Shown: piece after piece, positions 1 through 56,792 of the stretch | How positions within the stretch are numbered: the stretch's first letter is position 1 | Layout of the letters: every line of letters starts with the position of its first letter | Origin: Bacteroidales bacterium | GTDB taxonomy: Bacteria > Bacteroidota > Bacteroidia > Bacteroidales > JAADJA01 | Length of the DNA stretch: 56,792 bases | Reading direction: 5' to 3' | NCBI GenBank assembly: GCA_020052415.1 | Contig: JAGVPB010000017.1 | Coordinates: forward strand, 1-56,792 | Notes under the pieces: model-generated | Seen by the model: the letters and a program-made list of their open reading frames with translations, nothing else | Database searches by the model: none | What the model was told of the DNA's origin: nothing | Position numbers and translations under genes: made by a program

Positions 1-102
1 CATCTCGTACGAAAGTAAGAATTTATTTCCTCTGAACTTTAGGGAATATGATTTTTCAGGATTATTTACTTTCTAGCACATCAAATTATAATTTAGCCAA
101 TA

Positions 103-756
103 TCAGTCCGCCAGCCCGTGTTTCAAACTAAACCGTATCAGTTCAACGATGTTATGCACATCCAGTTTATGCATCAGGTTGGTGCGGTGGTTATCCACCG
201 TTTTGGGGCTGACAAATAATTTGCCTGCAATTTGTTTATTGTTCAATCCCTTGCATAACAGCCTGATAATTTCTTTCTCCCTGTCGCTTAACAGAGCTAT
301 ATTGGAAATCCCTGATGGGTCTTCTTCCAACCCGTTATTTTTCACAAGTGATTCAATGATTTCATCTGAAAAGTGGGTTTTGTTTTTAAGTATCTGGTTT
401 ATTGCAAAAAGAAATTCATCTTTATCGCAGGTTTTAATTAAATATCCTTTTATTCCAATGTTCATCATTTTCCTAATCAGGCTTCTCTCCTTGTGCATGG
501 TCAAAATAAGGATTTTGATTTCAGGATATAGTTTCAATAAAGTTTCCGATGCCTGAAGTCCGTCCATTTCCGGCATGTCCATGTCAACAATGCACAGGTC
601 GGGCTGTGATATGTCAACCATTTTAATCAGTTCCCTTCCGTTTTTTACAGCGGATATTATTTTTAAATCCTCTTCCTGATTAATTAGTGCCGATAAACTG
701 TCAAGAAAAATTTCATGGTCATCGGCAAGGATGATATTATACTTTGTATTAGCCAT
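103..756 (-). CDS. NarL/FixJ-type response regulator
   Basis: A 217-residue two-component response regulator and probable transcription factor. The receiver domain covers about residues 5-125, with the acidic pocket ADDH near the N-terminus and the phospho-acceptor Asp58 in IVDMDMPEMDG. A LuxR-type helix-turn-helix follows at about 150-215 (LSDREKEIIRLL, then SPKTVDNHRTNLMHKL). Length and layout are those of the family. It lies 97 bp downstream of the sensor kinase on the same strand, which is the likely partner. Target genes cannot be read from the sequence. The family assignment is secure; the regulated process is unknown. Confidence 0.93.
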   Translation of the reverse strand: MANTKYNIILADDHEIFLDSLSALINQEEDLKIISAVKNGRELIKMVDISQPDLCIVDMDMPEMDGLQASETLLKLYPEIKILILTMHKERSLIRKMMNIGIKGYLIKTCDKDEFLFAINQILKNKTHFSDEIIESLVKNNGLEEDPSGISNIALLSDREKEIIRLLCKGLNNKQIAGKLFVSPKTVDNHRTNLMHKLDVHNIVELIRFSLKHGLAD

Positions 757-853
757 TTTTCTGAGGTGCTTGTTAATTATTTTGTTATCAATTAGTCTGC
801 AGGCTGCAAATAAGTGCTTCGATCTTGGCGGTCGCGGACTGCCCGCTGCCGAC

Positions 854-2809
854 TTATTCCAGAACTATCCTGATTGTAGCCGTTGTTCCATGATCAGAAC
901 CCGATTCCACATTCAGTTCACCATTTATTGTACGGAGACGGTTACTGATATTCATCATTCCAATTCCTTCTGAGTTTTGGTTTGATGAAATACCTCTGCC
1001 GTCATCCTGAACGATCAGAATACAATGCGACTCAATTCTCATCAGTTGCACTTCTACTTTTACAGCACCGGAATGTTTTATTATATTATTCAGCAATTCC
1101 TGCGCGATCCGGTATAAACCAATCTCGATATGCTGTGGCAGGCGCTCCTCCATTTTGTATTGTTCGAACTTACACAGGATTCCGCTATTTGAAAAACTTT
1201 TATCAATCATATCTTCCAGCGCTTCCGCTAATCCCAGTTCTGTCAAAGCCCTGGGCATCATCTGATGTGAAATTGTTCTTACATCCGTACCGGCATCGGT
1301 AATCATATTGTTTATTTTATTTATTCCAGTTTTTAATTCCGGATTTAAATCAGTGATTCCTCTTGTTAAACCCTGAAAAAATAACTTAATAGCGCTGATT
1401 TGCTGTCCAAGGCCATCATGAAGATCTTTGGCTATCCGTTTTCTTTCTTCTTCCTGAGCATCAAAAATTGCTTTCATTCCATTCTCCCTTTCCTGGATAA
1501 TTGCTGCATCCTTTTCAGCCTGAACCTTACGTTTGGTCCGTTGAGATAAATAAAGCATCAAGAGTATGACAATTAAGCCTGCACCCGAAATGGTGATAAT
1601 CCAGATATTCCGGTTATTCACCCTAACTTCAGCCAGTGCTTTTTCTTTTTCAAGCCTTTCATTTTCGGCTTTCTGTTCCAGCAGGGCTTTTTCTTTCTTT
1701 TCTGTTTCATATTGCACCTTTATCTGTTCAATCTTTTCATCCCTGTCCACGTCATACATGCTGTCGCGAATGGTTTTGAATTCAAGAAATATTTCGGAGG
1801 ATTTTTTATAATGACCCAAATCATGATAAAGGAGAGCCAGCTGAAACAATATCTTGGACCGCACGCGCTCAGTACTTTTATCTTTTACAAGTTCACCGGC
1901 TCGAAGCAGTATTTTCAGTTCGTTGTTACGGTCACCCATTTCGTTGTAAATAAATGATTTGTTCAGGAGGCTGGACGCTGCTTTATAGTTGTTCCCAACT
2001 TCGAGATGATTGACAACGGCTTTATCGAAATAAAACAAAGCCGAATCCCATTCTCTTTTTACTTCGAAAACCTGCGCCAAACCGTGATAGGCAGTTCCGA
2101 GTGCATAATGGTTGTTTGTTTGTAAATAAAAAGGAATGACCCTGCGATAATTTAAAGCGCTGGAATCGTATTGCTTTGTGCTCCAGTAAAGCAAAGCGAT
2201 GTTGAGCCTCGAATCATTGATTCCGTTCTCGTCGCCAATCTCCTCGCGGATTCTGAGTCCGCTGGTTTGATAAAACAGCGCTGCCGAATCACGTCCCTGC
2301 TCCATAAGGATCAGACCGATATTGTTGTAAGTGTTTGCTACCCCTTTCTTTTTACCGAGCTTTTCAAAGAGTTTCAGCGAATTGAAGAAATTGTCAATGG
2401 CTTTGTCATAAAGGGATTTATTCCAGTAAACGAGTCCGATGTTATTATACGCGCTGGCAATAGTAACCGAATCAGCAGCCCTGATTGAAAAATAAAGGGC
2501 AGAATCATAATATATTAATGCACTGTCCCAGATATTCTTTACGTCGTAAACGATTCCGATCCTGTTAAAAGATTTACCTTTTATAAGATCATCGTTTGAT
2601 GATTTACCGATCGCTAATGCCATTTTACCAAAAACCAGGGAGGAATCAGGATCGCTGTAAACGAGTTTTAAGCACAGATCATTGAGAATGGTTGCCTTAT
2701 CATATTTATCTGTAGTTAGCGGAAGGATATTGATCAGGCTGTCAATTTCATCCGGTTTTGTGGTTAATGTAATAACCGTAAACAAAAGGTGAAGCAAAAA
2801 GTATCGCAT
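854..2809 (-). CDS. TPR-containing NreB/DegS-like sensor histidine kinase
   Basis: A 651-residue sensor kinase. It begins with a hydrophobic signal-like stretch, then has about seven tetratricopeptide repeats (roughly residues 30-340), a Lys/Glu-rich coiled coil (about 355-395) and one membrane helix (about 400-420). The HisKA_3 dimerisation motif EEERKRIAKDLHDGLGQ holds the phosphorylated His, and a HATPase_c domain with NNIIKHSGA and DDGRGI follows. The TPR part would be periplasmic and probably senses protein or peptide. This type is common in Bacteroidota and pairs with LuxR-type regulators, here the next gene. The ligand is unknown. Confidence 0.92.
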   Translation of the reverse strand: MRYFLLHLLFTVITLTTKPDEIDSLINILPLTTDKYDKATILNDLCLKLVYSDPDSSLVFGKMALAIGKSSNDDLIKGKSFNRIGIVYDVKNIWDSALIYYDSALYFSIRAADSVTIASAYNNIGLVYWNKSLYDKAIDNFFNSLKLFEKLGKKKGVANTYNNIGLILMEQGRDSAALFYQTSGLRIREEIGDENGINDSRLNIALLYWSTKQYDSSALNYRRVIPFYLQTNNHYALGTAYHGLAQVFEVKREWDSALFYFDKAVVNHLEVGNNYKAASSLLNKSFIYNEMGDRNNELKILLRAGELVKDKSTERVRSKILFQLALLYHDLGHYKKSSEIFLEFKTIRDSMYDVDRDEKIEQIKVQYETEKKEKALLEQKAENERLEKEKALAEVRVNNRNIWIITISGAGLIVILLMLYLSQRTKRKVQAEKDAAIIQERENGMKAIFDAQEEERKRIAKDLHDGLGQQISAIKLFFQGLTRGITDLNPELKTGINKINNMITDAGTDVRTISHQMMPRALTELGLAEALEDMIDKSFSNSGILCKFEQYKMEERLPQHIEIGLYRIAQELLNNIIKHSGAVKVEVQLMRIESHCILIVQDDGRGISSNQNSEGIGMMNISNRLRTINGELNVESGSDHGTTATIRIVLE

Positions 2810-2883
2810 GAAAATTTACCCAATTGAATTATGGGGTAAATATATAAAAATTGTTATTATTACACCAGGGAATCAAAACAGTT

Positions 2884-2918
2884 AAAAAAACCGGCAATTC
2901 CAAACAAGACCTGCCGGT
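2884..2918 (-). terminator. Rho-independent terminator after the RND efflux operon
   Basis: Read on the minus strand, ACCGGCA (from 2918) pairs with TGCCGGT (ending 2890) around a 15-nt loop and is followed by a run of T. It lies about 35 bp past the stop codon of the RND pump gene and ends the tetR-tolC-adaptor-RND transcript. Confidence 0.82.
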
Positions 2919-2950
2919 ATATCATTATTGTCAACAAATCATTATCTCTA

Positions 2951-5900
2951 TTATTTGATCTGAGAATTTACCTTTGACAGATTCCTGCGGAAACTGCTTC
3001 GTTTTACCCTCACTTTCATTGCATAAGCAATGAGGTACATTGCCGGAACAAAGATCAAAGTAAGGAAGGTTGCAAAGCTTAATCCAAAAATAATCGTCCA
3101 TGACAGCGGCCCCCAGAACATTACATTGTCACCGCCAAAATAAATATGCGGATTGAATTCGGTAAACATAGTTTCGAAGTTGATATTCAGGCCAACTGCA
3201 AGAGGTACGAGTCCGAGCATAGTTGCTGTTGCTGTAAGAAGTACCGGCGTAATACGTGTTTTTCCGGCTTCAATAATAGCTTCCCTGGTCTTCAGTCCCT
3301 TTGCTTTTTGGACATCAATGAACTCAACGATAAGGATTCCGTTCCTGACGACGATACCGCCAAGTGCCACAATTCCTAAGCCTGTCATGATGATGACTAT
3401 GTCAAGATTAAAAATGACCACACCCAGCAAGACTCCTACGATACTGAAAATAACCTCGCTGAGGATGATCAATGATTTGCTGAGTGAATTGAATTGCGTG
3501 ATCAGAATAAAGAAAATGACCCCAAGGGCAATGATCATGGCCATGAAAAGAAACTGTGTTGTTTCGGCCTGGTCTTCCTGTTCGCCGGTCAGCTCTATAT
3601 TTACACCCGTATGCAGGGGGAAAGTCGAAGCCAATTTTTTAATCCTGGCAACGATCTCATTAGCTGTATAGCCAGATAATACATTGGATGAAAGAGTTAT
3701 TACGCGCTTCAGATCTTTACGGTTGATTCCACCGTAACTATCGCCGTATTTGATTTTAGCTACTGTGGAAAGCGGAATGCTTCTCAGCAGACCTGTATTC
3801 ATATCACGGTAGGTAATTCGCATATTGATAAGTGCATCAATGTTCTCGCGAAGCTCTTTGTTATACCTGAGCTGAATAGGAAATTCATCTTCATCTTTTT
3901 TGAATTTAGATATTTCGATCCCGAATATAGCCGTCCTTACTTCCATTCCAATCTGTCCGGTCGAAAGTCCTTCACGGTTGGCTCTTTCCCTGTCAATGTC
4001 AATGACGAGTTCAGGTGTGCTTTCCTGAAAGTCGGTTTTTAACTCCTCGACTCCGGGAATATTGATCGAATCGAGATAACTTTTAAAATGATTGGCATCC
4101 GAAATGATCTCCTCCAGGTTCTCTCCGCTGATTTCAATATTGACCGGCCTACCTGTTGGTGGTCCCATGCCGTTCTTACCAACAGTGATCTCAGCTCCCG
4201 GTATTTCCTTTAAGACCTTACGTATTTCATCGAGGTAAAACTGGGTTGAAATACCTGCCCGGAATTTATGTTCAACGAAACTAATGTTTATTTTACCCCT
4301 GTTGAATGCTATCCCGCTTTCGAAGCTATCTTCATCACCTGCGCCCAGAGATACATTTGATATTACAGATTCAACAACCGGATTATTCCTGCCAATAACC
4401 TGGTACACCCGGCTTTCAACCATTTTTGTAATGCTGTCGGTGACCACCTGGTCAGTTCCTTCAGGTAATTTGATATAGACTATTACATTGTTGGGTTCAT
4501 TGTCGGGGAAGAATAATACCTTTGGACTACGTATTCCAACAAGGACAAAAGACAGGAAAAATAGCACAACGATTGACCCCAATAGCCAGTATGGTCTTCC
4601 TCCTTTGAGGAAAAACCTGAGCTGGCGGTCGTATAACATCATCACCGATGGCCAAACCCTGCTCTGGAAACCATGAACCGCTTTCTTTATCAGGAGAATA
4701 TACAATGCATAAAGAATAACAAAAAACACAAGCAAATTTCCCATTCCCATACTCCCCCCGGCATAGAAAGCCAGTGCTATGACCAGCATAACAATACCCC
4801 ATTTATAGAGTCGTTTGAAGTCGGCTTTTTTATCAGGTTTATCATACTCGTGTTTCATGAAGGAAACAGCAAAAACAGGGTTGAAAATATAGGCGACAAA
4901 AAGGGAAGCAAACAAAGTTATAATTACAGTAACAGGCATGTAGAACATAAACTGCCCGACAATTCCCGGCCAGAATGCCAGCGGGAAAAACGGAGCCAGG
5001 GTGGTAAAAGTACCTGACAGAATCGGCAGGAAAACTTCACCGGCCGCCAATTTAGCCGCAATCTTAATATCCGGTTGCCGCCGGTGCAGGCGGTGTGTGT
5101 TTTCAATGACAACAATGGCATCATCCACGACGATCCCCAGGGCAAAAATAAATGCGAACATCACCATCATGTTCATAGTGAAACCCAAGCCGGGCATGAT
5201 GATATAAGCAACTGCCATCGAGAGCGGAACAGAAAGGCCGACAAAAAATGCATTGCTGATGCCCATAAAGAACATGAGCACTATGGTTACAAGAATAAAT
5301 CCGATTATAATCGTATTGTTCAATTCTTCAAGAGTGTTGCGGGTGTATCTCGACATATCACCTGTGATGGTCACATCCAGGTCATCCGGAAAGGCCTTAC
5401 CGATCAGTTCGTTGTTTATGATCTCTTTTATCTTGTCGGAAGCTTCGATCAGGTTCTGACCACTCTTTTTTACAACATTCAACGTAATGACCGGCTTTCC
5501 GTTCAGCCTTGAAAAACTTTCCTGCTCCTTAAATCCATCCCTGATATCGGCAATATCCTTCAGATAAATCAATGCTCCGCTGCTCGATGTCAGGATGATA
5601 TTCCTGAGTGTTTCAATATCATTGAACTGACCAACCATGCGAATGGTCCTTTTCATACCGTAAGTATTGATAGTACCTGCCGAAATGGTGACATTTTCAG
5701 CAGCAACAGCCCTCTGAATATCGCTGAAAGTTACGTCGGCAGCCTGCATGCGGTACATGTCGAGGTCAATCTGGATTTCACGTTCAAGCGCTCCCACAAT
5801 ATCCACACGAGTGATTTCTTTTAGCATTTCGATACGATCCTGAGCTAATTCAGCGTACTTTTTAAGCTTTTCCAGATCGTAATTACCAGTGATATTTATA

Positions 5901-6349
5901 TAGATGATCGGTATCTCAGAAAGGTCAACATCCATGATCTGCGGATCATCGGGCAGATCGTTCGGCAGTTCCGGCTTGGCTTTGTCAACAGCATCCCTTA
6001 CCCGCTGCTTTGCATCCGCAATAGAAACATCCAGGGTAAATTCCACCACAATACTGGAAAAATCCTGCATGGATTTACTGGTGATATTTTTAACGTCCGC
6101 AATTGATTTAAGCTCTTTTTCAATCGGTCGTGTCACCAGGTTTTCGATGTCTGAAGGAGAGGTTCCGGGATAAACCGTATTTACAACAATGTAAGGAATA
6201 ATTATTTCCGGAAATTGCTCCTTTGGAATCCTCTGATAACTCATTATACCGAGGAACGCAATGAACACAACAAGAACATAGATGCTCGTCTTGTTATCAA
6301 TTGCCCAACTGGTAGCAAAAAACTCCTTGACTTTATTTTTATTCTTCAT
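2951..6349 (-). CDS. Efflux RND transporter permease (AcrB/MdtB-like)
   Basis: A 1132-residue inner-membrane proton-driven pump. It has the usual two-fold RND layout: an N-terminal helix, a porter domain, six membrane helices, then a second porter domain and six more. The helix-4 motif GIVVDDAIVVIENTHRL carries the paired Asp residues of the proton relay, which points to drug/hydrophobe export rather than SecDF. It is longer than the usual 1020-1060 residues. The extra length seems to be two added hydrophobic helices near residues 510-560, between the first membrane bundle and the second porter half. The gene starts 1 bp after the adaptor stop codon, so translation is probably coupled. Substrate not predictable. 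Confidence 0.95.
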   Translation of the reverse strand: MKNKNKVKEFFATSWAIDNKTSIYVLVVFIAFLGIMSYQRIPKEQFPEIIIPYIVVNTVYPGTSPSDIENLVTRPIEKELKSIADVKNITSKSMQDFSSIVVEFTLDVSIADAKQRVRDAVDKAKPELPNDLPDDPQIMDVDLSEIPIIYINITGNYDLEKLKKYAELAQDRIEMLKEITRVDIVGALEREIQIDLDMYRMQAADVTFSDIQRAVAAENVTISAGTINTYGMKRTIRMVGQFNDIETLRNIILTSSSGALIYLKDIADIRDGFKEQESFSRLNGKPVITLNVVKKSGQNLIEASDKIKEIINNELIGKAFPDDLDVTITGDMSRYTRNTLEELNNTIIIGFILVTIVLMFFMGISNAFFVGLSVPLSMAVAYIIMPGLGFTMNMMVMFAFIFALGIVVDDAIVVIENTHRLHRRQPDIKIAAKLAAGEVFLPILSGTFTTLAPFFPLAFWPGIVGQFMFYMPVTVIITLFASLFVAYIFNPVFAVSFMKHEYDKPDKKADFKRLYKWGIVMLVIALAFYAGGSMGMGNLLVFFVILYALYILLIKKAVHGFQSRVWPSVMMLYDRQLRFFLKGGRPYWLLGSIVVLFFLSFVLVGIRSPKVLFFPDNEPNNVIVYIKLPEGTDQVVTDSITKMVESRVYQVIGRNNPVVESVISNVSLGAGDEDSFESGIAFNRGKINISFVEHKFRAGISTQFYLDEIRKVLKEIPGAEITVGKNGMGPPTGRPVNIEISGENLEEIISDANHFKSYLDSINIPGVEELKTDFQESTPELVIDIDRERANREGLSTGQIGMEVRTAIFGIEISKFKKDEDEFPIQLRYNKELRENIDALINMRITYRDMNTGLLRSIPLSTVAKIKYGDSYGGINRKDLKRVITLSSNVLSGYTANEIVARIKKLASTFPLHTGVNIELTGEQEDQAETTQFLFMAMIIALGVIFFILITQFNSLSKSLIILSEVIFSIVGVLLGVVIFNLDIVIIMTGLGIVALGGIVVRNGILIVEFIDVQKAKGLKTREAIIEAGKTRITPVLLTATATMLGLVPLAVGLNINFETMFTEFNPHIYFGGDNVMFWGPLSWTIIFGLSFATFLTLIFVPAMYLIAYAMKVRVKRSSFRRNLSKVNSQIK

Positions 6350-6350
6350 A

Positions 6351-7469
6351 TTAGAAATTAATTTTTTCCTCTTCTTTCAGATTCATATACCCTGTTGTTA
6401 TCACTTTATCACCTGGTTGTAATCCTTCCAAAATTTCAATTAATCCATTGTAGGATATTCCTGTCTTAACCGCTTTGCGTTTAGCAACATAGTAATCGCT
6501 ATTTTTTTCCGCAATGGAAACATAATTACCATCCATTGATTTTTGCACCAGATTTACCGGTACTACAAAAGCCACGGGGTTGGTATAATCGTTGATCTTC
6601 AGCTTGGCGATCATATTAGCCCGGTATTCAACTTCCGAGGATGCGAGTACCGATTCAACGGTAAAAGTACGGTTGGTCGGGTCAATATAGTGGCTGGTAA
6701 AGGTTATTTTGGACGCTACATCCTGGTTGTAGTCGGGGAAATGAACCAGTACCTCATTTCCGGTTTGAATGTTCGCAGAATAGGCCTCAGCAACTTCAGC
6801 AACGACTTTCACTTTGCTCATATTAATAACCCGCATGGATGATCCTGGCTGGCCCGGTGATACTGCCTGACCAACTTTAAATGGAATGTCTTCAACAGTT
6901 CCACTGATCGGAGAAATGAATTTGGCCATTTCCAATTGTTCATTCATAGTCGAAAGTCGCTGTTCAAGAGATTCCTTGTTGGCTTTCGCTGAAAGATATT
7001 GCACTTCGGTTCCTATTTTTTTATCCCATAGATTTTTTTGTTTGTTGAACAAATCCGTTGCAAGTACCAACTGAGTTTTAACCTCTTCCAATGACTTATT
7101 CATGACTTGTGTATCAAGTTCTGCCAGAACCTGTCCTTTTTTTACGTGAGTACCCTCCTTAACATTAATGGCGACAACCACTCCGGGTGTTTGAGTATTT
7201 ACCTGGGTGTTTTCCTCAGCGTCTATTTTCCCCTGTATCTCGATGTAATGTTTGAATTCAACAGGTTGCATTTCCTTTACTGCAACAGTTGTAGTATTTA
7301 TTTCAGTGTCGTTTACACCGGTTGAATCGAGATCCTTCTCAAGTTCCTGGATCTGCTGCGCGATCTTATCGTGCTCTGCTTTTAAGCTGTCAAGTTTCGC
7401 TTTTTTGTCGGGTGAGTCGCACGAAAACGCTGTCAGTACCATACTAAAAACCAATATTTTCTTAATCAT
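6351..7469 (-). CDS. RND efflux periplasmic adaptor lipoprotein (MFP/HlyD family)
   Basis: A 372-residue membrane-fusion protein joining the RND pump to the TolC-like channel. The N-terminus is a signal peptide with lipobox TAFSC, so it is a lipoprotein. A short coiled coil follows (LKAEHDKIAQQIQELEKDL). Then come the biotinyl-lipoyl half motifs (NTQTPGVVVAINVKEGTHVKKGQVLAELD), a helical hairpin and the second lipoyl half (ISPISGTVEDIPFKVGQAVSPG), and finally beta-barrel and membrane-proximal domains ending in GLQPGDKVITTG. It lies 100 bp after tolC and 1 bp before the pump. Confidence 0.94.
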   Translation of the reverse strand: MIKKILVFSMVLTAFSCDSPDKKAKLDSLKAEHDKIAQQIQELEKDLDSTGVNDTEINTTTVAVKEMQPVEFKHYIEIQGKIDAEENTQVNTQTPGVVVAINVKEGTHVKKGQVLAELDTQVMNKSLEEVKTQLVLATDLFNKQKNLWDKKIGTEVQYLSAKANKESLEQRLSTMNEQLEMAKFISPISGTVEDIPFKVGQAVSPGQPGSSMRVINMSKVKVVAEVAEAYSANIQTGNEVLVHFPDYNQDVASKITFTSHYIDPTNRTFTVESVLASSEVEYRANMIAKLKINDYTNPVAFVVPVNLVQKSMDGNYVSIAEKNSDYYVAKRKAVKTGISYNGLIEILEGLQPGDKVITTGYMNLKEEEKINF

Positions 7470-7569
7470 TGAACCAAAATGTTAAATTTATGAATTTGAA
7501 TTTTCTGTTTTTTTATTAATTTTTACTCTATATTTTATTAAACCATAATCTGATCATCAATCATTTACA

Positions 7570-8925
7570 TTAGTTAGTTGCTTTTGTCAATAATTTATCC
7601 AGATCCGATTTCTTCATCAGCAGGTCGAGGATAGATGTGAGGTAATCCATTTCCGCTTTAAGATATTGATTATAGGACTGCGACAAATCAAGGCTGGTGG
7701 ATATTCCTTCTTTATATTTGATCTCTGTTTTTTGATATATTTTTTTAGCGAGGCCAAGATTCCCAAGCCTGTTATTATAAATGAGGTAAGCATTATTAAA
7801 CTCATTTCGGTAGGTTTCAATGGACAGGTTCAGCCGTTGCTGAAGCTCCATATCCTGAACTTTCAATTTATTGAGTTCCAGTTTAGCCTGGTTCACCCTG
7901 TACCTTCTCGTACCACTGCTCCAAATGGGAATATCAAGCTGAACTCCGATAACCTGGGTCGGAAACCATTTCTCATTAACATCAAAAAAATTAAATTCAT
8001 TGCGCATTGCATTTTTCTGGTAAGAGTAAAAAGCGCTCATGGTTGGATAATACTCAGCCTGACGAAGTTTCATCTGGAGATAGCTTAACCCTTCGCCTTT
8101 CTTCAGAATTTTATAATCAATATTATCAGTAAAATTAAATTTTGAATTTACAAGGAATTCATTATTTACAGAGCCAAGAAGTATATCAAGATTATCTGTA
8201 ACTTCAACCTGGTCATCCACTTTAAGTCCTAACATAAATTTCAGCATATTGTAAGCAAGTTTCAGTTGGTTATCAATATATGCCAGGGTAGTCTCCATGT
8301 CTGTAATCATGAGTTTCAACTGGTCAACATCGGTATCTTCAATAAAACCATTATTGTAATATTCTTCACTTTCATAAAGCATCTTTTTCATGCTTGTGAG
8401 GGTGCTGTCAAGATAATTTTTGTTCTCCTGGATAATAATGACCGGGTAATATGACTTGGCTACGGCATCTTTAATTTCAATTTCGCTTTTGAGGTAGGTG
8501 GTCTGGGTTAAGGTTTCATAAGCCTTTGCTGCTCTCAATCCAACAAGGTACTGACCGCTAAAAAGTAACTGGCTGACGGATGCCGACCAGGTGGCATTAT
8601 GCTGAGTGCCAAATTTTATTTCGGCAAACTCTCCCGCAGGTAATCCAAAAAACTCTCCCGGGATTAATTGCGTAGGAATTTCCACAAAATCATTGTAGCT
8701 CACGCTTCCTGAAACCTGTGGTAATCCAATTGCTGTATTTTCCTTTACCCTTTGTCTGGCAATTTCTATATCCGTTTTTGCATTTTTTATCTGGTAATTA
8801 TTATCCACGGCATATTGCTGGGCCTCCTTCAAAGAGAACTTTTTAACCTCCTGAGCTCTGATAGCCGGAAGACCAATCAAAAGAATGCCAATACAAACCA
8901 TCAATACAATTCTTTTTTTTTGCAT
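7570..8925 (-). CDS. TolC-family outer-membrane efflux channel
   Basis: A 451-residue outer-membrane factor. A cleavable signal peptide (ending near IRAQE) precedes two OEP repeats; the first opens with FSLKEAQQYAVDNNYQIKNAKTDIEIARQRVKE. Length is normal for the family. It would form a trimer with a periplasmic alpha-barrel and act as the exit duct for the RND pump. It begins 6 bp after the tetR stop codon, so the regulator and the pump parts share one transcript. Confidence 0.94.
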   Translation of the reverse strand: MQKKRIVLMVCIGILLIGLPAIRAQEVKKFSLKEAQQYAVDNNYQIKNAKTDIEIARQRVKENTAIGLPQVSGSVSYNDFVEIPTQLIPGEFFGLPAGEFAEIKFGTQHNATWSASVSQLLFSGQYLVGLRAAKAYETLTQTTYLKSEIEIKDAVAKSYYPVIIIQENKNYLDSTLTSMKKMLYESEEYYNNGFIEDTDVDQLKLMITDMETTLAYIDNQLKLAYNMLKFMLGLKVDDQVEVTDNLDILLGSVNNEFLVNSKFNFTDNIDYKILKKGEGLSYLQMKLRQAEYYPTMSAFYSYQKNAMRNEFNFFDVNEKWFPTQVIGVQLDIPIWSSGTRRYRVNQAKLELNKLKVQDMELQQRLNLSIETYRNEFNNAYLIYNNRLGNLGLAKKIYQKTEIKYKEGISTSLDLSQSYNQYLKAEMDYLTSILDLLMKKSDLDKLLTKATN

Positions 8926-8931
8926 ATTTTA

Positions 8932-9564
8932 TTAAATGTTGAAACTTAATTTTTCCTTTTGCTTTTCAAAATACTCAATCCCGTTTTGGTTTGCGATCCC
9001 CCTGATGTGATTTTCAAACATGACCTCAAAAACATTTTCAAAAGAGAAATTCTGTAAATCAGTCAGTTCGGGATTATGAAAATCTTCAATCTTTTTAAAA
9101 TACAAATGTGCTATTATATCTTTATTCAAATCCTGACGGTACAATCCTTCTTTTATTCCCTGCTCAAGATTTTTTTTAATGTTTTCAACCAGCAAGTCCT
9201 TTTTTATGCACAGATATTGCTCAAAGACCTGCGGATAATATTTCCTGAATTCGAAAGTGATCATAGAATTTATGTGGAAATGTTTTTCATTTGCGATCTT
9301 ACTCATTTCGAGAAGAATGTCAATGGCATTGAGATCCGTTTGTGAAAGCTCTTCCATTCTTTGTTTGATGGATTCCTGGATATAAAGGCTGATCTTTTTC
9401 AGCAAGTCAACCTTGTTTTCGACAAACCGGTAGAGGGTCTTTTTCGAAATGCCCAGCATTCGGCTCAGGTCGTCCATTGAAATATTCCGGATACCATGTT
9501 CGATAAAGATCTTGTAAGTTCCTTCAATAATTGAAGCGTATTTAACCTCTGTATCGGTCATCAT
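8932..9564 (-). CDS. TetR/AcrR-family regulator of the efflux operon
   Basis: A 210-residue regulator. The N-terminal helix-turn-helix at about 15-60 (GIRNISMDDLSRMLGISKKTLYRFVENK) is typical of TetR/AcrR; the rest is helical and would bind a ligand. The start may be at 9564 or one codon later at 9561, since both are Met. As first gene of the operon it probably represses its own transcription and that of the pump until a substrate binds. A 7-bp inverted repeat at the upstream promoter is a plausible operator. Confidence 0.92.
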   Translation of the reverse strand: MMTDTEVKYASIIEGTYKIFIEHGIRNISMDDLSRMLGISKKTLYRFVENKVDLLKKISLYIQESIKQRMEELSQTDLNAIDILLEMSKIANEKHFHINSMITFEFRKYYPQVFEQYLCIKKDLLVENIKKNLEQGIKEGLYRQDLNKDIIAHLYFKKIEDFHNPELTDLQNFSFENVFEVMFENHIRGIANQNGIEYFEKQKEKLSFNI

Positions 9565-9609
9565 TATTCAGTTTTTCAAGTTCAGAATGTGTAGTAAAAT
9601 TTGGAAGCG

Positions 9610-9643
9610 CAAAACTAAGCAATTAAAAACACCGGAAACAAAA
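9610..9643 (-). promoter_or_regulatory. Promoter of the tetR-tolC-adaptor-RND operon
   Basis: On the minus strand TAGTTTTG (9617 to 9610) matches the Bacteroidota -7 element TAnnTTTG. A TTTTG at 9643-9639 lies 21 bp upstream as a -33 element. Transcription would begin near 9604, about 40 nt before the tetR start. Confidence 0.6.
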
Positions 9644-9662
9644 AAATGTTATTTCGTTTCCG
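9633..9662. promoter_or_regulatory. Candidate TetR operator (inverted repeat)
   Basis: CGGAAAC (9633-9639) and GTTTCCG (9656-9662) form a perfect 7-bp inverted repeat with a 16-bp AT-rich spacer. It overlaps the -33 region of the efflux operon promoter, where a TetR-family repressor would be expected to bind. The binding role is inferred. Confidence 0.45.
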
Positions 9663-9691
9663 TTAATTTTTTGTTAATTTCAATGATAAAC

Positions 9692-9763
9692 GGTTGAACA
9701 GGTTGAATCGGTTGAACTGGTTGAATCGGTTGAATCGGTTGAACTGGTTGAATCGGTTGAACT
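9692..9763. repeat. 9-bp minisatellite, eight units
   Basis: Eight consecutive 9-bp units of the form GGTTGAAYN start at 9692, 9701, 9710, 9719, 9728, 9737, 9746 and 9755. The tract lies in the 720-bp gap between tetR and tnaA. A closely related tract occurs at 50866-50960. No gene is seen in this part of the gap. Confidence 0.9.
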
Positions 9764-9892
9764 CGGAACACAGAACTCAGAACTCGGAACAGTGGATGGT
9801 ATAAAGGATATAAGGGTATAGGGTATATGGTTAATCGGTTGAAAAGATTGATCCGGTTCCCAACATTCCTCCAAAAAGCGTCCCTGGCACAT

Positions 9893-10015
9893 CATTCTAA
9901 CATTACATCAATCCAATATTCCATCATTCCAACATTCCAATATTCCATCATTCCAAAATTCCAATATTCCAATTTTCCGTCCTTCCAATATTCCCCTGTT
10001 CCACTAATCCAATCT
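9893..10015. repeat. ATTCC-word tandem tract
   Basis: About fourteen imperfect copies of 7-9 bp words such as CATTCCAA and TATTCCAT run head to tail. The open frames across it are repetitive on both strands and do not look like protein. It fills the gap upstream of tnaA with another word family than the one at 9692-9763. Confidence 0.85.
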
Positions 10016-10067
10016 TCCTTTATTCCTTTTATTTTAAATCCTTCTACATAATAATTTCCGAATATCG

Positions 10068-10096
10068 CTTGTAATTTCGAAAAAAATATATATTTG
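10068..10096 (+). promoter_or_regulatory. Promoter of tnaA
   Basis: CTTG at 10068-10071 is followed after 17 bp by TATATTTG at 10089-10096, fitting the Bacteroidota -33/-7 pattern. It lies about 190 bp before the tryptophanase start, so the mRNA would have a long leader. The leader (10102-10285) holds a 37-codon open frame at 10114-10227 with no Trp codon; it probably is not a TnaC-type leader peptide. Confidence 0.55.
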
Positions 10097-10285
10097 CGCA
10101 GACAATTTATTTGATGAAAGACATTTGTTTTCTCCGGTTCCTGATAACGCACCTCTTCCTGAACATCAAGCGCAGGGATGAGTTCCATTTGAGATTAGAT
10201 ATTAGATATCTGATATTTGATATTTGATTTATAAATTTTGAAACCGATCATTCCAATTTAAATTTAAAACTTAAAATTATTTTTC

Positions 10286-11665
10286 ATGGAACTTCCGTTT
10301 GCAGAATCCTACAAAATTAAAATGGTTGAAACCCTTCGAAGGAGTTCGAGAGAAGAAAGGGAAAAATGGCTAAAAGATTCCTGCTATAACCTGTTTAAGC
10401 TTAGGAGTGAATACGTGTATATAGATCTGCTCACCGATTCGGGTACCGGCGCTATGAGCGATAAACAATGGTCGGCAATGATGGTTGGCGACGAAAGTTA
10501 TGCCGGAGCATCGTCCTATCATTTAATGAAGGACACTATAAAAAAACTTTTTGGATTTGCTGATTTTTTACCAACTCACCAGGGGAGGGCTGCAGAAAAT
10601 GTTTTGTTTACCGTACTTGTGAAACCAGAAAATATTATTCCCGGAAATTCTCACTTCGATACCACAAAAGGACATATAGAATTCCGCAAAGCACATGCTG
10701 TTGACTGCACCATTGATGAAGCTTTCAACCCTACTCTGAACCATCCCTTTAAAGGAAATATTAACCTTAATAAGCTTGAAAAAGTACTAAAAGAAAATCC
10801 GATTGAAAAAATACCATTTATTATTGTGACACTTACTTGCAACAGTTCCGGAGGACAACCGGTATCACTGCAAAACCTGAAAGATGTTCACATGCTTGCC
10901 CGAAAATATGGGACCCGGGTTTTGTTTGATTCTGCCCGGTTTGCAGAAAATGCCTATTTTATCAAAACAAGGGAAAAGGGTTATGAAAATAAAACCATCC
11001 GGGAAATTGTATTGGAAATGTTCAGTTATGCCGATATGATGACTATGAGCAGCAAGAAAGATGCGATCGTCAATATCGGTGGTTTCATTGCCATGAGGGA
11101 TCATGATTTATTTCAGCAGGCAAGTGTTTACAATATTTTATTTGAAGGCTATATCACTTATGGAGGAATGGCTGGCAGGGATATGAGCGCGTTATCACAG
11201 GGACTGATGGAAGCAACGGAATTCGATTACCTTGAAACCCGTGTAAAACAAGTAGCCTATCTCGGTGAAAAATTAAAAAATTATGGGGTTCCCGTACTCG
11301 AACCTTTTGGAGGCCATGCCATTTTTATTGATGCGAAAAAGTTTTTACCCACTATTCCCAAAGAAGAATTTATAGCACAAACCCTTGCCATTGAAATCTA
11401 TCTTGAAGGCGGAGTCCGGGCAGTCGAGATCGGGACTCTGCTCGCCGACCGCGACCCCGAAACCCGTGAAAACCGTTTTCCAGAGCTTGAGATGGTTCGG
11501 CTTGCAATTCCACGCAGGGTTTATACCAACAATCACATGGATTATGTGGCTGTAACTGTTGCCAATGTTTATCAATATAGAAATACCTTTAAGAATGGTT
11601 TTAAGATAATCCGCGAAGCTCCGATATTAAGACATTTTACAGTTGAACTGGATAAAATTTGCTAA
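10286..11665 (+). CDS. tnaA: Tryptophanase (tryptophan indole-lyase)
   Basis: A 459-residue PLP-dependent beta-eliminating lyase that splits L-tryptophan into indole, pyruvate and ammonia in the cytoplasm. The PLP lysine is in MSSKKDAIVNIGG, and IDLLTDSGTGAMSD near the N-terminus is the fold I signature. The close relative tyrosine phenol-lyase is the alternative. Three positions favour tryptophanase: FDTTKGH (the lyase has FTTTRYH), AVEIG (the phenol-lyase has an Arg, MERG) and LRHFT near the C-terminus, where His replaces the phenol-lyase Phe. It has its own promoter and faces the next gene tail to tail. No tryptophan transporter is adjacent. Confidence 0.92.
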   Translation: MELPFAESYKIKMVETLRRSSREEREKWLKDSCYNLFKLRSEYVYIDLLTDSGTGAMSDKQWSAMMVGDESYAGASSYHLMKDTIKKLFGFADFLPTHQGRAAENVLFTVLVKPENIIPGNSHFDTTKGHIEFRKAHAVDCTIDEAFNPTLNHPFKGNINLNKLEKVLKENPIEKIPFIIVTLTCNSSGGQPVSLQNLKDVHMLARKYGTRVLFDSARFAENAYFIKTREKGYENKTIREIVLEMFSYADMMTMSSKKDAIVNIGGFIAMRDHDLFQQASVYNILFEGYITYGGMAGRDMSALSQGLMEATEFDYLETRVKQVAYLGEKLKNYGVPVLEPFGGHAIFIDAKKFLPTIPKEEFIAQTLAIEIYLEGGVRAVEIGTLLADRDPETRENRFPELEMVRLAIPRRVYTNNHMDYVAVTVANVYQYRNTFKNGFKIIREAPILRHFTVELDKIC

Positions 11666-11709
11666 AACGATTTTATTTATTTCTAGGTTTTATTTCAAAT
11701 TTCAATCCT

Positions 11710-13059
11710 CTAATCCATATACCCTGCCTCCGAAAGCAGTGTCCAGCCGCTAGCCCAGTTTACTATTCCAAAAGCGCCTTTATAATTTACTTGGATGAAC
11801 CAGCTGTCGGGCAAAGGCGCCATGTTTTCTCCGACATTAACTAACGGGATCAGCCGGTAATAATCAGGCGAAATGGTAAAACCCGGATCGGAAACTATAT
11901 TCATCGCCTGTGTAAAATATGCCTTAAATACCTGGTTTTGCGATGTTGTATTGGTTCCATTTCCGGCATAAACATTAAAAATATCTTCTGCGGTATTTTC
12001 CGCTATGTCCCAGAAAATATTGTTTTTTATTTCAAGATTACCCGATTCAAACTGTGTATAACTGTTGGAAGAGTTGTCTTTATATTCGATTTTAATGCCG
12101 CCCGACTGGTTCGTAAAAATTGAATTTGCGAATTTACCTGCTGAGTTCATGCTGAATTGTGCGGCATTATTGGTAATATGGCTTCCCCTGCCGACGAATG
12201 TTCCATTGTAAATAACAGGTATTGAATAAGGCATACCGATTTCAGGATCGGTACCACCGCCGCATTCGAGGATCAAATCCCCATCCCCTGGATCCTGAAT
12301 GGCAAGCCAGAACTGGCCTTTTCCCGAATAACCCAGGTCATAATCGAAAGCATCATCCCCATTAAAAGCAGAAACCACATACCTGCAATTAACCCTTCCT
12401 CCAAAAAACTCAATGCCATCATCCTTATTGGAAATTATTTCAATTTTTTCAATGGTGGTTCCACTACCCACCCCGCCGAGCGTCAATCCGTTTATTTCAT
12501 TGCCCTCGCCAATATTTGTACCGCCATGCCGAATGGATACATATTTTAAAATCCCGGAATTATCTTCATCGTCATCGCCTCCAAATATCCCTCTTGTTTC
12601 ATAAAACGGAATACCCTCGATGTGACTTTCACCGGTTTGTAAATTAAGCCTTGCATTGCCAAGTATAATTAATCCGCCCCATAATCCCTTTGTCATCACG
12701 GGAACGGAGCCTTCAAGGTCATCGCCTACACATGTAAATATAACAGGCTTGTCAGCCGTTCCTTCTGCAATTAATTTTCCCCCTCTTGCCACGATCAGTG
12801 CCGATGCGTTTTCTCCCTGCCCTGTTTTACCTCTGACGACAGTTCCGGCTTCAATAGTCAGTGTTTGTCCGTCATTGACAAATACAAGACCATCAAGCAG
12901 GTATTGCTTATCGGAAGTCCAGGTGGTCGTTCCGGTACCACCGCCATTGTCCTCAATTGCTTCGAAATCGCTATCAATGATGTAATCGCTTTTCCTGTCG
13001 CAGGAAATTAAAACGATGATCATCAGATTAAATAAAGTAATTTGAATATAAGCCTTCAT
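11710..13059 (-). CDS. Secreted parallel-repeat lipoprotein, paralogue of 19244-20599
   Basis: A 449-residue lipoprotein with lipobox VLISC. After a linker it reads as a right-handed beta-helix type protein rich in Gly, Asn and Asp (LTIEAGTVVRGKTGQGENASALIVARGGKLIAEGTADKPVIFT, given in its conserved parts). Shared with its paralogue are NGLTLGGVGSGT, NKDDGIEFFGG, DDAFDYD and QFWLAIQDP. It starts 11 bp after the porin on the same transcript. No catalytic site or T9SS tail is visible. The function is unknown; the company of a porin, a TonB receptor and a Pho-like regulator suggests surface capture of a nutrient such as phosphate or organophosphate. Confidence 0.8.
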   Translation of the reverse strand: MKAYIQITLFNLMIIVLISCDRKSDYIIDSDFEAIEDNGGGTGTTTWTSDKQYLLDGLVFVNDGQTLTIEAGTVVRGKTGQGENASALIVARGGKLIAEGTADKPVIFTCVGDDLEGSVPVMTKGLWGGLIILGNARLNLQTGESHIEGIPFYETRGIFGGDDDEDNSGILKYVSIRHGGTNIGEGNEINGLTLGGVGSGTTIEKIEIISNKDDGIEFFGGRVNCRYVVSAFNGDDAFDYDLGYSGKGQFWLAIQDPGDGDLILECGGGTDPEIGMPYSIPVIYNGTFVGRGSHITNNAAQFSMNSAGKFANSIFTNQSGGIKIEYKDNSSNSYTQFESGNLEIKNNIFWDIAENTAEDIFNVYAGNGTNTTSQNQVFKAYFTQAMNIVSDPGFTISPDYYRLIPLVNVGENMAPLPDSWFIQVNYKGAFGIVNWASGWTLLSEAGYMD

Positions 13060-13069
13060 TTGAGGTCTT

Positions 13070-14089
13070 TTAAAAAGAAATTTCCAGATTCAGATAGATA
13101 AATTGCCTGTTAGCTTCGCTTTTTGCATAGGGAAACCAATCCTGGTAATCAAAAGCGATTTTTATCAGTTTTATCGGCGAATACTCAATCCCGGCAATGA
13201 TAGAGCTCCCGTCTGATGAAATATTCCAGGGGATTTCTTCACCCTGATGCTTGTTGGAGGACAATTCATCATAACGTCCGAATAACTGGATTTTCTTAAA
13301 CGGATTCCATGATCCATAAACCGAGTAACCAAATTTGTCATTTCCATCCTGAAATTCCTCGTTAAACCTGTAATTGTACTCTATCCCGGCTGAATATTTT
13401 TCCTTTTTCCGGTAACCGATAAATCCGGCTACCGTAACCTGATCACTTTCTTTTGTGGTATAATCGCAATAGATACGTGTAACAAGGTTTTCCCAAGGAT
13501 TTATGGTGATACCGGAGCCGGCTTTGAGTGTATTGTCATTTTGTAAATTTGTATAACCTTCACCGTTCATGACCGTAAAATCAACTGCAAGCCATTTTTT
13601 CCAATCATAATTAATCAGCCAGCCCAGATCGGCTGTGTTTCCAAACCTATACCGGTCGTTAAATGATTTTTCAATATAACGGTGATCCCAAAATCTCTCC
13701 TGAAGTTTGAAATGCTGAAGATCAATGATCCCAAAATAAGAAGTGATTTTTTTGTAATTAAATTTTAAATACGCGCTTCTAAAATAGGCATACCTCCTGA
13801 TCCTTGAATATTCCGAGAGATCTTCAGGGCTCCCTATATCCAGCCTGACACAAGCTTCAAAATATTCCGACAATCTGTTCTCATATCCCAAATATGCCCG
13901 GGTAATTTCAAAAGCCAATGCATTGTTTCCGGTATTGATATTGGAATGAAAATTACTGAAAATCTTACCCGAGACTTTTCCGGGTATTTGGATGTGTGTC
14001 GAATCGCCCGCCATCACAACTCCTTTTAAAAATAATATTGCGGTGATACCACACAGATAACAAAGGATTTGTTTCGTCCATATTTTCAT
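13070..14089 (-). CDS. OprO/OprP-like outer-membrane porin
   Basis: A beta-barrel porin of about 339 residues. The open frame reaches 14116, but the Met at 14089 (MKIWTKQILCYLCG) gives a clean signal peptide and is preferred. The mature part has the alternating pattern and motifs of phosphate-selective porins O/P (ITRAYLGYENRLSEYFEACVRLDIG; WLINYDWKKWLAVDFTVMNGEGY, in pieces) and ends in an aromatic residue, as barrel proteins do. A -7 box TATTTTTG lies at 14121-14114. The parallel-repeat lipoprotein follows directly in the same operon. Anion or phosphate selectivity is inferred from the family only. Confidence 0.8.
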   Translation of the reverse strand: MKIWTKQILCYLCGITAILFLKGVVMAGDSTHIQIPGKVSGKIFSNFHSNINTGNNALAFEITRAYLGYENRLSEYFEACVRLDIGSPEDLSEYSRIRRYAYFRSAYLKFNYKKITSYFGIIDLQHFKLQERFWDHRYIEKSFNDRYRFGNTADLGWLINYDWKKWLAVDFTVMNGEGYTNLQNDNTLKAGSGITINPWENLVTRIYCDYTTKESDQVTVAGFIGYRKKEKYSAGIEYNYRFNEEFQDGNDKFGYSVYGSWNPFKKIQLFGRYDELSSNKHQGEEIPWNISSDGSSIIAGIEYSPIKLIKIAFDYQDWFPYAKSEANRQFIYLNLEISF

Positions 14090-14275
14090 AAAATCCGAAC
14101 TTGATAATGCCATCAAAAATAAAAAGTCCGGTTTTTATTTCGTGATTTAAACACAAATATTATTAACAAAAATTTCATTGATACTTTAGAATATATTTAC
14201 TTGTTTTAGTGTATTTTACGCTTTGTAATTTGATTATTGTTTTTGTGACAGTCAGTAAATTTTTTGATTTAATTC

Positions 14276-14331
14276 TTAAGAAAAACTTAACTCACGGTTA
14301 AAATTAACTTAAGAATGACAGAATACTTTTG
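14276..14331 (+). promoter_or_regulatory. Pho-box-like array of four 11-bp direct repeats plus -7 box
   Basis: Four head-to-tail 11-bp units start at 14276, 14287, 14298 and 14309, each beginning TTAA. The fourth ends at 14319, and 4 bp later TACTTTTG (14324-14331) fits the -7 element. PhoB-type OmpR regulators bind 11-bp direct repeats that replace the upstream promoter element. The same layout occurs before the lipoprotein gene at 20599. Binding by the PhoB-like regulator at 20760 is inferred. Confidence 0.65.
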
Positions 14332-14353
14332 TACAATCAAAAAATGAAATGAA

Positions 14354-14707
14354 ATGAAAAATACAATCTTAATTATAGCATTCTCCGTTTTTATGGGTTG
14401 GGCGATTGCCGGAAACGACATATCATCAGGCAGTAATCCGGTAACTCCGGTTCAAAAGGTTACCTTAACAGGGAAAGTGATTGACTTTAATTCGGGGGAA
14501 GCATTAACAGGAGTTGAGGTTTCTATTGAAGGAACCGGCATTGTTACATACACCGATTTTGACGGGAACTTTGAGATAAAAGATGTTGTGCCCGGAACTT
14601 ATAATCTCATCGCTTCGTTCATTTCCTATAAGAACAGCCTGGTTGAGAATTTCGACGCTGCACAAAATAAAAGTTTTGTTGATATAAAGTTGCAGACTTC
14701 AAATTAA
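14354..14707 (+). CDS. Secreted CarboxypepD-regulatory-like domain protein
   Basis: A 117-residue protein with a signal peptide (ILIIAFSVFMGWAIAGND) and one CarboxypepD_reg-like beta-sandwich domain (LTGKVIDFNSGEALTGVEVSIEGTGIV, DGNFEIKDVVPGTYNL). That domain normally forms the N-terminus of TonB receptors; here it stands alone. It has the strongest Pho-box-like promoter in the window and is divergent from the porin operon. It could be a periplasmic or surface accessory of the nutrient system. A similar domain opens the TonB receptor at 16364-19168. Confidence 0.82.
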   Translation: MKNTILIIAFSVFMGWAIAGNDISSGSNPVTPVQKVTLTGKVIDFNSGEALTGVEVSIEGTGIVTYTDFDGNFEIKDVVPGTYNLIASFISYKNSLVENFDAAQNKSFVDIKLQTSN

Positions 14708-14743
14708 CTAGCTCTTTCTGATAAAAATATAAATTTACTTTTC

Positions 14744-14771
14744 AAAAAGCTGTCACGTTCGACAGCTTTTT
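14744..14771. terminator. Bidirectional Rho-independent terminator
   Basis: AAAAAGCTGTC (14744-14754) and GACAGCTTTTT (14761-14771) form a perfect 11-bp stem with a 6-nt loop. A- and T-rich flanks allow use in both directions. It ends the CarboxypepD-like gene on the plus strand. Confidence 0.9.
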
Positions 14772-14791
14772 GCTTTTATACAGGGAATAAA

Positions 14792-14920
14792 AGGCTATCC
14801 CAAAAGTCAAGAACCTGGGTCACATTGAGCCTGTCGAAATGTGTATTAGGCTGAAAATCAATCATACTTCGACAGGCTCAGTATGACTTTGGACCCCGAA
14901 AATGACTTTTGAGACAGCCT
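14792..14920. repeat. 129-bp inverted-repeat (MITE-like) element
   Basis: The ends AGGCTATCCCAAAAGTCA and, reverse complemented, AGGCTGTCTCAAAAGTCA match at 16 of 18 positions. Inside, GAGCCTGTCGAA (14827-14838) and TTCGACAGGCTC (14868-14879) form a perfect second inverted repeat. No coding capacity. It looks like a non-autonomous mobile or repetitive element, or a structured RNA. Confidence 0.8.
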
Positions 14921-14968
14921 ACTATGGTTGAATCAATTCATTTCAAAATCAATTCCAAAGTATTTCAT

Positions 14969-15673
14969 TTACATCTTTAGTGGACTACCGACCACTATAT
15001 GAAAATTAAAAGATGGGTTTTGCAGCGCATTGAGCAACCTTACCCATATTGGAAGTAACATTTCCGTACCACGTGCTGTAGTTATATCGCCTAAATCAAG
15101 CATGTTCTTTTCCTTCCATCCGAATTGTGCTAAAAAATTCTTCACATCCTTTTTTGCATCTGCATCATTTCCGCTGAGGAATACATTATGTTCGCCGGGT
15201 ATCATATCGGGATTGACCATTATATATGCATTCATTGTATTCAGGCTCTTTACCACTTTAGTCTGTGGTAATTCACGCTGGATTTGCTCACCGAGTGAAT
15301 CCGTATTGCATACAGTCAGCGAAGGCGGCATACCTTTTGAAAAATCCAGCGGATTGGCTATATCAAGCAGGGTTTTACCTGCAAGATTCTCCTTACCTGC
15401 GAGTTTAAGGACTTCAAGCGAACCCTGACCGTTGGAAGCATTAACTACCATTTCTCCAAAAGCTGCCGCTTCGGCAAATGTTCCCAACTTTACTTGCGGG
15501 TTTTGCTTGTGCCACTCATTAAACGGGGGGCGGCCATACATATCTTTTTCACTTTTTGCCTGCGTGCTGCTGACATTCCGGGTTCCAAGCATGACTTCAT
15601 AGCCTAAACCTGTAAGTTTGGCGGAAATGGTCTGACCTACAACTCCTGATCCCAATACTGCAATTTTTTTCAT
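14969..15673 (-). CDS. NAD(P)-binding F420-reductase-like oxidoreductase
   Basis: A 234-residue protein of the NADP/F420-dependent oxidoreductase family. The Rossmann motif GSGVVGQTI (residues 8-16) is followed by TRN, typical of NADP preference. Further conserved stretches are VVNASNGQGS, LLDIANPLDF and VKSLNTMNAYIM. Bacteroidota are not known to make F420, so it more probably acts with NADP(H) on an unknown substrate. It is a single gene between an inverted-repeat element and the receptor operon and shows no clear link to either. Confidence 0.82.
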   Translation of the reverse strand: MKKIAVLGSGVVGQTISAKLTGLGYEVMLGTRNVSSTQAKSEKDMYGRPPFNEWHKQNPQVKLGTFAEAAAFGEMVVNASNGQGSLEVLKLAGKENLAGKTLLDIANPLDFSKGMPPSLTVCNTDSLGEQIQRELPQTKVVKSLNTMNAYIMVNPDMIPGEHNVFLSGNDADAKKDVKNFLAQFGWKEKNMLDLGDITTARGTEMLLPIWVRLLNALQNPSFNFHIVVGSPLKM

Positions 15674-15839
15674 AACTATTTTTATTTTTTTTGATTGATC
15701 TTGTACAAACTAAATTACGAACCCTAATTATATTATCTAACCACCTGCCGTGGATTTTGTTCAAAAAGCAGTTGCATGCCGACATAAAAAAAGCACAGTA
15801 TAACTGCGCCTTAGTATTTCTCAACATTTAAAACCCACT

Positions 15840-16304
15840 TCAGTATTTTCTTTCGTTGATCAGGCTTCCGTCTTTATTATACATTTTCCAGATACCGGTT
15901 TTCTCACCCAGCTTATAGTGCATTTCGTAAAGTAATATACCTTCTGTGTTCCAGATAAACCAGTCGCCATCTTTTTTATCTTCTTTGTATGAAGCTTCGG
16001 CGGTTTTTATACCCTGTTCGTTCCAGTTAACCCATAAACCGTCTTTTTTCCCTTCCTTATATGAGCGTTGTTCCTGTTTTTCGCCATTTTCGTAATGCGT
16101 GATCACCAGGCCGTCTTCAATTCCATTTTTAATATTTCGCTCTATCTTCGGTTTTCCGTTTTCATAATATTCTACGTGATTGCCGGTATAAAGCATATCC
16201 TTTTTATAATAATAACCCTCGCGGTATTCAAGATCCTGGCTGAAAACCGTAACTGTTAACAAGAAAAAGGACACCAAAAAGCCCGGTTGTTTGATTTTAT
16301 ACAT
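15840..16304 (-). CDS. MORN/YwqK-like repeat secreted protein
   Basis: About 154 residues from the preferred start at 16304, which gives the signal peptide KQPGFLVSFFLLTVTVFSQ; the frame extends to 16352. The mature part is repeats of about 23 residues (YYENGKPKIERNIKNGIEDG, YENGEKQEQRSYKEGKKDG, WNEQGIKTAEASYKEDKKDG), the MORN-like pattern of YwqK-family proteins. The role of these repeats in Bacteroidota is not known. It lies last in the lipoprotein-receptor operon, 12-60 bp after the TonB receptor. Confidence 0.8.
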   Translation of the reverse strand: MYKIKQPGFLVSFFLLTVTVFSQDLEYREGYYYKKDMLYTGNHVEYYENGKPKIERNIKNGIEDGLVITHYENGEKQEQRSYKEGKKDGLWVNWNEQGIKTAEASYKEDKKDGDWFIWNTEGILLYEMHYKLGEKTGIWKMYNKDGSLINERKY

Positions 16305-16363
16305 ATTATCTGAATTTAAATCTTTATACGATATTATTAAAAGTTTGGTCAATCTAAATTACA

Positions 16364-19168
16364 TTAATGTAAATTATAGGTTATTCCTAAACCAAATGAT
16401 ATTCCTTTTGAATATTTATAAAAAGAATAGTTAGTCCCGTTATAGCTGTACGATTCGTCATGCACTGAATTCAGGAGGTTTTTGGCTGAGAAGGAAACCG
16501 TAAAAAACCTGCCCAGGCTCTTTTTCAGATTAAAGTCGAGCGAAGGAAACGGTTGCTCGAGTACATCAGGTGTCCCCCCTTTGGTAACCAGCGATATTCT
16601 TTCCCCTGTGATGTTGAAAACAAGGTTGGCAGAAAGTCCCAATGTATCGGATTGGTATGCCAGAAGTGCATTGAAAATATAAGGCGCCTGACCGAACAAA
16701 GGGCGCGTATCGGGATGATCAGGTACCAGTGCCCGGATAGACTTCAATTCAACGGAATCAATGGAAACTTCTGAGCGAATATAGGAAAAATTAATTCCCA
16801 CGCTTAAATTCCGGATTGCATGAATGAAATCAAATGATTTCCTTAATTCCGCTTCAAAACCATAATTGTTTGCTTTGTTCACGTTCTGATAGGAAATCTC
16901 CGGATTGGATGCCACCGGATTATCAACCATTTCGATGGGATTGGTGAAAATTTTATAGAATAATCCGAACGATACTATTTCTCCCGGCTTCATGAAATAC
17001 TCCCATTTTAAATCGAAATTATCTATAAGGGTGCTTTTAAGGCCGGGATTACCGATAATAGTTGGAGCAACCGGGCTGAAAGAGGCAAACGGAGCAATTT
17101 CCCTGAAGGTTGGCCTCGAAAGTGTCCGGGTATAGGCTAACCGCAGATTCATATTATCAACGAGGGTATAAGTCAGGTTAACGGCAGGCAGAAGGTTGCT
17201 GTCGTTTAACTCACCTTTTGAAATGTTTTTCTTTTTACTTTCAGAGATTAGATTGTTTTTCTCGAACCTTGCACCTGCTTCTATCCTGAACTTCGCGAAT
17301 AACGGCATATCCGCCATACCATAAATTCCAAATACGGATTGGGTTCCATCGTAGCTGTTCCTAAGATCGGTTGCGTTCTGAACATACAACCCATAGTTTT
17401 GCTTGGTAACAGGATCATAAAAAGGATTGGCCTGCCCGATATTCCCATCGCTGAGATAATCCGAAACACTTCCGTTAAAATATTGGACCTGTGCCAGGTA
17501 ATCAATCTTTTTCTCGGTGAATTCGCGGATTTTATAAACGTAAGCCCCGCCAAAATTAAATTTAGAACCGGCACCTTTTACCTTAAAAGGTAATTCAAAG
17601 TTAAGCTTTGCATCCAGGTTGTTTTCATTCATTGACCGGTTAAACCTCGAAGGTACCTTATATTTGGATGGATTGATCTCATACATTGAACCACCGATAT
17701 TTTCAGGATAATAGCTGTTTGTAAAAAACCTCAGGTCGGGCTCGTTCTGTTTTGAATTGGTTAACGAAACGATCCAGCTTATCTTCAGTTTGGCAAGGGT
17801 CTGAAGGAAATGTTCGCCTTTCAGTTGATTGGTAAGGATCATTCTTTCCTGAAATCCAAGCTCACGGCTTTGAATGTACATTCCAAATTCATCCGAGGGT
17901 TTTTGCCCGAAATCATAGCTTGCTTCTTTAATACCGGATTGATTATAGAACAACACATAGCCGATTTTATGATTTCCTGTGATTTTATAATTTAAGTTCA
18001 ATAGGCCTCCTGCCAATGACTCCATTTCACCTTTGGCCTCAGTATATTCATTTTCGATATTCAATCCTTCGGCGTTGGCGGCTGTAAGTTTATAAATACC
18101 CCGTTCGCCATCATCATAATAATTCAAATCCAGCTTATAGCTCAATCCGAAATTATAGCCCAATGGTTTGCCGAACAATCTGGTCTGATTTCCCACTGAA
18201 AAACTGTAATGCTGGTTCACAAAGGAGCTTTGGGCAGCCGGCTCCATAATTTTGTTAAACGAACGGGTCGTGGCATCAATCTGATCACGATTGGCAGGAT
18301 AAAGTGGAATATCTTCAGGATTTACAGACCAATCCCTTGTCCCGTCATCGAATCCAAGTCCGTCCCATTTTCCTCCATCATAAGAAAGAAATTCGTTATT
18401 AAATGAGGATATTGTATTGTATTCAAATGCAGCCGAAAAAGTAAGATTGAATTTTTCAGGAAAATCTTTGGTCACAATGTCAATTAGTCCGCCGGTAAAA
18501 GGATTCAGGTTTGGACTAAAGCTTTTATAAACCATCATATTTTCGATGGCGCTGGTAGGAAAAATGTCCATCTGGACGGTATTCCGTTCCGGGTCGAGGC
18601 TGGGTATTTCGGCTCCGTTCAGTGTGGTTTTGCTGTAACGATCGCCGAGTCCGCGAACATACACATACTTGCCTCCCTCAATTGAAACCCCGGTTACGCG
18701 CTTAATTGCCCCGGCTGCATCGCTGTCGCCACTTTTCGAAAATTGCTGCGACGAGATGCCATCAATCAACGAAGCAGATTTTTTCTGCATTGTGAGCAAT
18801 GCTGATTCCGTGTTCCGGACTGCCCGCGCCGATACAACAATTTCTTCAAGCCCAAGTGATACTGGTATTAACTTAATATCGAATACAGTGATCTGGTTCG
18901 CATTGATTTCGACTCCGGTAATCACTTGTGTTTCGTAGGAAATAAAAGTGCATTTAATATTCTGCTTTCCCGGTTTAATTCCTGTTATTGAATAATTTCC
19001 ATCCAGGTCAGCCGAGGAACCTATTAAAGTTCCTTCTACCAAAACTGTCGCCCCTATTAATTCCTCTCCTGTTTCACCATCCGAAACCTTACCCCTGAGT
19101 GTTCCGTTCTGTGCTAATAGGGAGATGCCTGCAAGTAAAATCAAAAAAAATAAAATCGTTCTTCTCAT
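16364..19168 (-). CDS. TonB-dependent outer-membrane receptor
   Basis: A 934-residue receptor. A signal peptide precedes a CarboxypepD_reg-like domain (about 25-105: LRGKVSDGETGEELIGATVLVEG). A TonB-box/plug domain (about 115-240: VYVRGLGDRYSKTTLNGAEIPSLDPERN) and a C-terminal 22-strand barrel with the family ending ISFGLGITYNLH follow. It imports a substrate with TonB energy. It shares a transcript with the parallel-repeat lipoprotein (75 bp upstream) but has no SusD partner, so it is not a Sus-type glycan system. Substrate unknown; the adjacent Pho-like regulators suggest a phosphate-containing ligand. Confidence 0.94.
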   Translation of the reverse strand: MRRTILFFLILLAGISLLAQNGTLRGKVSDGETGEELIGATVLVEGTLIGSSADLDGNYSITGIKPGKQNIKCTFISYETQVITGVEINANQITVFDIKLIPVSLGLEEIVVSARAVRNTESALLTMQKKSASLIDGISSQQFSKSGDSDAAGAIKRVTGVSIEGGKYVYVRGLGDRYSKTTLNGAEIPSLDPERNTVQMDIFPTSAIENMMVYKSFSPNLNPFTGGLIDIVTKDFPEKFNLTFSAAFEYNTISSFNNEFLSYDGGKWDGLGFDDGTRDWSVNPEDIPLYPANRDQIDATTRSFNKIMEPAAQSSFVNQHYSFSVGNQTRLFGKPLGYNFGLSYKLDLNYYDDGERGIYKLTAANAEGLNIENEYTEAKGEMESLAGGLLNLNYKITGNHKIGYVLFYNQSGIKEASYDFGQKPSDEFGMYIQSRELGFQERMILTNQLKGEHFLQTLAKLKISWIVSLTNSKQNEPDLRFFTNSYYPENIGGSMYEINPSKYKVPSRFNRSMNENNLDAKLNFELPFKVKGAGSKFNFGGAYVYKIREFTEKKIDYLAQVQYFNGSVSDYLSDGNIGQANPFYDPVTKQNYGLYVQNATDLRNSYDGTQSVFGIYGMADMPLFAKFRIEAGARFEKNNLISESKKKNISKGELNDSNLLPAVNLTYTLVDNMNLRLAYTRTLSRPTFREIAPFASFSPVAPTIIGNPGLKSTLIDNFDLKWEYFMKPGEIVSFGLFYKIFTNPIEMVDNPVASNPEISYQNVNKANNYGFEAELRKSFDFIHAIRNLSVGINFSYIRSEVSIDSVELKSIRALVPDHPDTRPLFGQAPYIFNALLAYQSDTLGLSANLVFNITGERISLVTKGGTPDVLEQPFPSLDFNLKKSLGRFFTVSFSAKNLLNSVHDESYSYNGTNYSFYKYSKGISFGLGITYNLH

Positions 19169-19243
19169 TTTTTAAATTATAAACTGACAGTACCCTGATC
19201 AGGCACCGTCAGCTTTTATTAATGTCAGTATTTGGATAAATCT

Positions 19244-20599
19244 TTATTTTCCTGAAAAAAATCTTGTCCAACCTTCAGCCCAGTTGTCGGTACCAAAAGC
19301 GCCTTTATAATTAACAACATCAAACCAGGCGTTATCGTAAGAAGCCATGTTATCCGTCTTTGGATAGGCAGGAACCGGGTTTGTATTTGATATTCCCGGA
19401 TCAGCAACTGAATTTCCGGCTGCATCAAAGTAAATCGCAAAAGCTGCAATTGCGGCCAGAGAATCGGCAGCACCTGCACCCGGCCCTTCAACTTCAAAGA
19501 TGCCTGCACCTGTTCCATTGGCAACATTCCAGAAGACATTGTTTTTTAAGGTCAGATTACCATCCTGGAACTGTTTATAACTGTCCTGAGCTTCCGAAAG
19601 ATTTTCAATGTCAATACCGTGAGCCTGATTTACAAAAAGTGAATTGATATAATGTCCTCCTGCATTGTCGCGGAAAGTGATCATTCTTTTCCCGGCAGCA
19701 GCATCCCGTCCCATATAAGTAGCATTATAAATCGTCGGTATGGCATAAGGCTGACCGGTTTCCGGATCGGTACCGCCGTCATGTTCACCAATACGGTCGC
19801 CTTCATTCGGATCCTGTATGGCGCACCAGAACTGGCCCATTCCCCTGAATCCCTCATCATAATCAAAGCAATCATCGCCACAATAAGCGACAAAAGCATG
19901 TTTAACCTGGGGCTCGCCGCCAAAAAATTCAATTCCATCGTCTTTATTGGCTATCACTTCGACATAGTCAATGGTAGTACCACTTCCGACGCCACCCAAA
20001 GTCAGGCCGTTGATCTCATTGCCTTCGCCAATGTCGGTTCCGCCATGGCGAATGGATACATATTTTAATACACCTGAATTATCCGCATCATCATTTCCAC
20101 CATAAATACCGCGTGATTCGCTGGTCGGAATGCCTTCGATGGCCGATTCTCCGGGAGATGAATTAAGAGAAGCTTTTCCCAGGATGATCAATCCGCCCCA
20201 CAATCCTCTGTCGGTCACAGCAAGCGAGCCGGTTAAATCATCAGCTTCTGCCGTAAATATAATTGGATTATCGGCGGTGCCTTCGGCCATAATTTTACCA
20301 CCTCTCGCTACAATGATAGCGCTGGCGTTTTCTGTTTGACCCGGTTTACCTTTAATAACACATCCCGGCTCGATAGTGAGTACCTGGCCGTCGTTAACAA
20401 AAACAAAACCATCAAGGAAATAGGTCTTACCCGATTTCCAGGTTGTAGTTCCTGTACCGGATCCATTATCAGTTATCGTATATTCGTTTGGTTCCGGGGT
20501 CGGATCCGAATTCTCATCATTGGTACATCCTGTCACAATTAATGTTGTTGCTGCGAACAATAATGCAAGGGTTCTGATACTTAATTTATTCATTTTCAT
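19244..20599 (-). CDS. Secreted parallel-repeat lipoprotein, first gene of the receptor operon
   Basis: A 451-residue lipoprotein with lipobox IVTGC. The start could be 20599 or the Met two codons later. An acidic linker leads into the same Gly/Asn-rich repeat fold as the protein at 11710-13059, with GLWGGLIILGKASLN, YVSIRHGGTDIGEGNEINGL, NKDDGIEFFGG and DDCFDYDEGF conserved. It carries four cysteines not seen in the paralogue. The upstream region has an 11-bp repeat array and it is divergent from the PhoB-like gene. A surface binding protein for the downstream TonB receptor is the simplest reading, but no known domain was recognised. Confidence 0.8.
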   Translation of the reverse strand: MKMNKLSIRTLALLFAATTLIVTGCTNDENSDPTPEPNEYTITDNGSGTGTTTWKSGKTYFLDGFVFVNDGQVLTIEPGCVIKGKPGQTENASAIIVARGGKIMAEGTADNPIIFTAEADDLTGSLAVTDRGLWGGLIILGKASLNSSPGESAIEGIPTSESRGIYGGNDDADNSGVLKYVSIRHGGTDIGEGNEINGLTLGGVGSGTTIDYVEVIANKDDGIEFFGGEPQVKHAFVAYCGDDCFDYDEGFRGMGQFWCAIQDPNEGDRIGEHDGGTDPETGQPYAIPTIYNATYMGRDAAAGKRMITFRDNAGGHYINSLFVNQAHGIDIENLSEAQDSYKQFQDGNLTLKNNVFWNVANGTGAGIFEVEGPGAGAADSLAAIAAFAIYFDAAGNSVADPGISNTNPVPAYPKTDNMASYDNAWFDVVNYKGAFGTDNWAEGWTRFFSGK

Positions 20600-20624
20600 A
20601 ATATTTTATAATTTATTTTGGCTG

Positions 20625-20680
20625 CAAAACAACATCTTTAATAAAACGTGGAATTTAAGTTAGGTTTATCTTAAGGTTAA
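20625..20680 (-). promoter_or_regulatory. Second Pho-box-like 11-bp array with -7 box
   Basis: On the minus strand 11-bp units begin at 20680 (TTAAC), 20669 (ATAAA), 20658 (TTAAA) and 20647 (degenerate). Four bp after the last one comes TTGTTTTG (20632-20625), 7 of 8 to the -7 consensus including the TTTG. Number of units, period and the 4-bp spacing equal those of the array at 14276-14331. It would drive the lipoprotein-receptor operon. Confidence 0.55.
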
Positions 20681-20743
20681 TTTTTGGTGAGCACGATTAA
20701 CAAAAAATTAATATTAGAACCACTTTCATAATATAATTAGGAA

Positions 20744-20751
20744 TATCTTTG
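20744..20751 (+). promoter_or_regulatory. -7 box of the PhoB-like gene (leaderless)
   Basis: TATCTTTG fits TAnnTTTG and ends 8 bp before the ATG at 20760, so the transcript would have almost no 5' leader. The upstream in-frame GTG at 20751 overlaps the box, which argues for the ATG as start. Confidence 0.55.
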
Positions 20752-20759
20752 TGCTTGAT

Positions 20760-21443
20760 ATGGAGGCAACTAATGAAAAAATTCTCATCGTTGACGATGA
20801 AAAAGACATCCTCGAATTTTTAAGATATAATTTCGAAAAGGAAGGATACACTGTTTTTACTGCGCAGAACGGGACTGACGGCAAGGACATAGCCTTTAAA
20901 AACAAACCCGACCTCATTGTTCTGGATATTATGATGCCGGGAATGGATGGTGTGGAATTATGCAAGGAATTAAGAGAGTCCCCTGATTTTACCAATACCT
21001 TTATAATCTTTCTTACTGCAAGAGGCGAGGATTACAGCCAGATCGCAGGATTTGAAGTCGGGGCGGATGATTATATTACGAAGCCTGTACGGCCCAGAGT
21101 TTTAATGGCAAGGGTAAAAGCCCTGCTAAAACGTAAGACCAAAATCAAGGCAGAGCAAAATGTGATTGAAGTCAACAACCTGATCATTGACCTGAACCGC
21201 AGAGAAATAAAGTTTGACGGGCAATCCGTCCATCTTCCCAAAATCGAATTTGATATTTTGGTCCTGTTAAGTTCCTACCCCGGAAAAATATTTACCCGTG
21301 AGGAAATCTACGCCAGAATTTGGGGAAATTCAGTTTTTGTGAGCGACCGCACCCTCGATGTTCACATTCGAAAGCTCCGCGAAAAAATAGGTAACGATTA
21401 CATCAAAACCATTAAAGGAGTTGGCTACGGTTTTAATGAATAA
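20760..21443 (+). CDS. OmpR/PhoB-family response regulator
   Basis: About 227 residues from the ATG at 20760; an in-frame GTG at 20751 adds three residues but lies in the -7 box. The receiver domain has VDDEKD near residue 11 and phospho-acceptor Asp56 in LVLDIMMPGMDG. The C-terminal winged helix (about 125-225) holds YPGKIFTREEI and VSDRTLDVHIRKLREKIG. The kinase follows after 20 bp. OmpR/PhoB regulators bind tandem 11-bp repeats, and arrays of that kind stand before two nearby genes, making this a likely local master regulator. PhoB itself is probable but not proven. Confidence 0.9.
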   Translation: MEATNEKILIVDDEKDILEFLRYNFEKEGYTVFTAQNGTDGKDIAFKNKPDLIVLDIMMPGMDGVELCKELRESPDFTNTFIIFLTARGEDYSQIAGFEVGADDYITKPVRPRVLMARVKALLKRKTKIKAEQNVIEVNNLIIDLNRREIKFDGQSVHLPKIEFDILVLLSSYPGKIFTREEIYARIWGNSVFVSDRTLDVHIRKLREKIGNDYIKTIKGVGYGFNE

Positions 21444-21463
21444 ACCGTAATTTTACCGCCGAT

Positions 21464-22516
21464 ATGAAAAATGCTACACCACGTGAATTATCAGCTATAG
21501 CGGCTGGAATTGTTTCAGGCCTTGTCTTTTTAACAGCAATCATTTTCAAGCTCTTTTTCCCGGATTCAATCCACTGGATTTTTGTTATCCTTATTCCTGC
21601 ATTTGTCTTCATTATTGGGTTTGCAGTGTTCTTTTATATCACCGAAAGCTTTATATACCGTAAGATTAAGGTGATTTATAAAACCATTTATGATACCAAG
21701 TCGGGACAGGAAGAAAAACCGGCCAGGCAAAAATTACAAAATGATATCATTGATTTTGCCGAATCGGAAGTAATTGAATGGAAGAAAAACACACTGAAAG
21801 AGCAGAAGAAACAAAAAAAACTGGAAAAATACCGCAAAGAATTCCTCGGTAATGTTTTTCATGAACTGAAAACCCCCATTTTCAATATACAGGGCTATCT
21901 CGAAACATTAAATGAAGGCGGACTGAAAGATGACAATATCAATACCCGGTTTTTACAGAAAGCCATTACTAATGTCGGCAGAATCGCTGAAATTGTGGAT
22001 GACCTGCAGATGATCTCCAATCTTGAAGAAGGAAGTTTTTCATTGACTGACGATAAGTTCGACATTCTTAAACTGGTGAATGAAACCATCGAATCCCTTG
22101 AAATCAGAGGCAAAAGCAGGAACATTAGATTGTCCGTCAAAGAAGGTTGTGATAAATCATTTATGGTGGCTGCCGACCGTGAAATGATACAGCAGGTATT
22201 AAATAATCTGATCACCAATTCCATCAAATACGGTAAAGAGAACGGGCGTACCCAAATCGGGCTTTATGATATGAATGTAAATGTGCTGGTCGAGGTTTCC
22301 GACAACGGACTGGGCATTGACCAGAAACATCTCCCACGAATTTTTGAACGGTTTTACAGGGTTGATAACGGGCGTTCACGGGAACTGGGAGGATCCGGCT
22401 TAGGCCTGTCCATTGTAAAGCACATTATTGAAGCACACAATCAAACGGTAAACGTAAGAAGCACTCCCGGAATCGGAACTACATTTGGGTTTACGCTAAG
22501 GAAGGTAAAAAATTAG
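21464..22516 (+). CDS. PhoR-like sensor histidine kinase
   Basis: A 350-residue membrane kinase. Two helices (about 10-30 and 37-60) with almost no periplasmic loop are followed by a charged linker, the HisKA motif FHELKTPIFNIQGYL with His133, and a HATPase_c domain (NNLITNSIKYG, DNGLGID, GSGLGLSIVKHIIEAH). Without an outer sensing domain it resembles PhoR-type kinases that read the state of a transporter in the membrane. It shares a transcript with the regulator before it. The last gene of this block; a repeat-rich gap follows. Confidence 0.9.
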   Translation: MKNATPRELSAIAAGIVSGLVFLTAIIFKLFFPDSIHWIFVILIPAFVFIIGFAVFFYITESFIYRKIKVIYKTIYDTKSGQEEKPARQKLQNDIIDFAESEVIEWKKNTLKEQKKQKKLEKYRKEFLGNVFHELKTPIFNIQGYLETLNEGGLKDDNINTRFLQKAITNVGRIAEIVDDLQMISNLEEGSFSLTDDKFDILKLVNETIESLEIRGKSRNIRLSVKEGCDKSFMVAADREMIQQVLNNLITNSIKYGKENGRTQIGLYDMNVNVLVEVSDNGLGIDQKHLPRIFERFYRVDNGRSRELGGSGLGLSIVKHIIEAHNQTVNVRSTPGIGTTFGFTLRKVKN

Positions 22517-22610
22517 GGTTACCGCCCTGAAATTATAATTATAAAATAGACAAATATTCTCTGCAAAGGGGTAGGTTGGGTATAAGGGAAATAGGGGAAA
22601 TAAAGGCAAT

Positions 22611-22664
22611 AAGTGGTAGTGGTAGTGGTAGTAGCAGTAGCAGTAGCAGTAGCAGTAGCAGTCG
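22611..22664. repeat. 6-bp minisatellite (AGTGGT/AGTAGC words)
   Basis: Roughly three AGTGGT units pass into about six AGTAGC/AGCAGT units. It opens the 737-bp gap between the PhoR-like kinase and the esterase. No gene is seen in 22517-22900. Confidence 0.88.
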
Positions 22665-22817
22665 GCAATGAGCAGTCGGCAACAGGCAGCAAGTAACTAA
22701 CAATCAATAAGTAACCAATAACCAGTAGGCAGCGGCAGTTGCAGTTGCAGTGGAAGGGGCAGTCGGCAAAAAGCTAAAAGCCAAAAGCCAGTAGCAATCG
22801 AACCCGGAACTCAGAAC

Positions 22818-22872
22818 CCGAAACCAGAAACCAGAAACCAGAAACCAGTAACAAGTAACCAGTAACCAGCGG
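22818..22872. repeat. 7-8-bp AACCAGA/AACCAGT tandem tract
   Basis: About seven head-to-tail units (GAAACCA, then GTAACCA variants). It belongs to the same intergenic word-repeat class as the other tracts in this window. Confidence 0.85.
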
Positions 22873-22916
22873 CAGTGGGCAACATAGAGTCTGTTCAAAA
22901 AATATTTTTCATTTTA

Positions 22917-22947
22917 CTTGCACAAGATGAATTTTATATTATTTTTG
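22917..22947 (+). promoter_or_regulatory. Promoter of the candidate small RNA
   Basis: CTTG at 22917-22920 and TATTTTTG at 22940-22947 are separated by 19 bp, the ideal Bacteroidota -33/-7 spacing. No open reading frame follows, but a strong terminator lies about 110 bp downstream. Confidence 0.6.
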
Positions 22948-22952
22948 GCTTC

Positions 22953-23083
22953 AAAGAAATTAAGAAAAGAAGTAAGGTGTCTTTCCTTAATTGGTTTTGG
23001 TTAATAATTAGGTTTATTCTTTTCCTTTCTTAAATCGCCTTACTTTTAGACCGACGGGGGTGGTTCCCTGTCGGTTTTTTTTA
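22953..23083 (+). ncRNA. Candidate small RNA of about 130 nt
   Basis: The stretch lies between a well-spaced promoter (22917-22947) and a Rho-independent terminator. AAGTAAGG near 22970 can pair with CCTTACTT near 23037, which would close a large loop just before the terminator hairpin. No start codon with a credible reading frame was found inside. It does not match an RNA family I recognise; the SRP, 6S and tmRNA cores are not visible. The call rests on signals only. Confidence 0.45.
23050..23083 (+). terminator. Rho-independent terminator
   Basis: ACCGACGGGG (from 23050) pairs with TCCCTGTCGGT (to 23075) with a six-base loop, one G-U pair and a following run of eight T. No protein gene precedes it within 500 bp, so it probably ends the candidate small RNA. 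Confidence 0.88.
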
Positions 23084-23283
23084 TTAACTCGTTGCCAGGA
23101 TAGAATTCAAAGTTCTGAGTTCGATGTTCGAAGTTTGAAGTTATGGGTATGGGTTTGAATTTCTATGACAATTTTATTTGAATAATTTATATTTTCGGAT
23201 TGAAAAATATAAATCCGGTGATTATCCGGCTCTTTCGTAACTGATTAAGCAGGTTGAACGTAAATGGGATAAATTCAAATAAA

Positions 23284-24297
23284 ATGAAAAATATTGCATT
23301 ATCCCGTTTTGCATTCGTCATTGTATTTATATCCTGTTTATGGAGCTGCTCTGAGAAGAGTGATACTCCTCCTGATGTGCAACCGGTAAACGACACTGTT
23401 TACACGATTACCGATATTTATTACATATCCGGCGACACCATGCACAAACACACTCTCGACGTGTATTACAAACAAAGCGCGGTTCAAAACAAGGTGATTC
23501 TCTTTGTGCCCGGAGGCGCCTGGAGGCAGGGGGACAAGGATCAATATGCAACCATGGCCACGACTTTAACTTCCCAATATGATTATACCGTAGTAGTAAC
23601 GAATTACCGCTTATCAAATCCGGATGACGGCTCGGCTGTTCATCCCGACCATATCCAGGATGTTGCCCTTGCTTTTAAATGGGTAATGGAAAACATTACA
23701 ACCTACGGCGGTGACCCTGATTCTGTTTTCCTTTTCGGCCAGTCTGCCGGAGGGCACCTCGTTTCACTTTTGGCTTCGGATGAGCAATATCTTCAGCAGG
23801 CCGGATATTCCGCTAAAAATATCCGGGGAGTAATTTCGATGAGCGGCGCTTATTCACTGGACGACCTTGTGGCTTACCCTTTGAATCCATTAGGATTGAC
23901 CGCCGAGGAAGTGTTAATGTACAAAGCTATCGTTGTCACAGCTTTCGGATCTTACGATACCTCTGTTGTAATTCCGGCTTCGCCTGCCCATCACCTACAT
24001 GATTCATTGCCGCCCTTTTTGCTTATTTACACCGAACTGGATATGCCGGGCTTTGCCCTGGATGCTGAAAATTGCTATTCACAAATGAACTATGCCGGTG
24101 CCACTTCAGTAACCATTAATAAACTTTACCAGTCCGACTACTCTTCTGAAACCTGGCAGACAGCTACCGAACTGGCTGCCACCGAACCGGCATTAGCTGA
24201 ATATATCGGGCATTATGCGGAGGTTGTGGCAATAAATGAAAATGACCACTTAAAAGTCCCGACCACATGGATCATAAGCTTTATTGAAAATCATTAG
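23284..24297 (+). CDS. Alpha/beta-hydrolase lipoprotein (esterase, BD-FAE-like)
   Basis: About 337 residues from the ATG at 23284; an ORF extension to 23254 is not needed. The signal peptide ends in lipobox CLWSC, so it is a lipoprotein. The hydrolase fold shows the oxyanion region VPGGAW, the nucleophile elbow FGQSAGGHL, an acidic residue in YTELDMPGF and the His in NENDHL. This set resembles kynurenine-formamidase/ferulic-esterase-like hydrolases that cleave short esters. It stands alone between two repeat-rich gaps. The substrate is unknown. Confidence 0.87.
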   Translation: MKNIALSRFAFVIVFISCLWSCSEKSDTPPDVQPVNDTVYTITDIYYISGDTMHKHTLDVYYKQSAVQNKVILFVPGGAWRQGDKDQYATMATTLTSQYDYTVVVTNYRLSNPDDGSAVHPDHIQDVALAFKWVMENITTYGGDPDSVFLFGQSAGGHLVSLLASDEQYLQQAGYSAKNIRGVISMSGAYSLDDLVAYPLNPLGLTAEEVLMYKAIVVTAFGSYDTSVVIPASPAHHLHDSLPPFLLIYTELDMPGFALDAENCYSQMNYAGATSVTINKLYQSDYSSETWQTATELAATEPALAEYIGHYAEVVAINENDHLKVPTTWIISFIENH

Positions 24298-24353
24298 TTG
24301 AAAGGTGGATTTTGAAAAAATCGAAAACTACGGCATTTGTAACACAAAACAAC

Positions 24354-24441
24354 GTGTAGTTTACCTTCAAACATAGTGTAGTTTGTCTCCGGACACCGTG
24401 TAGTTTGGTTTTGGATAGCATGCAGTTTGAATTCAGGTAGC
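24354..24441. repeat. 22-bp periodic array, four units
   Basis: Units begin at 24354, 24376, 24398 and 24420. Each opens with a conserved half (GTGTAGTTTG, last copy ATGCAGTTTG), and the other 12 bp vary. 22 bp is two DNA turns, so the conserved halves face the same side. It lies between the esterase and the dikinase-like gene; the rest of that 413-bp gap holds only a promoter element. Confidence 0.8.
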
Positions 24442-24533
24442 GTTTTATTTTGTGAAGATAAGGGTATTGCGTAAAATGTCTCCCCGGAATTCTTATGAAA
24501 ATAAAAGTTGTTTATGAGTTTGTTGGAATTTTA

Positions 24534-24541
24534 TATATTTG
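24534..24541 (+). promoter_or_regulatory. -7 box upstream of the dikinase-like gene
   Basis: TATATTTG fits TAnnTTTG. A TTG at 24508-24510 is a weak -33 candidate at 23-bp spacing. The mRNA leader would be about 165 nt and holds an 18-codon frame at 24569-24625 that I do not consider a gene. Confidence 0.4.
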
Positions 24542-24710
24542 TGACATTAGGCCAGTAAGCAACTATTTATGGAAGTTGTACGAAGAAAGGGGAATTACAT
24601 GGTCAGAAAAATAAATATTATCTAAAGGTGCTGTTAGTATTAAACAATAGGTTGAATAACCAAACCTGAGGGAAGGTTATAAGCAAGTTCGGCCCAATAT
24701 TAAGACAGAC

Positions 24711-26180
24711 ATGCATGAGGACATAAAATCTATTTTAGAGAGGCATTTTAAGGATGCCGTTGATTTTGAATTCACAATTCAAGACGGGGAATTATGGATA
24801 TTAAATGCTCGACCAGCCAAGAGAACATCACAAGCTAACCTTAAGATTACAATCGATCTATATTCAGAGGGAATCATAGATGATAATGATGCCATCGAAA
24901 GAATTAAAGTTAGTGATATAGAAACAGCGCTGGCACCTCAAATAATTAATGAAAGTGGACTTCAAAAAATAGGAATTGGACTTCCTGCATGTGCCGGAGT
25001 GGCAACAGGTCAAATCTATTTTTTTGAAGATGACATAGTAACTCATAAAAGGGAAAAATGTATACTATGTCGTACTGAGGTTTCTCCCGAAGACCTTCTC
25101 GGAATGAATTTATCTACAGGAATTATAACAACAAGAGGTGGTATGACCTCACATGCGGCTGTCGTAGCAAGAAGAATGGGGAAGCCTTGTGTATCAGGAA
25201 TTGGAATACTGAAAATTGACTATGGTAGCAGAAAAGCAACAATAAATGAACTTACACTCAATGAAGGTGACTGGGTTACAATTAATGGGTCTGCTGGTTT
25301 TTTGTATCTTGGTAAAGGTCAATATAGGAATCCAGATTGGAGAGAAAATAAGATTCTTTATTTGTTTTCAAGAATCATAGAGAAAACGATTTGTACCAAC
25401 ATTTTGAAAGATAAAAATATCGGTACTGCGTGGATAATAAGAGACTTCTTTCTTCATAACATTCCCCTATTTACATTGCCTTCAGCAAAGAAAAGTGTTA
25501 ATATAAGAAAATATGTTTCATTTGTTCATCCTAATCAGAAGCAACTGTCTAAAATATATTCGAATTTAAAAATGCCATATTCAAATGAAGATAATATCAG
25601 GTTTATTATTCGCGGATTGAGAAATACATTGCTTCGTCAATTAACCAATAAAATTGGGATAGGAAACCATTACAAATTTTATCGCCCGATTCTTGATCCA
25701 ATGCTTTGTATTAAGAATAAACTTGTAAAATCTTGGAATAGTGTTAATATCCAACTAGTTGGAGAAGAATTCTACGATATTAGCAAATATTTGCCAAATT
25801 TGATAGATATTTATAATGTGAAAATATTTATGGAAATTGAAGTTAATTCTGATGATCATTATAGTTTTCTTGACTTTACAAACATTAATGGAGAGAGTCT
25901 TGTTGTAAACGATACAAATATTCTAAGATATTACATAGAAATTAATGAACAAGAAATAGAAGAAAATAGATTACCATCACTTTACAATGTTTTCAGGAAA
26001 AGGGAATACTTTTGGACTTGGTATTCTGAAAATAAAACTTCACATGAAGAAATGATTTGTTTCTTAAAAAAATCAAATAAGGAAAGAATAGATAATTTTA
26101 GACTTAACACATATGCTCATGAATTAGAATTGCTTGAAAATAATACTTTAACTAATTCAGGTAAACATTTAATCTCTTAA
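24711..26180 (+). CDS. Headless PPDK-like swivel-domain protein with unrecognised C-terminal domain
   Basis: 489 residues. Residues 1-205 closely follow the middle of pyruvate phosphate dikinase: the end of the ATP-grasp part (DFEFTIQDGELWILNARPAKRT) and the phosphohistidine swivel domain. The catalytic motif TTRGGMTSHAAVVARRMGKPC with His148 is intact. The ATP-binding lobe is missing, and 24298-24710 shows no remains of it. Instead of the PEP/pyruvate barrel, residues 206-489 form an Asn/Ile/Lys-rich domain I do not recognise (WIIRDFFLHNIPLF, GIGNHYKFYRPILDPM, LDFTNINGESLV, REYFWTWYSENKTSHEEM). It is AT-rich unlike its neighbours, which suggests transfer. It may phosphorylate a target through His148 with a donor made elsewhere, or be a truncated fusion. 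Confidence 0.78.
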   Translation: MHEDIKSILERHFKDAVDFEFTIQDGELWILNARPAKRTSQANLKITIDLYSEGIIDDNDAIERIKVSDIETALAPQIINESGLQKIGIGLPACAGVATGQIYFFEDDIVTHKREKCILCRTEVSPEDLLGMNLSTGIITTRGGMTSHAAVVARRMGKPCVSGIGILKIDYGSRKATINELTLNEGDWVTINGSAGFLYLGKGQYRNPDWRENKILYLFSRIIEKTICTNILKDKNIGTAWIIRDFFLHNIPLFTLPSAKKSVNIRKYVSFVHPNQKQLSKIYSNLKMPYSNEDNIRFIIRGLRNTLLRQLTNKIGIGNHYKFYRPILDPMLCIKNKLVKSWNSVNIQLVGEEFYDISKYLPNLIDIYNVKIFMEIEVNSDDHYSFLDFTNINGESLVVNDTNILRYYIEINEQEIEENRLPSLYNVFRKREYFWTWYSENKTSHEEMICFLKKSNKERIDNFRLNTYAHELELLENNTLTNSGKHLIS

Positions 26181-26182
26181 CA

Positions 26183-26740
26183 ATGGAAAAAATACTGACA
26201 ACTCCACAATATCTAGACATTGAGAATAGAATAATTAACACTATTGGACAAGTAAACGCGAGAGGTTTTGATGAAACTGAAGAATTGATTGATGATTATT
26301 CAGTTTTAATCGAAAGATCAGAATTTAAAAATGCAATAATAACTGAAATATATGAAAATTATTTCCCCTCTAAAAGGCATGAGTTCGAATTACAGCTAAT
26401 TTCTGAAATAGTTGATGCGATAATTAACTCGAAATTACTTTTGTTCACTGCTGGAGCTGCTGCATCAGGTTTAATAGGAGATGTTTTTACAAATATCGCA
26501 AAAAGATTATTGAATAAAATAATTGAAGGATTCAAAGGAACAAAAAAGGAAAAGCAAAAGTTTGAAACTATTATAAAAGATATTACAAAAGTTGAATTAT
26601 ATTTCCAGAAGAATAAAAGAAAGGAAATAAACGCTTTAACAAATGAATTGGAAATAGAAAAGGAAAGATTGATTCCAATTTTGAAGCTGCTTGGCTACAA
26701 AACTTATAAGAAAAACGGAAAGAAATACTGGGAAAAATAA
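26183..26740 (+). CDS. Unknown protein with hydrophobic segment, partner of the swivel protein
   Basis: 185 residues starting 2 bp after the swivel gene stop, so the two are co-translated. Residues 80-110 (LLLFTAGAAASGLIGDVF and flanks) are hydrophobic and Gly/Ala-rich and could enter a membrane. A Lys/Glu-rich helix follows, and the C-terminal 30 residues (LIPILKLLGYKTYKKNGKKYW) read like a small winged-helix end. AT-rich, as its partner. No family recognised. A membrane-acting effector is one possibility in a two-gene module; a scaffold is another. Confidence 0.72.
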   Translation: MEKILTTPQYLDIENRIINTIGQVNARGFDETEELIDDYSVLIERSEFKNAIITEIYENYFPSKRHEFELQLISEIVDAIINSKLLLFTAGAAASGLIGDVFTNIAKRLLNKIIEGFKGTKKEKQKFETIIKDITKVELYFQKNKRKEINALTNELEIEKERLIPILKLLGYKTYKKNGKKYWEK

Positions 26741-27073
26741 TACTGGGCCTATTGGATAAGGCTTCGTGTGGTCGAGGCACGAAACCCAATCCCGCCTGAA
26801 GTCGGGACAAGCTATGAAGCCGTGTTGCACAGCCTGCCCCACCTTGGCGGGGGAATCCAGCCTTACGACTGCCGTTTAAATGAAATCCGACTTATGGAAA
26901 TTAAGCTTTTTGAGAATACTTATATAGTTGTTGTGCTCAGTTTGATTTGGCTGTTCTGAGAGGTAAAAAGTGAAGGTTTGTTGAACAAGCAATGTATTTG
27001 AGTTTTCCGGTCATTATTCTTTATTTCAGTCAATATTATTTCAGATATATGGCTTTATAAGTTAACTTTGGAT
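26741..27073. repeat. Gap with REP-like hairpins
   Basis: No gene seen. Between 26760 and 26870 are several short hairpins: TTCGTG/CACGAA (26764-26784), TCCCG/CGGGA (about 26798-26815) and CCCC/GGGG (about 26838-26853). They look like a palindromic intergenic repeat and could stop transcription of the swivel pair. Confidence 0.5.
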
Positions 27074-27081
27074 TATATTTG
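27074..27081 (+). promoter_or_regulatory. -7 box, probably leaderless
   Basis: TATATTTG matches TAnnTTTG and ends 8 bp before the ATG at 27090, so the mRNA would start near the start codon. Confidence 0.5.
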
Positions 27082-27089
27082 ATTTATTC

Positions 27090-27509
27090 ATGGAGCAGGA
27101 AGACTTTATTGTAAGAGAGATTTCAAAGATCGGACAGATATTAAGTTTGATTTTTAATAAGATAGCGGGTAAGGAAACGAATAAGTCACTTAAGCTGGAA
27201 AATCATTTTGAAGAAGCCAAAGGATTGCTGCTTCAGGAAACCGGATTTGATACGGAACTGTTTTTATCACTCACAGAACAGGAAACTGAACAATACCTTG
27301 CAGGAATTGCCGGCTTCAACGTTTCAAATATCGAATCATTAGCTTATATTTTAAAGGTCATGGGAATGCATTCACCGGCATCCGGATCATCACTGTATTT
27401 TGAAAAAGCTCTGCTGTTATATGAATTGTGCAATGCGAAGGATAAAACTTTTTCGTTTGAGAGGGCAAATAATATCCGGGAGATTAACAATCTTATGCTT
27501 AAACTCTAA
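27090..27509 (+). CDS. Small helical protein of unknown function
   Basis: 139 residues, mainly alpha-helical, with no signal peptide and no cysteine cluster. The pattern (FIVREISKIGQILSLIFNK, then a Leu-rich TPR-like middle, then FEKALLLYELC) resembles the DUF6483-type helical proteins of Firmicutes, but I am not sure. Transcribed from its own leaderless-type promoter. Its last 4 bp overlap the end of batE on the other strand. Confidence 0.7.
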   Translation: MEQEDFIVREISKIGQILSLIFNKIAGKETNKSLKLENHFEEAKGLLLQETGFDTELFLSLTEQETEQYLAGIAGFNVSNIESLAYILKVMGMHSPASGSSLYFEKALLLYELCNAKDKTFSFERANNIREINNLMLKL

Positions 27510-28261
27510 ATATTCTTCAATGCATTGGCCGGCAACCAGCCCACGCTTCCGTTCGCAATCTTGATCTCATTCCATTCCCCAACTTTCTCTATGATTCTCA
27601 CCTTTGAACCTTCGTGAAGGACAAACAGGTCAACACTGTTGGGATTGGGGGAGCTTTTAACGGTTATGGTAGCTGAAAACACGATCGCTTCCTTTTGGTT
27701 TTTCAGGATATGAAAATTCTGGTATGAAAGTAAAAAGGTTACGATAGTGAAACCCAGGACGATAAACCCGGAATAAAATGCCGCTTTGCGTATGAATATC
27801 AGTTTCGACAAAAGATAAAATGCAAGCAGCACAAAGAAGGTGATGAATAAAATGATGCTTATCCCTGACCAGGTATCGGCCGAAAACAGGTTGTAAACCG
27901 ACCGCCACCACTGCCAAATGAAAAGTTCCGGCACCGGCTCAATCTTATCTACTATTTTGGTGTTGGCAACGCTCAGGTTAAAAAAGATATCTTCATCATT
28001 CGGGTTAAGTTTCCTTGCCTTTTCATAATACAGGATTGCAGAAGGAATATCGTTTGTCTTAAAGTATGCGTTCCCAAGGTTAAAATACAGTTCAGACGAT
28101 TCGTACCGTGTATCGAGGATTTGCTGGTAGTGCTCAATGGCTTCTGCATAAAGTCCTTTGTTATATTCATCATTGGCTTGCTGAAATAAATTATCGGCTA
28201 CTCCCGCAAATGCCCCGTTGTAGAACAAAACGCCAAGTAATATGCAAATTAAATTCCTCAT
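27506..28261 (-). CDS. batE: BatE, TPR and SH3 domain protein
   Basis: 251 residues, last gene of the aerotolerance operon. Signal peptide, TPR repeats at about 25-125 (YAEAIEHYQQILDTRYESSELYFNLGNAYFKTNDIPSAILYYEKA, in pieces), two membrane helices (about 145-170 and 180-200), and a C-terminal bacterial SH3 domain (SKVRIIEKVGEWNEIKIANG SVGW). The pattern is that of BatE. A 272-bp repeat-filled gap separates it from batD, so it may have its own promoter. Confidence 0.88.
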   Translation of the reverse strand: MRNLICILLGVLFYNGAFAGVADNLFQQANDEYNKGLYAEAIEHYQQILDTRYESSELYFNLGNAYFKTNDIPSAILYYEKARKLNPNDEDIFFNLSVANTKIVDKIEPVPELFIWQWWRSVYNLFSADTWSGISIILFITFFVLLAFYLLSKLIFIRKAAFYSGFIVLGFTIVTFLLSYQNFHILKNQKEAIVFSATITVKSSPNPNSVDLFVLHEGSKVRIIEKVGEWNEIKIANGSVGWLPANALKNI

Positions 28262-28339
28262 CTTTTTCGATATACTTTATTCTTTTATCTAATCTGTCTG
28301 CAGTCTTCAGTCGGCAGTCGGTCTCGCCAAAGGCGAGAG

Positions 28340-28484
28340 CAGTCGGCAATTTCTCGTTCTCAATTCTCAAGTCTCAGGTCTCATTTCTCATTTCTCAGGT
28401 CTTATTTCTCAAGTCTCATTTCTCAAGTCTTTAGTCTCACCCCCAATTTCCAATTTCAAATTTCAAATTTCAAATTTCATAAAT
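28340..28484. repeat. TCTC- and TTTCAAA-word tandem tracts
   Basis: Words such as CTCAAGTCTCA and CATTTCT repeat from 28346 to 28440, then TTTCAAA repeats from about 28453. It fills the gap between batD and batE. A small hairpin (CTCGCC/GGCGAG) lies at 28323-28338. Confidence 0.85.
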
Positions 28485-28533
28485 CTAACATCATACCTCC
28501 CAACCCCTATTTCCCCTATACCCTTATACCTGT

Positions 28534-30384
28534 TTATTTCAACTCATCTTCAATCTGGCTGATGATCTTTACCCCTTCATTATAAATATTATCCATTGCG
28601 GAGTTGCTCTCTCCGGGCGCAAACCTGGCGTATTCGCAATGCTCCAGCGTTTCTATGAACTGTTTAATTGTGGCCTCATTTACTTCTTTCACCAGCAATG
28701 CATCCCTTACCGTGTCCATCGAAAGGTTCGACAGTGGTATGCTGAACTTATCGCTTAGATAACCCCACAACGCGAGAGATACCTCCTCATAGAATTCATT
28801 CTTTTTGTTTTCCTGCAGGAAAGTCTGAGCCTTCTTCATCCTTTTCTGAGCCACTTTGGTCGCTTTTCTGTTTCGCATCAGGGAAATATTCGATCGTTTC
28901 TTCAATTCCTTTTTCATGGTGGTGATAAAAACAATGAAGAGCAAAACAGGCAATAAATACAATACGTAAAAAAGTGACGATCCGAAGAAATAACTGCCGA
29001 TGGCATTCAGTTTCAAGCCTTTGGTTTTAATATGGCGGATATCCGAACCTATATATTTGATATCGGCCTGGTTTACACCGCTATAGGTTACATTTCCCGC
29101 CGAGCCTTCACCTTTGGCAACATTGATGGTATATTCGGGCGATGAGATGGTTTGATACGTACTTCTTTTCAGATCGAAAAAGGAGAAATTCACCGGTTTG
29201 ATCGTGAAAGTTCCCTGCGTCCTTGGGATTACGAGGTATTCAAATGTTTTCGAACCCGACACTCCATCTTCGGCAACATTGATATCGCTGGTGACCTTTG
29301 GATCATAAACCTCAAAATCGGGTGGAAATGAAACCGGCAGCTTATCCACAAGCTCGATGTTCCCTTTTCCGCGAATGGTAAATTTCAGGTTAATGGCCTC
29401 ATTGGCTTTCAGTGAAGTTTTATCAATGGATGGTGTGAATTCAAAACTTCCGACTGCCCCGTTGAATTCTGCAGGGCGGCTGGTGGTCGGCAATGGGATG
29501 ACATTGATGGTCATTGCATTTGCACTTAAGGGAATTTCGACCGTTTTATACCTGTTGAAAAACGGATCGTTGAAAAAGCTGTCGAAGAACGGGTCGCGGC
29601 TTTTTTGCTGGCTTTGTTCCCTCACCTGTGCCTGGCAGGTCGCATAAGCTACTTCAATTTCTATCTTTCCGCTTTTTTGCGGGAAGAGGGCGAATTTCTT
29701 TATTTCGGCAACATTATATTGTTGCCCGTTGTAAGTCTCGGTGTATTGCTTGTAATTTTGCCGGTCCTTGTTCAGGTCGGTTTTCCAGAATCCCATAAAG
29801 GAAGGCTCTTTACGGAATTCAGGAGCGGATATATTGATCCGGAAATAGAGCTTATAGGTAATAACGATCTGTTCGCCCTGCATGGGGTTTGTTTTACTGG
29901 CCACCGCCCTGATGAAAACATCGTCTTTGAGATCATCATAATTGCCGGATGAACCGCTTTGCCCCGACTGAGATCCAGGCTGGCCCTGGTTTCCTGAACT
30001 TCCTTTGGCAACTTTAATTTTTACCGGATTCGATTCGTAGGCTGTTCCATCAACGGTAATTTTCGCCGGTGGAATTTCAAAAACCCCTTCCTTGCCTGCA
30101 GCCAGCACGTAAGTAAATGAATATTCTACCGAACGGGCTACTTTGCCATTGATGATCTGAATACTTGAACTTTGCGATGTACTAGGACCGGATAAAACAC
30201 TGAAGTTTTCAATGTTCGGACCCCTGAAATTCCTTCCTTCTGCATTGAGTGTATAAACCAGATTGAAGCGTTCTCCGCTTTGAACGGTGTTGGGTGCATT
30301 TGCCCTGAACTGAACTCCCTGTCCTGAAACGCCGGTGATGCCGGTGATCATAAAAGCTAATATGGCTGACAGGAATAATTTCAT
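28534..30384 (-). CDS. batD: BatD, oxygen-tolerance protein
   Basis: 616 residues. A signal peptide (MITGITGVSGQG end) precedes several immunoglobulin-like beta domains (VQFRANAPNTVQSGERFNLVYTL; VFIRAVASKTNPMQGEQIVITYKLYF), a membrane helix near residue 475-495 (FFGSSLFYVLYLLPVLLFIVFI) and a cytoplasmic helical tail. This is the BatD layout. It would be anchored in the inner membrane facing the periplasm and work with BatA-C. It lies 58 bp after batC. Confidence 0.92.
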   Translation of the reverse strand: MKLFLSAILAFMITGITGVSGQGVQFRANAPNTVQSGERFNLVYTLNAEGRNFRGPNIENFSVLSGPSTSQSSSIQIINGKVARSVEYSFTYVLAAGKEGVFEIPPAKITVDGTAYESNPVKIKVAKGSSGNQGQPGSQSGQSGSSGNYDDLKDDVFIRAVASKTNPMQGEQIVITYKLYFRINISAPEFRKEPSFMGFWKTDLNKDRQNYKQYTETYNGQQYNVAEIKKFALFPQKSGKIEIEVAYATCQAQVREQSQQKSRDPFFDSFFNDPFFNRYKTVEIPLSANAMTINVIPLPTTSRPAEFNGAVGSFEFTPSIDKTSLKANEAINLKFTIRGKGNIELVDKLPVSFPPDFEVYDPKVTSDINVAEDGVSGSKTFEYLVIPRTQGTFTIKPVNFSFFDLKRSTYQTISSPEYTINVAKGEGSAGNVTYSGVNQADIKYIGSDIRHIKTKGLKLNAIGSYFFGSSLFYVLYLLPVLLFIVFITTMKKELKKRSNISLMRNRKATKVAQKRMKKAQTFLQENKKNEFYEEVSLALWGYLSDKFSIPLSNLSMDTVRDALLVKEVNEATIKQFIETLEHCEYARFAPGESNSAMDNIYNEGVKIISQIEDELK

Positions 30385-30442
30385 AGACTAAACAACGGCA
30401 AAATTATCTATTTATCGTATTGGAAATCATTTATAAACTAAA

Positions 30443-31225
30443 TTACCAGTCTTTTTCTACTTTTTTTGCTTTCGCTTTCTGAATTTTCTGAAGCAGAAGT
30501 TTTTCCATAGTTTTCGTTTCATCATTTTTCAATGCTTCCAGCATGCGTTCGGCATCCTGCTTGGAAATTTGCTGCTGCTGCGGCTGCTGCTGATTTTGCT
30601 GCTGCTGATCCTGTTGCTGCTGCTGATCCTGCTTTTGCTGGTCCTGTTTCTGCTCATCCTGTTTTTGCTCGTCCTGCTTCTGCTGATCCTGTTTCTGCTC
30701 ATCCTGTTTCTGATCATCTTTTTTATCCTGATCCTGGTTCTTGTCCTGATTCTGTTCTTCCTTCAGCATCTTTTTTGCAAACTCCATATTGTATTTTGCA
30801 TCCTGATCGCCCGGATTCAGGCGAAGGGCGTTTTTATATGCCTCTATACTTTCAGGGTATTTTTTTGCTTTCACAAGAGAGTTTCCAAGATTGTAAAAGG
30901 CATTGGCTTTTTGCTCTGCATCTTCTCCTTTTCCGGCAAGGTTGTTATAAAGTTTTGAAGCGTCTTCATAGTTATCCTGCTTATACAACGCGCTCCCCAG
31001 GTTATACTGGCCTTTAAAGGATTCAGGATTTTTTTCCAGTGCCTTCATGTAATCCACCTCGGCGTCCTTGTAATTCTTTTCATCATACAGGTCATTCCCA
31101 CTGCGTATATACTTGTTCTCTTTTTGAGCAAACACAGTCGTTGTTCCGATAAGAACCACCCACACCAGTTTTTTCAGAACCGAAAAAACCGCTATTTTCC
31201 AAAAAAGTTTATCCGGCTTAACCAT
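30443..31225 (-). CDS. batC: BatC, TPR protein with Gln/Asp/Lys-rich tail
   Basis: 260 residues. Signal peptide, about three TPR repeats (35-150; YNLGNSLVKAKKYPESIEAYKNALRLNPGD, in pieces), then about 60 residues made of Gln, Asp, Lys and Glu in QKQDEQ/QQQDQQ words, and a helical end. The start overlaps the batB end by 34 bp, so translation is coupled. The tail repeat is a common feature of BatC and is probably unfolded. Confidence 0.9.
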   Translation of the reverse strand: MVKPDKLFWKIAVFSVLKKLVWVVLIGTTTVFAQKENKYIRSGNDLYDEKNYKDAEVDYMKALEKNPESFKGQYNLGSALYKQDNYEDASKLYNNLAGKGEDAEQKANAFYNLGNSLVKAKKYPESIEAYKNALRLNPGDQDAKYNMEFAKKMLKEEQNQDKNQDQDKKDDQKQDEQKQDQQKQDEQKQDEQKQDQQKQDQQQQQDQQQQNQQQPQQQQISKQDAERMLEALKNDETKTMEKLLLQKIQKAKAKKVEKDW

Positions 31226-32223
31226 TTGCTTTTACGTTCAAAGATTAATAATTCAATTAAAAAAAAGAATAGGCTAAGGGCTATAAAATATTGGAACCTG
31301 TCTTCATAGTCGGAAAACATACGGCTTTCGAATTCCGTTTTTTCCAGTTTACCGATCTCGTCATAAACAGTCTTTACACCTGCCTGCATATTGTTTGCCC
31401 TCACATAAACTCCCTTGCCTGCTGAGGCTATCTGCTGCAACATAGATTCATCAAGTTTGGTAACGATTGTCGAACCCTGGTTATCTTTTTTATAACCCAC
31501 CATCCGCTGGTACTGGTTGAATTCAGGTATCGGCGCTCCTTCGGGAAGTCCCATGCCAATGGTGTAAACTTTTATCCCCTTTTCGGATGCATCTTTTGCT
31601 GCACCAAGGGCATCATCTTCATGGTTCTCGCCATCGGTAATGATGATGATTGCCCGGCTATGGGTTTCATCATCGAAAGATTTGACGGCAAGCTCAATGG
31701 CCTGGCCTATGGCTGTTCCCTGGGTAGGAACCACACGCGTGCTGATGGTCGAGAGAAACATCTTAGCTGCTGCATAATCAGTGGTTATTGGGAGCTGGAC
31801 GTAGGCATTGCCTGCAAAAATAATGATACCAATCCGATCCGTGCCGAGATTATCAATGAGTTTTGAAATCGCCTGTTTCGACATCTCAAGGCGGTTCGGC
31901 TTGATGTCTTCTGCCAACATGCTGTTTGAAACATCAAGTGCGATCATGATATCTATACCTTTACGCTCGCCTTCAATGAGTTTTGATCCGATCTGCGGAT
32001 TGGAAATCCCGATTATTAAAAACAGGTATCCGATCATCAGAAGAATAAACTTAAAAATGACACGCCCGTTGGACAATCCCGGTAACAGTCGCTTAATTAT
32101 AGCCCAATCCCCGAAGCGCTGCAATGCCCGTTTCTTCCAGACCATCATCCAGACAAAAACCGCTGCAATGACAGGGATGAACGTTAGCGCCCACAAAAAA
32201 TCCGCATGTTCAAAACGAAACAT
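31192..32223 (-). CDS. batB: BatB, von Willebrand A domain membrane protein
   Basis: 343 residues. Two N-terminal membrane helices, a VWA domain (about 85-290) with the MIDAS motif ALDVSNSML plus Thr and Asp positions (TDGENHEDD), and a C-terminal helix near 310-330. It sits in the inner membrane. BatA and BatB are related and adjacent, the usual order. A 164-bp repeat tract separates it from batA. Confidence 0.93.
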   Translation of the reverse strand: MFRFEHADFLWALTFIPVIAAVFVWMMVWKKRALQRFGDWAIIKRLLPGLSNGRVIFKFILLMIGYLFLIIGISNPQIGSKLIEGERKGIDIMIALDVSNSMLAEDIKPNRLEMSKQAISKLIDNLGTDRIGIIIFAGNAYVQLPITTDYAAAKMFLSTISTRVVPTQGTAIGQAIELAVKSFDDETHSRAIIIITDGENHEDDALGAAKDASEKGIKVYTIGMGLPEGAPIPEFNQYQRMVGYKKDNQGSTIVTKLDESMLQQIASAGKGVYVRANNMQAGVKTVYDEIGKLEKTEFESRMFSDYEDRFQYFIALSLFFFLIELLIFERKSKWLSRINFFGK

Positions 32224-32387
32224 AAGTTAGTTCAAAGTTCGATGTTCAAAGTTCGATGTTGGTTCAGTTAAACGATTTCCCTAATTCAAACGATTTAACC
32301 AATTAACCCAATCACCCAATTAACAAATCACCCAATTAACCCAATTAACCAATTCACCTAATTAACCTAATTAACCCTTCTCCCCTC
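32224..32387. repeat. GTTCGATGTTCAAA and CAATTAACC word tracts
   Basis: Between batA and batB, two GTTCGATGTT words are followed by about ten imperfect CCAATTAAC units to 32370. No gene here. The tract interrupts an operon that should be co-transcribed. Confidence 0.85.
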
Positions 32388-33383
32388 TCAGGGCGCACTT
32401 TTAAACACCGTATTTCTAAGTAGAACCTCCAGTGTGATCAATAAAAATGCAAGTAAGGCAAACGGAAAAAATTCTTCTTTCTTTTTTCTGAATTCAGTCA
32501 CGTCAATCTTAGATTTTTCCAGCTTGTCAATTTCACCGTATATCTCTCTTAATTTACTGTTGCTGGTTGCGCGGAAATATTTCCCGTCCGTCATGGATGC
32601 AACCTGTTGCAGCAGTTTTTCATCAATTTTCACTTCAAGGTATTGGGTTTGAATTCCAAAAGGCGTCTGAACCGGATAAGGGGCGGTTCCTTCAGTTCCA
32701 ACGCCGATGGTATAAATCCTGATACCGTAAATCTTTGCAATATCGGCAGATGAAAGCGGATCGAGTGAACCCATATTGTTTACGCCATCCGTTAAAAGTA
32801 TGATCACCTTACTCACTGCTGTACTTTCTTTTAACCTGTTCACCGAGGTTGCAAGTCCGTCACCGATTGCAGTTCCATCTTCGATCATCCCGCTTTTGAT
32901 GTCTTTGAACAGGTTGATGATCACACTATGATCTGTTGTCAGAGGACACTGTGTGAAAGTTTCACCGCTGAAGATCACCAGTCCAAACCTGTCATTGGTT
33001 CTGCCAGCAATAAACTCCGACGCTACTTCCTTGGCCGCCTCGAGGCGGTCGGGTTGAAGATCCATTGCCAGCATGCTTCCTGAAACATCAAGCGCCATCA
33101 CAATATCAATTCCTTCGATAGTAACATCCTGCCGGCTCGAAGTTGACTGCGGCCTTGCCAGTGCTATGATCAGCAATCCTATAGCTGCTACCCTGAAAAC
33201 ATAAAGGCTGAAATACAAATATTGCTTCAGGCTTTTCGGGGTTCTTTCAAAACTTTCCGTATCCGATACCTGTATGTTGGCACTGTCTTTTATATAACGG
33301 TACCAGTACCATAAACCCAGTGCCGGTATGATCAGCAGAAAATAAAGGTATCCCTGGTTTGCAAATTCGATCTGGCTAAACAT
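32388..33383 (-). CDS. batA: BatA, von Willebrand A domain membrane protein
   Basis: 331 residues from the Met at 33383, which overlaps the upstream stop by 8 bp; an in-frame Met 24 bp earlier is less likely. Membrane helices near residues 8-25 and 55-75, VWA domain with MIDAS ALDVSGSML and LLTDGVNNMG, and a final helix (FALLAFLLITLEVLL). Together with BatB it forms the core of the Bat complex in Bacteroidota. Confidence 0.93.
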   Translation of the reverse strand: MFSQIEFANQGYLYFLLIIPALGLWYWYRYIKDSANIQVSDTESFERTPKSLKQYLYFSLYVFRVAAIGLLIIALARPQSTSSRQDVTIEGIDIVMALDVSGSMLAMDLQPDRLEAAKEVASEFIAGRTNDRFGLVIFSGETFTQCPLTTDHSVIINLFKDIKSGMIEDGTAIGDGLATSVNRLKESTAVSKVIILLTDGVNNMGSLDPLSSADIAKIYGIRIYTIGVGTEGTAPYPVQTPFGIQTQYLEVKIDEKLLQQVASMTDGKYFRATSNSKLREIYGEIDKLEKSKIDVTEFRKKKEEFFPFALLAFLLITLEVLLRNTVFKSAP

Positions 33384-34443
33384 CTTTAACCTCCTTTCCC
33401 TGATCACCTGTTGCTTGTTCGGACAGCTTCACAACCGGTACCTCAATCCCGGTGTAGCCATCCGGTTTGGTTTCAAAATGGGAGCCGTCACTATGGTCAG
33501 GTTCAGTAACCTGACCCTGAAACATAGTAGCTTTCACAAATCCAATGGCATTATTAAGACAGGTATCGTGTTCAGCGGGCAATGGCTGCATTTTTGCAAA
33601 TTTTACGAGGTCGGAAACCAGGAAAGTCTGACCGATAATTTGTCTTGCTCCAACATCGGCAGCAGTGTAGTTAAGCGCTGTTATGATTTCGTCGGATGTA
33701 AGCTCCGGTGCATGAATATTGAATTTTGCAAAAATATAATCCCTGATGATATCGGTGAGCTCCGTATGATAATCCTTGATCCTGCCGCTTTGCCAGAGTT
33801 TTTTCTGACGGAGGTTTTCAAGTGCATCCAGAGCAATCTGGTGTGCCGGAATCTTCACTTTAAGCGGTGACCTGAAAACGGGTTCGGCTTTCTTTCTCTT
33901 TTTAAGATAATAGAAAACGAGATACGCGGTTGCAGCAAGGAGAATAAAACCTATTATCCAGGGTAAGGCTTCTTTTAAAGTATATGGCGCTTCCAAGGGC
34001 TTTTTAATATCCCTGATATCTTCTGCAGTATTAACATTAACTGATGAAACGCTTAACAAAATAGCCTGTGATTCATCTTTTTGAGTCAAGGCATCGCCAG
34101 GTTTTTTATAATTGAACACTATCGGAGGAATGGCATAAAATCCGGAATCGAAGCAGGTTATCTTATAAACCTGTTGTAAAATCATTTTCGATTTGTCGGA
34201 TGAATAAGCCGTATCAACTTTTGATTTTTCGAGGATTTCGATTTTGGAGATGATGGTATCATTAAGAACCGGCCATTGAATTACACTTCCTGCCGGCGCA
34301 GTAAACGAAAGCTTCATGTTTATCTGGTCACCTACAAGCATGGCATTGGTATCAAGCGATACTGTTGCCCCGCTTTGCGCATTCAGGATTTGCTGAAAAA
34401 GCAAAGCCGGAAGTAAAATAAATATTTTGAGGATCACTTTCAT
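33376..34443 (-). CDS. Bat operon membrane protein (DUF4381-like)
   Basis: 355 residues. Signal peptide (LLPALLFQQILNAQSG), a beta-sandwich periplasmic part (about 25-150), one membrane helix (PWIIGFILLAATAYLVFYYL), and a cytoplasmic helical domain (IALDALENLRQKKLWQSGRIKDYHTELTDIIRDYI, in part). This is the gene always found between the DUF58 protein and BatA. Its ends overlap batA by 8 bp and leave 1 bp to the DUF58 gene. Its exact task is unknown. Confidence 0.82.
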   Translation of the reverse strand: MKVILKIFILLPALLFQQILNAQSGATVSLDTNAMLVGDQINMKLSFTAPAGSVIQWPVLNDTIISKIEILEKSKVDTAYSSDKSKMILQQVYKITCFDSGFYAIPPIVFNYKKPGDALTQKDESQAILLSVSSVNVNTAEDIRDIKKPLEAPYTLKEALPWIIGFILLAATAYLVFYYLKKRKKAEPVFRSPLKVKIPAHQIALDALENLRQKKLWQSGRIKDYHTELTDIIRDYIFAKFNIHAPELTSDEIITALNYTAADVGARQIIGQTFLVSDLVKFAKMQPLPAEHDTCLNNAIGFVKATMFQGQVTEPDHSDGSHFETKPDGYTGIEVPVVKLSEQATGDQGKEVKDV

Positions 34444-34444
34444 T

Positions 34445-35320
34445 CTAAAATCTTGCCTCCCGACGTTTAAACAAACTCACCAACGGCTTCACATAGTCCT
34501 GGCTTGTACTGATATTTGCTGAATCCACACCACTTTTCAGAAAGAGGGAACTCAGGTACTTGTCGTGGTACTTCCACCATTGAAAATAATTATCCCGTGT
34601 TTTTGAATTACCGGTATCTATCCAGATTTTTTTGTCAGTTTCCTTATTATAAACTTTCACCAAACCCATCCTGGGCAATTCCATTTCCCTTTCATCATAC
34701 ACTCTCAGCGCTACGATATCATGTTTTTTGCCGGCTATTTTCAAGGCATTGTCAAAACCCTTATCAATAAAATCGGAAATGATAAATACAGTGCAGCGTT
34801 TTTTAATGGCGTTTGTAAGGAAACGAAGGCCTTCTGCTATATCGGTTTTCTGACTTACAGGATGAAAATCAATCAGTTCGCGAATGATCCTCAGAATATG
34901 CGAAGTCCCTTTTTTCGGAGGAATGAATTTTTCGATTTTATCGCTGAAGAAGATAACACCTACTTTATCATTGTTCTGAATTGCTGAAAAAGCAAGGACG
35001 GCTGCAATTTCAGTCATCTGCTCTTCCTTGAGCTGCTGCCGGGTTCCGAATTCGTTTGAACCGCTCACATCTATAAGCAACATCACGGTCAGCTCTCTTT
35101 CTTCTTCAAAAATCTTTACAAAAGGGTGATTGAAGCGTGCGGTCACATTCCAGTCAATACTGCGGATGTCGTCGCCGTACTGGTATTCGCGGACTTCACT
35201 GAAGGCCATGCCTTTCCCTTTGAAGCTGCTGTGATAGTGCCCCGAAAAGATCTGGCTCGACAATCCTTTTGTCTTGATCTCTATCTTCCTTACCTTTTTG
35301 AATATTTCTTTTGCTTCCAC
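34445..35320 (-). CDS. DUF58 domain protein of the Bat operon
   Basis: About 291 residues from a GTG at 35320 (VEAKEIFKKVRKIEIKTKGL); the open frame runs to 35377, but those extra residues (SELQTSNSKLRTN) are the translation of an intergenic word repeat and do not belong to the family. It has the DUF58 core SGHYHSSFKGKGMAFSEVREYQYGDDIRSIDWN and a VWA-like MIDAS site, IDVSGSN. It works with MoxR ATPases in this operon type. Confidence 0.88.
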   Translation of the reverse strand: MEAKEIFKKVRKIEIKTKGLSSQIFSGHYHSSFKGKGMAFSEVREYQYGDDIRSIDWNVTARFNHPFVKIFEEERELTVMLLIDVSGSNEFGTRQQLKEEQMTEIAAVLAFSAIQNNDKVGVIFFSDKIEKFIPPKKGTSHILRIIRELIDFHPVSQKTDIAEGLRFLTNAIKKRCTVFIISDFIDKGFDNALKIAGKKHDIVALRVYDEREMELPRMGLVKVYNKETDKKIWIDTGNSKTRDNYFQWWKYHDKYLSSLFLKSGVDSANISTSQDYVKPLVSLFKRREARF

Positions 35321-35324
35321 AATC

Positions 35325-35436
35325 TGGGTGTTAGTTCGGAGTTTAGAGTTCGAAGTTTGCAGTTCAGAAATAACCAAACCCGAAACTCATAACACTTAAC
35401 CCTTGACTTCGAACTTCAAACTTCAAACTTCAAACT
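35325..35436. repeat. GTTCGAAGTT/AACTTCAAACTTC word tract
   Basis: Imperfect 7-10 bp words (GAAGTTTGCAGTTC, then ACTTCAAACTTCAAACTTC) fill the gap between moxR and the DUF58 gene and reach into the apparent N-terminus of the latter. Confidence 0.82.
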
Positions 35437-35445
35437 CTCAACTGT

Positions 35446-36438
35446 TTATGGTACTTCAACCGTATTTAAAATCTCATTGATAATGTTTTCTGTTGTGATA
35501 TTTTCCGCCTCAGCCTCATAAGTAAGGCCGATACGGTGACGCATGACGTCGTGAGCGACAGCCCTGACATCCTCAGGTATCACATATCCTCTTCTTTTTA
35601 TAAATGCAAAAGCCTTTGCTGCCAGCGCCATATTGATGCTTGCACGCGGCGAGGCTCCATAGTGGATCAATCCTTCAAACTTACTGAGTTTAAATTTCGC
35701 CGGGTATCTCGATGAAAATACAATGTCGGTGATGTAGTTTTCGATTTTTTCATCAAGATAAACCTCCCGCACCAGGTTACGGGCTTTTAAAATATCGTCT
35801 GTTTTTAACACTGTATTTGTTTTTGCAAACTGGCTGGTGATGTTCTGGCGAAGGATCATTTTTTCCTCTTCTTTCTGCGGATAATCTATGATCACCTTAA
35901 GCATAAACCTGTCCACCTGCGCTTCCGGCAAAGGATAGGTTCCCTCCTGCTCTATCGGATTTTGTGTCGCAAGCACTAAAAACGGTTCTTCAAGCGGGTA
36001 GGTGTGATCACCAATGGTGACCTGGCGTTCCTGCATGGCTTCCAATAATGCGCTTTGAACCTTGGCTGGTGACCGGTTGATTTCATCCGCAAGAATGAAG
36101 TTGGCAAAGATGGGACCCTTGCGCACTACAAATTCCTCTTTCTTCTGGCTGTAGATCATGGTTCCGATCAGGTCGGCAGGTAAGAGGTCGGGTGTAAACT
36201 GGATGCGGGCGAATTTGGCATCAATTACGTTGGCAAGTGAAGTCACCGCAAGCGTTTTTGCAAGGCCGGGCACACCTTCAAGCAATATATGGCCGTTAGC
36301 CAAAAGGCCTATCATAAGCCGTTCGACCATGTGTTTTTGGCCAACGATCACCTTGTGCATTTCCATGTTGATGATATCAACAAAAGCGCTTTCTTTCTGA
36401 ATGCGTTCGTTAAGTTCTTTAATATCAGTCTGGATCAT
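35446..36438 (-). CDS. MoxR-family AAA+ ATPase
   Basis: About 330 residues from the Met at 36438 (MIQTDIKELNER); an ORF extension to 36465 is unlikely. Walker A is GVPGLAKT (about residue 60), Walker B is FILADEINRSP, and the sensor region ATQNPIEQEGTYPLPEAQ is typical of MoxR chaperone ATPases. It heads the moxR-DUF58-bat operon and would remodel or activate the VWA proteins. A -7 box CAAAAATA on the plus strand (TATTTTTG read on minus) lies at 36470-36463. Confidence 0.93.
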   Translation of the reverse strand: MIQTDIKELNERIQKESAFVDIINMEMHKVIVGQKHMVERLMIGLLANGHILLEGVPGLAKTLAVTSLANVIDAKFARIQFTPDLLPADLIGTMIYSQKKEEFVVRKGPIFANFILADEINRSPAKVQSALLEAMQERQVTIGDHTYPLEEPFLVLATQNPIEQEGTYPLPEAQVDRFMLKVIIDYPQKEEEKMILRQNITSQFAKTNTVLKTDDILKARNLVREVYLDEKIENYITDIVFSSRYPAKFKLSKFEGLIHYGASPRASINMALAAKAFAFIKRRGYVIPEDVRAVAHDVMRHRIGLTYEAEAENITTENIINEILNTVEVP

Positions 36439-36462
36439 TTTTCTCGAATTTTTATGGAAACG

Positions 36463-36470
36463 CAAAAATA
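36463..36470 (-). promoter_or_regulatory. -7 box of the moxR-bat operon
   Basis: TATTTTTG read on the minus strand matches TAnnTTTG and lies 24 bp before the moxR start. No clear -33 element is visible. Confidence 0.45.
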
Positions 36471-36540
36471 GAGATTAGATTACAGGTTATATCATAAGTG
36501 GCTGTTAAATAATGTTAAAGGGGCTGAGAGCATTGAGCAT

Positions 36541-36634
36541 GGAGCCCCGCCGTTGGCGGGATCTTCGCTACGCTACGACAGGGAGCGGGGAGCCCCGCCG
36601 TTGGCGGGATCTTCGCTACGCTACGACAGGGAGC
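36541..36634. repeat. Two tandem copies of a 46-bp palindrome-bearing repeat (48-bp period)
   Basis: Identical 46-bp copies at 36541-36586 and 36589-36634. Each holds the hairpin CCCGCCGTTGGCGGG and the part TTCGCTACGCTACGACAGG. They lie in the 310-bp gap between moxR and the HNH gene. A perfect hairpin CTAAGGC/GCCTTAG follows at 36741-36757. No gene is seen in the gap. Confidence 0.92.
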
Positions 36635-36775
36635 AGGGAAGAGAATTGATGAATTGTTGAAAGGAAAGCCAAACGAACAACATTATGAACAACCGGGGAT
36701 TTGTTTTTTGACAGGTAGGAGCCTGAGGGGATATATTCGGCTAAGGCAGAGCCTTAGAATACGGTGGAGCTGGGG

Positions 36776-37549
36776 TTAGAGAATATTCATCACATTAAGT
36801 GTTAAATCAATATCGGTCAAATAATTTATCAATATTGGTTTTTCAAAATAACTCATTTTGAGTGGTACAGTTTTATTAAAATATTGTTCAATGTAAAATT
36901 TCCATATTGTATTTAAAGGAAATGAAAATAGATGTCCTAAAAATTCTACTTCAAAAAAACCATATTCTTTTAATTCATAATTCATTTTGTTATCAAAGCG
37001 AAAAACAGGATTTTTAGCTTCATTTTCCCCAATTAAAATAAGTGGTACTTTTCTCCGAAAATATAAAACAGGATAATCACCTAAATTGTATCTTGCAAAT
37101 TCTCGAATAAAATTAAATCGCTTGTCCAAACCAATTTGATTTTGTCGCTCTAACTCTTCAAGGAAAACCTTATATAGGCCTCTTTTAAATTGACGACATA
37201 AAATTGTTTGAAAACTATTTTTGATTTTAAATGAAAACTTAAGATCGATTGTGTTTTTCTCATAATTCACATTGAAATACTGTGATTTTAAGTAAGGAAG
37301 AGTTTTATTCTTTCCGCCAAATTCATTTGTCGCCATTAAAAATCTAGCTCTAGTAATATTAAAAACCTCTTTAAAGACATGTTCTACAGCAGGCATTTGA
37401 TTTGAAGGCGAACCAAAATATTTATTGCATTCATCACATACATTTTCACAAATATAAACCCCTCCAAGTGACTTTGGTATTGAATGGGCTTTTTTACTAA
37501 AACTAGTCTCCTCAGAATTTTTTAAACACCAAATACATGTTTTTAACAT
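36776..37549 (-). CDS. HNH endonuclease-like protein
   Basis: 257 residues. The N-terminus carries an HNH_5-type zinc motif: CIWC (5-8), AHSIPKSLGG with His22, and VCDECNKYFGS (37-47). The remaining 200 residues are AT-rich, with FRRKVPLILIGENEAKNP and basic patches, and resemble nothing I know. It starts 14 bp after the SIR2-like gene on the same strand. It would cut or nick nucleic acid. In a defence setting it is the probable effector or processing partner of the SIR2-like protein. Confidence 0.8.
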   Translation of the reverse strand: MLKTCIWCLKNSEETSFSKKAHSIPKSLGGVYICENVCDECNKYFGSPSNQMPAVEHVFKEVFNITRARFLMATNEFGGKNKTLPYLKSQYFNVNYEKNTIDLKFSFKIKNSFQTILCRQFKRGLYKVFLEELERQNQIGLDKRFNFIREFARYNLGDYPVLYFRRKVPLILIGENEAKNPVFRFDNKMNYELKEYGFFEVEFLGHLFSFPLNTIWKFYIEQYFNKTVPLKMSYFEKPILINYLTDIDLTLNVMNIL

Positions 37550-37563
37550 AATTCCTTTTATAA

Positions 37564-38868
37564 TTAATTGTATTCAAAAGGTATGTAAAATTCTTTTAGA
37601 GATTCGATAGGGTAAATTAACTCCAAATTCCCCCTTCTCAATTGCTCATTACCAATTAATGATTCAATCTTAGATTTTATACCTTTATAATCTGATTCTG
37701 GAACCTGAAGAAATATTTTCTTGTCAGAAATATACTTTGATGTGCCATCTAGTGCTTTGGAATTAGACGAATTAAAAAAAGATTCAAGAATAACTTTATC
37801 AATATTTCTGTTAAATGTAGGAAAGGAATAGCCAATAATAACAAGGATATCAGATGAACTTAGCCTGTTAAAAAGGATATTAACGGATTTATCTAAATCA
37901 AAAAATTGATTTTCAATTTCCCAAGCAAATTTAATTGGTGAAGAAATGATTTTTTCGGTATACAGAAAATTCTTTTGGAGGAGATAATTTAAAAACAAAT
38001 CAATTTTATTCTTAAGGATTTCATCAATTTTTTTATCGTTTAACTTTAAAACTTCTTCATTTTTATCATATATAATTTTATCACTAATCCTAAGATTTAA
38101 AAAGCTTTCAAAATCCAGGTAATCAGAATAGAATTTCCCTTCGAAATAAAATCCTCCGACTCTTCCATTTAAAGCAATTAATTTAAATTCATCAGGAGAA
38201 GAGATATCTTCGACCATATCAATTTCTGTAATAGAGGATTCAAGGTACTCACGAATTTCAAACAAATTATCGATGTCGATAAAATTTGAAATTGAATACT
38301 CGATACTAATATCATAATTCCAATTTATGAAATTTACTCTTTCCGGAAGGTCAATATTTTGTTCACCATAATCATTCAATGTTGTTGCAAAAAATAAATC
38401 GTATCTCAAATCAAATTCGTAAAGAAAATGTTCGATTAAAAAGAATAGATCAATTAGCTGTTTAGCTCTCTCATATTTTAAGTCTGATTTTGAATTATTT
38501 TTTTTGAGATAAAGCTTTTTTGCAAACGTGTCAATTGAGGCGTGATTCTCCACTTCAATTTTTAATCTTTCAAAAAAGTAAATTAATTCATCAATTGATT
38601 TAAAATAATTTAATTCTATACCAGTTTTAACTCTTTTAAAAATCCAACCATAATTACTATTGTATGACATAGCTATTTTACTAAGAGGTATATTCTCATT
38701 TTTAATGGTCATTTTAGCTGAATTAAGAAAATCTATTACAATTTCTATACGATCAGGAATTTCAAATACAAGTGGAAGCGATGTATTTCTTTCATTTGTT
38801 GAATTCTTATCTTTTATTCTTATTCCACAACTTGCTCCTGCACCTAATAAATAAGTTATTCTTGACAT
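37564..38868 (-). CDS. SIR2-like domain protein
   Basis: 434 residues. LLGAGAS (7-13) is the nucleotide-binding loop of SIR2-like proteins, INWNYD (181-186) stands where the TxNYD motif is usual, and IGYSFP (345-350) is the closing motif. The catalytic HG motif is absent: the corresponding stretch reads IALNGRVGG (231-239). Such domains often act as NAD+ hydrolases in anti-phage systems; with the His missing, NAD+ binding rather than cleavage is possible. AT-rich, unlike bat and aro genes. Operon with the HNH gene after a 14-bp gap. Confidence 0.75.
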   Translation of the reverse strand: MSRITYLLGAGASCGIRIKDKNSTNERNTSLPLVFEIPDRIEIVIDFLNSAKMTIKNENIPLSKIAMSYNSNYGWIFKRVKTGIELNYFKSIDELIYFFERLKIEVENHASIDTFAKKLYLKKNNSKSDLKYERAKQLIDLFFLIEHFLYEFDLRYDLFFATTLNDYGEQNIDLPERVNFINWNYDISIEYSISNFIDIDNLFEIREYLESSITEIDMVEDISSPDEFKLIALNGRVGGFYFEGKFYSDYLDFESFLNLRISDKIIYDKNEEVLKLNDKKIDEILKNKIDLFLNYLLQKNFLYTEKIISSPIKFAWEIENQFFDLDKSVNILFNRLSSSDILVIIGYSFPTFNRNIDKVILESFFNSSNSKALDGTSKYISDKKIFLQVPESDYKGIKSKIESLIGNEQLRRGNLELIYPIESLKEFYIPFEYN

Positions 38869-38966
38869 ACCTCTTGTTTTAGTTCAATATAAAATAACCT
38901 TTCTGCAATTTATTCTTTATTATAATCAATCTCCTCTTCTCTAACCAATTCATCAAATTCAAAGAT

Positions 38967-39133
38967 TTAAAGTTGTTTGATTCGGTTTTTTATTAGTTGT
39001 CCGTGGTTGTGCTTTTCGATGTGGTGGATATCGAAATTGCAGACAAGGGCTTCGACGATCTGACGGCGATGGTGTGGGTGCCGGGTTTGAATTTGCGGGT
39101 TTGATGGACTTTATCGATGATGAGCAGGGTCAT
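38967..39133 (-). pseudogene. Remnant reading frames between methyltransferase and SIR2-like gene
   Basis: A 46-codon frame runs from ATG 39133 to the stop at 38993, and a second, overlapping frame without a start ends at 38967 (VCNFDIHHIEKHNHGQLIKN within it). The second looks more like protein than chance and may be the tail of a gene broken by a frameshift or deletion. It begins 6 bp after the methyltransferase stop. I cannot name a parent. Confidence 0.35.
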
Positions 39134-39139
39134 AAGTCT

Positions 39140-42100
39140 TTAGCCTATTATTTTTTTGACAAGTTTATCTATTTCATTTATTTCATTGGAAAGATGCTTT
39201 TTAATGGCAAGTCTTAAACGGCCCAGATGAATTGGTGTGAGTTCGTGCTGGGGGGGATTTTCCCTGAGATATGCTTCGGCGTGATTGTGCAATACGATAC
39301 TTTTTGCAGCAATTTGTTTGTGGATTTCATCTTTTGGATCGAATTTCGGGAAATAAATGTCCAGAATCTTTTTGTGGACATGTCTTGCTCCAAACAGGCC
39401 TTTTGCCTGAAAATCCTTCATTAAAATATTGGGGAGAGAGGAATTAAGAATTGCTGCAAGGTAATAAGCTTCGCCGGGGTCGTTAGTATAAAAAACATAA
39501 GTAACACTTTCAACAATAAATTTTAATTCATGAAAAGGTTTTACTGTGCTAAATGAATTTCGATTTACAACGACTGCGTTTGCATCCTTTGCAGAGGAAT
39601 TATATAATACTAAATATTGAGCATCCAAATTCTGTCCTGTCAATCCTTTTTGGAAATCCAGTCTGTCAAGATTCGACATTTCTTTTGACTTTGCAGTCTT
39701 TAATTGATTCCATAAATGTTCTTTACCCCGAAACCAATCTGATGCTTTAAAATCACCCAATCTCATTAGGTTAACCTGGGCTAAAGAAGTAATTTCGTTT
39801 CGTTCAGTTTCACTATTGAAATCAATAGTTATTGGTAAGGCTATTAAATTCGGATTATATAGTGTATACGGTAAAATACTTTTGGACAAAGCAGTAAAAA
39901 AGAGATAACGACTTTCTATCTGTCCTTTATATGAGCTATTCCATGGTTTTTTGGCTTCTTTCAAAATAGCCGCCGGGGTTTTGATGTTAATAATCCTGCC
40001 TTTGAAATCGAGAGGAGTTTCCTGATCAAGCTCAACAAAATAAAAGGTACGGGGGACAATGGTTGCACCCTGTTTGAATAATTTTTTATATGGATTGACA
40101 TTGGTTTGAATTTTTCCTTTGCGAACTGAAAATGCTGATGCCTTTCCCTGTTTGGAATAAAACCATTTTTCATCGGTTTCAATCAATTTCGGCAATGCTT
40201 CTTTTAAGTTGCTGTTGTTTGAAGGGAGCTTACCGGAAAATATCTTTCCATTAATTCCGAAAGCGGGTAAACTTCTTTTTCCATTGGCTTTTTCAGCAAA
40301 GAGGACCCCGCTTGGTATTCTGAAAAGGGGTGTTACGTTCATATCCCAGATATCTGTAAGGCGGAAACCTTTTGCTTTGCCACTGCGGGTATTATCGTGA
40401 TGATCGGCGCTGAAAAAGCTGCGGGGAAGGACGAAGGCAATTTTTCCTTTTTCGGTGAGGAAATAACTGCTGCAATGGGCAAGGAAAATGGCAGCAATTT
40501 CGAGATGGGGGAAATTTGCTTTTTTAACGGGTTTAACCTCATAGGTTTCGGCAAGTTCATTCAGAATGTCCTGGTATTCTTCATTTTTTATTGAACTGTA
40601 AGTGAACCAGGGAGGATTGCCAATGATGTAGTTAAATTTACTTTGTAAAAAGTAGGGTTTATAAATGTTCTGAAGAATGAATTTCCAAATACTGTCTCTT
40701 CCGGCTTCTTTAACTTTTTTCAGCCCAAGGTAAATTTTATAAAAGCCACTGGTAATATTGCCGTTGAATCCTTTGGAGGGGAATTTTTTTCTTAAAATAT
40801 GTTCAAAATTTTGTTCTGTTTCGGGTTTGTGATGTAATGTTTGTCCGGCTAATTCATCACAAAGTTCGAGTCCTTCGTCAAACAGATCAATTTCTTCAAG
40901 AACCTGTGTATTCAATAAAAATTCATGGGAGTCTATTTTTAATTTGAAATCTTTCCCGAACAGGCTTTCAACTCCTTCGGGTGCAAGCAAGGTGTTGGCA
41001 AGAATAATATTAAGATGTACGGGTTTTCTTGAGGTGATGATTTCTTTGCCCAATGCCAATAGCATGGTAGTCTTTGCAATTTGAACAGAAAGCGGGTGAA
41101 TGTCTATTCCGTAAATGTGGTCATTCAGTTGATCAACGGTGACTGCAGGATGCAACTTTTTAATACGATGGATTGCTGCACGCAGAAATGAACCGCTACC
41201 GCAGGCGGGATCAAGAATTTTGTCGGTGGGTTTAAAGTTAAATTCATTAACAATTCTTTCGCAGAGCCAGTCGGGTGTGTAATATTCTCCAAGAGCATGA
41301 CGGGTGTCGAGGTCAATCAGTTCCTGATAAACGCCTTTGAGAATATCCTCCTCAACATCATGGAAATCAAAAGTTGAGATTTCCTGTGAAAGCAAACGAA
41401 AAACTTTTTTCAGGGCTTTGAAACTTCTTTCATTTTTAACCCAGTAGAAAAAATCATTATCAACAAAGTTAGAGATGTTGTATTTATGAAAAATGCTGCC
41501 ATCAATGATGCCTTTCATTTCGTCATCGTTGATGTAATCGTCGTTGCTGACGATGGTATAAGCAAGCATTTTGGAAAAGACGGAAAGATAAGTGTGAATG
41601 AGAAAATTATTCCCGCTCGCATCAAAAGAGCCATAAGCAATACTCAAAAATTTCCTCCATTGCTCAAAGGAAACCTGCACCTCACCAAATTTTTTCGCAT
41701 CATTAAAGTGCTTTGTCAATTCGCGAAAAGATTGGATAAAAGCATTACTTTGATAACCGAATGCTTCTTCAACACGCTTGAGGGTGGCTTTCTGCTTTTC
41801 CTCTTTAAATAGAAAGCGATCAATCCAATAAAAAAAGTCTTCCTGATTATCTTCATTTAATGCAAATGAAGCTGACTTAATCTCAGTAAGTATTAAGGAA
41901 TCTTCCGTTTGTTCTTCCAGGTTTTCAAGCTGAGAAATGTCGGGTGAAAATACTTTCCAATTTATAAAATCGGATGCAATAAGTGTAAAATTATAACCTT
42001 CGCCAGTGTTGACCTGACCTAAAAGATATCCTGCTAATTGTTCTTTAGCATGTTTCAGCGTTTTTCTCAAATCATTTTCAAATTCGATAATGATCTTGTT

Positions 42101-42328
42101 GTAGAGTGTGTCAGCGCTACCTTTATGAAATTTGTCTTTGCGGGGAATTTTTACAACTGCACGCTCTGCACCTGCGGTAATGGCATCAATTATTTTTACA
42201 ATTTCCTTATCAGCGGAATAAAGACGATTGAGCAAATCTTTGAAAGCTTCTTTTTTTGTGAGTTCCTTATTTGCAGACTTGACCTTCTGCAAATATTCAC
42301 TTATATGATGTACACGTTGATCCGACAC
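39140..42328 (-). CDS. Large N6-adenine DNA methyltransferase (type IIG/Eco57I-like)
   Basis: 1062 residues. The SAM-binding motif DPACGSGSF is at 373-381, preceded by ALGEYYTPDWL, and the catalytic motif NPPW is at 571-574. The N-terminal 300 residues and the C-terminal target-recognition part (from about 720) resemble type IIG or ISP-like enzymes. The N-terminal segment around IIIEFENDL could be a nuclease-type fold, but no convincing PD-(D/E)xK site is visible, so restriction is uncertain. It modifies adenine in a specific DNA site. It heads an island of defence-like genes. No separate restriction or specificity gene is next to it. Confidence 0.85.
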   Translation of the reverse strand: MSDQRVHHISEYLQKVKSANKELTKKEAFKDLLNRLYSADKEIVKIIDAITAGAERAVVKIPRKDKFHKGSADTLYNKIIIEFENDLRKTLKHAKEQLAGYLLGQVNTGEGYNFTLIASDFINWKVFSPDISQLENLEEQTEDSLILTEIKSASFALNEDNQEDFFYWIDRFLFKEEKQKATLKRVEEAFGYQSNAFIQSFRELTKHFNDAKKFGEVQVSFEQWRKFLSIAYGSFDASGNNFLIHTYLSVFSKMLAYTIVSNDDYINDDEMKGIIDGSIFHKYNISNFVDNDFFYWVKNERSFKALKKVFRLLSQEISTFDFHDVEEDILKGVYQELIDLDTRHALGEYYTPDWLCERIVNEFNFKPTDKILDPACGSGSFLRAAIHRIKKLHPAVTVDQLNDHIYGIDIHPLSVQIAKTTMLLALGKEIITSRKPVHLNIILANTLLAPEGVESLFGKDFKLKIDSHEFLLNTQVLEEIDLFDEGLELCDELAGQTLHHKPETEQNFEHILRKKFPSKGFNGNITSGFYKIYLGLKKVKEAGRDSIWKFILQNIYKPYFLQSKFNYIIGNPPWFTYSSIKNEEYQDILNELAETYEVKPVKKANFPHLEIAAIFLAHCSSYFLTEKGKIAFVLPRSFFSADHHDNTRSGKAKGFRLTDIWDMNVTPLFRIPSGVLFAEKANGKRSLPAFGINGKIFSGKLPSNNSNLKEALPKLIETDEKWFYSKQGKASAFSVRKGKIQTNVNPYKKLFKQGATIVPRTFYFVELDQETPLDFKGRIINIKTPAAILKEAKKPWNSSYKGQIESRYLFFTALSKSILPYTLYNPNLIALPITIDFNSETERNEITSLAQVNLMRLGDFKASDWFRGKEHLWNQLKTAKSKEMSNLDRLDFQKGLTGQNLDAQYLVLYNSSAKDANAVVVNRNSFSTVKPFHELKFIVESVTYVFYTNDPGEAYYLAAILNSSLPNILMKDFQAKGLFGARHVHKKILDIYFPKFDPKDEIHKQIAAKSIVLHNHAEAYLRENPPQHELTPIHLGRLRLAIKKHLSNEINEIDKLVKKIIG

Positions 42329-42376
42329 TTAGTTATTAAGATAAATTTATTAAAGTTTATTTCTCACTTTATTTTT

Positions 42377-42384
42377 CAAAATTA
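42377..42384 (-). promoter_or_regulatory. -7 box of the methyltransferase gene
   Basis: TAATTTTG on the minus strand (CAAAATTA on plus) matches TAnnTTTG, about 49 bp before the start codon. No clear -33 element. Confidence 0.4.
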
Positions 42385-42495
42385 AAAGAAATGAGGTTAT
42401 GAAATTAATTATCAAAGAGAATGGCAGTGTTTTTTTTCAACAGGGTTCTAAACAATTGATTAAAATGACCCACTCAGACTAAGTAAAAACTTTAC

Positions 42496-42503
42496 TACTT
42501 TTG
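42496..42503 (+). promoter_or_regulatory. -7 box of aroB (leaderless)
   Basis: TACTTTTG matches TAnnTTTG and ends 6 bp before the ATG at 42510. The mRNA would begin at or next to the start codon. Confidence 0.55.
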
Positions 42504-42509
42504 CTAAGT

Positions 42510-43595
42510 ATGAAGCAAACAATAATAAATTCAAAAGGTTATTCCATTTTTATCGGTGATGACGTTTACGAAACCATACGCTCATTTCTGTACCAATATG
42601 AATTTTCGGAACATAAAGTCTTTGTTCTTGTTGACAATAACAGCCGTAAATACTGTCTGCCGAGGCTGATGAGCAATATTCAGCTCTTTCAGAAAGTTCA
42701 CATTCTTGAAATACGCGATGGTGAAGAGAATAAAACCATTGATACCTGTCAGCAGTTATGGCAGGATCTCGCTGAAAACAATGCCGACCGTAATTCAATG
42801 CTGATCAACCTGGGCGGAGGAGTGATTAGCGACCTCGGCGGATTTGTTGCCTCCACTTTCAAAAGAGGGATCAGATACTTGAATATTCCTACAACCCTGC
42901 TTTCAATGGTGGATGCTTCTATTGGCGGCAAAGTGGGCGTGGATATGAAAGGCTTAAAAAATCAGGTCGGGCTTTTTTCGAATCCCCAGGTGGTTTTTAT
43001 CATCCCGGAGTTTTTGGAAACTTTGCCTCAGCGTCAACTGTTTTCCGGATTTTCAGAGGTTATAAAACATTCTGTTATTTATGAGAAGCATTACTGGGAT
43101 GAGCTTTCAGCCCTGAAAATATCTGAAATCACCAATTGGAAAGAAATCATTGACTGGTCGGCTGAGATAAAGAATTACTTTATAATGGAAGATCCTCTCG
43201 ACACGGGGTTCCGCAAAGTCCTGAATTTTGGTCATACGATCGGCCATGCGGTCGAAACTTTCTCTCTGCAAAATGATGATCATCCCCTGTTACATGGCGA
43301 AGCAGTTGCAATCGGCCTTATCTGTGAGCTTTATATTTCCGGTAAACAAGCGAAACTGCCGAAAAATGAGATGGACGAAATCATCAGCTTTATTATGTCA
43401 GCGTTCAGGCATTATTCATTCAGATCAGGTAACTTTGATCTTATCCTCGATTTTATGAAACATGACAAAAAGAACTCGGGCGACAAATTCAACTTCACCC
43501 TGCTCACTTCCATTGGCAACAGCCTTATTAACCAGGAGGTGGATATAAAACTGATCAACGAAAGCCTGAGATTTTATCAGAGTCTGAAGAGTTAG
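42510..43595 (+). CDS. aroB: 3-dehydroquinate synthase
   Basis: 361 residues from the ATG at 42510; an upstream TTG extension lies in the -7 box. AroB makes 3-dehydroquinate from DAHP in the second step of the shikimate pathway, using NAD+ and a metal. Seen are the NAD-binding Gly-rich stretch NLGGGVISDLGGF, TTLLSMVDASIGGK, and the metal-binding residues in GFSEVIKH and FGHTIGHAVE. Length is normal. aroA follows on the same strand after a 439-bp gap. Confidence 0.95.
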   Translation: MKQTIINSKGYSIFIGDDVYETIRSFLYQYEFSEHKVFVLVDNNSRKYCLPRLMSNIQLFQKVHILEIRDGEENKTIDTCQQLWQDLAENNADRNSMLINLGGGVISDLGGFVASTFKRGIRYLNIPTTLLSMVDASIGGKVGVDMKGLKNQVGLFSNPQVVFIIPEFLETLPQRQLFSGFSEVIKHSVIYEKHYWDELSALKISEITNWKEIIDWSAEIKNYFIMEDPLDTGFRKVLNFGHTIGHAVETFSLQNDDHPLLHGEAVAIGLICELYISGKQAKLPKNEMDEIISFIMSAFRHYSFRSGNFDLILDFMKHDKKNSGDKFNFTLLTSIGNSLINQEVDIKLINESLRFYQSLKS

Positions 43596-43717
43596 AAATT
43601 GGATAAATTTTATTTTTATGTGCTGCAAAAAAATTTATCCTGAAAAATGAAGGTCCACAAATTTAACTTGATAATATTCTTTATCTTCGTTCGATGTTAG
43701 GAACATCAGTAATTTTT

Positions 43718-43894
43718 AGCCCGTAGGGCTTCAATATCAATAGAATCATTTTCTTTAACAGTTTTAAATTGTCCGTAGGACATACACAAAAACGTTAATA
43801 ATCGCTAATACAGCACTTATCAGGATGTTGATTCCCTACGGGAAATCGTTTTCAGGTATCGTGCGTTTCTATGAATATTGATGCCCTACGGGCA
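43718..43894. repeat. Palindrome-tipped inverted-repeat element between aroB and aroA
   Basis: Four short palindromes lie at 43718-43730 (AGCCCGTAGGGCT), 43771-43781 (GTCCGTAGGAC), 43832-43844 (TTCCCTACGGGAA) and 43882-43894 (TGCCCTACGGGCA). The first two read CCGTAGG, the last two its reverse complement, so the outer pair forms inverted ends of about 20 bp (GCCCGTAGGGC then TTCAATAT or ATCAATAT). No coding sequence. A MITE-like element or structured RNA. Confidence 0.75.
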
Positions 43895-44034
43895 AGGGGA
43901 TCATGGATTAATTTGATCATTTTTACAAGGTAAAATTATCAGTAAAACAATGCCAGTACATCACAATATTATTCAGCCTAGAAATTTCGGCTTTAATACA
44001 TCTATAATTTTTTAATCCCCTTTTCCAGTACCCT

Positions 44035-45324
44035 GTGGCAACAATTACAATACGGAAAAAAGATAAAATCCTGAAAGGTGAAATAGCGCTACCTGCCTCA
44101 AAAAGCATCAGCAACCGTGCTCTGATAATTCAAAATCTGAGCGGCGGGAAACTGAGCATTAATAATCTTTCTGAAGCTGAGGATACAAAACTAATATACA
44201 GGCTGCTCAGAAAGATAGAATCACAGCGAAACTCCTCCGTAACAACAAACCTTGACTGTCAAAATGCAGGAACGGTATTTCGTTTTTTGACAGCATATCT
44301 TGCACTTAAGCCCGGCAGGTGGTTATTAACCGGATCGGAACGAATGAAGATGCGACCAATTGACCCGCTGGTGAAGGCTTTAAAAAAACTTGGGGCATCT
44401 GTCGGCTACCTGGAACAAGAAAATTTCCCACCGTTGCTTATAGAAGGAAAACCATTTCCGGGAAGCAGTATTGAAGCGGACGGCAGTATCAGCAGCCAGT
44501 TTATTACTGCGTTGTTACTTATCGCTCCTGTCCTGCCCGGTGGTCTGAAACTAAGACTTACAAATAATATATCATCCGTTCCTTATATAGAAATGACCCT
44601 TAAGCTGCTGAATATTTGCGGGATAAAATCAAATTTCTCCAACAATACCATCACCATCAGTCAACAGAAATATGCCCAATCGGAACTTACCATAGAGCCT
44701 GATTGGTCTTCGGCTTCGTACTGGTATTCAATGGCAGCTTTTGCAAAAGAGTCTGATCTGGTTCTAAAAAGCTTTAAAAAGGAAAGCCTGCAGGGCGATT
44801 CGATACTTCCTGAAATTTTTGCCAATTTTGGTGTACAAACAGAATACTTCGGTGAAGGCATCAGGCTAACCAGGTCCAATCAGTATTGCTCATCTTTTGA
44901 TTTTGATTTTTCAAATTACCCCGACCTTGCACAAACTGTTATTGTTACCTGCGCCGGGTTAAATATTCCTTCAATTTTTACCGGACTTGAAAGTCTTAGA
45001 ATTAAAGAAACCGACAGGGTCGCTGCCTTATACAACGAATTAAAAAAGATTGGTTTCAATATTTCTGTCAATAATGGTTCAGAACTCAGGATTCAACCCT
45101 TAACTCAAACCTTGAACCTTGAACCTGAAACCTTGAACCTGAAACCTGAAACCTTGAACCTGAAACCCCTTCGCACCTACGACGATCACCGTATGGCGAT
45201 GGCTTTTGCTCCGCTGGCAATGATATTGGGATCACTTAAAATTGAAAATCCACAGGTGGTTTCAAAATCTTATCCGGGATTTTGGGATGATTTAAAATTG
45301 GCAGGATTTCAGATTTTGGAATAA
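44035..45324 (+). CDS. aroA: EPSP synthase with an in-frame minisatellite insert
   Basis: 429 residues from a GTG start. 3-phosphoshikimate 1-carboxyvinyltransferase joins PEP to shikimate 3-phosphate. Seen are the phosphate-binding KSISNRALI near the N-terminus, DCQNAGTVFRFLTAYLA, and the C-terminal ETDRVAALYNEL and YDDHRMAMAFAP. Residues about 359-378, just before YDDHR, are an extra loop (ETLNLKP twice) encoded by 21-bp repeats of the intergenic word type. The family lacks such an insert. It lies on the protein surface between known motifs, so activity may survive. Confidence 0.94.
   Translation: MATITIRKKDKILKGEIALPASKSISNRALIIQNLSGGKLSINNLSEAEDTKLIYRLLRKIESQRNSSVTTNLDCQNAGTVFRFLTAYLALKPGRWLLTGSERMKMRPIDPLVKALKKLGASVGYLEQENFPPLLIEGKPFPGSSIEADGSISSQFITALLLIAPVLPGGLKLRLTNNISSVPYIEMTLKLLNICGIKSNFSNNTITISQQKYAQSELTIEPDWSSASYWYSMAAFAKESDLVLKSFKKESLQGDSILPEIFANFGVQTEYFGEGIRLTRSNQYCSSFDFDFSNYPDLAQTVIVTCAGLNIPSIFTGLESLRIKETDRVAALYNELKKIGFNISVNNGSELRIQPLTQTLNLEPETLNLKPETLNLKPLRTYDDHRMAMAFAPLAMILGSLKIENPQVVSKSYPGFWDDLKLAGFQILE
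45109..45167. repeat. 21-bp in-frame tandem repeat inside aroA
   Basis: Two full units (one encodes ETLNLKP) plus partial copies with CCTTGAACC words. 21 bp keeps the reading frame. The wording resembles the intergenic tracts around it. Confidence 0.9.
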
Positions 45325-45332
45325 ATTTATAA

Positions 45333-45340
45333 TATCTTTG
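45333..45340 (+). promoter_or_regulatory. -7 box of the LutA-like gene
   Basis: TATCTTTG matches TAnnTTTG, 20 bp before the ATG at 45361 and directly after aroA. No -33 element at the right distance was found. Confidence 0.45.
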
Positions 45341-45360
45341 CGACGATTAGGAAGCGCAAT

Positions 45361-46080
45361 ATGACTGTTGATTTATTTATCCCTTGTTTTATTGACCAGA
45401 TCTATCCGCAGACCGGTATGAACATGGTTAAAATTCTTGAAAAGTGTGGTGTTACCGTACATTACAACGAAAATCAAACCTGTTGCGGACAAATGGCTTT
45501 CAATAGTGGGTTTTGGGACGAAGCCAAAGAACTTGGCGCCAAATTCATCAAAGATTTTCCGAACGACAGGCCGGTTGTGGCTCCATCAGCATCATGCGTG
45601 GGTTATGTAAAAAACTATTTCGACAAGCTTTTTTTCAACACAGCCTACCACCTCGAATATAAGCGCCTGCAAAAAAACATCTTTGAATTCACCGATTTTC
45701 TTGTTAACCAGCTAAAAGTAACCAACACCGGAGCTACATTCAATCATAAGGTGACTTATCACGATTCGTGTGCCGCTTTGCGCGAATATGGCCTGAAAGA
45801 CGAACCACGGATACTGCTGAAAAATGTTAAGGGACTTGAGCTGGTTGAAATGAAGGATACCAATGTTTGCTGTGGGTTTGGTGGCACTTTTTCAGTGAAA
45901 CATGAGGCAATTTCAACAGCCATGGCGGATCAAAAAGTCCATAATGCGCTGGAAACCGGCGCCGAATTTATCGTATCAACGGATTCTTCATGCCTGATGC
46001 ACCAGGAAGGTTATATTAATAATTACAAGCTCCCCATTAAGGTAGTCCATATCGCTGATGTACTTGCTTCAGGTTGGTAA
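45361..46080 (+). CDS. LutA/YkgE-like cysteine-rich Fe-S oxidoreductase subunit
   Basis: 239 residues with two CCG domains: the first ends in NQTCCGQMAFNSGF, the second in NVCCGFGGTFSVK, with HDSCAALREYG before it. This is the layout of LutA, a subunit of the LutABC L-lactate oxidation complex, and of heterodisulfide-reductase-like subunits. No lutB or lutC is next to it, so the pathway is uncertain. It is on the same strand as aroA and has its own -7 box. Confidence 0.88.
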   Translation: MTVDLFIPCFIDQIYPQTGMNMVKILEKCGVTVHYNENQTCCGQMAFNSGFWDEAKELGAKFIKDFPNDRPVVAPSASCVGYVKNYFDKLFFNTAYHLEYKRLQKNIFEFTDFLVNQLKVTNTGATFNHKVTYHDSCAALREYGLKDEPRILLKNVKGLELVEMKDTNVCCGFGGTFSVKHEAISTAMADQKVHNALETGAEFIVSTDSSCLMHQEGYINNYKLPIKVVHIADVLASGW

Positions 46081-46146
46081 CAGGTGAACTCAGGTTGAAA
46101 AATTATCCGGGCCCGGCTTAATAAATTGATGTTCCGAACTATTTCA

Positions 46147-48522
46147 ATGATAAATTCAAAATTTAAAATTTCCTTCTTTATCTTTCTGATAACATTTGGG
46201 GTTGCCCCGATTTTTCTCATGGGTCAGTGGCCTGATTACGAAAGGACCAAAAGGCCTAAACTGGGATTGGTATTAAGCGGTGGCGGAGCTAAAGGCATCG
46301 CCCATGTTGGAATACTGAAAGCCATGGAACAGGAAGGACTCCATCCCGATTATATCACCGGAACAAGCATGGGAGGCATCATTGGAGGATTATATGCTAT
46401 CGGATATTCAGCCGATCAGCTTGATACCATTATCAGGTCAATCAACTGGGATCTTGTATTGTCGAATAATATTCCCCTGAATTTTATTTCGTATGAGGAA
46501 AAAGAATATTACAACCGCTATTTGCTTGAATTTCCGGTTGAAAAAGGAAAGCTGAAATTACCCTCAGGGATGATCGAAGGACAAATGTTGAACGAAGTGC
46601 TGAACCATTTTACATGGCCGGCCAATAAGTACAATTCTTTTGAAGATTTTCCCATTCCTTTTCGATGTATAGCAACTGATGTCAGCACAGGAAAACAGAT
46701 CGTTTTTAAGGAAGGCCCTCTGGCGGAAGCTATCCGGGCAAGCATGGCTATTCCAACGGCTTTTACGGCTGTTGACCTGGATTCCACACTTGCAGTTGAC
46801 GGCGGTGTGGTCAATAACTTCCCCGTGGAGGAGTTGTTTAAAATGGGTGCGGATGTAGTGATCGGCGTAAATGTATCGGAAGGATTTGAACCGGCACACC
46901 AGGTCGGCAGCATGGCAGGAATTCTATTACAGGTTTCTATGATCCCAAGCCTCGAAAGGATGAAGGATCAGATTGGCCTGTGTGAAATTTATATTAAACC
47001 TGATCTGAAAGACTACGGAACCGTTAGCTTCAGCAGTTTTGCAGAGATTCTTTATCTGGGTTATATAACCGGCCAGCAATACCGGCCTGCATTTAAGAAA
47101 CTTGCAGAAAAATACCGTTTCAAAAATAAAACACAATCAACAATCTCATTGAAAGCCGACTCGGTTTTGATTGAAGAACTTACTGTTTCAGGGCGGGATT
47201 GGACAGAGGAGAAACTTGTATTAAACAAACTCGGAATCGAACACAACAAAAAATATTCCCTGACAGATATTGAAGAGGGTGTCAAAAGAGTTTACGGAAT
47301 CAACAGTTTTAAAAAAGTCAACCATTATATCCGTAAGAATCAAAACTCAAATAATTACCTTCTTTCCATCGAAGTGGAGGAAAAGCCCCGAACATTGATA
47401 AAGTCTTCTCTTCACCACGACAATACTTTTTCGACCGGCATAACTTTAAATTTGACTTTGAGAGATTATCTTATTCATTCATCGCGGTTGATCATTGCAG
47501 GTAATATTTCGAAAAATCCGGTGTTCCGGTTCGACTTCATGAGGTATATCGGAAAGTCGCACAGCAAAGCATTTAATTTCAGATATAACTTTCTGAATGA
47601 GCAAATTCCATCTTATGATGAGGGCCGGCTTCAGGATGTGGACATTACCACCGAACATAATTTTACAATGGGTTTCCTTACTACCCAATTGCTCGAAAAT
47701 TGTTTTTATATCGGGACAGGTTATATGTTGAATACCCAGAAAGCAAAATTTTCAAATGTTATTCCTGAAGAAATAAAACGCGGCACATTTAATAATGCCC
47801 GTCTGGAAACCGGTTTCTTTATCAACACCCTGAATGACCGGAATTATCCCACTTCCGGGAAAGATTTATTTCTGTTTGGCAAACTTTTCCTCCACAATTA
47901 TTATAAAGTAAAATTCGAAAAAGGCATTGATACCATATATTATGAGGATATTAACAGTGACTCTTTCGAAACTGTTCCGTACTCCGAAAATGACTTTAAC
48001 GATCAAATCGTTAATGCTTTTACACCAAGTGTTTACGGATTGATTCAGTTCAGCTTTTCCAGATATATCCCGTTCGGACAAAAAAATCAACTGATCCCGG
48101 CTGTATCCGCCGGACTTACTCTGTCAACCGAGCAAGGCAACCTTATTTTTGACAATTTCCGGATTGGGGGCCATCAGATGGTTAAATCTACTGATATCCG
48201 ATGCCTGGGCCTTAATTTTGCCGAAAGTGATTATCAAAACTTCCTGATTACGGGAATACACGTCCAAAGGATAATCCTCAAAAGCCTTTTCCTTAATGTT
48301 GGAACAGACTTTCTATTACCTTATGATTATATTGCGCTGAACAACCTTGATCATTTTGATTTTGCAAAAGCAATTAACGAGTATTCGATGCTTGGTTATG
48401 GTTTTAAGCTTACCTACCGCAGTTATATCGGACCTATCAGTGTTGGTCTTAGCCGGAATATGAGTGATTCCTATTTAAGATTTTATTTCGCCCTCGGATT
48501 TTCTTTCAATTATAGTGATTAA
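46147..48522 (+). CDS. Type Vd autotransporter patatin (PlpD-like phospholipase)
   Basis: About 791 residues from the Met at 46147 (earlier Met at 46129 and a TTG at 46126 are possible). Signal peptide (FKISFFIFLITFGVAPIFL). The patatin domain has oxyanion motif SGGGAKGIAHVG (44-55), nucleophile GTSMGG with Ser74, and the catalytic Asp in VDGGVVNN. A POTRA domain (about 340-420: SVLIEELTVSGRDWTEEKL) and a C-terminal 16-strand barrel of the BamA/Omp85 superfamily follow. This order defines type Vd proteins, which move their lipase domain to the surface. Substrate probably phospholipid. Confidence 0.92.
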   Translation: MINSKFKISFFIFLITFGVAPIFLMGQWPDYERTKRPKLGLVLSGGGAKGIAHVGILKAMEQEGLHPDYITGTSMGGIIGGLYAIGYSADQLDTIIRSINWDLVLSNNIPLNFISYEEKEYYNRYLLEFPVEKGKLKLPSGMIEGQMLNEVLNHFTWPANKYNSFEDFPIPFRCIATDVSTGKQIVFKEGPLAEAIRASMAIPTAFTAVDLDSTLAVDGGVVNNFPVEELFKMGADVVIGVNVSEGFEPAHQVGSMAGILLQVSMIPSLERMKDQIGLCEIYIKPDLKDYGTVSFSSFAEILYLGYITGQQYRPAFKKLAEKYRFKNKTQSTISLKADSVLIEELTVSGRDWTEEKLVLNKLGIEHNKKYSLTDIEEGVKRVYGINSFKKVNHYIRKNQNSNNYLLSIEVEEKPRTLIKSSLHHDNTFSTGITLNLTLRDYLIHSSRLIIAGNISKNPVFRFDFMRYIGKSHSKAFNFRYNFLNEQIPSYDEGRLQDVDITTEHNFTMGFLTTQLLENCFYIGTGYMLNTQKAKFSNVIPEEIKRGTFNNARLETGFFINTLNDRNYPTSGKDLFLFGKLFLHNYYKVKFEKGIDTIYYEDINSDSFETVPYSENDFNDQIVNAFTPSVYGLIQFSFSRYIPFGQKNQLIPAVSAGLTLSTEQGNLIFDNFRIGGHQMVKSTDIRCLGLNFAESDYQNFLITGIHVQRIILKSLFLNVGTDFLLPYDYIALNNLDHFDFAKAINEYSMLGYGFKLTYRSYIGPISVGLSRNMSDSYLRFYFALGFSFNYSD

Positions 48523-48586
48523 GAAACCTCAAACACCTTTTACTTAATTCCTATTTGCTTAATTTCGTAATAAATTATTTCAGGCG

Positions 48587-50731
48587 ATGAAAGCTCATAT
48601 TAACAAAATTGCACAGGAACTTAATTTATCAAAAGTGCAGGTTGAAAACACGATTGCCCTGCTGAATGAAGGTGCGACCGTTCCTTTTTTAGCCCGGTAC
48701 CGTAAAGAAGTAACCGGAAGCATGGATGAAGTTCAGATCACCCGCGTTCGCGACAGGATGGAGCAGTTGCAGACCCTTGATAAACGAAGGGAAGCTATCC
48801 TGAACTCGATTAAGGACCAGGAAAAGCTGAATCCTGAACTTGAACAGCAAATCAATGAAGCCGAAACTATGGCTGAACTTGAAGATATTTACCTCCCGTA
48901 CAAACCTAAAAGAAAAACCCGTGCTACCATTGCGATTGCAAAAGGGCTTGAACCACTGGCTAAGATGATCATGGCTCAGAACAACAATGATGTTGAATCC
49001 CTGGCTGAACGTTTTGTCAGTAAAGAGAAAGAGGTTGAAACTATTGAGGAAGCCCTGGCCGGTGCGAGGGATATCATCGCGGAATGGATCAGCGAAAATA
49101 AATTTGCACGTGGCAGGATAAGACAATTATTCCTCAGAAAAGCAATGATCGAATCGGTGGTAGTTAAAGGCAAAGAAGAAGCAGGAAATAAATACCAGAC
49201 TTACTTTGATTGTAAAGAGCTGATCATGAAATCCGCCTCTCACAGGATTCTCGCTATGTTCAGGGGAGAAAACGAAGGATTTCTCAAGGTGAAAGTTTAT
49301 CCGCCGGCAGATGAAGCTTTGGAAATCCTGGAAGAACTGTTTGTGAAATCAAAAAATGCATCCGGCGATGAGGTTTATGAGGCCATGAAAGACAGCTACA
49401 AACGACTGATCCAGCCTTCCATCGAAACCGAGATCAGGGCGATGGCCAAAGAAAAAGCGGATGAATATGCCATTCGTGTATTTGCGGATAATCTCCGGCA
49501 ATTACTTATGTCGTCTCCTCTTGGTGAGAAAAATGTCCTTGCTATTGATCCGGGATTTAATTCGGGATGTAAGCTTGTATGTCTCGACAGGCAAGGGAAA
49601 TTATTATACAATGAGACCATTTATCCGCATCCGCCTCAGAACGATGTTAAACATGCGATTAATAAAATCCTTCAGCTTGTAAATGCTTATAAAATAGAAG
49701 CCATCGCCATTGGCAACGGCACAGCAGGCAGGGAAACAGAAAACTTTTTCAGGAGAATAAGGTTCGAAAAAGATGTTACCGTTGTAATGGTGAACGAAAG
49801 CGGGGCTTCTGTTTATTCGGCTTCACCGGTTGCCCGCGAGGAATTTCCTGAATTTGATGTCACGGTAAGAGGCGCTGTTTCCATAGGCAGGAGGTTGGTG
49901 GACCCGCTTGCTGAACTGGTTAAGATTGATCCGAAATCCATCGGCGTAGGCCAATATCAGCACGACATAAACCAGGTGGCTCTTGGCAAAAGCCTCGATG
50001 ATACAGTCATGAGCTGTGTGAATTCGGTAGGTGTGGAAGTCAACACAGCGAGTAAGCAACTCCTTGCTTATGTTTCCGGTGTCGGGCCGTCCCTTGCCAA
50101 AAATATAATTGATTACAGAAACAAAAACGGGGCTTTCAAATCGCGAAATGAGCTGAAAAAAGTAGCGAGGTTTGGAGACAAGGCTTTTGAACAGGCTGCC
50201 GGGTTTTTGCGGATCAGGAACTCTGACAACCCACTTGACAAGAGCGCAGTGCATCCTGAAAGCTACCACGTGGTTGAGAAAATGGCCAAAAGTCTGAATT
50301 GTGGCATCGGTGAACTGATGACCAAAGAAGAACTCCGGAAGCTCATTAATCTGAAAGATTTTGTTACTGAAAAAACCGGACTGCCCACCCTCACCGATAT
50401 CATGGAAGAACTTAACAAGCCGGGACGTGATCCGAGGGAGAAATTTGGATTCTTCGAGTTTGCCAAAGGCATTCATAGTATCAATGATCTTGAAACAGGC
50501 ATGGTGCTCCCGGGAATCGTGACCAACATCACCGCTTTCGGCGCATTTGTTGACATCGGGATTAAGAATAACGGCCTCATTCATGTCAGTAATATGGCGG
50601 ATAAATATGTGAGCGACCCGAACCAGTATGTAAAGCTGAACCAGAAAGTAAAAGTTAAAGTTGTGGAGGTGGATAAAGTCAGAGGCAGAATACAGCTTTC
50701 AATGAAGGAAACGGATCAGAAGAGAGATTGA
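48587..50731 (+). CDS. tex: Tex family RNA-binding transcription accessory protein
   Basis: 714 residues. N-terminal helical domain (NKIAQELNLSKVQVENTIALLNEG), the conserved VPFLARYRKEVTGSMDEVQ, a YqgF-like RNase H fold (LAIDPGFNSGCKLVC), helix-hairpin-helix motifs (VGPSLAKNIIDYRNKNGAF) and a C-terminal S1 RNA-binding domain (VLPGIVTNITAFGAFVDIGIKNNGLIHVS, in part). This is the full Tex layout and length. It binds nucleic acids and acts in transcription. Monocistronic here. Confidence 0.95.
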   Translation: MKAHINKIAQELNLSKVQVENTIALLNEGATVPFLARYRKEVTGSMDEVQITRVRDRMEQLQTLDKRREAILNSIKDQEKLNPELEQQINEAETMAELEDIYLPYKPKRKTRATIAIAKGLEPLAKMIMAQNNNDVESLAERFVSKEKEVETIEEALAGARDIIAEWISENKFARGRIRQLFLRKAMIESVVVKGKEEAGNKYQTYFDCKELIMKSASHRILAMFRGENEGFLKVKVYPPADEALEILEELFVKSKNASGDEVYEAMKDSYKRLIQPSIETEIRAMAKEKADEYAIRVFADNLRQLLMSSPLGEKNVLAIDPGFNSGCKLVCLDRQGKLLYNETIYPHPPQNDVKHAINKILQLVNAYKIEAIAIGNGTAGRETENFFRRIRFEKDVTVVMVNESGASVYSASPVAREEFPEFDVTVRGAVSIGRRLVDPLAELVKIDPKSIGVGQYQHDINQVALGKSLDDTVMSCVNSVGVEVNTASKQLLAYVSGVGPSLAKNIIDYRNKNGAFKSRNELKKVARFGDKAFEQAAGFLRIRNSDNPLDKSAVHPESYHVVEKMAKSLNCGIGELMTKEELRKLINLKDFVTEKTGLPTLTDIMEELNKPGRDPREKFGFFEFAKGIHSINDLETGMVLPGIVTNITAFGAFVDIGIKNNGLIHVSNMADKYVSDPNQYVKLNQKVKVKVVEVDKVRGRIQLSMKETDQKRD

Positions 50732-50849
50732 AGGTGGGAGAGGGATTTATGATGTATGATATTAGATTTATGATATTAGATATTGGAAATTGGAAAATTG
50801 AAACCCTGAACTCAGAACACGGAACACTGAATGGTATAAGGGATATATG

Positions 50850-51010
50850 GGTATAGGATTAATTGGTTGAATCGGTTGAAATGGTTGAATTGGTGGAATA
50901 ATTTGATTCGTGCAATTCGTGAAATTCGTGGACTGAATTGGTTGAATCGGTTAAATCGGTAAATTCGTGACATTCGTTTAATACGTGGATAGAATTGGCT
51001 GAACTCAGAA
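50850..51010. repeat. TTGAATCGG/ATTCGTG word tract
   Basis: 9-bp words of the GGTTGAAT family (the same as at 9692) alternate with ATTCGTGAAATTCGTG words between tex and the barrel gene. The 373-bp gap holds no gene; it contains this tract and the promoter at 51076. Confidence 0.88.
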
Positions 51011-51075
51011 CACAGAGCTCGGAACACGAATCCCTAAAAATGATTCAGGAAGAGTCAAAATTTAACTAAGTTTAT

Positions 51076-51083
51076 TACGTTTG
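51076..51083 (+). promoter_or_regulatory. -7 box of the outer-membrane barrel gene
   Basis: TACGTTTG matches TAnnTTTG and lies 21 bp before the GTG start at 51105. Confidence 0.45.
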
Positions 51084-51104
51084 TAGCTGAAATCTGAATA
51101 AATA

Positions 51105-51809
51105 GTGAGGAAGTTTTTCATCTTGTTTTTATTTTCCACATTGGTTTTTATGCATGCCGGGATTTATGGGCAGCGCATCAAAGGCGAACTCATTGCGGGT
51201 ATGAATTTGTCGCAGGTTGACGGAGATGAAATTTACGGATTCGACAAGGAGGGATTAAATATGGGTTTGGGAGCTATAGTGCCTTTGGGAAAACATTTTG
51301 CATTCAGTATTGAAACACTTTTTAATCAGAAAGGATCCTATCAGGGAAAACAGGAAGAAGATGTGGTCACAGATTCGTCGGGTAACATTATTGCAATTTG
51401 GACCAGAGAGTACAAGCTTAAACTGGATTATCTCGAAGTTCCGGTCATGATTCATTTTGTGGATAAGGATATACTTTCGGTCGGAACAGGTGTTTCATAC
51501 GGACGGCTTGTCAATGTTAAGGAGTGGGAACAGGGTAAGTTTATAGAAACTACAACTCTCAATGGTGGGCCTTACGGCAGGAATGACTACAATGTACTCT
51601 TTGATCTCAATTTCAGGATACACAAAAAAATAAGCAGGTTTAAGTTCAATATTCGTTATGCTTATTCGATTAGTAAAATACGGACCCGGGATTTTTATGA
51701 TAAACTCGGAGTATATACAGGAACCCGAGATCAATATAACAACTTGTTTTCAGTCAGGTTGATTTATGTTTTTAATGAAGAAGCCCCTCTGGCTGGTCAG
51801 AAAAAATAA
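51105..51809 (+). CDS. Outer-membrane beta-barrel protein (PorT/OMP_b-brl_2 type)
   Basis: 234 residues, GTG start. Signal peptide (FFILFLFSTLVFMHAGIYGQ), then the alternating pattern of an 8-strand barrel: ELIAGMNLSQVDGDEIYGFDKEGLNMGLG, KLDYLEVPVMIHFV, SVRLIYVFNEE. The KLDYLEVP stretch is typical of the PorT-like family. No partner is visible; the next gene is a T9SS cargo. Confidence 0.82.
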   Translation: MRKFFILFLFSTLVFMHAGIYGQRIKGELIAGMNLSQVDGDEIYGFDKEGLNMGLGAIVPLGKHFAFSIETLFNQKGSYQGKQEEDVVTDSSGNIIAIWTREYKLKLDYLEVPVMIHFVDKDILSVGTGVSYGRLVNVKEWEQGKFIETTTLNGGPYGRNDYNVLFDLNFRIHKKISRFKFNIRYAYSISKIRTRDFYDKLGVYTGTRDQYNNLFSVRLIYVFNEEAPLAGQKK

Positions 51810-51904
51810 AAAAGACAATTAATTTCAACCGTCCCTCACTGAACCTTCTGTCAAATCGCTTGTTCTATAATTCTTATTAAAGCAATTTTTTAATCTGATG
51901 TGCA

Positions 51905-53479
51905 ATGAAAAAACTTTACATATTAATAGTAATTCTGGCACTTGCTTTTAACGGAAATTCCCAGACATTCGAATGGTTAAAGATCGTTCAGATTGATTAT
52001 GAATACAATCCTGATATGATCCAGTATTCCACCTGTACAGACGATGAAGGGAATATTTACTTTTTCGGATTGCAGGAGTTAGATCTTTTTTACAACCAGG
52101 CTATGGGATCACAATTTCTGAAAAAATATAATCCCATTGGTGAATTGGAGTGGGAAAGAATCATCACGGGTGAAGGACTTGCTTCCGGTATTTACTGTGA
52201 TAAAGCAGGTGGAGTCTATTTATACGGGCAGATGCACAGCAACCTTGATTTCTGGGGAGAAACAATCCTGAACATTGAAGGGACAGGCACCAACGGATTC
52301 CTGGTGAAAATCAATTACGGAGGTGCAGTTGACTGGGGAATGAATCTTGAAGATTTGCCAATGGAATCCGGGACGGTTTCCGATATGACCTCGGATGACT
52401 CAAACTTACTTTATGTAGCCTATTCCACATGGGTAACTTCAAACATCGTCATAATTAATTCAGACGGTGATTATATCACGTCCATAGTACAGGACGATGT
52501 TTCTATTGTTTCAGGTGTTGATGTGGATGATAACGGAAACATATATGCAGCCGGAGGATGTGCAGGATTTTACAGCACATTTGGAGGAGTAAGTTATCCG
52601 GCTCCGTTTTCATATTCATCCTACATTGTCAAATATAACTCAGGACATGAGCCTGAATGGGTAAAATTTATAGAGGATGTTACCTGTACTTTCTTGAAAG
52701 TCAAATGTGATGTAAACGGAGGCATTTACGCGGCCAGCCAGTTATTTGCCGGAACCATGCTCGATACTATAGTGGTACAGGGAGCCACATGGGTTTATGA
52801 TTTTTACCTGACCCGGCTGTCTTCACAGGGCGAATTTCTTTGGGCAGTGGAATGTCCTCAGGTGCTCACAGGTGATGCAACTGTCGGTAAGCTACAATAT
52901 CTTGATACCGATACTGAAGGAAATGCATTGCTTGCAGGATTTACCCGCGGCACTATTGACTGGGGGAACGGAATTGTTTCGAATACCGAGGATTTTTATT
53001 ACAATATTATTATCTGGAATGTGAATCCGCAGGGTGAAATCAGTTGGATAAAAACCGCAGCCGGCGAGGGATACGATGATTCGCACAGCATAACCACCGA
53101 TCAGGACGGAAATATTTATCTGGCAGGGATAGCCGGAGGGACTTCGGTCTTTGACACGATCACTTTTGTGACGGATGATTTTGTTTATCCCTTTCTTGCG
53201 AAACTGAATACACAATCCATTACACCTGTTAATGAAACACAACCCCAAAATGAATTGCTGATCTATCCGAATCCTGCAACCGACGTAGTTTTTTTAAGGC
53301 AGGAATCTGCAGATTCTTATATGATTTTCAGAAGCGATGGACAAAAAGTAAAAGAAGGAACAATGAACCAGGGATTGCAAACAGTAAATATTGTGGATTT
53401 ATCCTCTGGGATTTATTTTATCAGTTTTAATCCGGCGGCTTCATCTTCCGCCAGGTCAGCCAGGTTGATGGTCAGGTAA
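51905..53479 (+). CDS. Secreted SBBP-type propeller protein with T9SS type A sorting domain
   Basis: 524 residues. Signal peptide, then about six repeats with the SBBP signature (DDEGNIYFFG, DDNGNIYAAG, DTEGNALLAG, DQDGNIYLAG), which would form a beta-propeller. The last 80 residues (ELLIYPNPATDVVFL, SGIYFISF) are a type IX secretion sorting domain, so it would be exported and attached to the cell surface. The ligand is unknown. Confidence 0.9.
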   Translation: MKKLYILIVILALAFNGNSQTFEWLKIVQIDYEYNPDMIQYSTCTDDEGNIYFFGLQELDLFYNQAMGSQFLKKYNPIGELEWERIITGEGLASGIYCDKAGGVYLYGQMHSNLDFWGETILNIEGTGTNGFLVKINYGGAVDWGMNLEDLPMESGTVSDMTSDDSNLLYVAYSTWVTSNIVIINSDGDYITSIVQDDVSIVSGVDVDDNGNIYAAGGCAGFYSTFGGVSYPAPFSYSSYIVKYNSGHEPEWVKFIEDVTCTFLKVKCDVNGGIYAASQLFAGTMLDTIVVQGATWVYDFYLTRLSSQGEFLWAVECPQVLTGDATVGKLQYLDTDTEGNALLAGFTRGTIDWGNGIVSNTEDFYYNIIIWNVNPQGEISWIKTAAGEGYDDSHSITTDQDGNIYLAGIAGGTSVFDTITFVTDDFVYPFLAKLNTQSITPVNETQPQNELLIYPNPATDVVFLRQESADSYMIFRSDGQKVKEGTMNQGLQTVNIVDLSSGIYFISFNPAASSSARSARLMVR

Positions 53480-53651
53480 CAAAGCCGTTTCAGTAAGTAT
53501 TTCTTCAGGGTGTATTTCAACGATCCGGTTCATGATTTTGGCCGGATAGGTTTTCTATCGCCGATTTCATATGCCCTTTTCATTCAGGTGCGGATTTCTT
53601 CATCAATATCATATTCATTGCAGATATTAATGTTTGTAAAAAAATTGATAT

Positions 53652-53659
53652 TAGATTTG
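53652..53659 (+). promoter_or_regulatory. -7 box of gtrA-like gene
   Basis: TAGATTTG matches TAnnTTTG, 22 bp before the ATG at 53682. The 200-bp gap before it holds nothing else I can name. Confidence 0.45.
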
Positions 53660-53681
53660 CTGCCAATAAATTTTACCCTTT

Positions 53682-54077
53682 ATGTCGGAATTTCTAAGCT
53701 GGCCTTTTTTCTGGAAGTTTTTAAAATTTGGTGTTGTCGGATTTTCGGGTGTTTTTGTTGACTTCAGTTTAACTTATGTTTGTAAAGAGTGGATAAAAAT
53801 TCCAAAATATATAGCCAACGCCATTGGGTTCAGCATAGCAGCCAGTTCAAATTATATTTTGAACCGCATCTGGACTTTTCACAGTAATAATCCCGAAATG
53901 TTCATGGAATTTTCGCAGTTCTTCGCTATCTCAATTATCGGGTTAGGCATAAACACGCTTATTCTTTGGATATTGGTGAGCAAATATAAAAAGCACTTTT
54001 ACCTTTCGAAGTTGTTTGCTATAGGAGTGGTCACCATCTGGAATTTCCTGGCGAATTATTTTATTACGTTCAGGTAA
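53682..54077 (+). CDS. GtrA-like membrane protein
   Basis: 131 residues with four membrane helices. The family signatures are FLKFGVVGFSGVFVDFSLTY, NAIGFSIAASSNYILNRIWTF and VTIWNFLANYFITFR. GtrA proteins are thought to help move lipid-linked sugars across the membrane. No glycosyltransferase is adjacent. Its last 22 bp overlap the msrC end on the other strand. Confidence 0.9.
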   Translation: MSEFLSWPFFWKFLKFGVVGFSGVFVDFSLTYVCKEWIKIPKYIANAIGFSIAASSNYILNRIWTFHSNNPEMFMEFSQFFAISIIGLGINTLILWILVSKYKKHFYLSKLFAIGVVTIWNFLANYFITFR

Positions 54078-54529
54078 ATCAGCCCCACTATCCTCTCCAG
54101 CCCCTCCTTATCCGCTTCATCAAATGAGCTGAAGTCTTTGCTGTCAATATCAAGAACACCAATTATCTTTCCGGATTCATTCCTCAACGGAACCACAATT
54201 TCCGAATTCGACCGGCTGTCGCAGGCAATGTGTCCGGGAAACTCATGAACATTGGGAACAATAATCGTCTCCTTCCGGTTAATGCCAGCCCAGCATACTC
54301 CGGCGTCCTTTTTCAGCTTTATACAAGCAACCGGCCCCTGGTAAGGGCCTACGATGAGTTCTCCTTTATCCAATAAATAAAATCCCGTCCAGAAAAAATA
54401 GTCGAATTTATTATGAAGGACAGCCGTGACAGTTGCCATAGCTGCAACCTGATTTTTGCAGGGGTTCAGTAATTCAGCCAACTGATCATAAATTCTCCGG
54501 TATCGTCCGGTTTTCTTACTCCGGTCCAT
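54056..54529 (-). CDS. msrC: Free methionine-(R)-sulfoxide reductase
   Basis: 157 residues, one GAF domain. The three Cys of the family are present: PVACIKL, GVCWAG and HIACDSRSNSEIVVPL, followed by GVLDIDS. The enzyme reduces free methionine-R-sulfoxide with thioredoxin. It starts 3 bp after the barrel protein, so it is the last gene of the cytochrome-barrel operon. Its link to that pair may be protection from oxidants. Confidence 0.88.
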   Translation of the reverse strand: MDRSKKTGRYRRIYDQLAELLNPCKNQVAAMATVTAVLHNKFDYFFWTGFYLLDKGELIVGPYQGPVACIKLKKDAGVCWAGINRKETIIVPNVHEFPGHIACDSRSNSEIVVPLRNESGKIIGVLDIDSKDFSSFDEADKEGLERIVGLIYLNVIK

Positions 54530-54532
54530 AAA

Positions 54533-56155
54533 TTAAAACCTGTAACTTAGGTTTGCATATATCCTGTTGAAAGTAACCTGTTTCTCAAAAGTACCTTCGT
54601 AATAAACTGAGAGTGACAACTTTTTATAGATTCTCCAGTAGATGTCAATTTCTCCGATATTCTGAATCTGTGGGAATTCAGTGCTGTAATAACGATAATC
54701 AACATAGCGGTAACTAAGCCCGCCGCTCACTTTACCGGGAATCAGGTCGCGCGTGATCCCAACACTATAAATGTTACCCTTCAGATAATTAGATTCCAGA
54801 ATTGTTGCTGAAAGTGTGGTCGAAACATTCAACCAGGGAACACGGCTATAAGTAAGGTATCCGTATAAATCTCTAGTAGGTTCGGGATCGTTTATCCGGT
54901 AGCGGTAACCTGCTTTTGCGCCAAACGACATGTTTTTAACCGGCCTCACCGTTGCCATTAACCTGTAACCCTGCAGTGTTTCCGATTCCAAAAGCCGCTC
55001 TATATAATCCTTATAAGTTTCGTAGTAGATAATATTCTGGCGTGCACTGTAGGAAACAGAGAGCGACAACTGCTTTATGACCTGGTACCTCAGCATTAAA
55101 TACAGGTTCGAAAGATTGAAAGTTGTTTCAGCTTTATCATTTACCTTTTTATAAAGATCCATTTCCACTGAACCGAAAAAATACAATTTCTTTATTAGTG
55201 AATTGTAATGCTGGAAGTAGGCAAATCTCCTGTCGGTATTCCCGTTATTGGTTTGTTCGATAAATGCTAACGAGGACTGCAGGTTGCCCTTTCCGTCCGA
55301 CGTTTTATAGTCATGTCCCATATATGCTCCATATTGCAGAAGGCCGAAATTATAGCTGTAATCTCTGTAATCAGGCCGGGAACCTGCAAAAGCTCCGACA
55401 GAAACAGCACCGAATGATTTTTCAAACTGAATTCCGTCAATGGCTCCTATGCTTGAAACCCGGGAATTGATCTTTCGCCCGAATATAACCGACATACTTT
55501 CGTTAAAGTCGTACCTGAGCCCAAAGCTGTAAATCTTCAAACCGTTGAAAAGGTTTTTCTGTACATCGTCCCAGTTTTTATTTGAGTGTACAAATGAAAG
55601 ATAAGTTTCTGCCGATAACCTGGAGTTACCTATATTATTTGCCTTCAACGAAAAAGTATATCTCATCCTCTGGGAATTATCACCTTCCGAGCTGGAAAAA
55701 TTAGAATACGATGAAACTGAAAGGCGTCCACCAATATCCTGCTCGATTTTTTTTGCCGGTAATGCCCCATCGGGAAGCGAATCTTCTTTAGCTACAACAG
55801 GTTGCGGTTTTAATTCCTTTATTGTATCCTCCTCTTTCGGTACCGATTGTAATGGCATTTTTGGCTTTGAAATTATGATATCCGCAACTTTCAAAACCGT
55901 TGAAGAAATGGTAGTACAAACACATGAAATTGAAGAAAGATTGTTGACAAGTAAAACAGGTACAAGCGCCTCTCCCTGTTTAATGAAAAGAGTATCGCCT
56001 ATTGTTAAATTTTCAGTAGATTTAAATTTAACATAAACATTCTGTGTCGTTATATAAGACACTGTACCTTCATCAGGCTCAGCGACTGTTTGACTCCGAA
56101 GGGTTACACCCAGAACTGCAAAAATAATGACTGAAATAAAATACTTCATTGCCAT
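54533..56155 (-). CDS. Outer-membrane barrel protein next to a multihaem cytochrome
   Basis: 540 residues. A signal peptide is followed by an SH3-like region (about 25-100; IGDTLFIKQGEALVPVLLVNNLSSISCVCTT, in part) with a CVC motif, a linker, and a C-terminal barrel of about 16 strands from residue 150 (RLSVSSYSNFSS, GLRYDFNESMSVIFGRKI, LSYRF at the end). It starts 4 bp after the cytochrome stop, so the two are translationally coupled. The layout suggests a porin-cytochrome electron conduit or a surface anchor for the cytochrome. I do not recognise a named family. Confidence 0.75.
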   Translation of the reverse strand: MAMKYFISVIIFAVLGVTLRSQTVAEPDEGTVSYITTQNVYVKFKSTENLTIGDTLFIKQGEALVPVLLVNNLSSISCVCTTISSTVLKVADIIISKPKMPLQSVPKEEDTIKELKPQPVVAKEDSLPDGALPAKKIEQDIGGRLSVSSYSNFSSSEGDNSQRMRYTFSLKANNIGNSRLSAETYLSFVHSNKNWDDVQKNLFNGLKIYSFGLRYDFNESMSVIFGRKINSRVSSIGAIDGIQFEKSFGAVSVGAFAGSRPDYRDYSYNFGLLQYGAYMGHDYKTSDGKGNLQSSLAFIEQTNNGNTDRRFAYFQHYNSLIKKLYFFGSVEMDLYKKVNDKAETTFNLSNLYLMLRYQVIKQLSLSVSYSARQNIIYYETYKDYIERLLESETLQGYRLMATVRPVKNMSFGAKAGYRYRINDPEPTRDLYGYLTYSRVPWLNVSTTLSATILESNYLKGNIYSVGITRDLIPGKVSGGLSYRYVDYRYYSTEFPQIQNIGEIDIYWRIYKKLSLSVYYEGTFEKQVTFNRIYANLSYRF

Positions 56156-56159
56156 ACAA

Positions 56160-56792
56160 TTAAAAATACTTAATCATCTTTTTATCACCATTTCCGTTTG
56201 GGTGGCAATTTAAACAGGCGATGCTGTTGTATTGGTATCCGGAAACTCCTTCATGGTCATTATTTGTTGAACTCTGACTATGACAAGTAAGACAGGTAAA
56301 TATTGAATAATTTCCGGGATTGTTGTGACAATCGCTGCATTGATCCCATTCTCCGTTATGTTCTCCGCTGTATATTGGAAAATATTGATCATCATGATCA
56401 AAAGTTGAAGGCTCCCAGCCACTCTGTGTGTGGCAGGTTTCACATTCAGTAGGAAACTGAGCCGATTGATGCGGTGGATCATTGGTCTGATTATAATCAC
56501 CGGCATGACAACCGTAACAAGTGTTTGGCGTGGTGTTGTAATTTCCGTTATGACAAACGAAACAATCATTGGCAATGGCCACGTGTGCTCCTGCTAAAAC
56601 ATAATAACTGTTGTGGGTAGCAAATGTGGCCGGTGTCCATTCAGGATTCGTGGTGTGACAGGTGGCACAATCGTTTGGTATGCCAAGAGCAACGTGGTTC
56701 GGATTTGCAGCCTGGTTATAATTGTTCGTATGGCAGGCAAAGCAGTTTGTCGGAGTATTGTTGTAATTACCGTTATGACAGGCTGCACAGTC
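56160..56792 (-). CDS. Multihaem c-type cytochrome, 5' part outside the window
   Basis: At least 210 residues; the frame runs off the window edge, so the start and signal are not seen. An internal GTG at 56582 should not be taken as the start. Nine CxxCH haem sites are visible (CAACH, CFACH, CATCH, CFVCH, CYGCH, CETCH, CSDCH, CLTCH, CLNCH). CHNGNYN occurs twice about 75 residues apart, so it is built of repeats. It would sit in the periplasm or on the surface and carry electrons. The barrel gene follows directly. Confidence 0.88.
   Translation of the reverse strand, partial: DCAACHNGNYNNTPTNCFACHTNNYNQAANPNHVALGIPNDCATCHTTNPEWTPATFATHNSYYVLAGAHVAIANDCFVCHNGNYNTTPNTCYGCHAGDYNQTNDPPHQSAQFPTECETCHTQSGWEPSTFDHDDQYFPIYSGEHNGEWDQCSDCHNNPGNYSIFTCLTCHSQSSTNNDHEGVSGYQYNSIACLNCHPNGNGDKKMIKYF

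Follow-up and report, generated by a model that had tools for sequence, protein, structure and literature searches.

The array lies at positions 14276–14331 on the forward strand of the window, the name used here for the whole 56,792-nucleotide stretch of Bacteroidales DNA that was analysed. It is formed from four tandem 11-bp units, each of which starts with TTAA: unit 1 TTAAGAAAAAC (14276..14286), unit 2 TTAACTCACGG (14287..14297), unit 3 TTAAAATTAAC (14298..14308), which roughly coincides with the −33 position, and unit 4 TTAAGAATGAC (14309..14319). A gap of 4 bp, AGAA (14320–14323), separates unit 4 from the sequence TACTTTTG (14324..14331), which matches the promoter motif TAnnTTTG. On re-reading, the geometry given in the original prediction proved exact, both in the four unit starts (14276, 14287, 14298 and 14309) and in the 4 bp between the last unit and the box. 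Scored over the 16 TTAA letters and the six fixed letters of TAnnTTTG, the array reaches the maximum of 22/22. Tandem 11-nt direct repeats of this kind are also what characterizes the PHO box, the operator of PhoB/PhoP-type regulators.

TAnnTTTG is stated to be the Bacteroidota −7 consensus in the available part of PMC7366714, and the box at 14324–14331 agrees with this element of primary-sigma promoters, its −7 place being predicted from the sequence. The TTTG near −33 that would complete such a promoter is, by reading, absent at the window site, and among the 35 phosphate-type sites described below one has it in that position, a raw count with no random-promoter baseline. The same source, as far as its available text goes, did not find the −33 TTTG in F. 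johnsoniae promoters at large, so the missing element argues only weakly for a Pho box.

The gene served by the array (14354..14707, +) encodes a secreted-looking protein of 117 aa that has a single CarboxypepD_reg-like domain (PF13715, 3.9e-16). The gene divergent from it (13070..14116, −), the start codon of which is uncertain, is called porin-like from weak similarity and position: its product has no Pfam or NCBIfam match, aligns at 25% over 174 aa with a protein of locus L200 that itself lacks a porin match, and shows no similarity to the Porin_O_P protein of locus L129. Behind it lies a gene for a lipoprotein-like protein (11710..13059, −), without a Pfam family, that is 57% identical to the product of a further gene at 19244..20599 (−). 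A TonB-dependent receptor is also encoded in the cluster (16364..19168, −; PF00593, PF07715, PF13715 and PF14905). The 19244–20599 protein is likewise lipoprotein-like and without a Pfam family, and is likened by neighbourhood to F. johnsoniae F-II, which has a pectin-lyase fold; it also aligns at 37% with a protein of locus L193, whose gene likewise follows an exact array.

Divergent from this last gene, and 6.4 kb downstream of the array in the same cluster, is the gene for a PhoB-type response regulator (20751..21443, +; NF053854 3e-67, TIGR02154 8.5e-67, both below the curated cut-offs). It is followed by that for a PhoR/PnpS-type sensor kinase (21464..22516, +; NF046044 2.2e-73, TIGR02966 2.3e-69, both again below cut-offs). 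The best models for the two products are those of PhoB, PnpS and PhoR. The solved structures closest to the DNA-binding part of the window PhoB include E. coli PhoB (1gxp and 3t72); these entries show PhoB bound to its box and to region 4 of sigma. Between phoR and the next gene, at 22610–22880, the DNA consists of long simple repeats (GTAGCA, GGCAGT and similar).

A second array in the same register precedes the 19244–20599 gene (20625..20680, −), and reads TTAACCTTAAG ATAAACCTAAC TTAAATTCCAC GTTTTATTAAA GATG TTGTTTTG. Its score of 17/22 is by itself within chance for one window, and its close orthologues (L079–L083) have the same register with scores of 18–20. Autoregulation of phoB in the window was considered and dropped, as the gene's own promoter contains two good units with a 3-bp gap and scores 16, also within chance.

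The scores expected from base composition were obtained by simulation. In 200 order-1 Markov windows the number of sites per window is 0.785 at ≥17, 0.075 at ≥18 and 0.005 at ≥19, with none at ≥20; in 40,000 simulations of the local intergenic stretch, which is 78% A+T, 0.0125% reach 20 and none reaches 21. Only two other places in the window score ≥17, namely 20625–20680 (−) and a reverse-strand echo at 14257–14312, the latter being the same palindromic TTAAs read on the other strand, without a −7 box. The original prediction had proposed scanning the genome for the motif. In the window's own genome (G000) the full four-unit pattern with ≤2 mismatches gives 3 matches against 0 reversed; the looser three-unit pattern with ≤2 mismatches is not enriched, with 11 against 8, and is uninformative by itself. 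At the matches L002 and L003 the downstream genes have no Pfam match, so that these two sites carry no information on function. At the L003 site (1501–1556; contig C58 of G000, 9224–9279, −) three of the units and the −7 box are without mismatch; it precedes a 248-aa lipoprotein-like gene of no Pfam family. In G000, which is 97% complete, nothing matches PstS and no PstB exceeds the family cut-off, and phosphate uptake there may depend on other carriers. The pst promoters were therefore studied in relatives.

The gene downstream of the array was sought in 60 genomes, giving 13 same-genus copies (that of the window included) and 17 other loci. All 13 same-genus promoters score ≥20 of 22, nine of them 22, and in 13/13 unit 1 begins with TTAA; the reversed pattern reaches 17 in 2/13. 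When periods of 9–13 were combined with gaps of 0–10 in these loci, period 11 with gap 4 gave 13/13 at ≥20, gaps of 2 and 3 gave two each and the other 52 combinations gave none. Pairwise identity between the same-genus sites is 95% over the key letters, 49% over the spacers and 32% over the 40 bp upstream. Of the four units, unit 3 is the least conserved in the genus (83% of 12 sites). A fifth upstream unit with at least three of the four TTAA letters is present in 8% of 12 same-genus sites and 23% of 13 pstS sites, and in 17% of the 35 phosphate-type sites, for which the off-register value is 14%; the counts for the fifth unit and for unit conservation cover 12 same-genus sites, L013 being left out as its upstream sequence is too short. 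The array extends to the other homologues of the downstream gene, where 14/17 loci score ≥17 (reversed 0/17), and to the upstream regions of the lipoprotein family, where 16/30 do so (reversed 1/30). The 14/30 lipoprotein regions below 17 perhaps include genes that lie inside operons.

Across 99 relatives the pattern with ≤1 mismatch is matched 35 times, against 4 for its reverse. Gene context was read for 30 of these 35 sites, in 29 loci (L048–L076): 19 precede relatives of the window cluster genes, eight of the 19 being same-genus orthologues, and the remaining 11 have no cluster-gene relative downstream. At L061 an array of 21/22 stands directly before a phoB gene 52% identical to that of the window, and at L050 the gene after the array is a weak porin-like match, followed by a PstS-like one. 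Besides pstS and this phoB, the genes preceded by the array in relatives encode lipoproteins, receptors and porin-like proteins.

Enrichment before phosphate genes was measured within the order for pstS, recA and alkaline phosphatase, taking for each the 30 loci with the best-scoring proteins from three genome samples that are not identical (a match over cut-off was present in 56/197 genomes for pstS, 55/59 for recA and 73/98 for alkaline phosphatase). Among the pstS loci 13/30 score ≥17 and 9/30 ≥18, against 1/30 and 0/30 of the recA loci (Fisher one-sided, 0.0002 and 0.001); the mean A+T content of the two sets of upstream regions is 64.0% and 63.2%. For the same pstS loci the reversed and coding controls give 0/30, the best of five permuted tetramers 2/30 at ≥17 and 0/30 at ≥18, and the expectation from their own composition is 0.28/30 and 0.03/30, respectively. 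At threshold 18 and period 11, a gap of 4 is found in 9 pstS loci and any other gap in ≤3. The alkaline phosphatase loci are not enriched (3/30 at ≥17, 2/30 at ≥18), and alkaline phosphatases were dropped as a second target set. In a phylum-wide sample of pstS, 6/30 loci score ≥17, with 0/30 for the reversed and coding controls. The large family f99 (e.g. L226, L236, L241) contributes 18 of these loci, 0 of which reach 17, and of the loci outside it 6/12 do; the phosphate operator of f99 may differ. The predicted enrichment before phosphate genes hence holds for pstS, for genes of phoBR clusters and for phoB at L061, and fails for alkaline phosphatase; as a mark of phosphate-starvation genes, the array occurs beyond expectation before pstS, and does not do so before alkaline phosphatase or the pstS of f99.

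A scan of GTDB species genomes for the exact pattern returned a sample of at least 119 records with 120 sites, of which at least four records (L124, L141, L145 and L165) are apparently contigs already matched in the scan of 99 relatives. From their names we place 113 of the 119 in the Bacteroidota or in groups close to it, Ignavibacteria for example, and four presumably come from elsewhere (Orenia, Campylobacteraceae, an archaeon and a gammaproteobacterium); TAnnTTTG in the search pattern itself biases the scan toward Bacteroidota. The match in Orenia metallireducens (L119, 12–67) precedes a protein with the look of a sugar-type solute-binding protein, and is probably due to chance. As the downstream gene of each listed site we took the longest frame with its start no more than 400 bp away, which gave 115 frames, a few of them short and doubtful, and left five sites without one. 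In Pfam searches 35 of the 115 products are outer-membrane efflux proteins, 23 CarboxypepD_reg-like, 16 SulP, 5 Porin_O_P and 3 carry a PstS-type domain, among others. Among the matches listed, exact arrays precede three pstS genes whose products pass the PstS family cut-off. The original prediction had offered four TTAA-N7 repeats before TAnnTTTG as a phosphate motif. As such it is too broad, since 51 of the 115 listed sites precede efflux or SulP genes; bare TTAA-N7 was rejected as phosphate-specific, these genes having other spacer letters.

Those letters divide the sites into two classes, which are defined by gene and not by site. Before PstS and porin-like genes the units read approximately TTAA[CT]A[TA]T, mostly TTAACA or TTAATA, and before efflux and SulP genes approximately TTAAT[TC][CT][CG]. 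The phosphate class was trained with ten porin-like sequences. No more than five of these match Porin_O_P (that of L200 does not), and the others were named by eye and by mutual similarity. In leave-one-out scoring all 13 phosphate-type sites are positive (13.3 to 49.4) and all 51 efflux/SulP sites negative (−10.5 to −44.7). The window site falls on the phosphate side with +36.6, a value that is partly composition because shuffled window spacers average 20.2, with 1.6% of them reaching 36.6. The regulators encoded nearby differ as well: 37 of the 51 listed efflux/SulP loci contain an OmpR-family regulator that is not PhoB, with the helix N-V-[IV]-D-V-Y, and the two of 36 phosphate-type loci that have a regulator in the stretch have a PhoB-like one, with R-T-[IV]-D-V-H-I. 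Judged from these sequences, the same four-unit layout is apparently used by a second regulator, with different letters.

Sites of this second class resemble TTAATTTCGAT (e.g. L116, L130 and L107, within L107–L225), the efflux genes occurring mostly in Pedobacter and the SulP genes in Pontibacter and relatives. The regulator is CusR/CzcR-like, and in L130 the array precedes the regulator gene itself. In 45% of the 51 efflux/SulP sites, against 8% off register, a further TTAA-like word stands 22 bp before unit 1, and thus the efflux/SulP array may be longer, with a gapped half-site.

The array of the window has a fixed geometry, is conserved in orthologues that have diverged around it, and stands before phosphate-uptake genes in relatives. 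Since the same layout is found before such genes, the low-phosphate switch most likely binds there; very probably the array is a Bacteroidota Pho box, on which PhoB would act as two dimers on four half-sites, replacing the upstream promoter element and activating transcription at low phosphate. The binding of PhoB, the dimer arrangement, the activation and the low-phosphate signal we infer from the DNA and its relatives. The original prediction of a Pho box is supported, but has to be amended in that a second regulator apparently shares the bare pattern. Against it speak the alkaline phosphatases, the pstS genes of f99, the window's own phoB promoter, the unenriched three-unit scan, an own genome without a PstS match, the share of base composition in the class score of the window site, the uninduced OprP and PhoR of F. 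johnsoniae and the raised pstS mRNA of the Riemerella phoPR mutant.

Three other explanations have to be weighed against the Pho box. That the array is a product of chance, or of a general A+T-rich promoter effect, is scarcely credible. The intergenic stretch is rich in A+T, single scores of 16 or 17 are expected, and the three-unit scan of the own genome hardly exceeds its reverse; the key letters have nevertheless been kept while spacers and flank diverged, the relatives give 35 matches against 4 reversed, and chance and A+T bias as its origin were rejected on the simulations, the reversed-pattern controls and the comparison of pstS with recA. It is also very improbable, if somewhat less so, that the array is under phosphate control as a repressor or silencing site and not as an activator platform. 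Such a role would accord with the 8-fold higher pstS mRNA of Riemerella without the PhoP/PhoR pair in the available part of PMC5399024. The fixed 4 bp to the −7 box would rather suit an activator that touches the polymerase, as would the near absence of TTTG from the −33 place (the raw count of 1/35 without a random-promoter baseline), and the matching F. johnsoniae genes rise at low phosphate according to the accessible text of PMC8115612.

The strongest of the three, although still unlikely, is that another OmpR-family regulator, either CusR/CzcR-like or a general WalR/PhoP-like one, binds the array and has the phosphate genes as part of its targets. In its favour are the 51 efflux/SulP sites, 37 of whose loci hold a non-PhoB regulator. 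In Riemerella, moreover, 579 of the 583 DAP-seq peaks are accompanied by a motif with the core TTTAACA, and the targets are broad (PMC9603813, available part). What speaks against this explanation is that the two classes separate completely in leave-one-out scoring (13/13 and 51/51), with the window, its score partly due to composition, on the phosphate side; that phoBR lies in the array's own cluster; and that the regulators beside phosphate-type sites (2/36 loci) are exclusively PhoB-like.

Under the Pho-box reading, phosphorylated PhoB would bind the four 11-bp half-sites as two head-to-tail dimers. The promoter-proximal half-site would end 4 bp before the −7 element, so that bound PhoB could replace the upstream contact, with units 3 and 4 covering the −33 place and PhoB substituting for the contact normally made there. 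When phosphate is scarce, PhoB would keep RNA polymerase and the primary sigma factor of the phylum bound at this promoter, and so turn on the small CarboxypepD_reg-like protein encoded in the phosphate-uptake cluster.

There is perhaps an even chance that the two classes of site reflect a grammar shared across the Bacteroidota, in which OmpR-family regulators (PhoB, and the CusR/CzcR-like protein with helix NVIDVYINFLRKKI) would bind as two dimers to four 11-bp half-sites placed 4 bp before TAnnTTTG. TTAA would be the anchor, and bases 5–11 of the unit would choose the regulator; if this is true, the sequence by itself would suffice to assign regulons throughout the phylum. Proteomics has been used to map the phosphate regulon in a Bacteroidota species (PMC8115612, available part), and no description of a Bacteroidota Pho operator sequence with its promoter spacing was found in the accessible portions of the freely licensed literature searched. 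A four-unit box with fixed spacing, if true, would make the Bacteroidota phosphate regulon predictable from sequence. A second regulator on the same platform with other spacers would extend one motif to a testable code that describes how response regulators meet an unusual primary sigma factor.

One known counterpart is the Pho box of E. coli, at which PhoB replaces the upstream promoter element. The two systems are alike in their 11-nt direct repeats and in the PhoB-type regulator (1gxp, 3t72), which is putative here. They differ in that E. coli has two CTGTCAT units and a sigma70 −10 element, and the window array has four units of approximately TTAA[CT]A[TA]T and a −7 TAnnTTTG; two units of CTGTCAT-N4 are accordingly not found at the window array, with its four units and TTAA core. 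Another is the PhoP core binding site of B. subtilis, reportedly defined by Liu and Hulett in 1998. It consists of four TTAACA-like direct repeats with a period of approximately 11 bp before phosphate genes, with repeat spacing less strict than here. Of these features the window array has the four units and the 11-bp period, but TTAAC in only one of its four units, while the phosphate class has mostly TTAACA or TTAATA. Four units are not without precedent, then; the phylum and the promoter type are different. As to binding mode, PhoB is described in the available part of PMC4415409 as binding 11-nt repeats head-to-tail, the E. coli box having two units of CTGTCAT and the ugp promoter multiple boxes.

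Within the phylum, PhoP of Riemerella anatipestifer is an OmpR-family regulator with the same core letters: TTTAACA are the most conserved letters of its DAP-seq motif, and a gel shift was obtained on a 35-nt stretch (PMC9603813, available part). It differs in that its motif was likened to E. coli ArcA, and neither a four-unit array nor a spacing to the −7 box is described in the text accessible. Riemerella pstS mRNA is higher (8-fold), not lower, in the phoPR double mutant, as stated in the available part of PMC5399024. Bacteroides fragilis offers a PhoB of the same phylum at a pst promoter, a gel shift having shown its binding to that of pstC in vitro (PMC3547664, available part). No operator sequence accompanies this result in the portion of the source at hand, where 'consensus', 'motif' and 'direct repeat' have 0 occurrences and 'Pho box' occurs once, in a general sense. 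Pho boxes have also been predicted by computer at the plcP clusters of marine bacteria, with a flavobacterium among the strains (PMC4796936, available part); unlike for the present array, neither box sequence nor strain assignment is given there.

A matching cluster is known from F. johnsoniae. It differs from the present one in that no promoter motif is described for it, the terms 'pho box', 'motif' and 'promoter' having 0 occurrences each in the available text of PMC8115612. The F. johnsoniae phoBR operon comprises OprP, PhoR, PhoB, a TonB receptor and the F-II lipoprotein, and the receptor, F-II and PhoB increase under phosphate depletion, with OprP and PhoR not induced (same source, same part). 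The cluster of the window groups the same kinds of gene as that of F. johnsoniae, and it is by this likeness that a response to phosphate supply is predicted for it.
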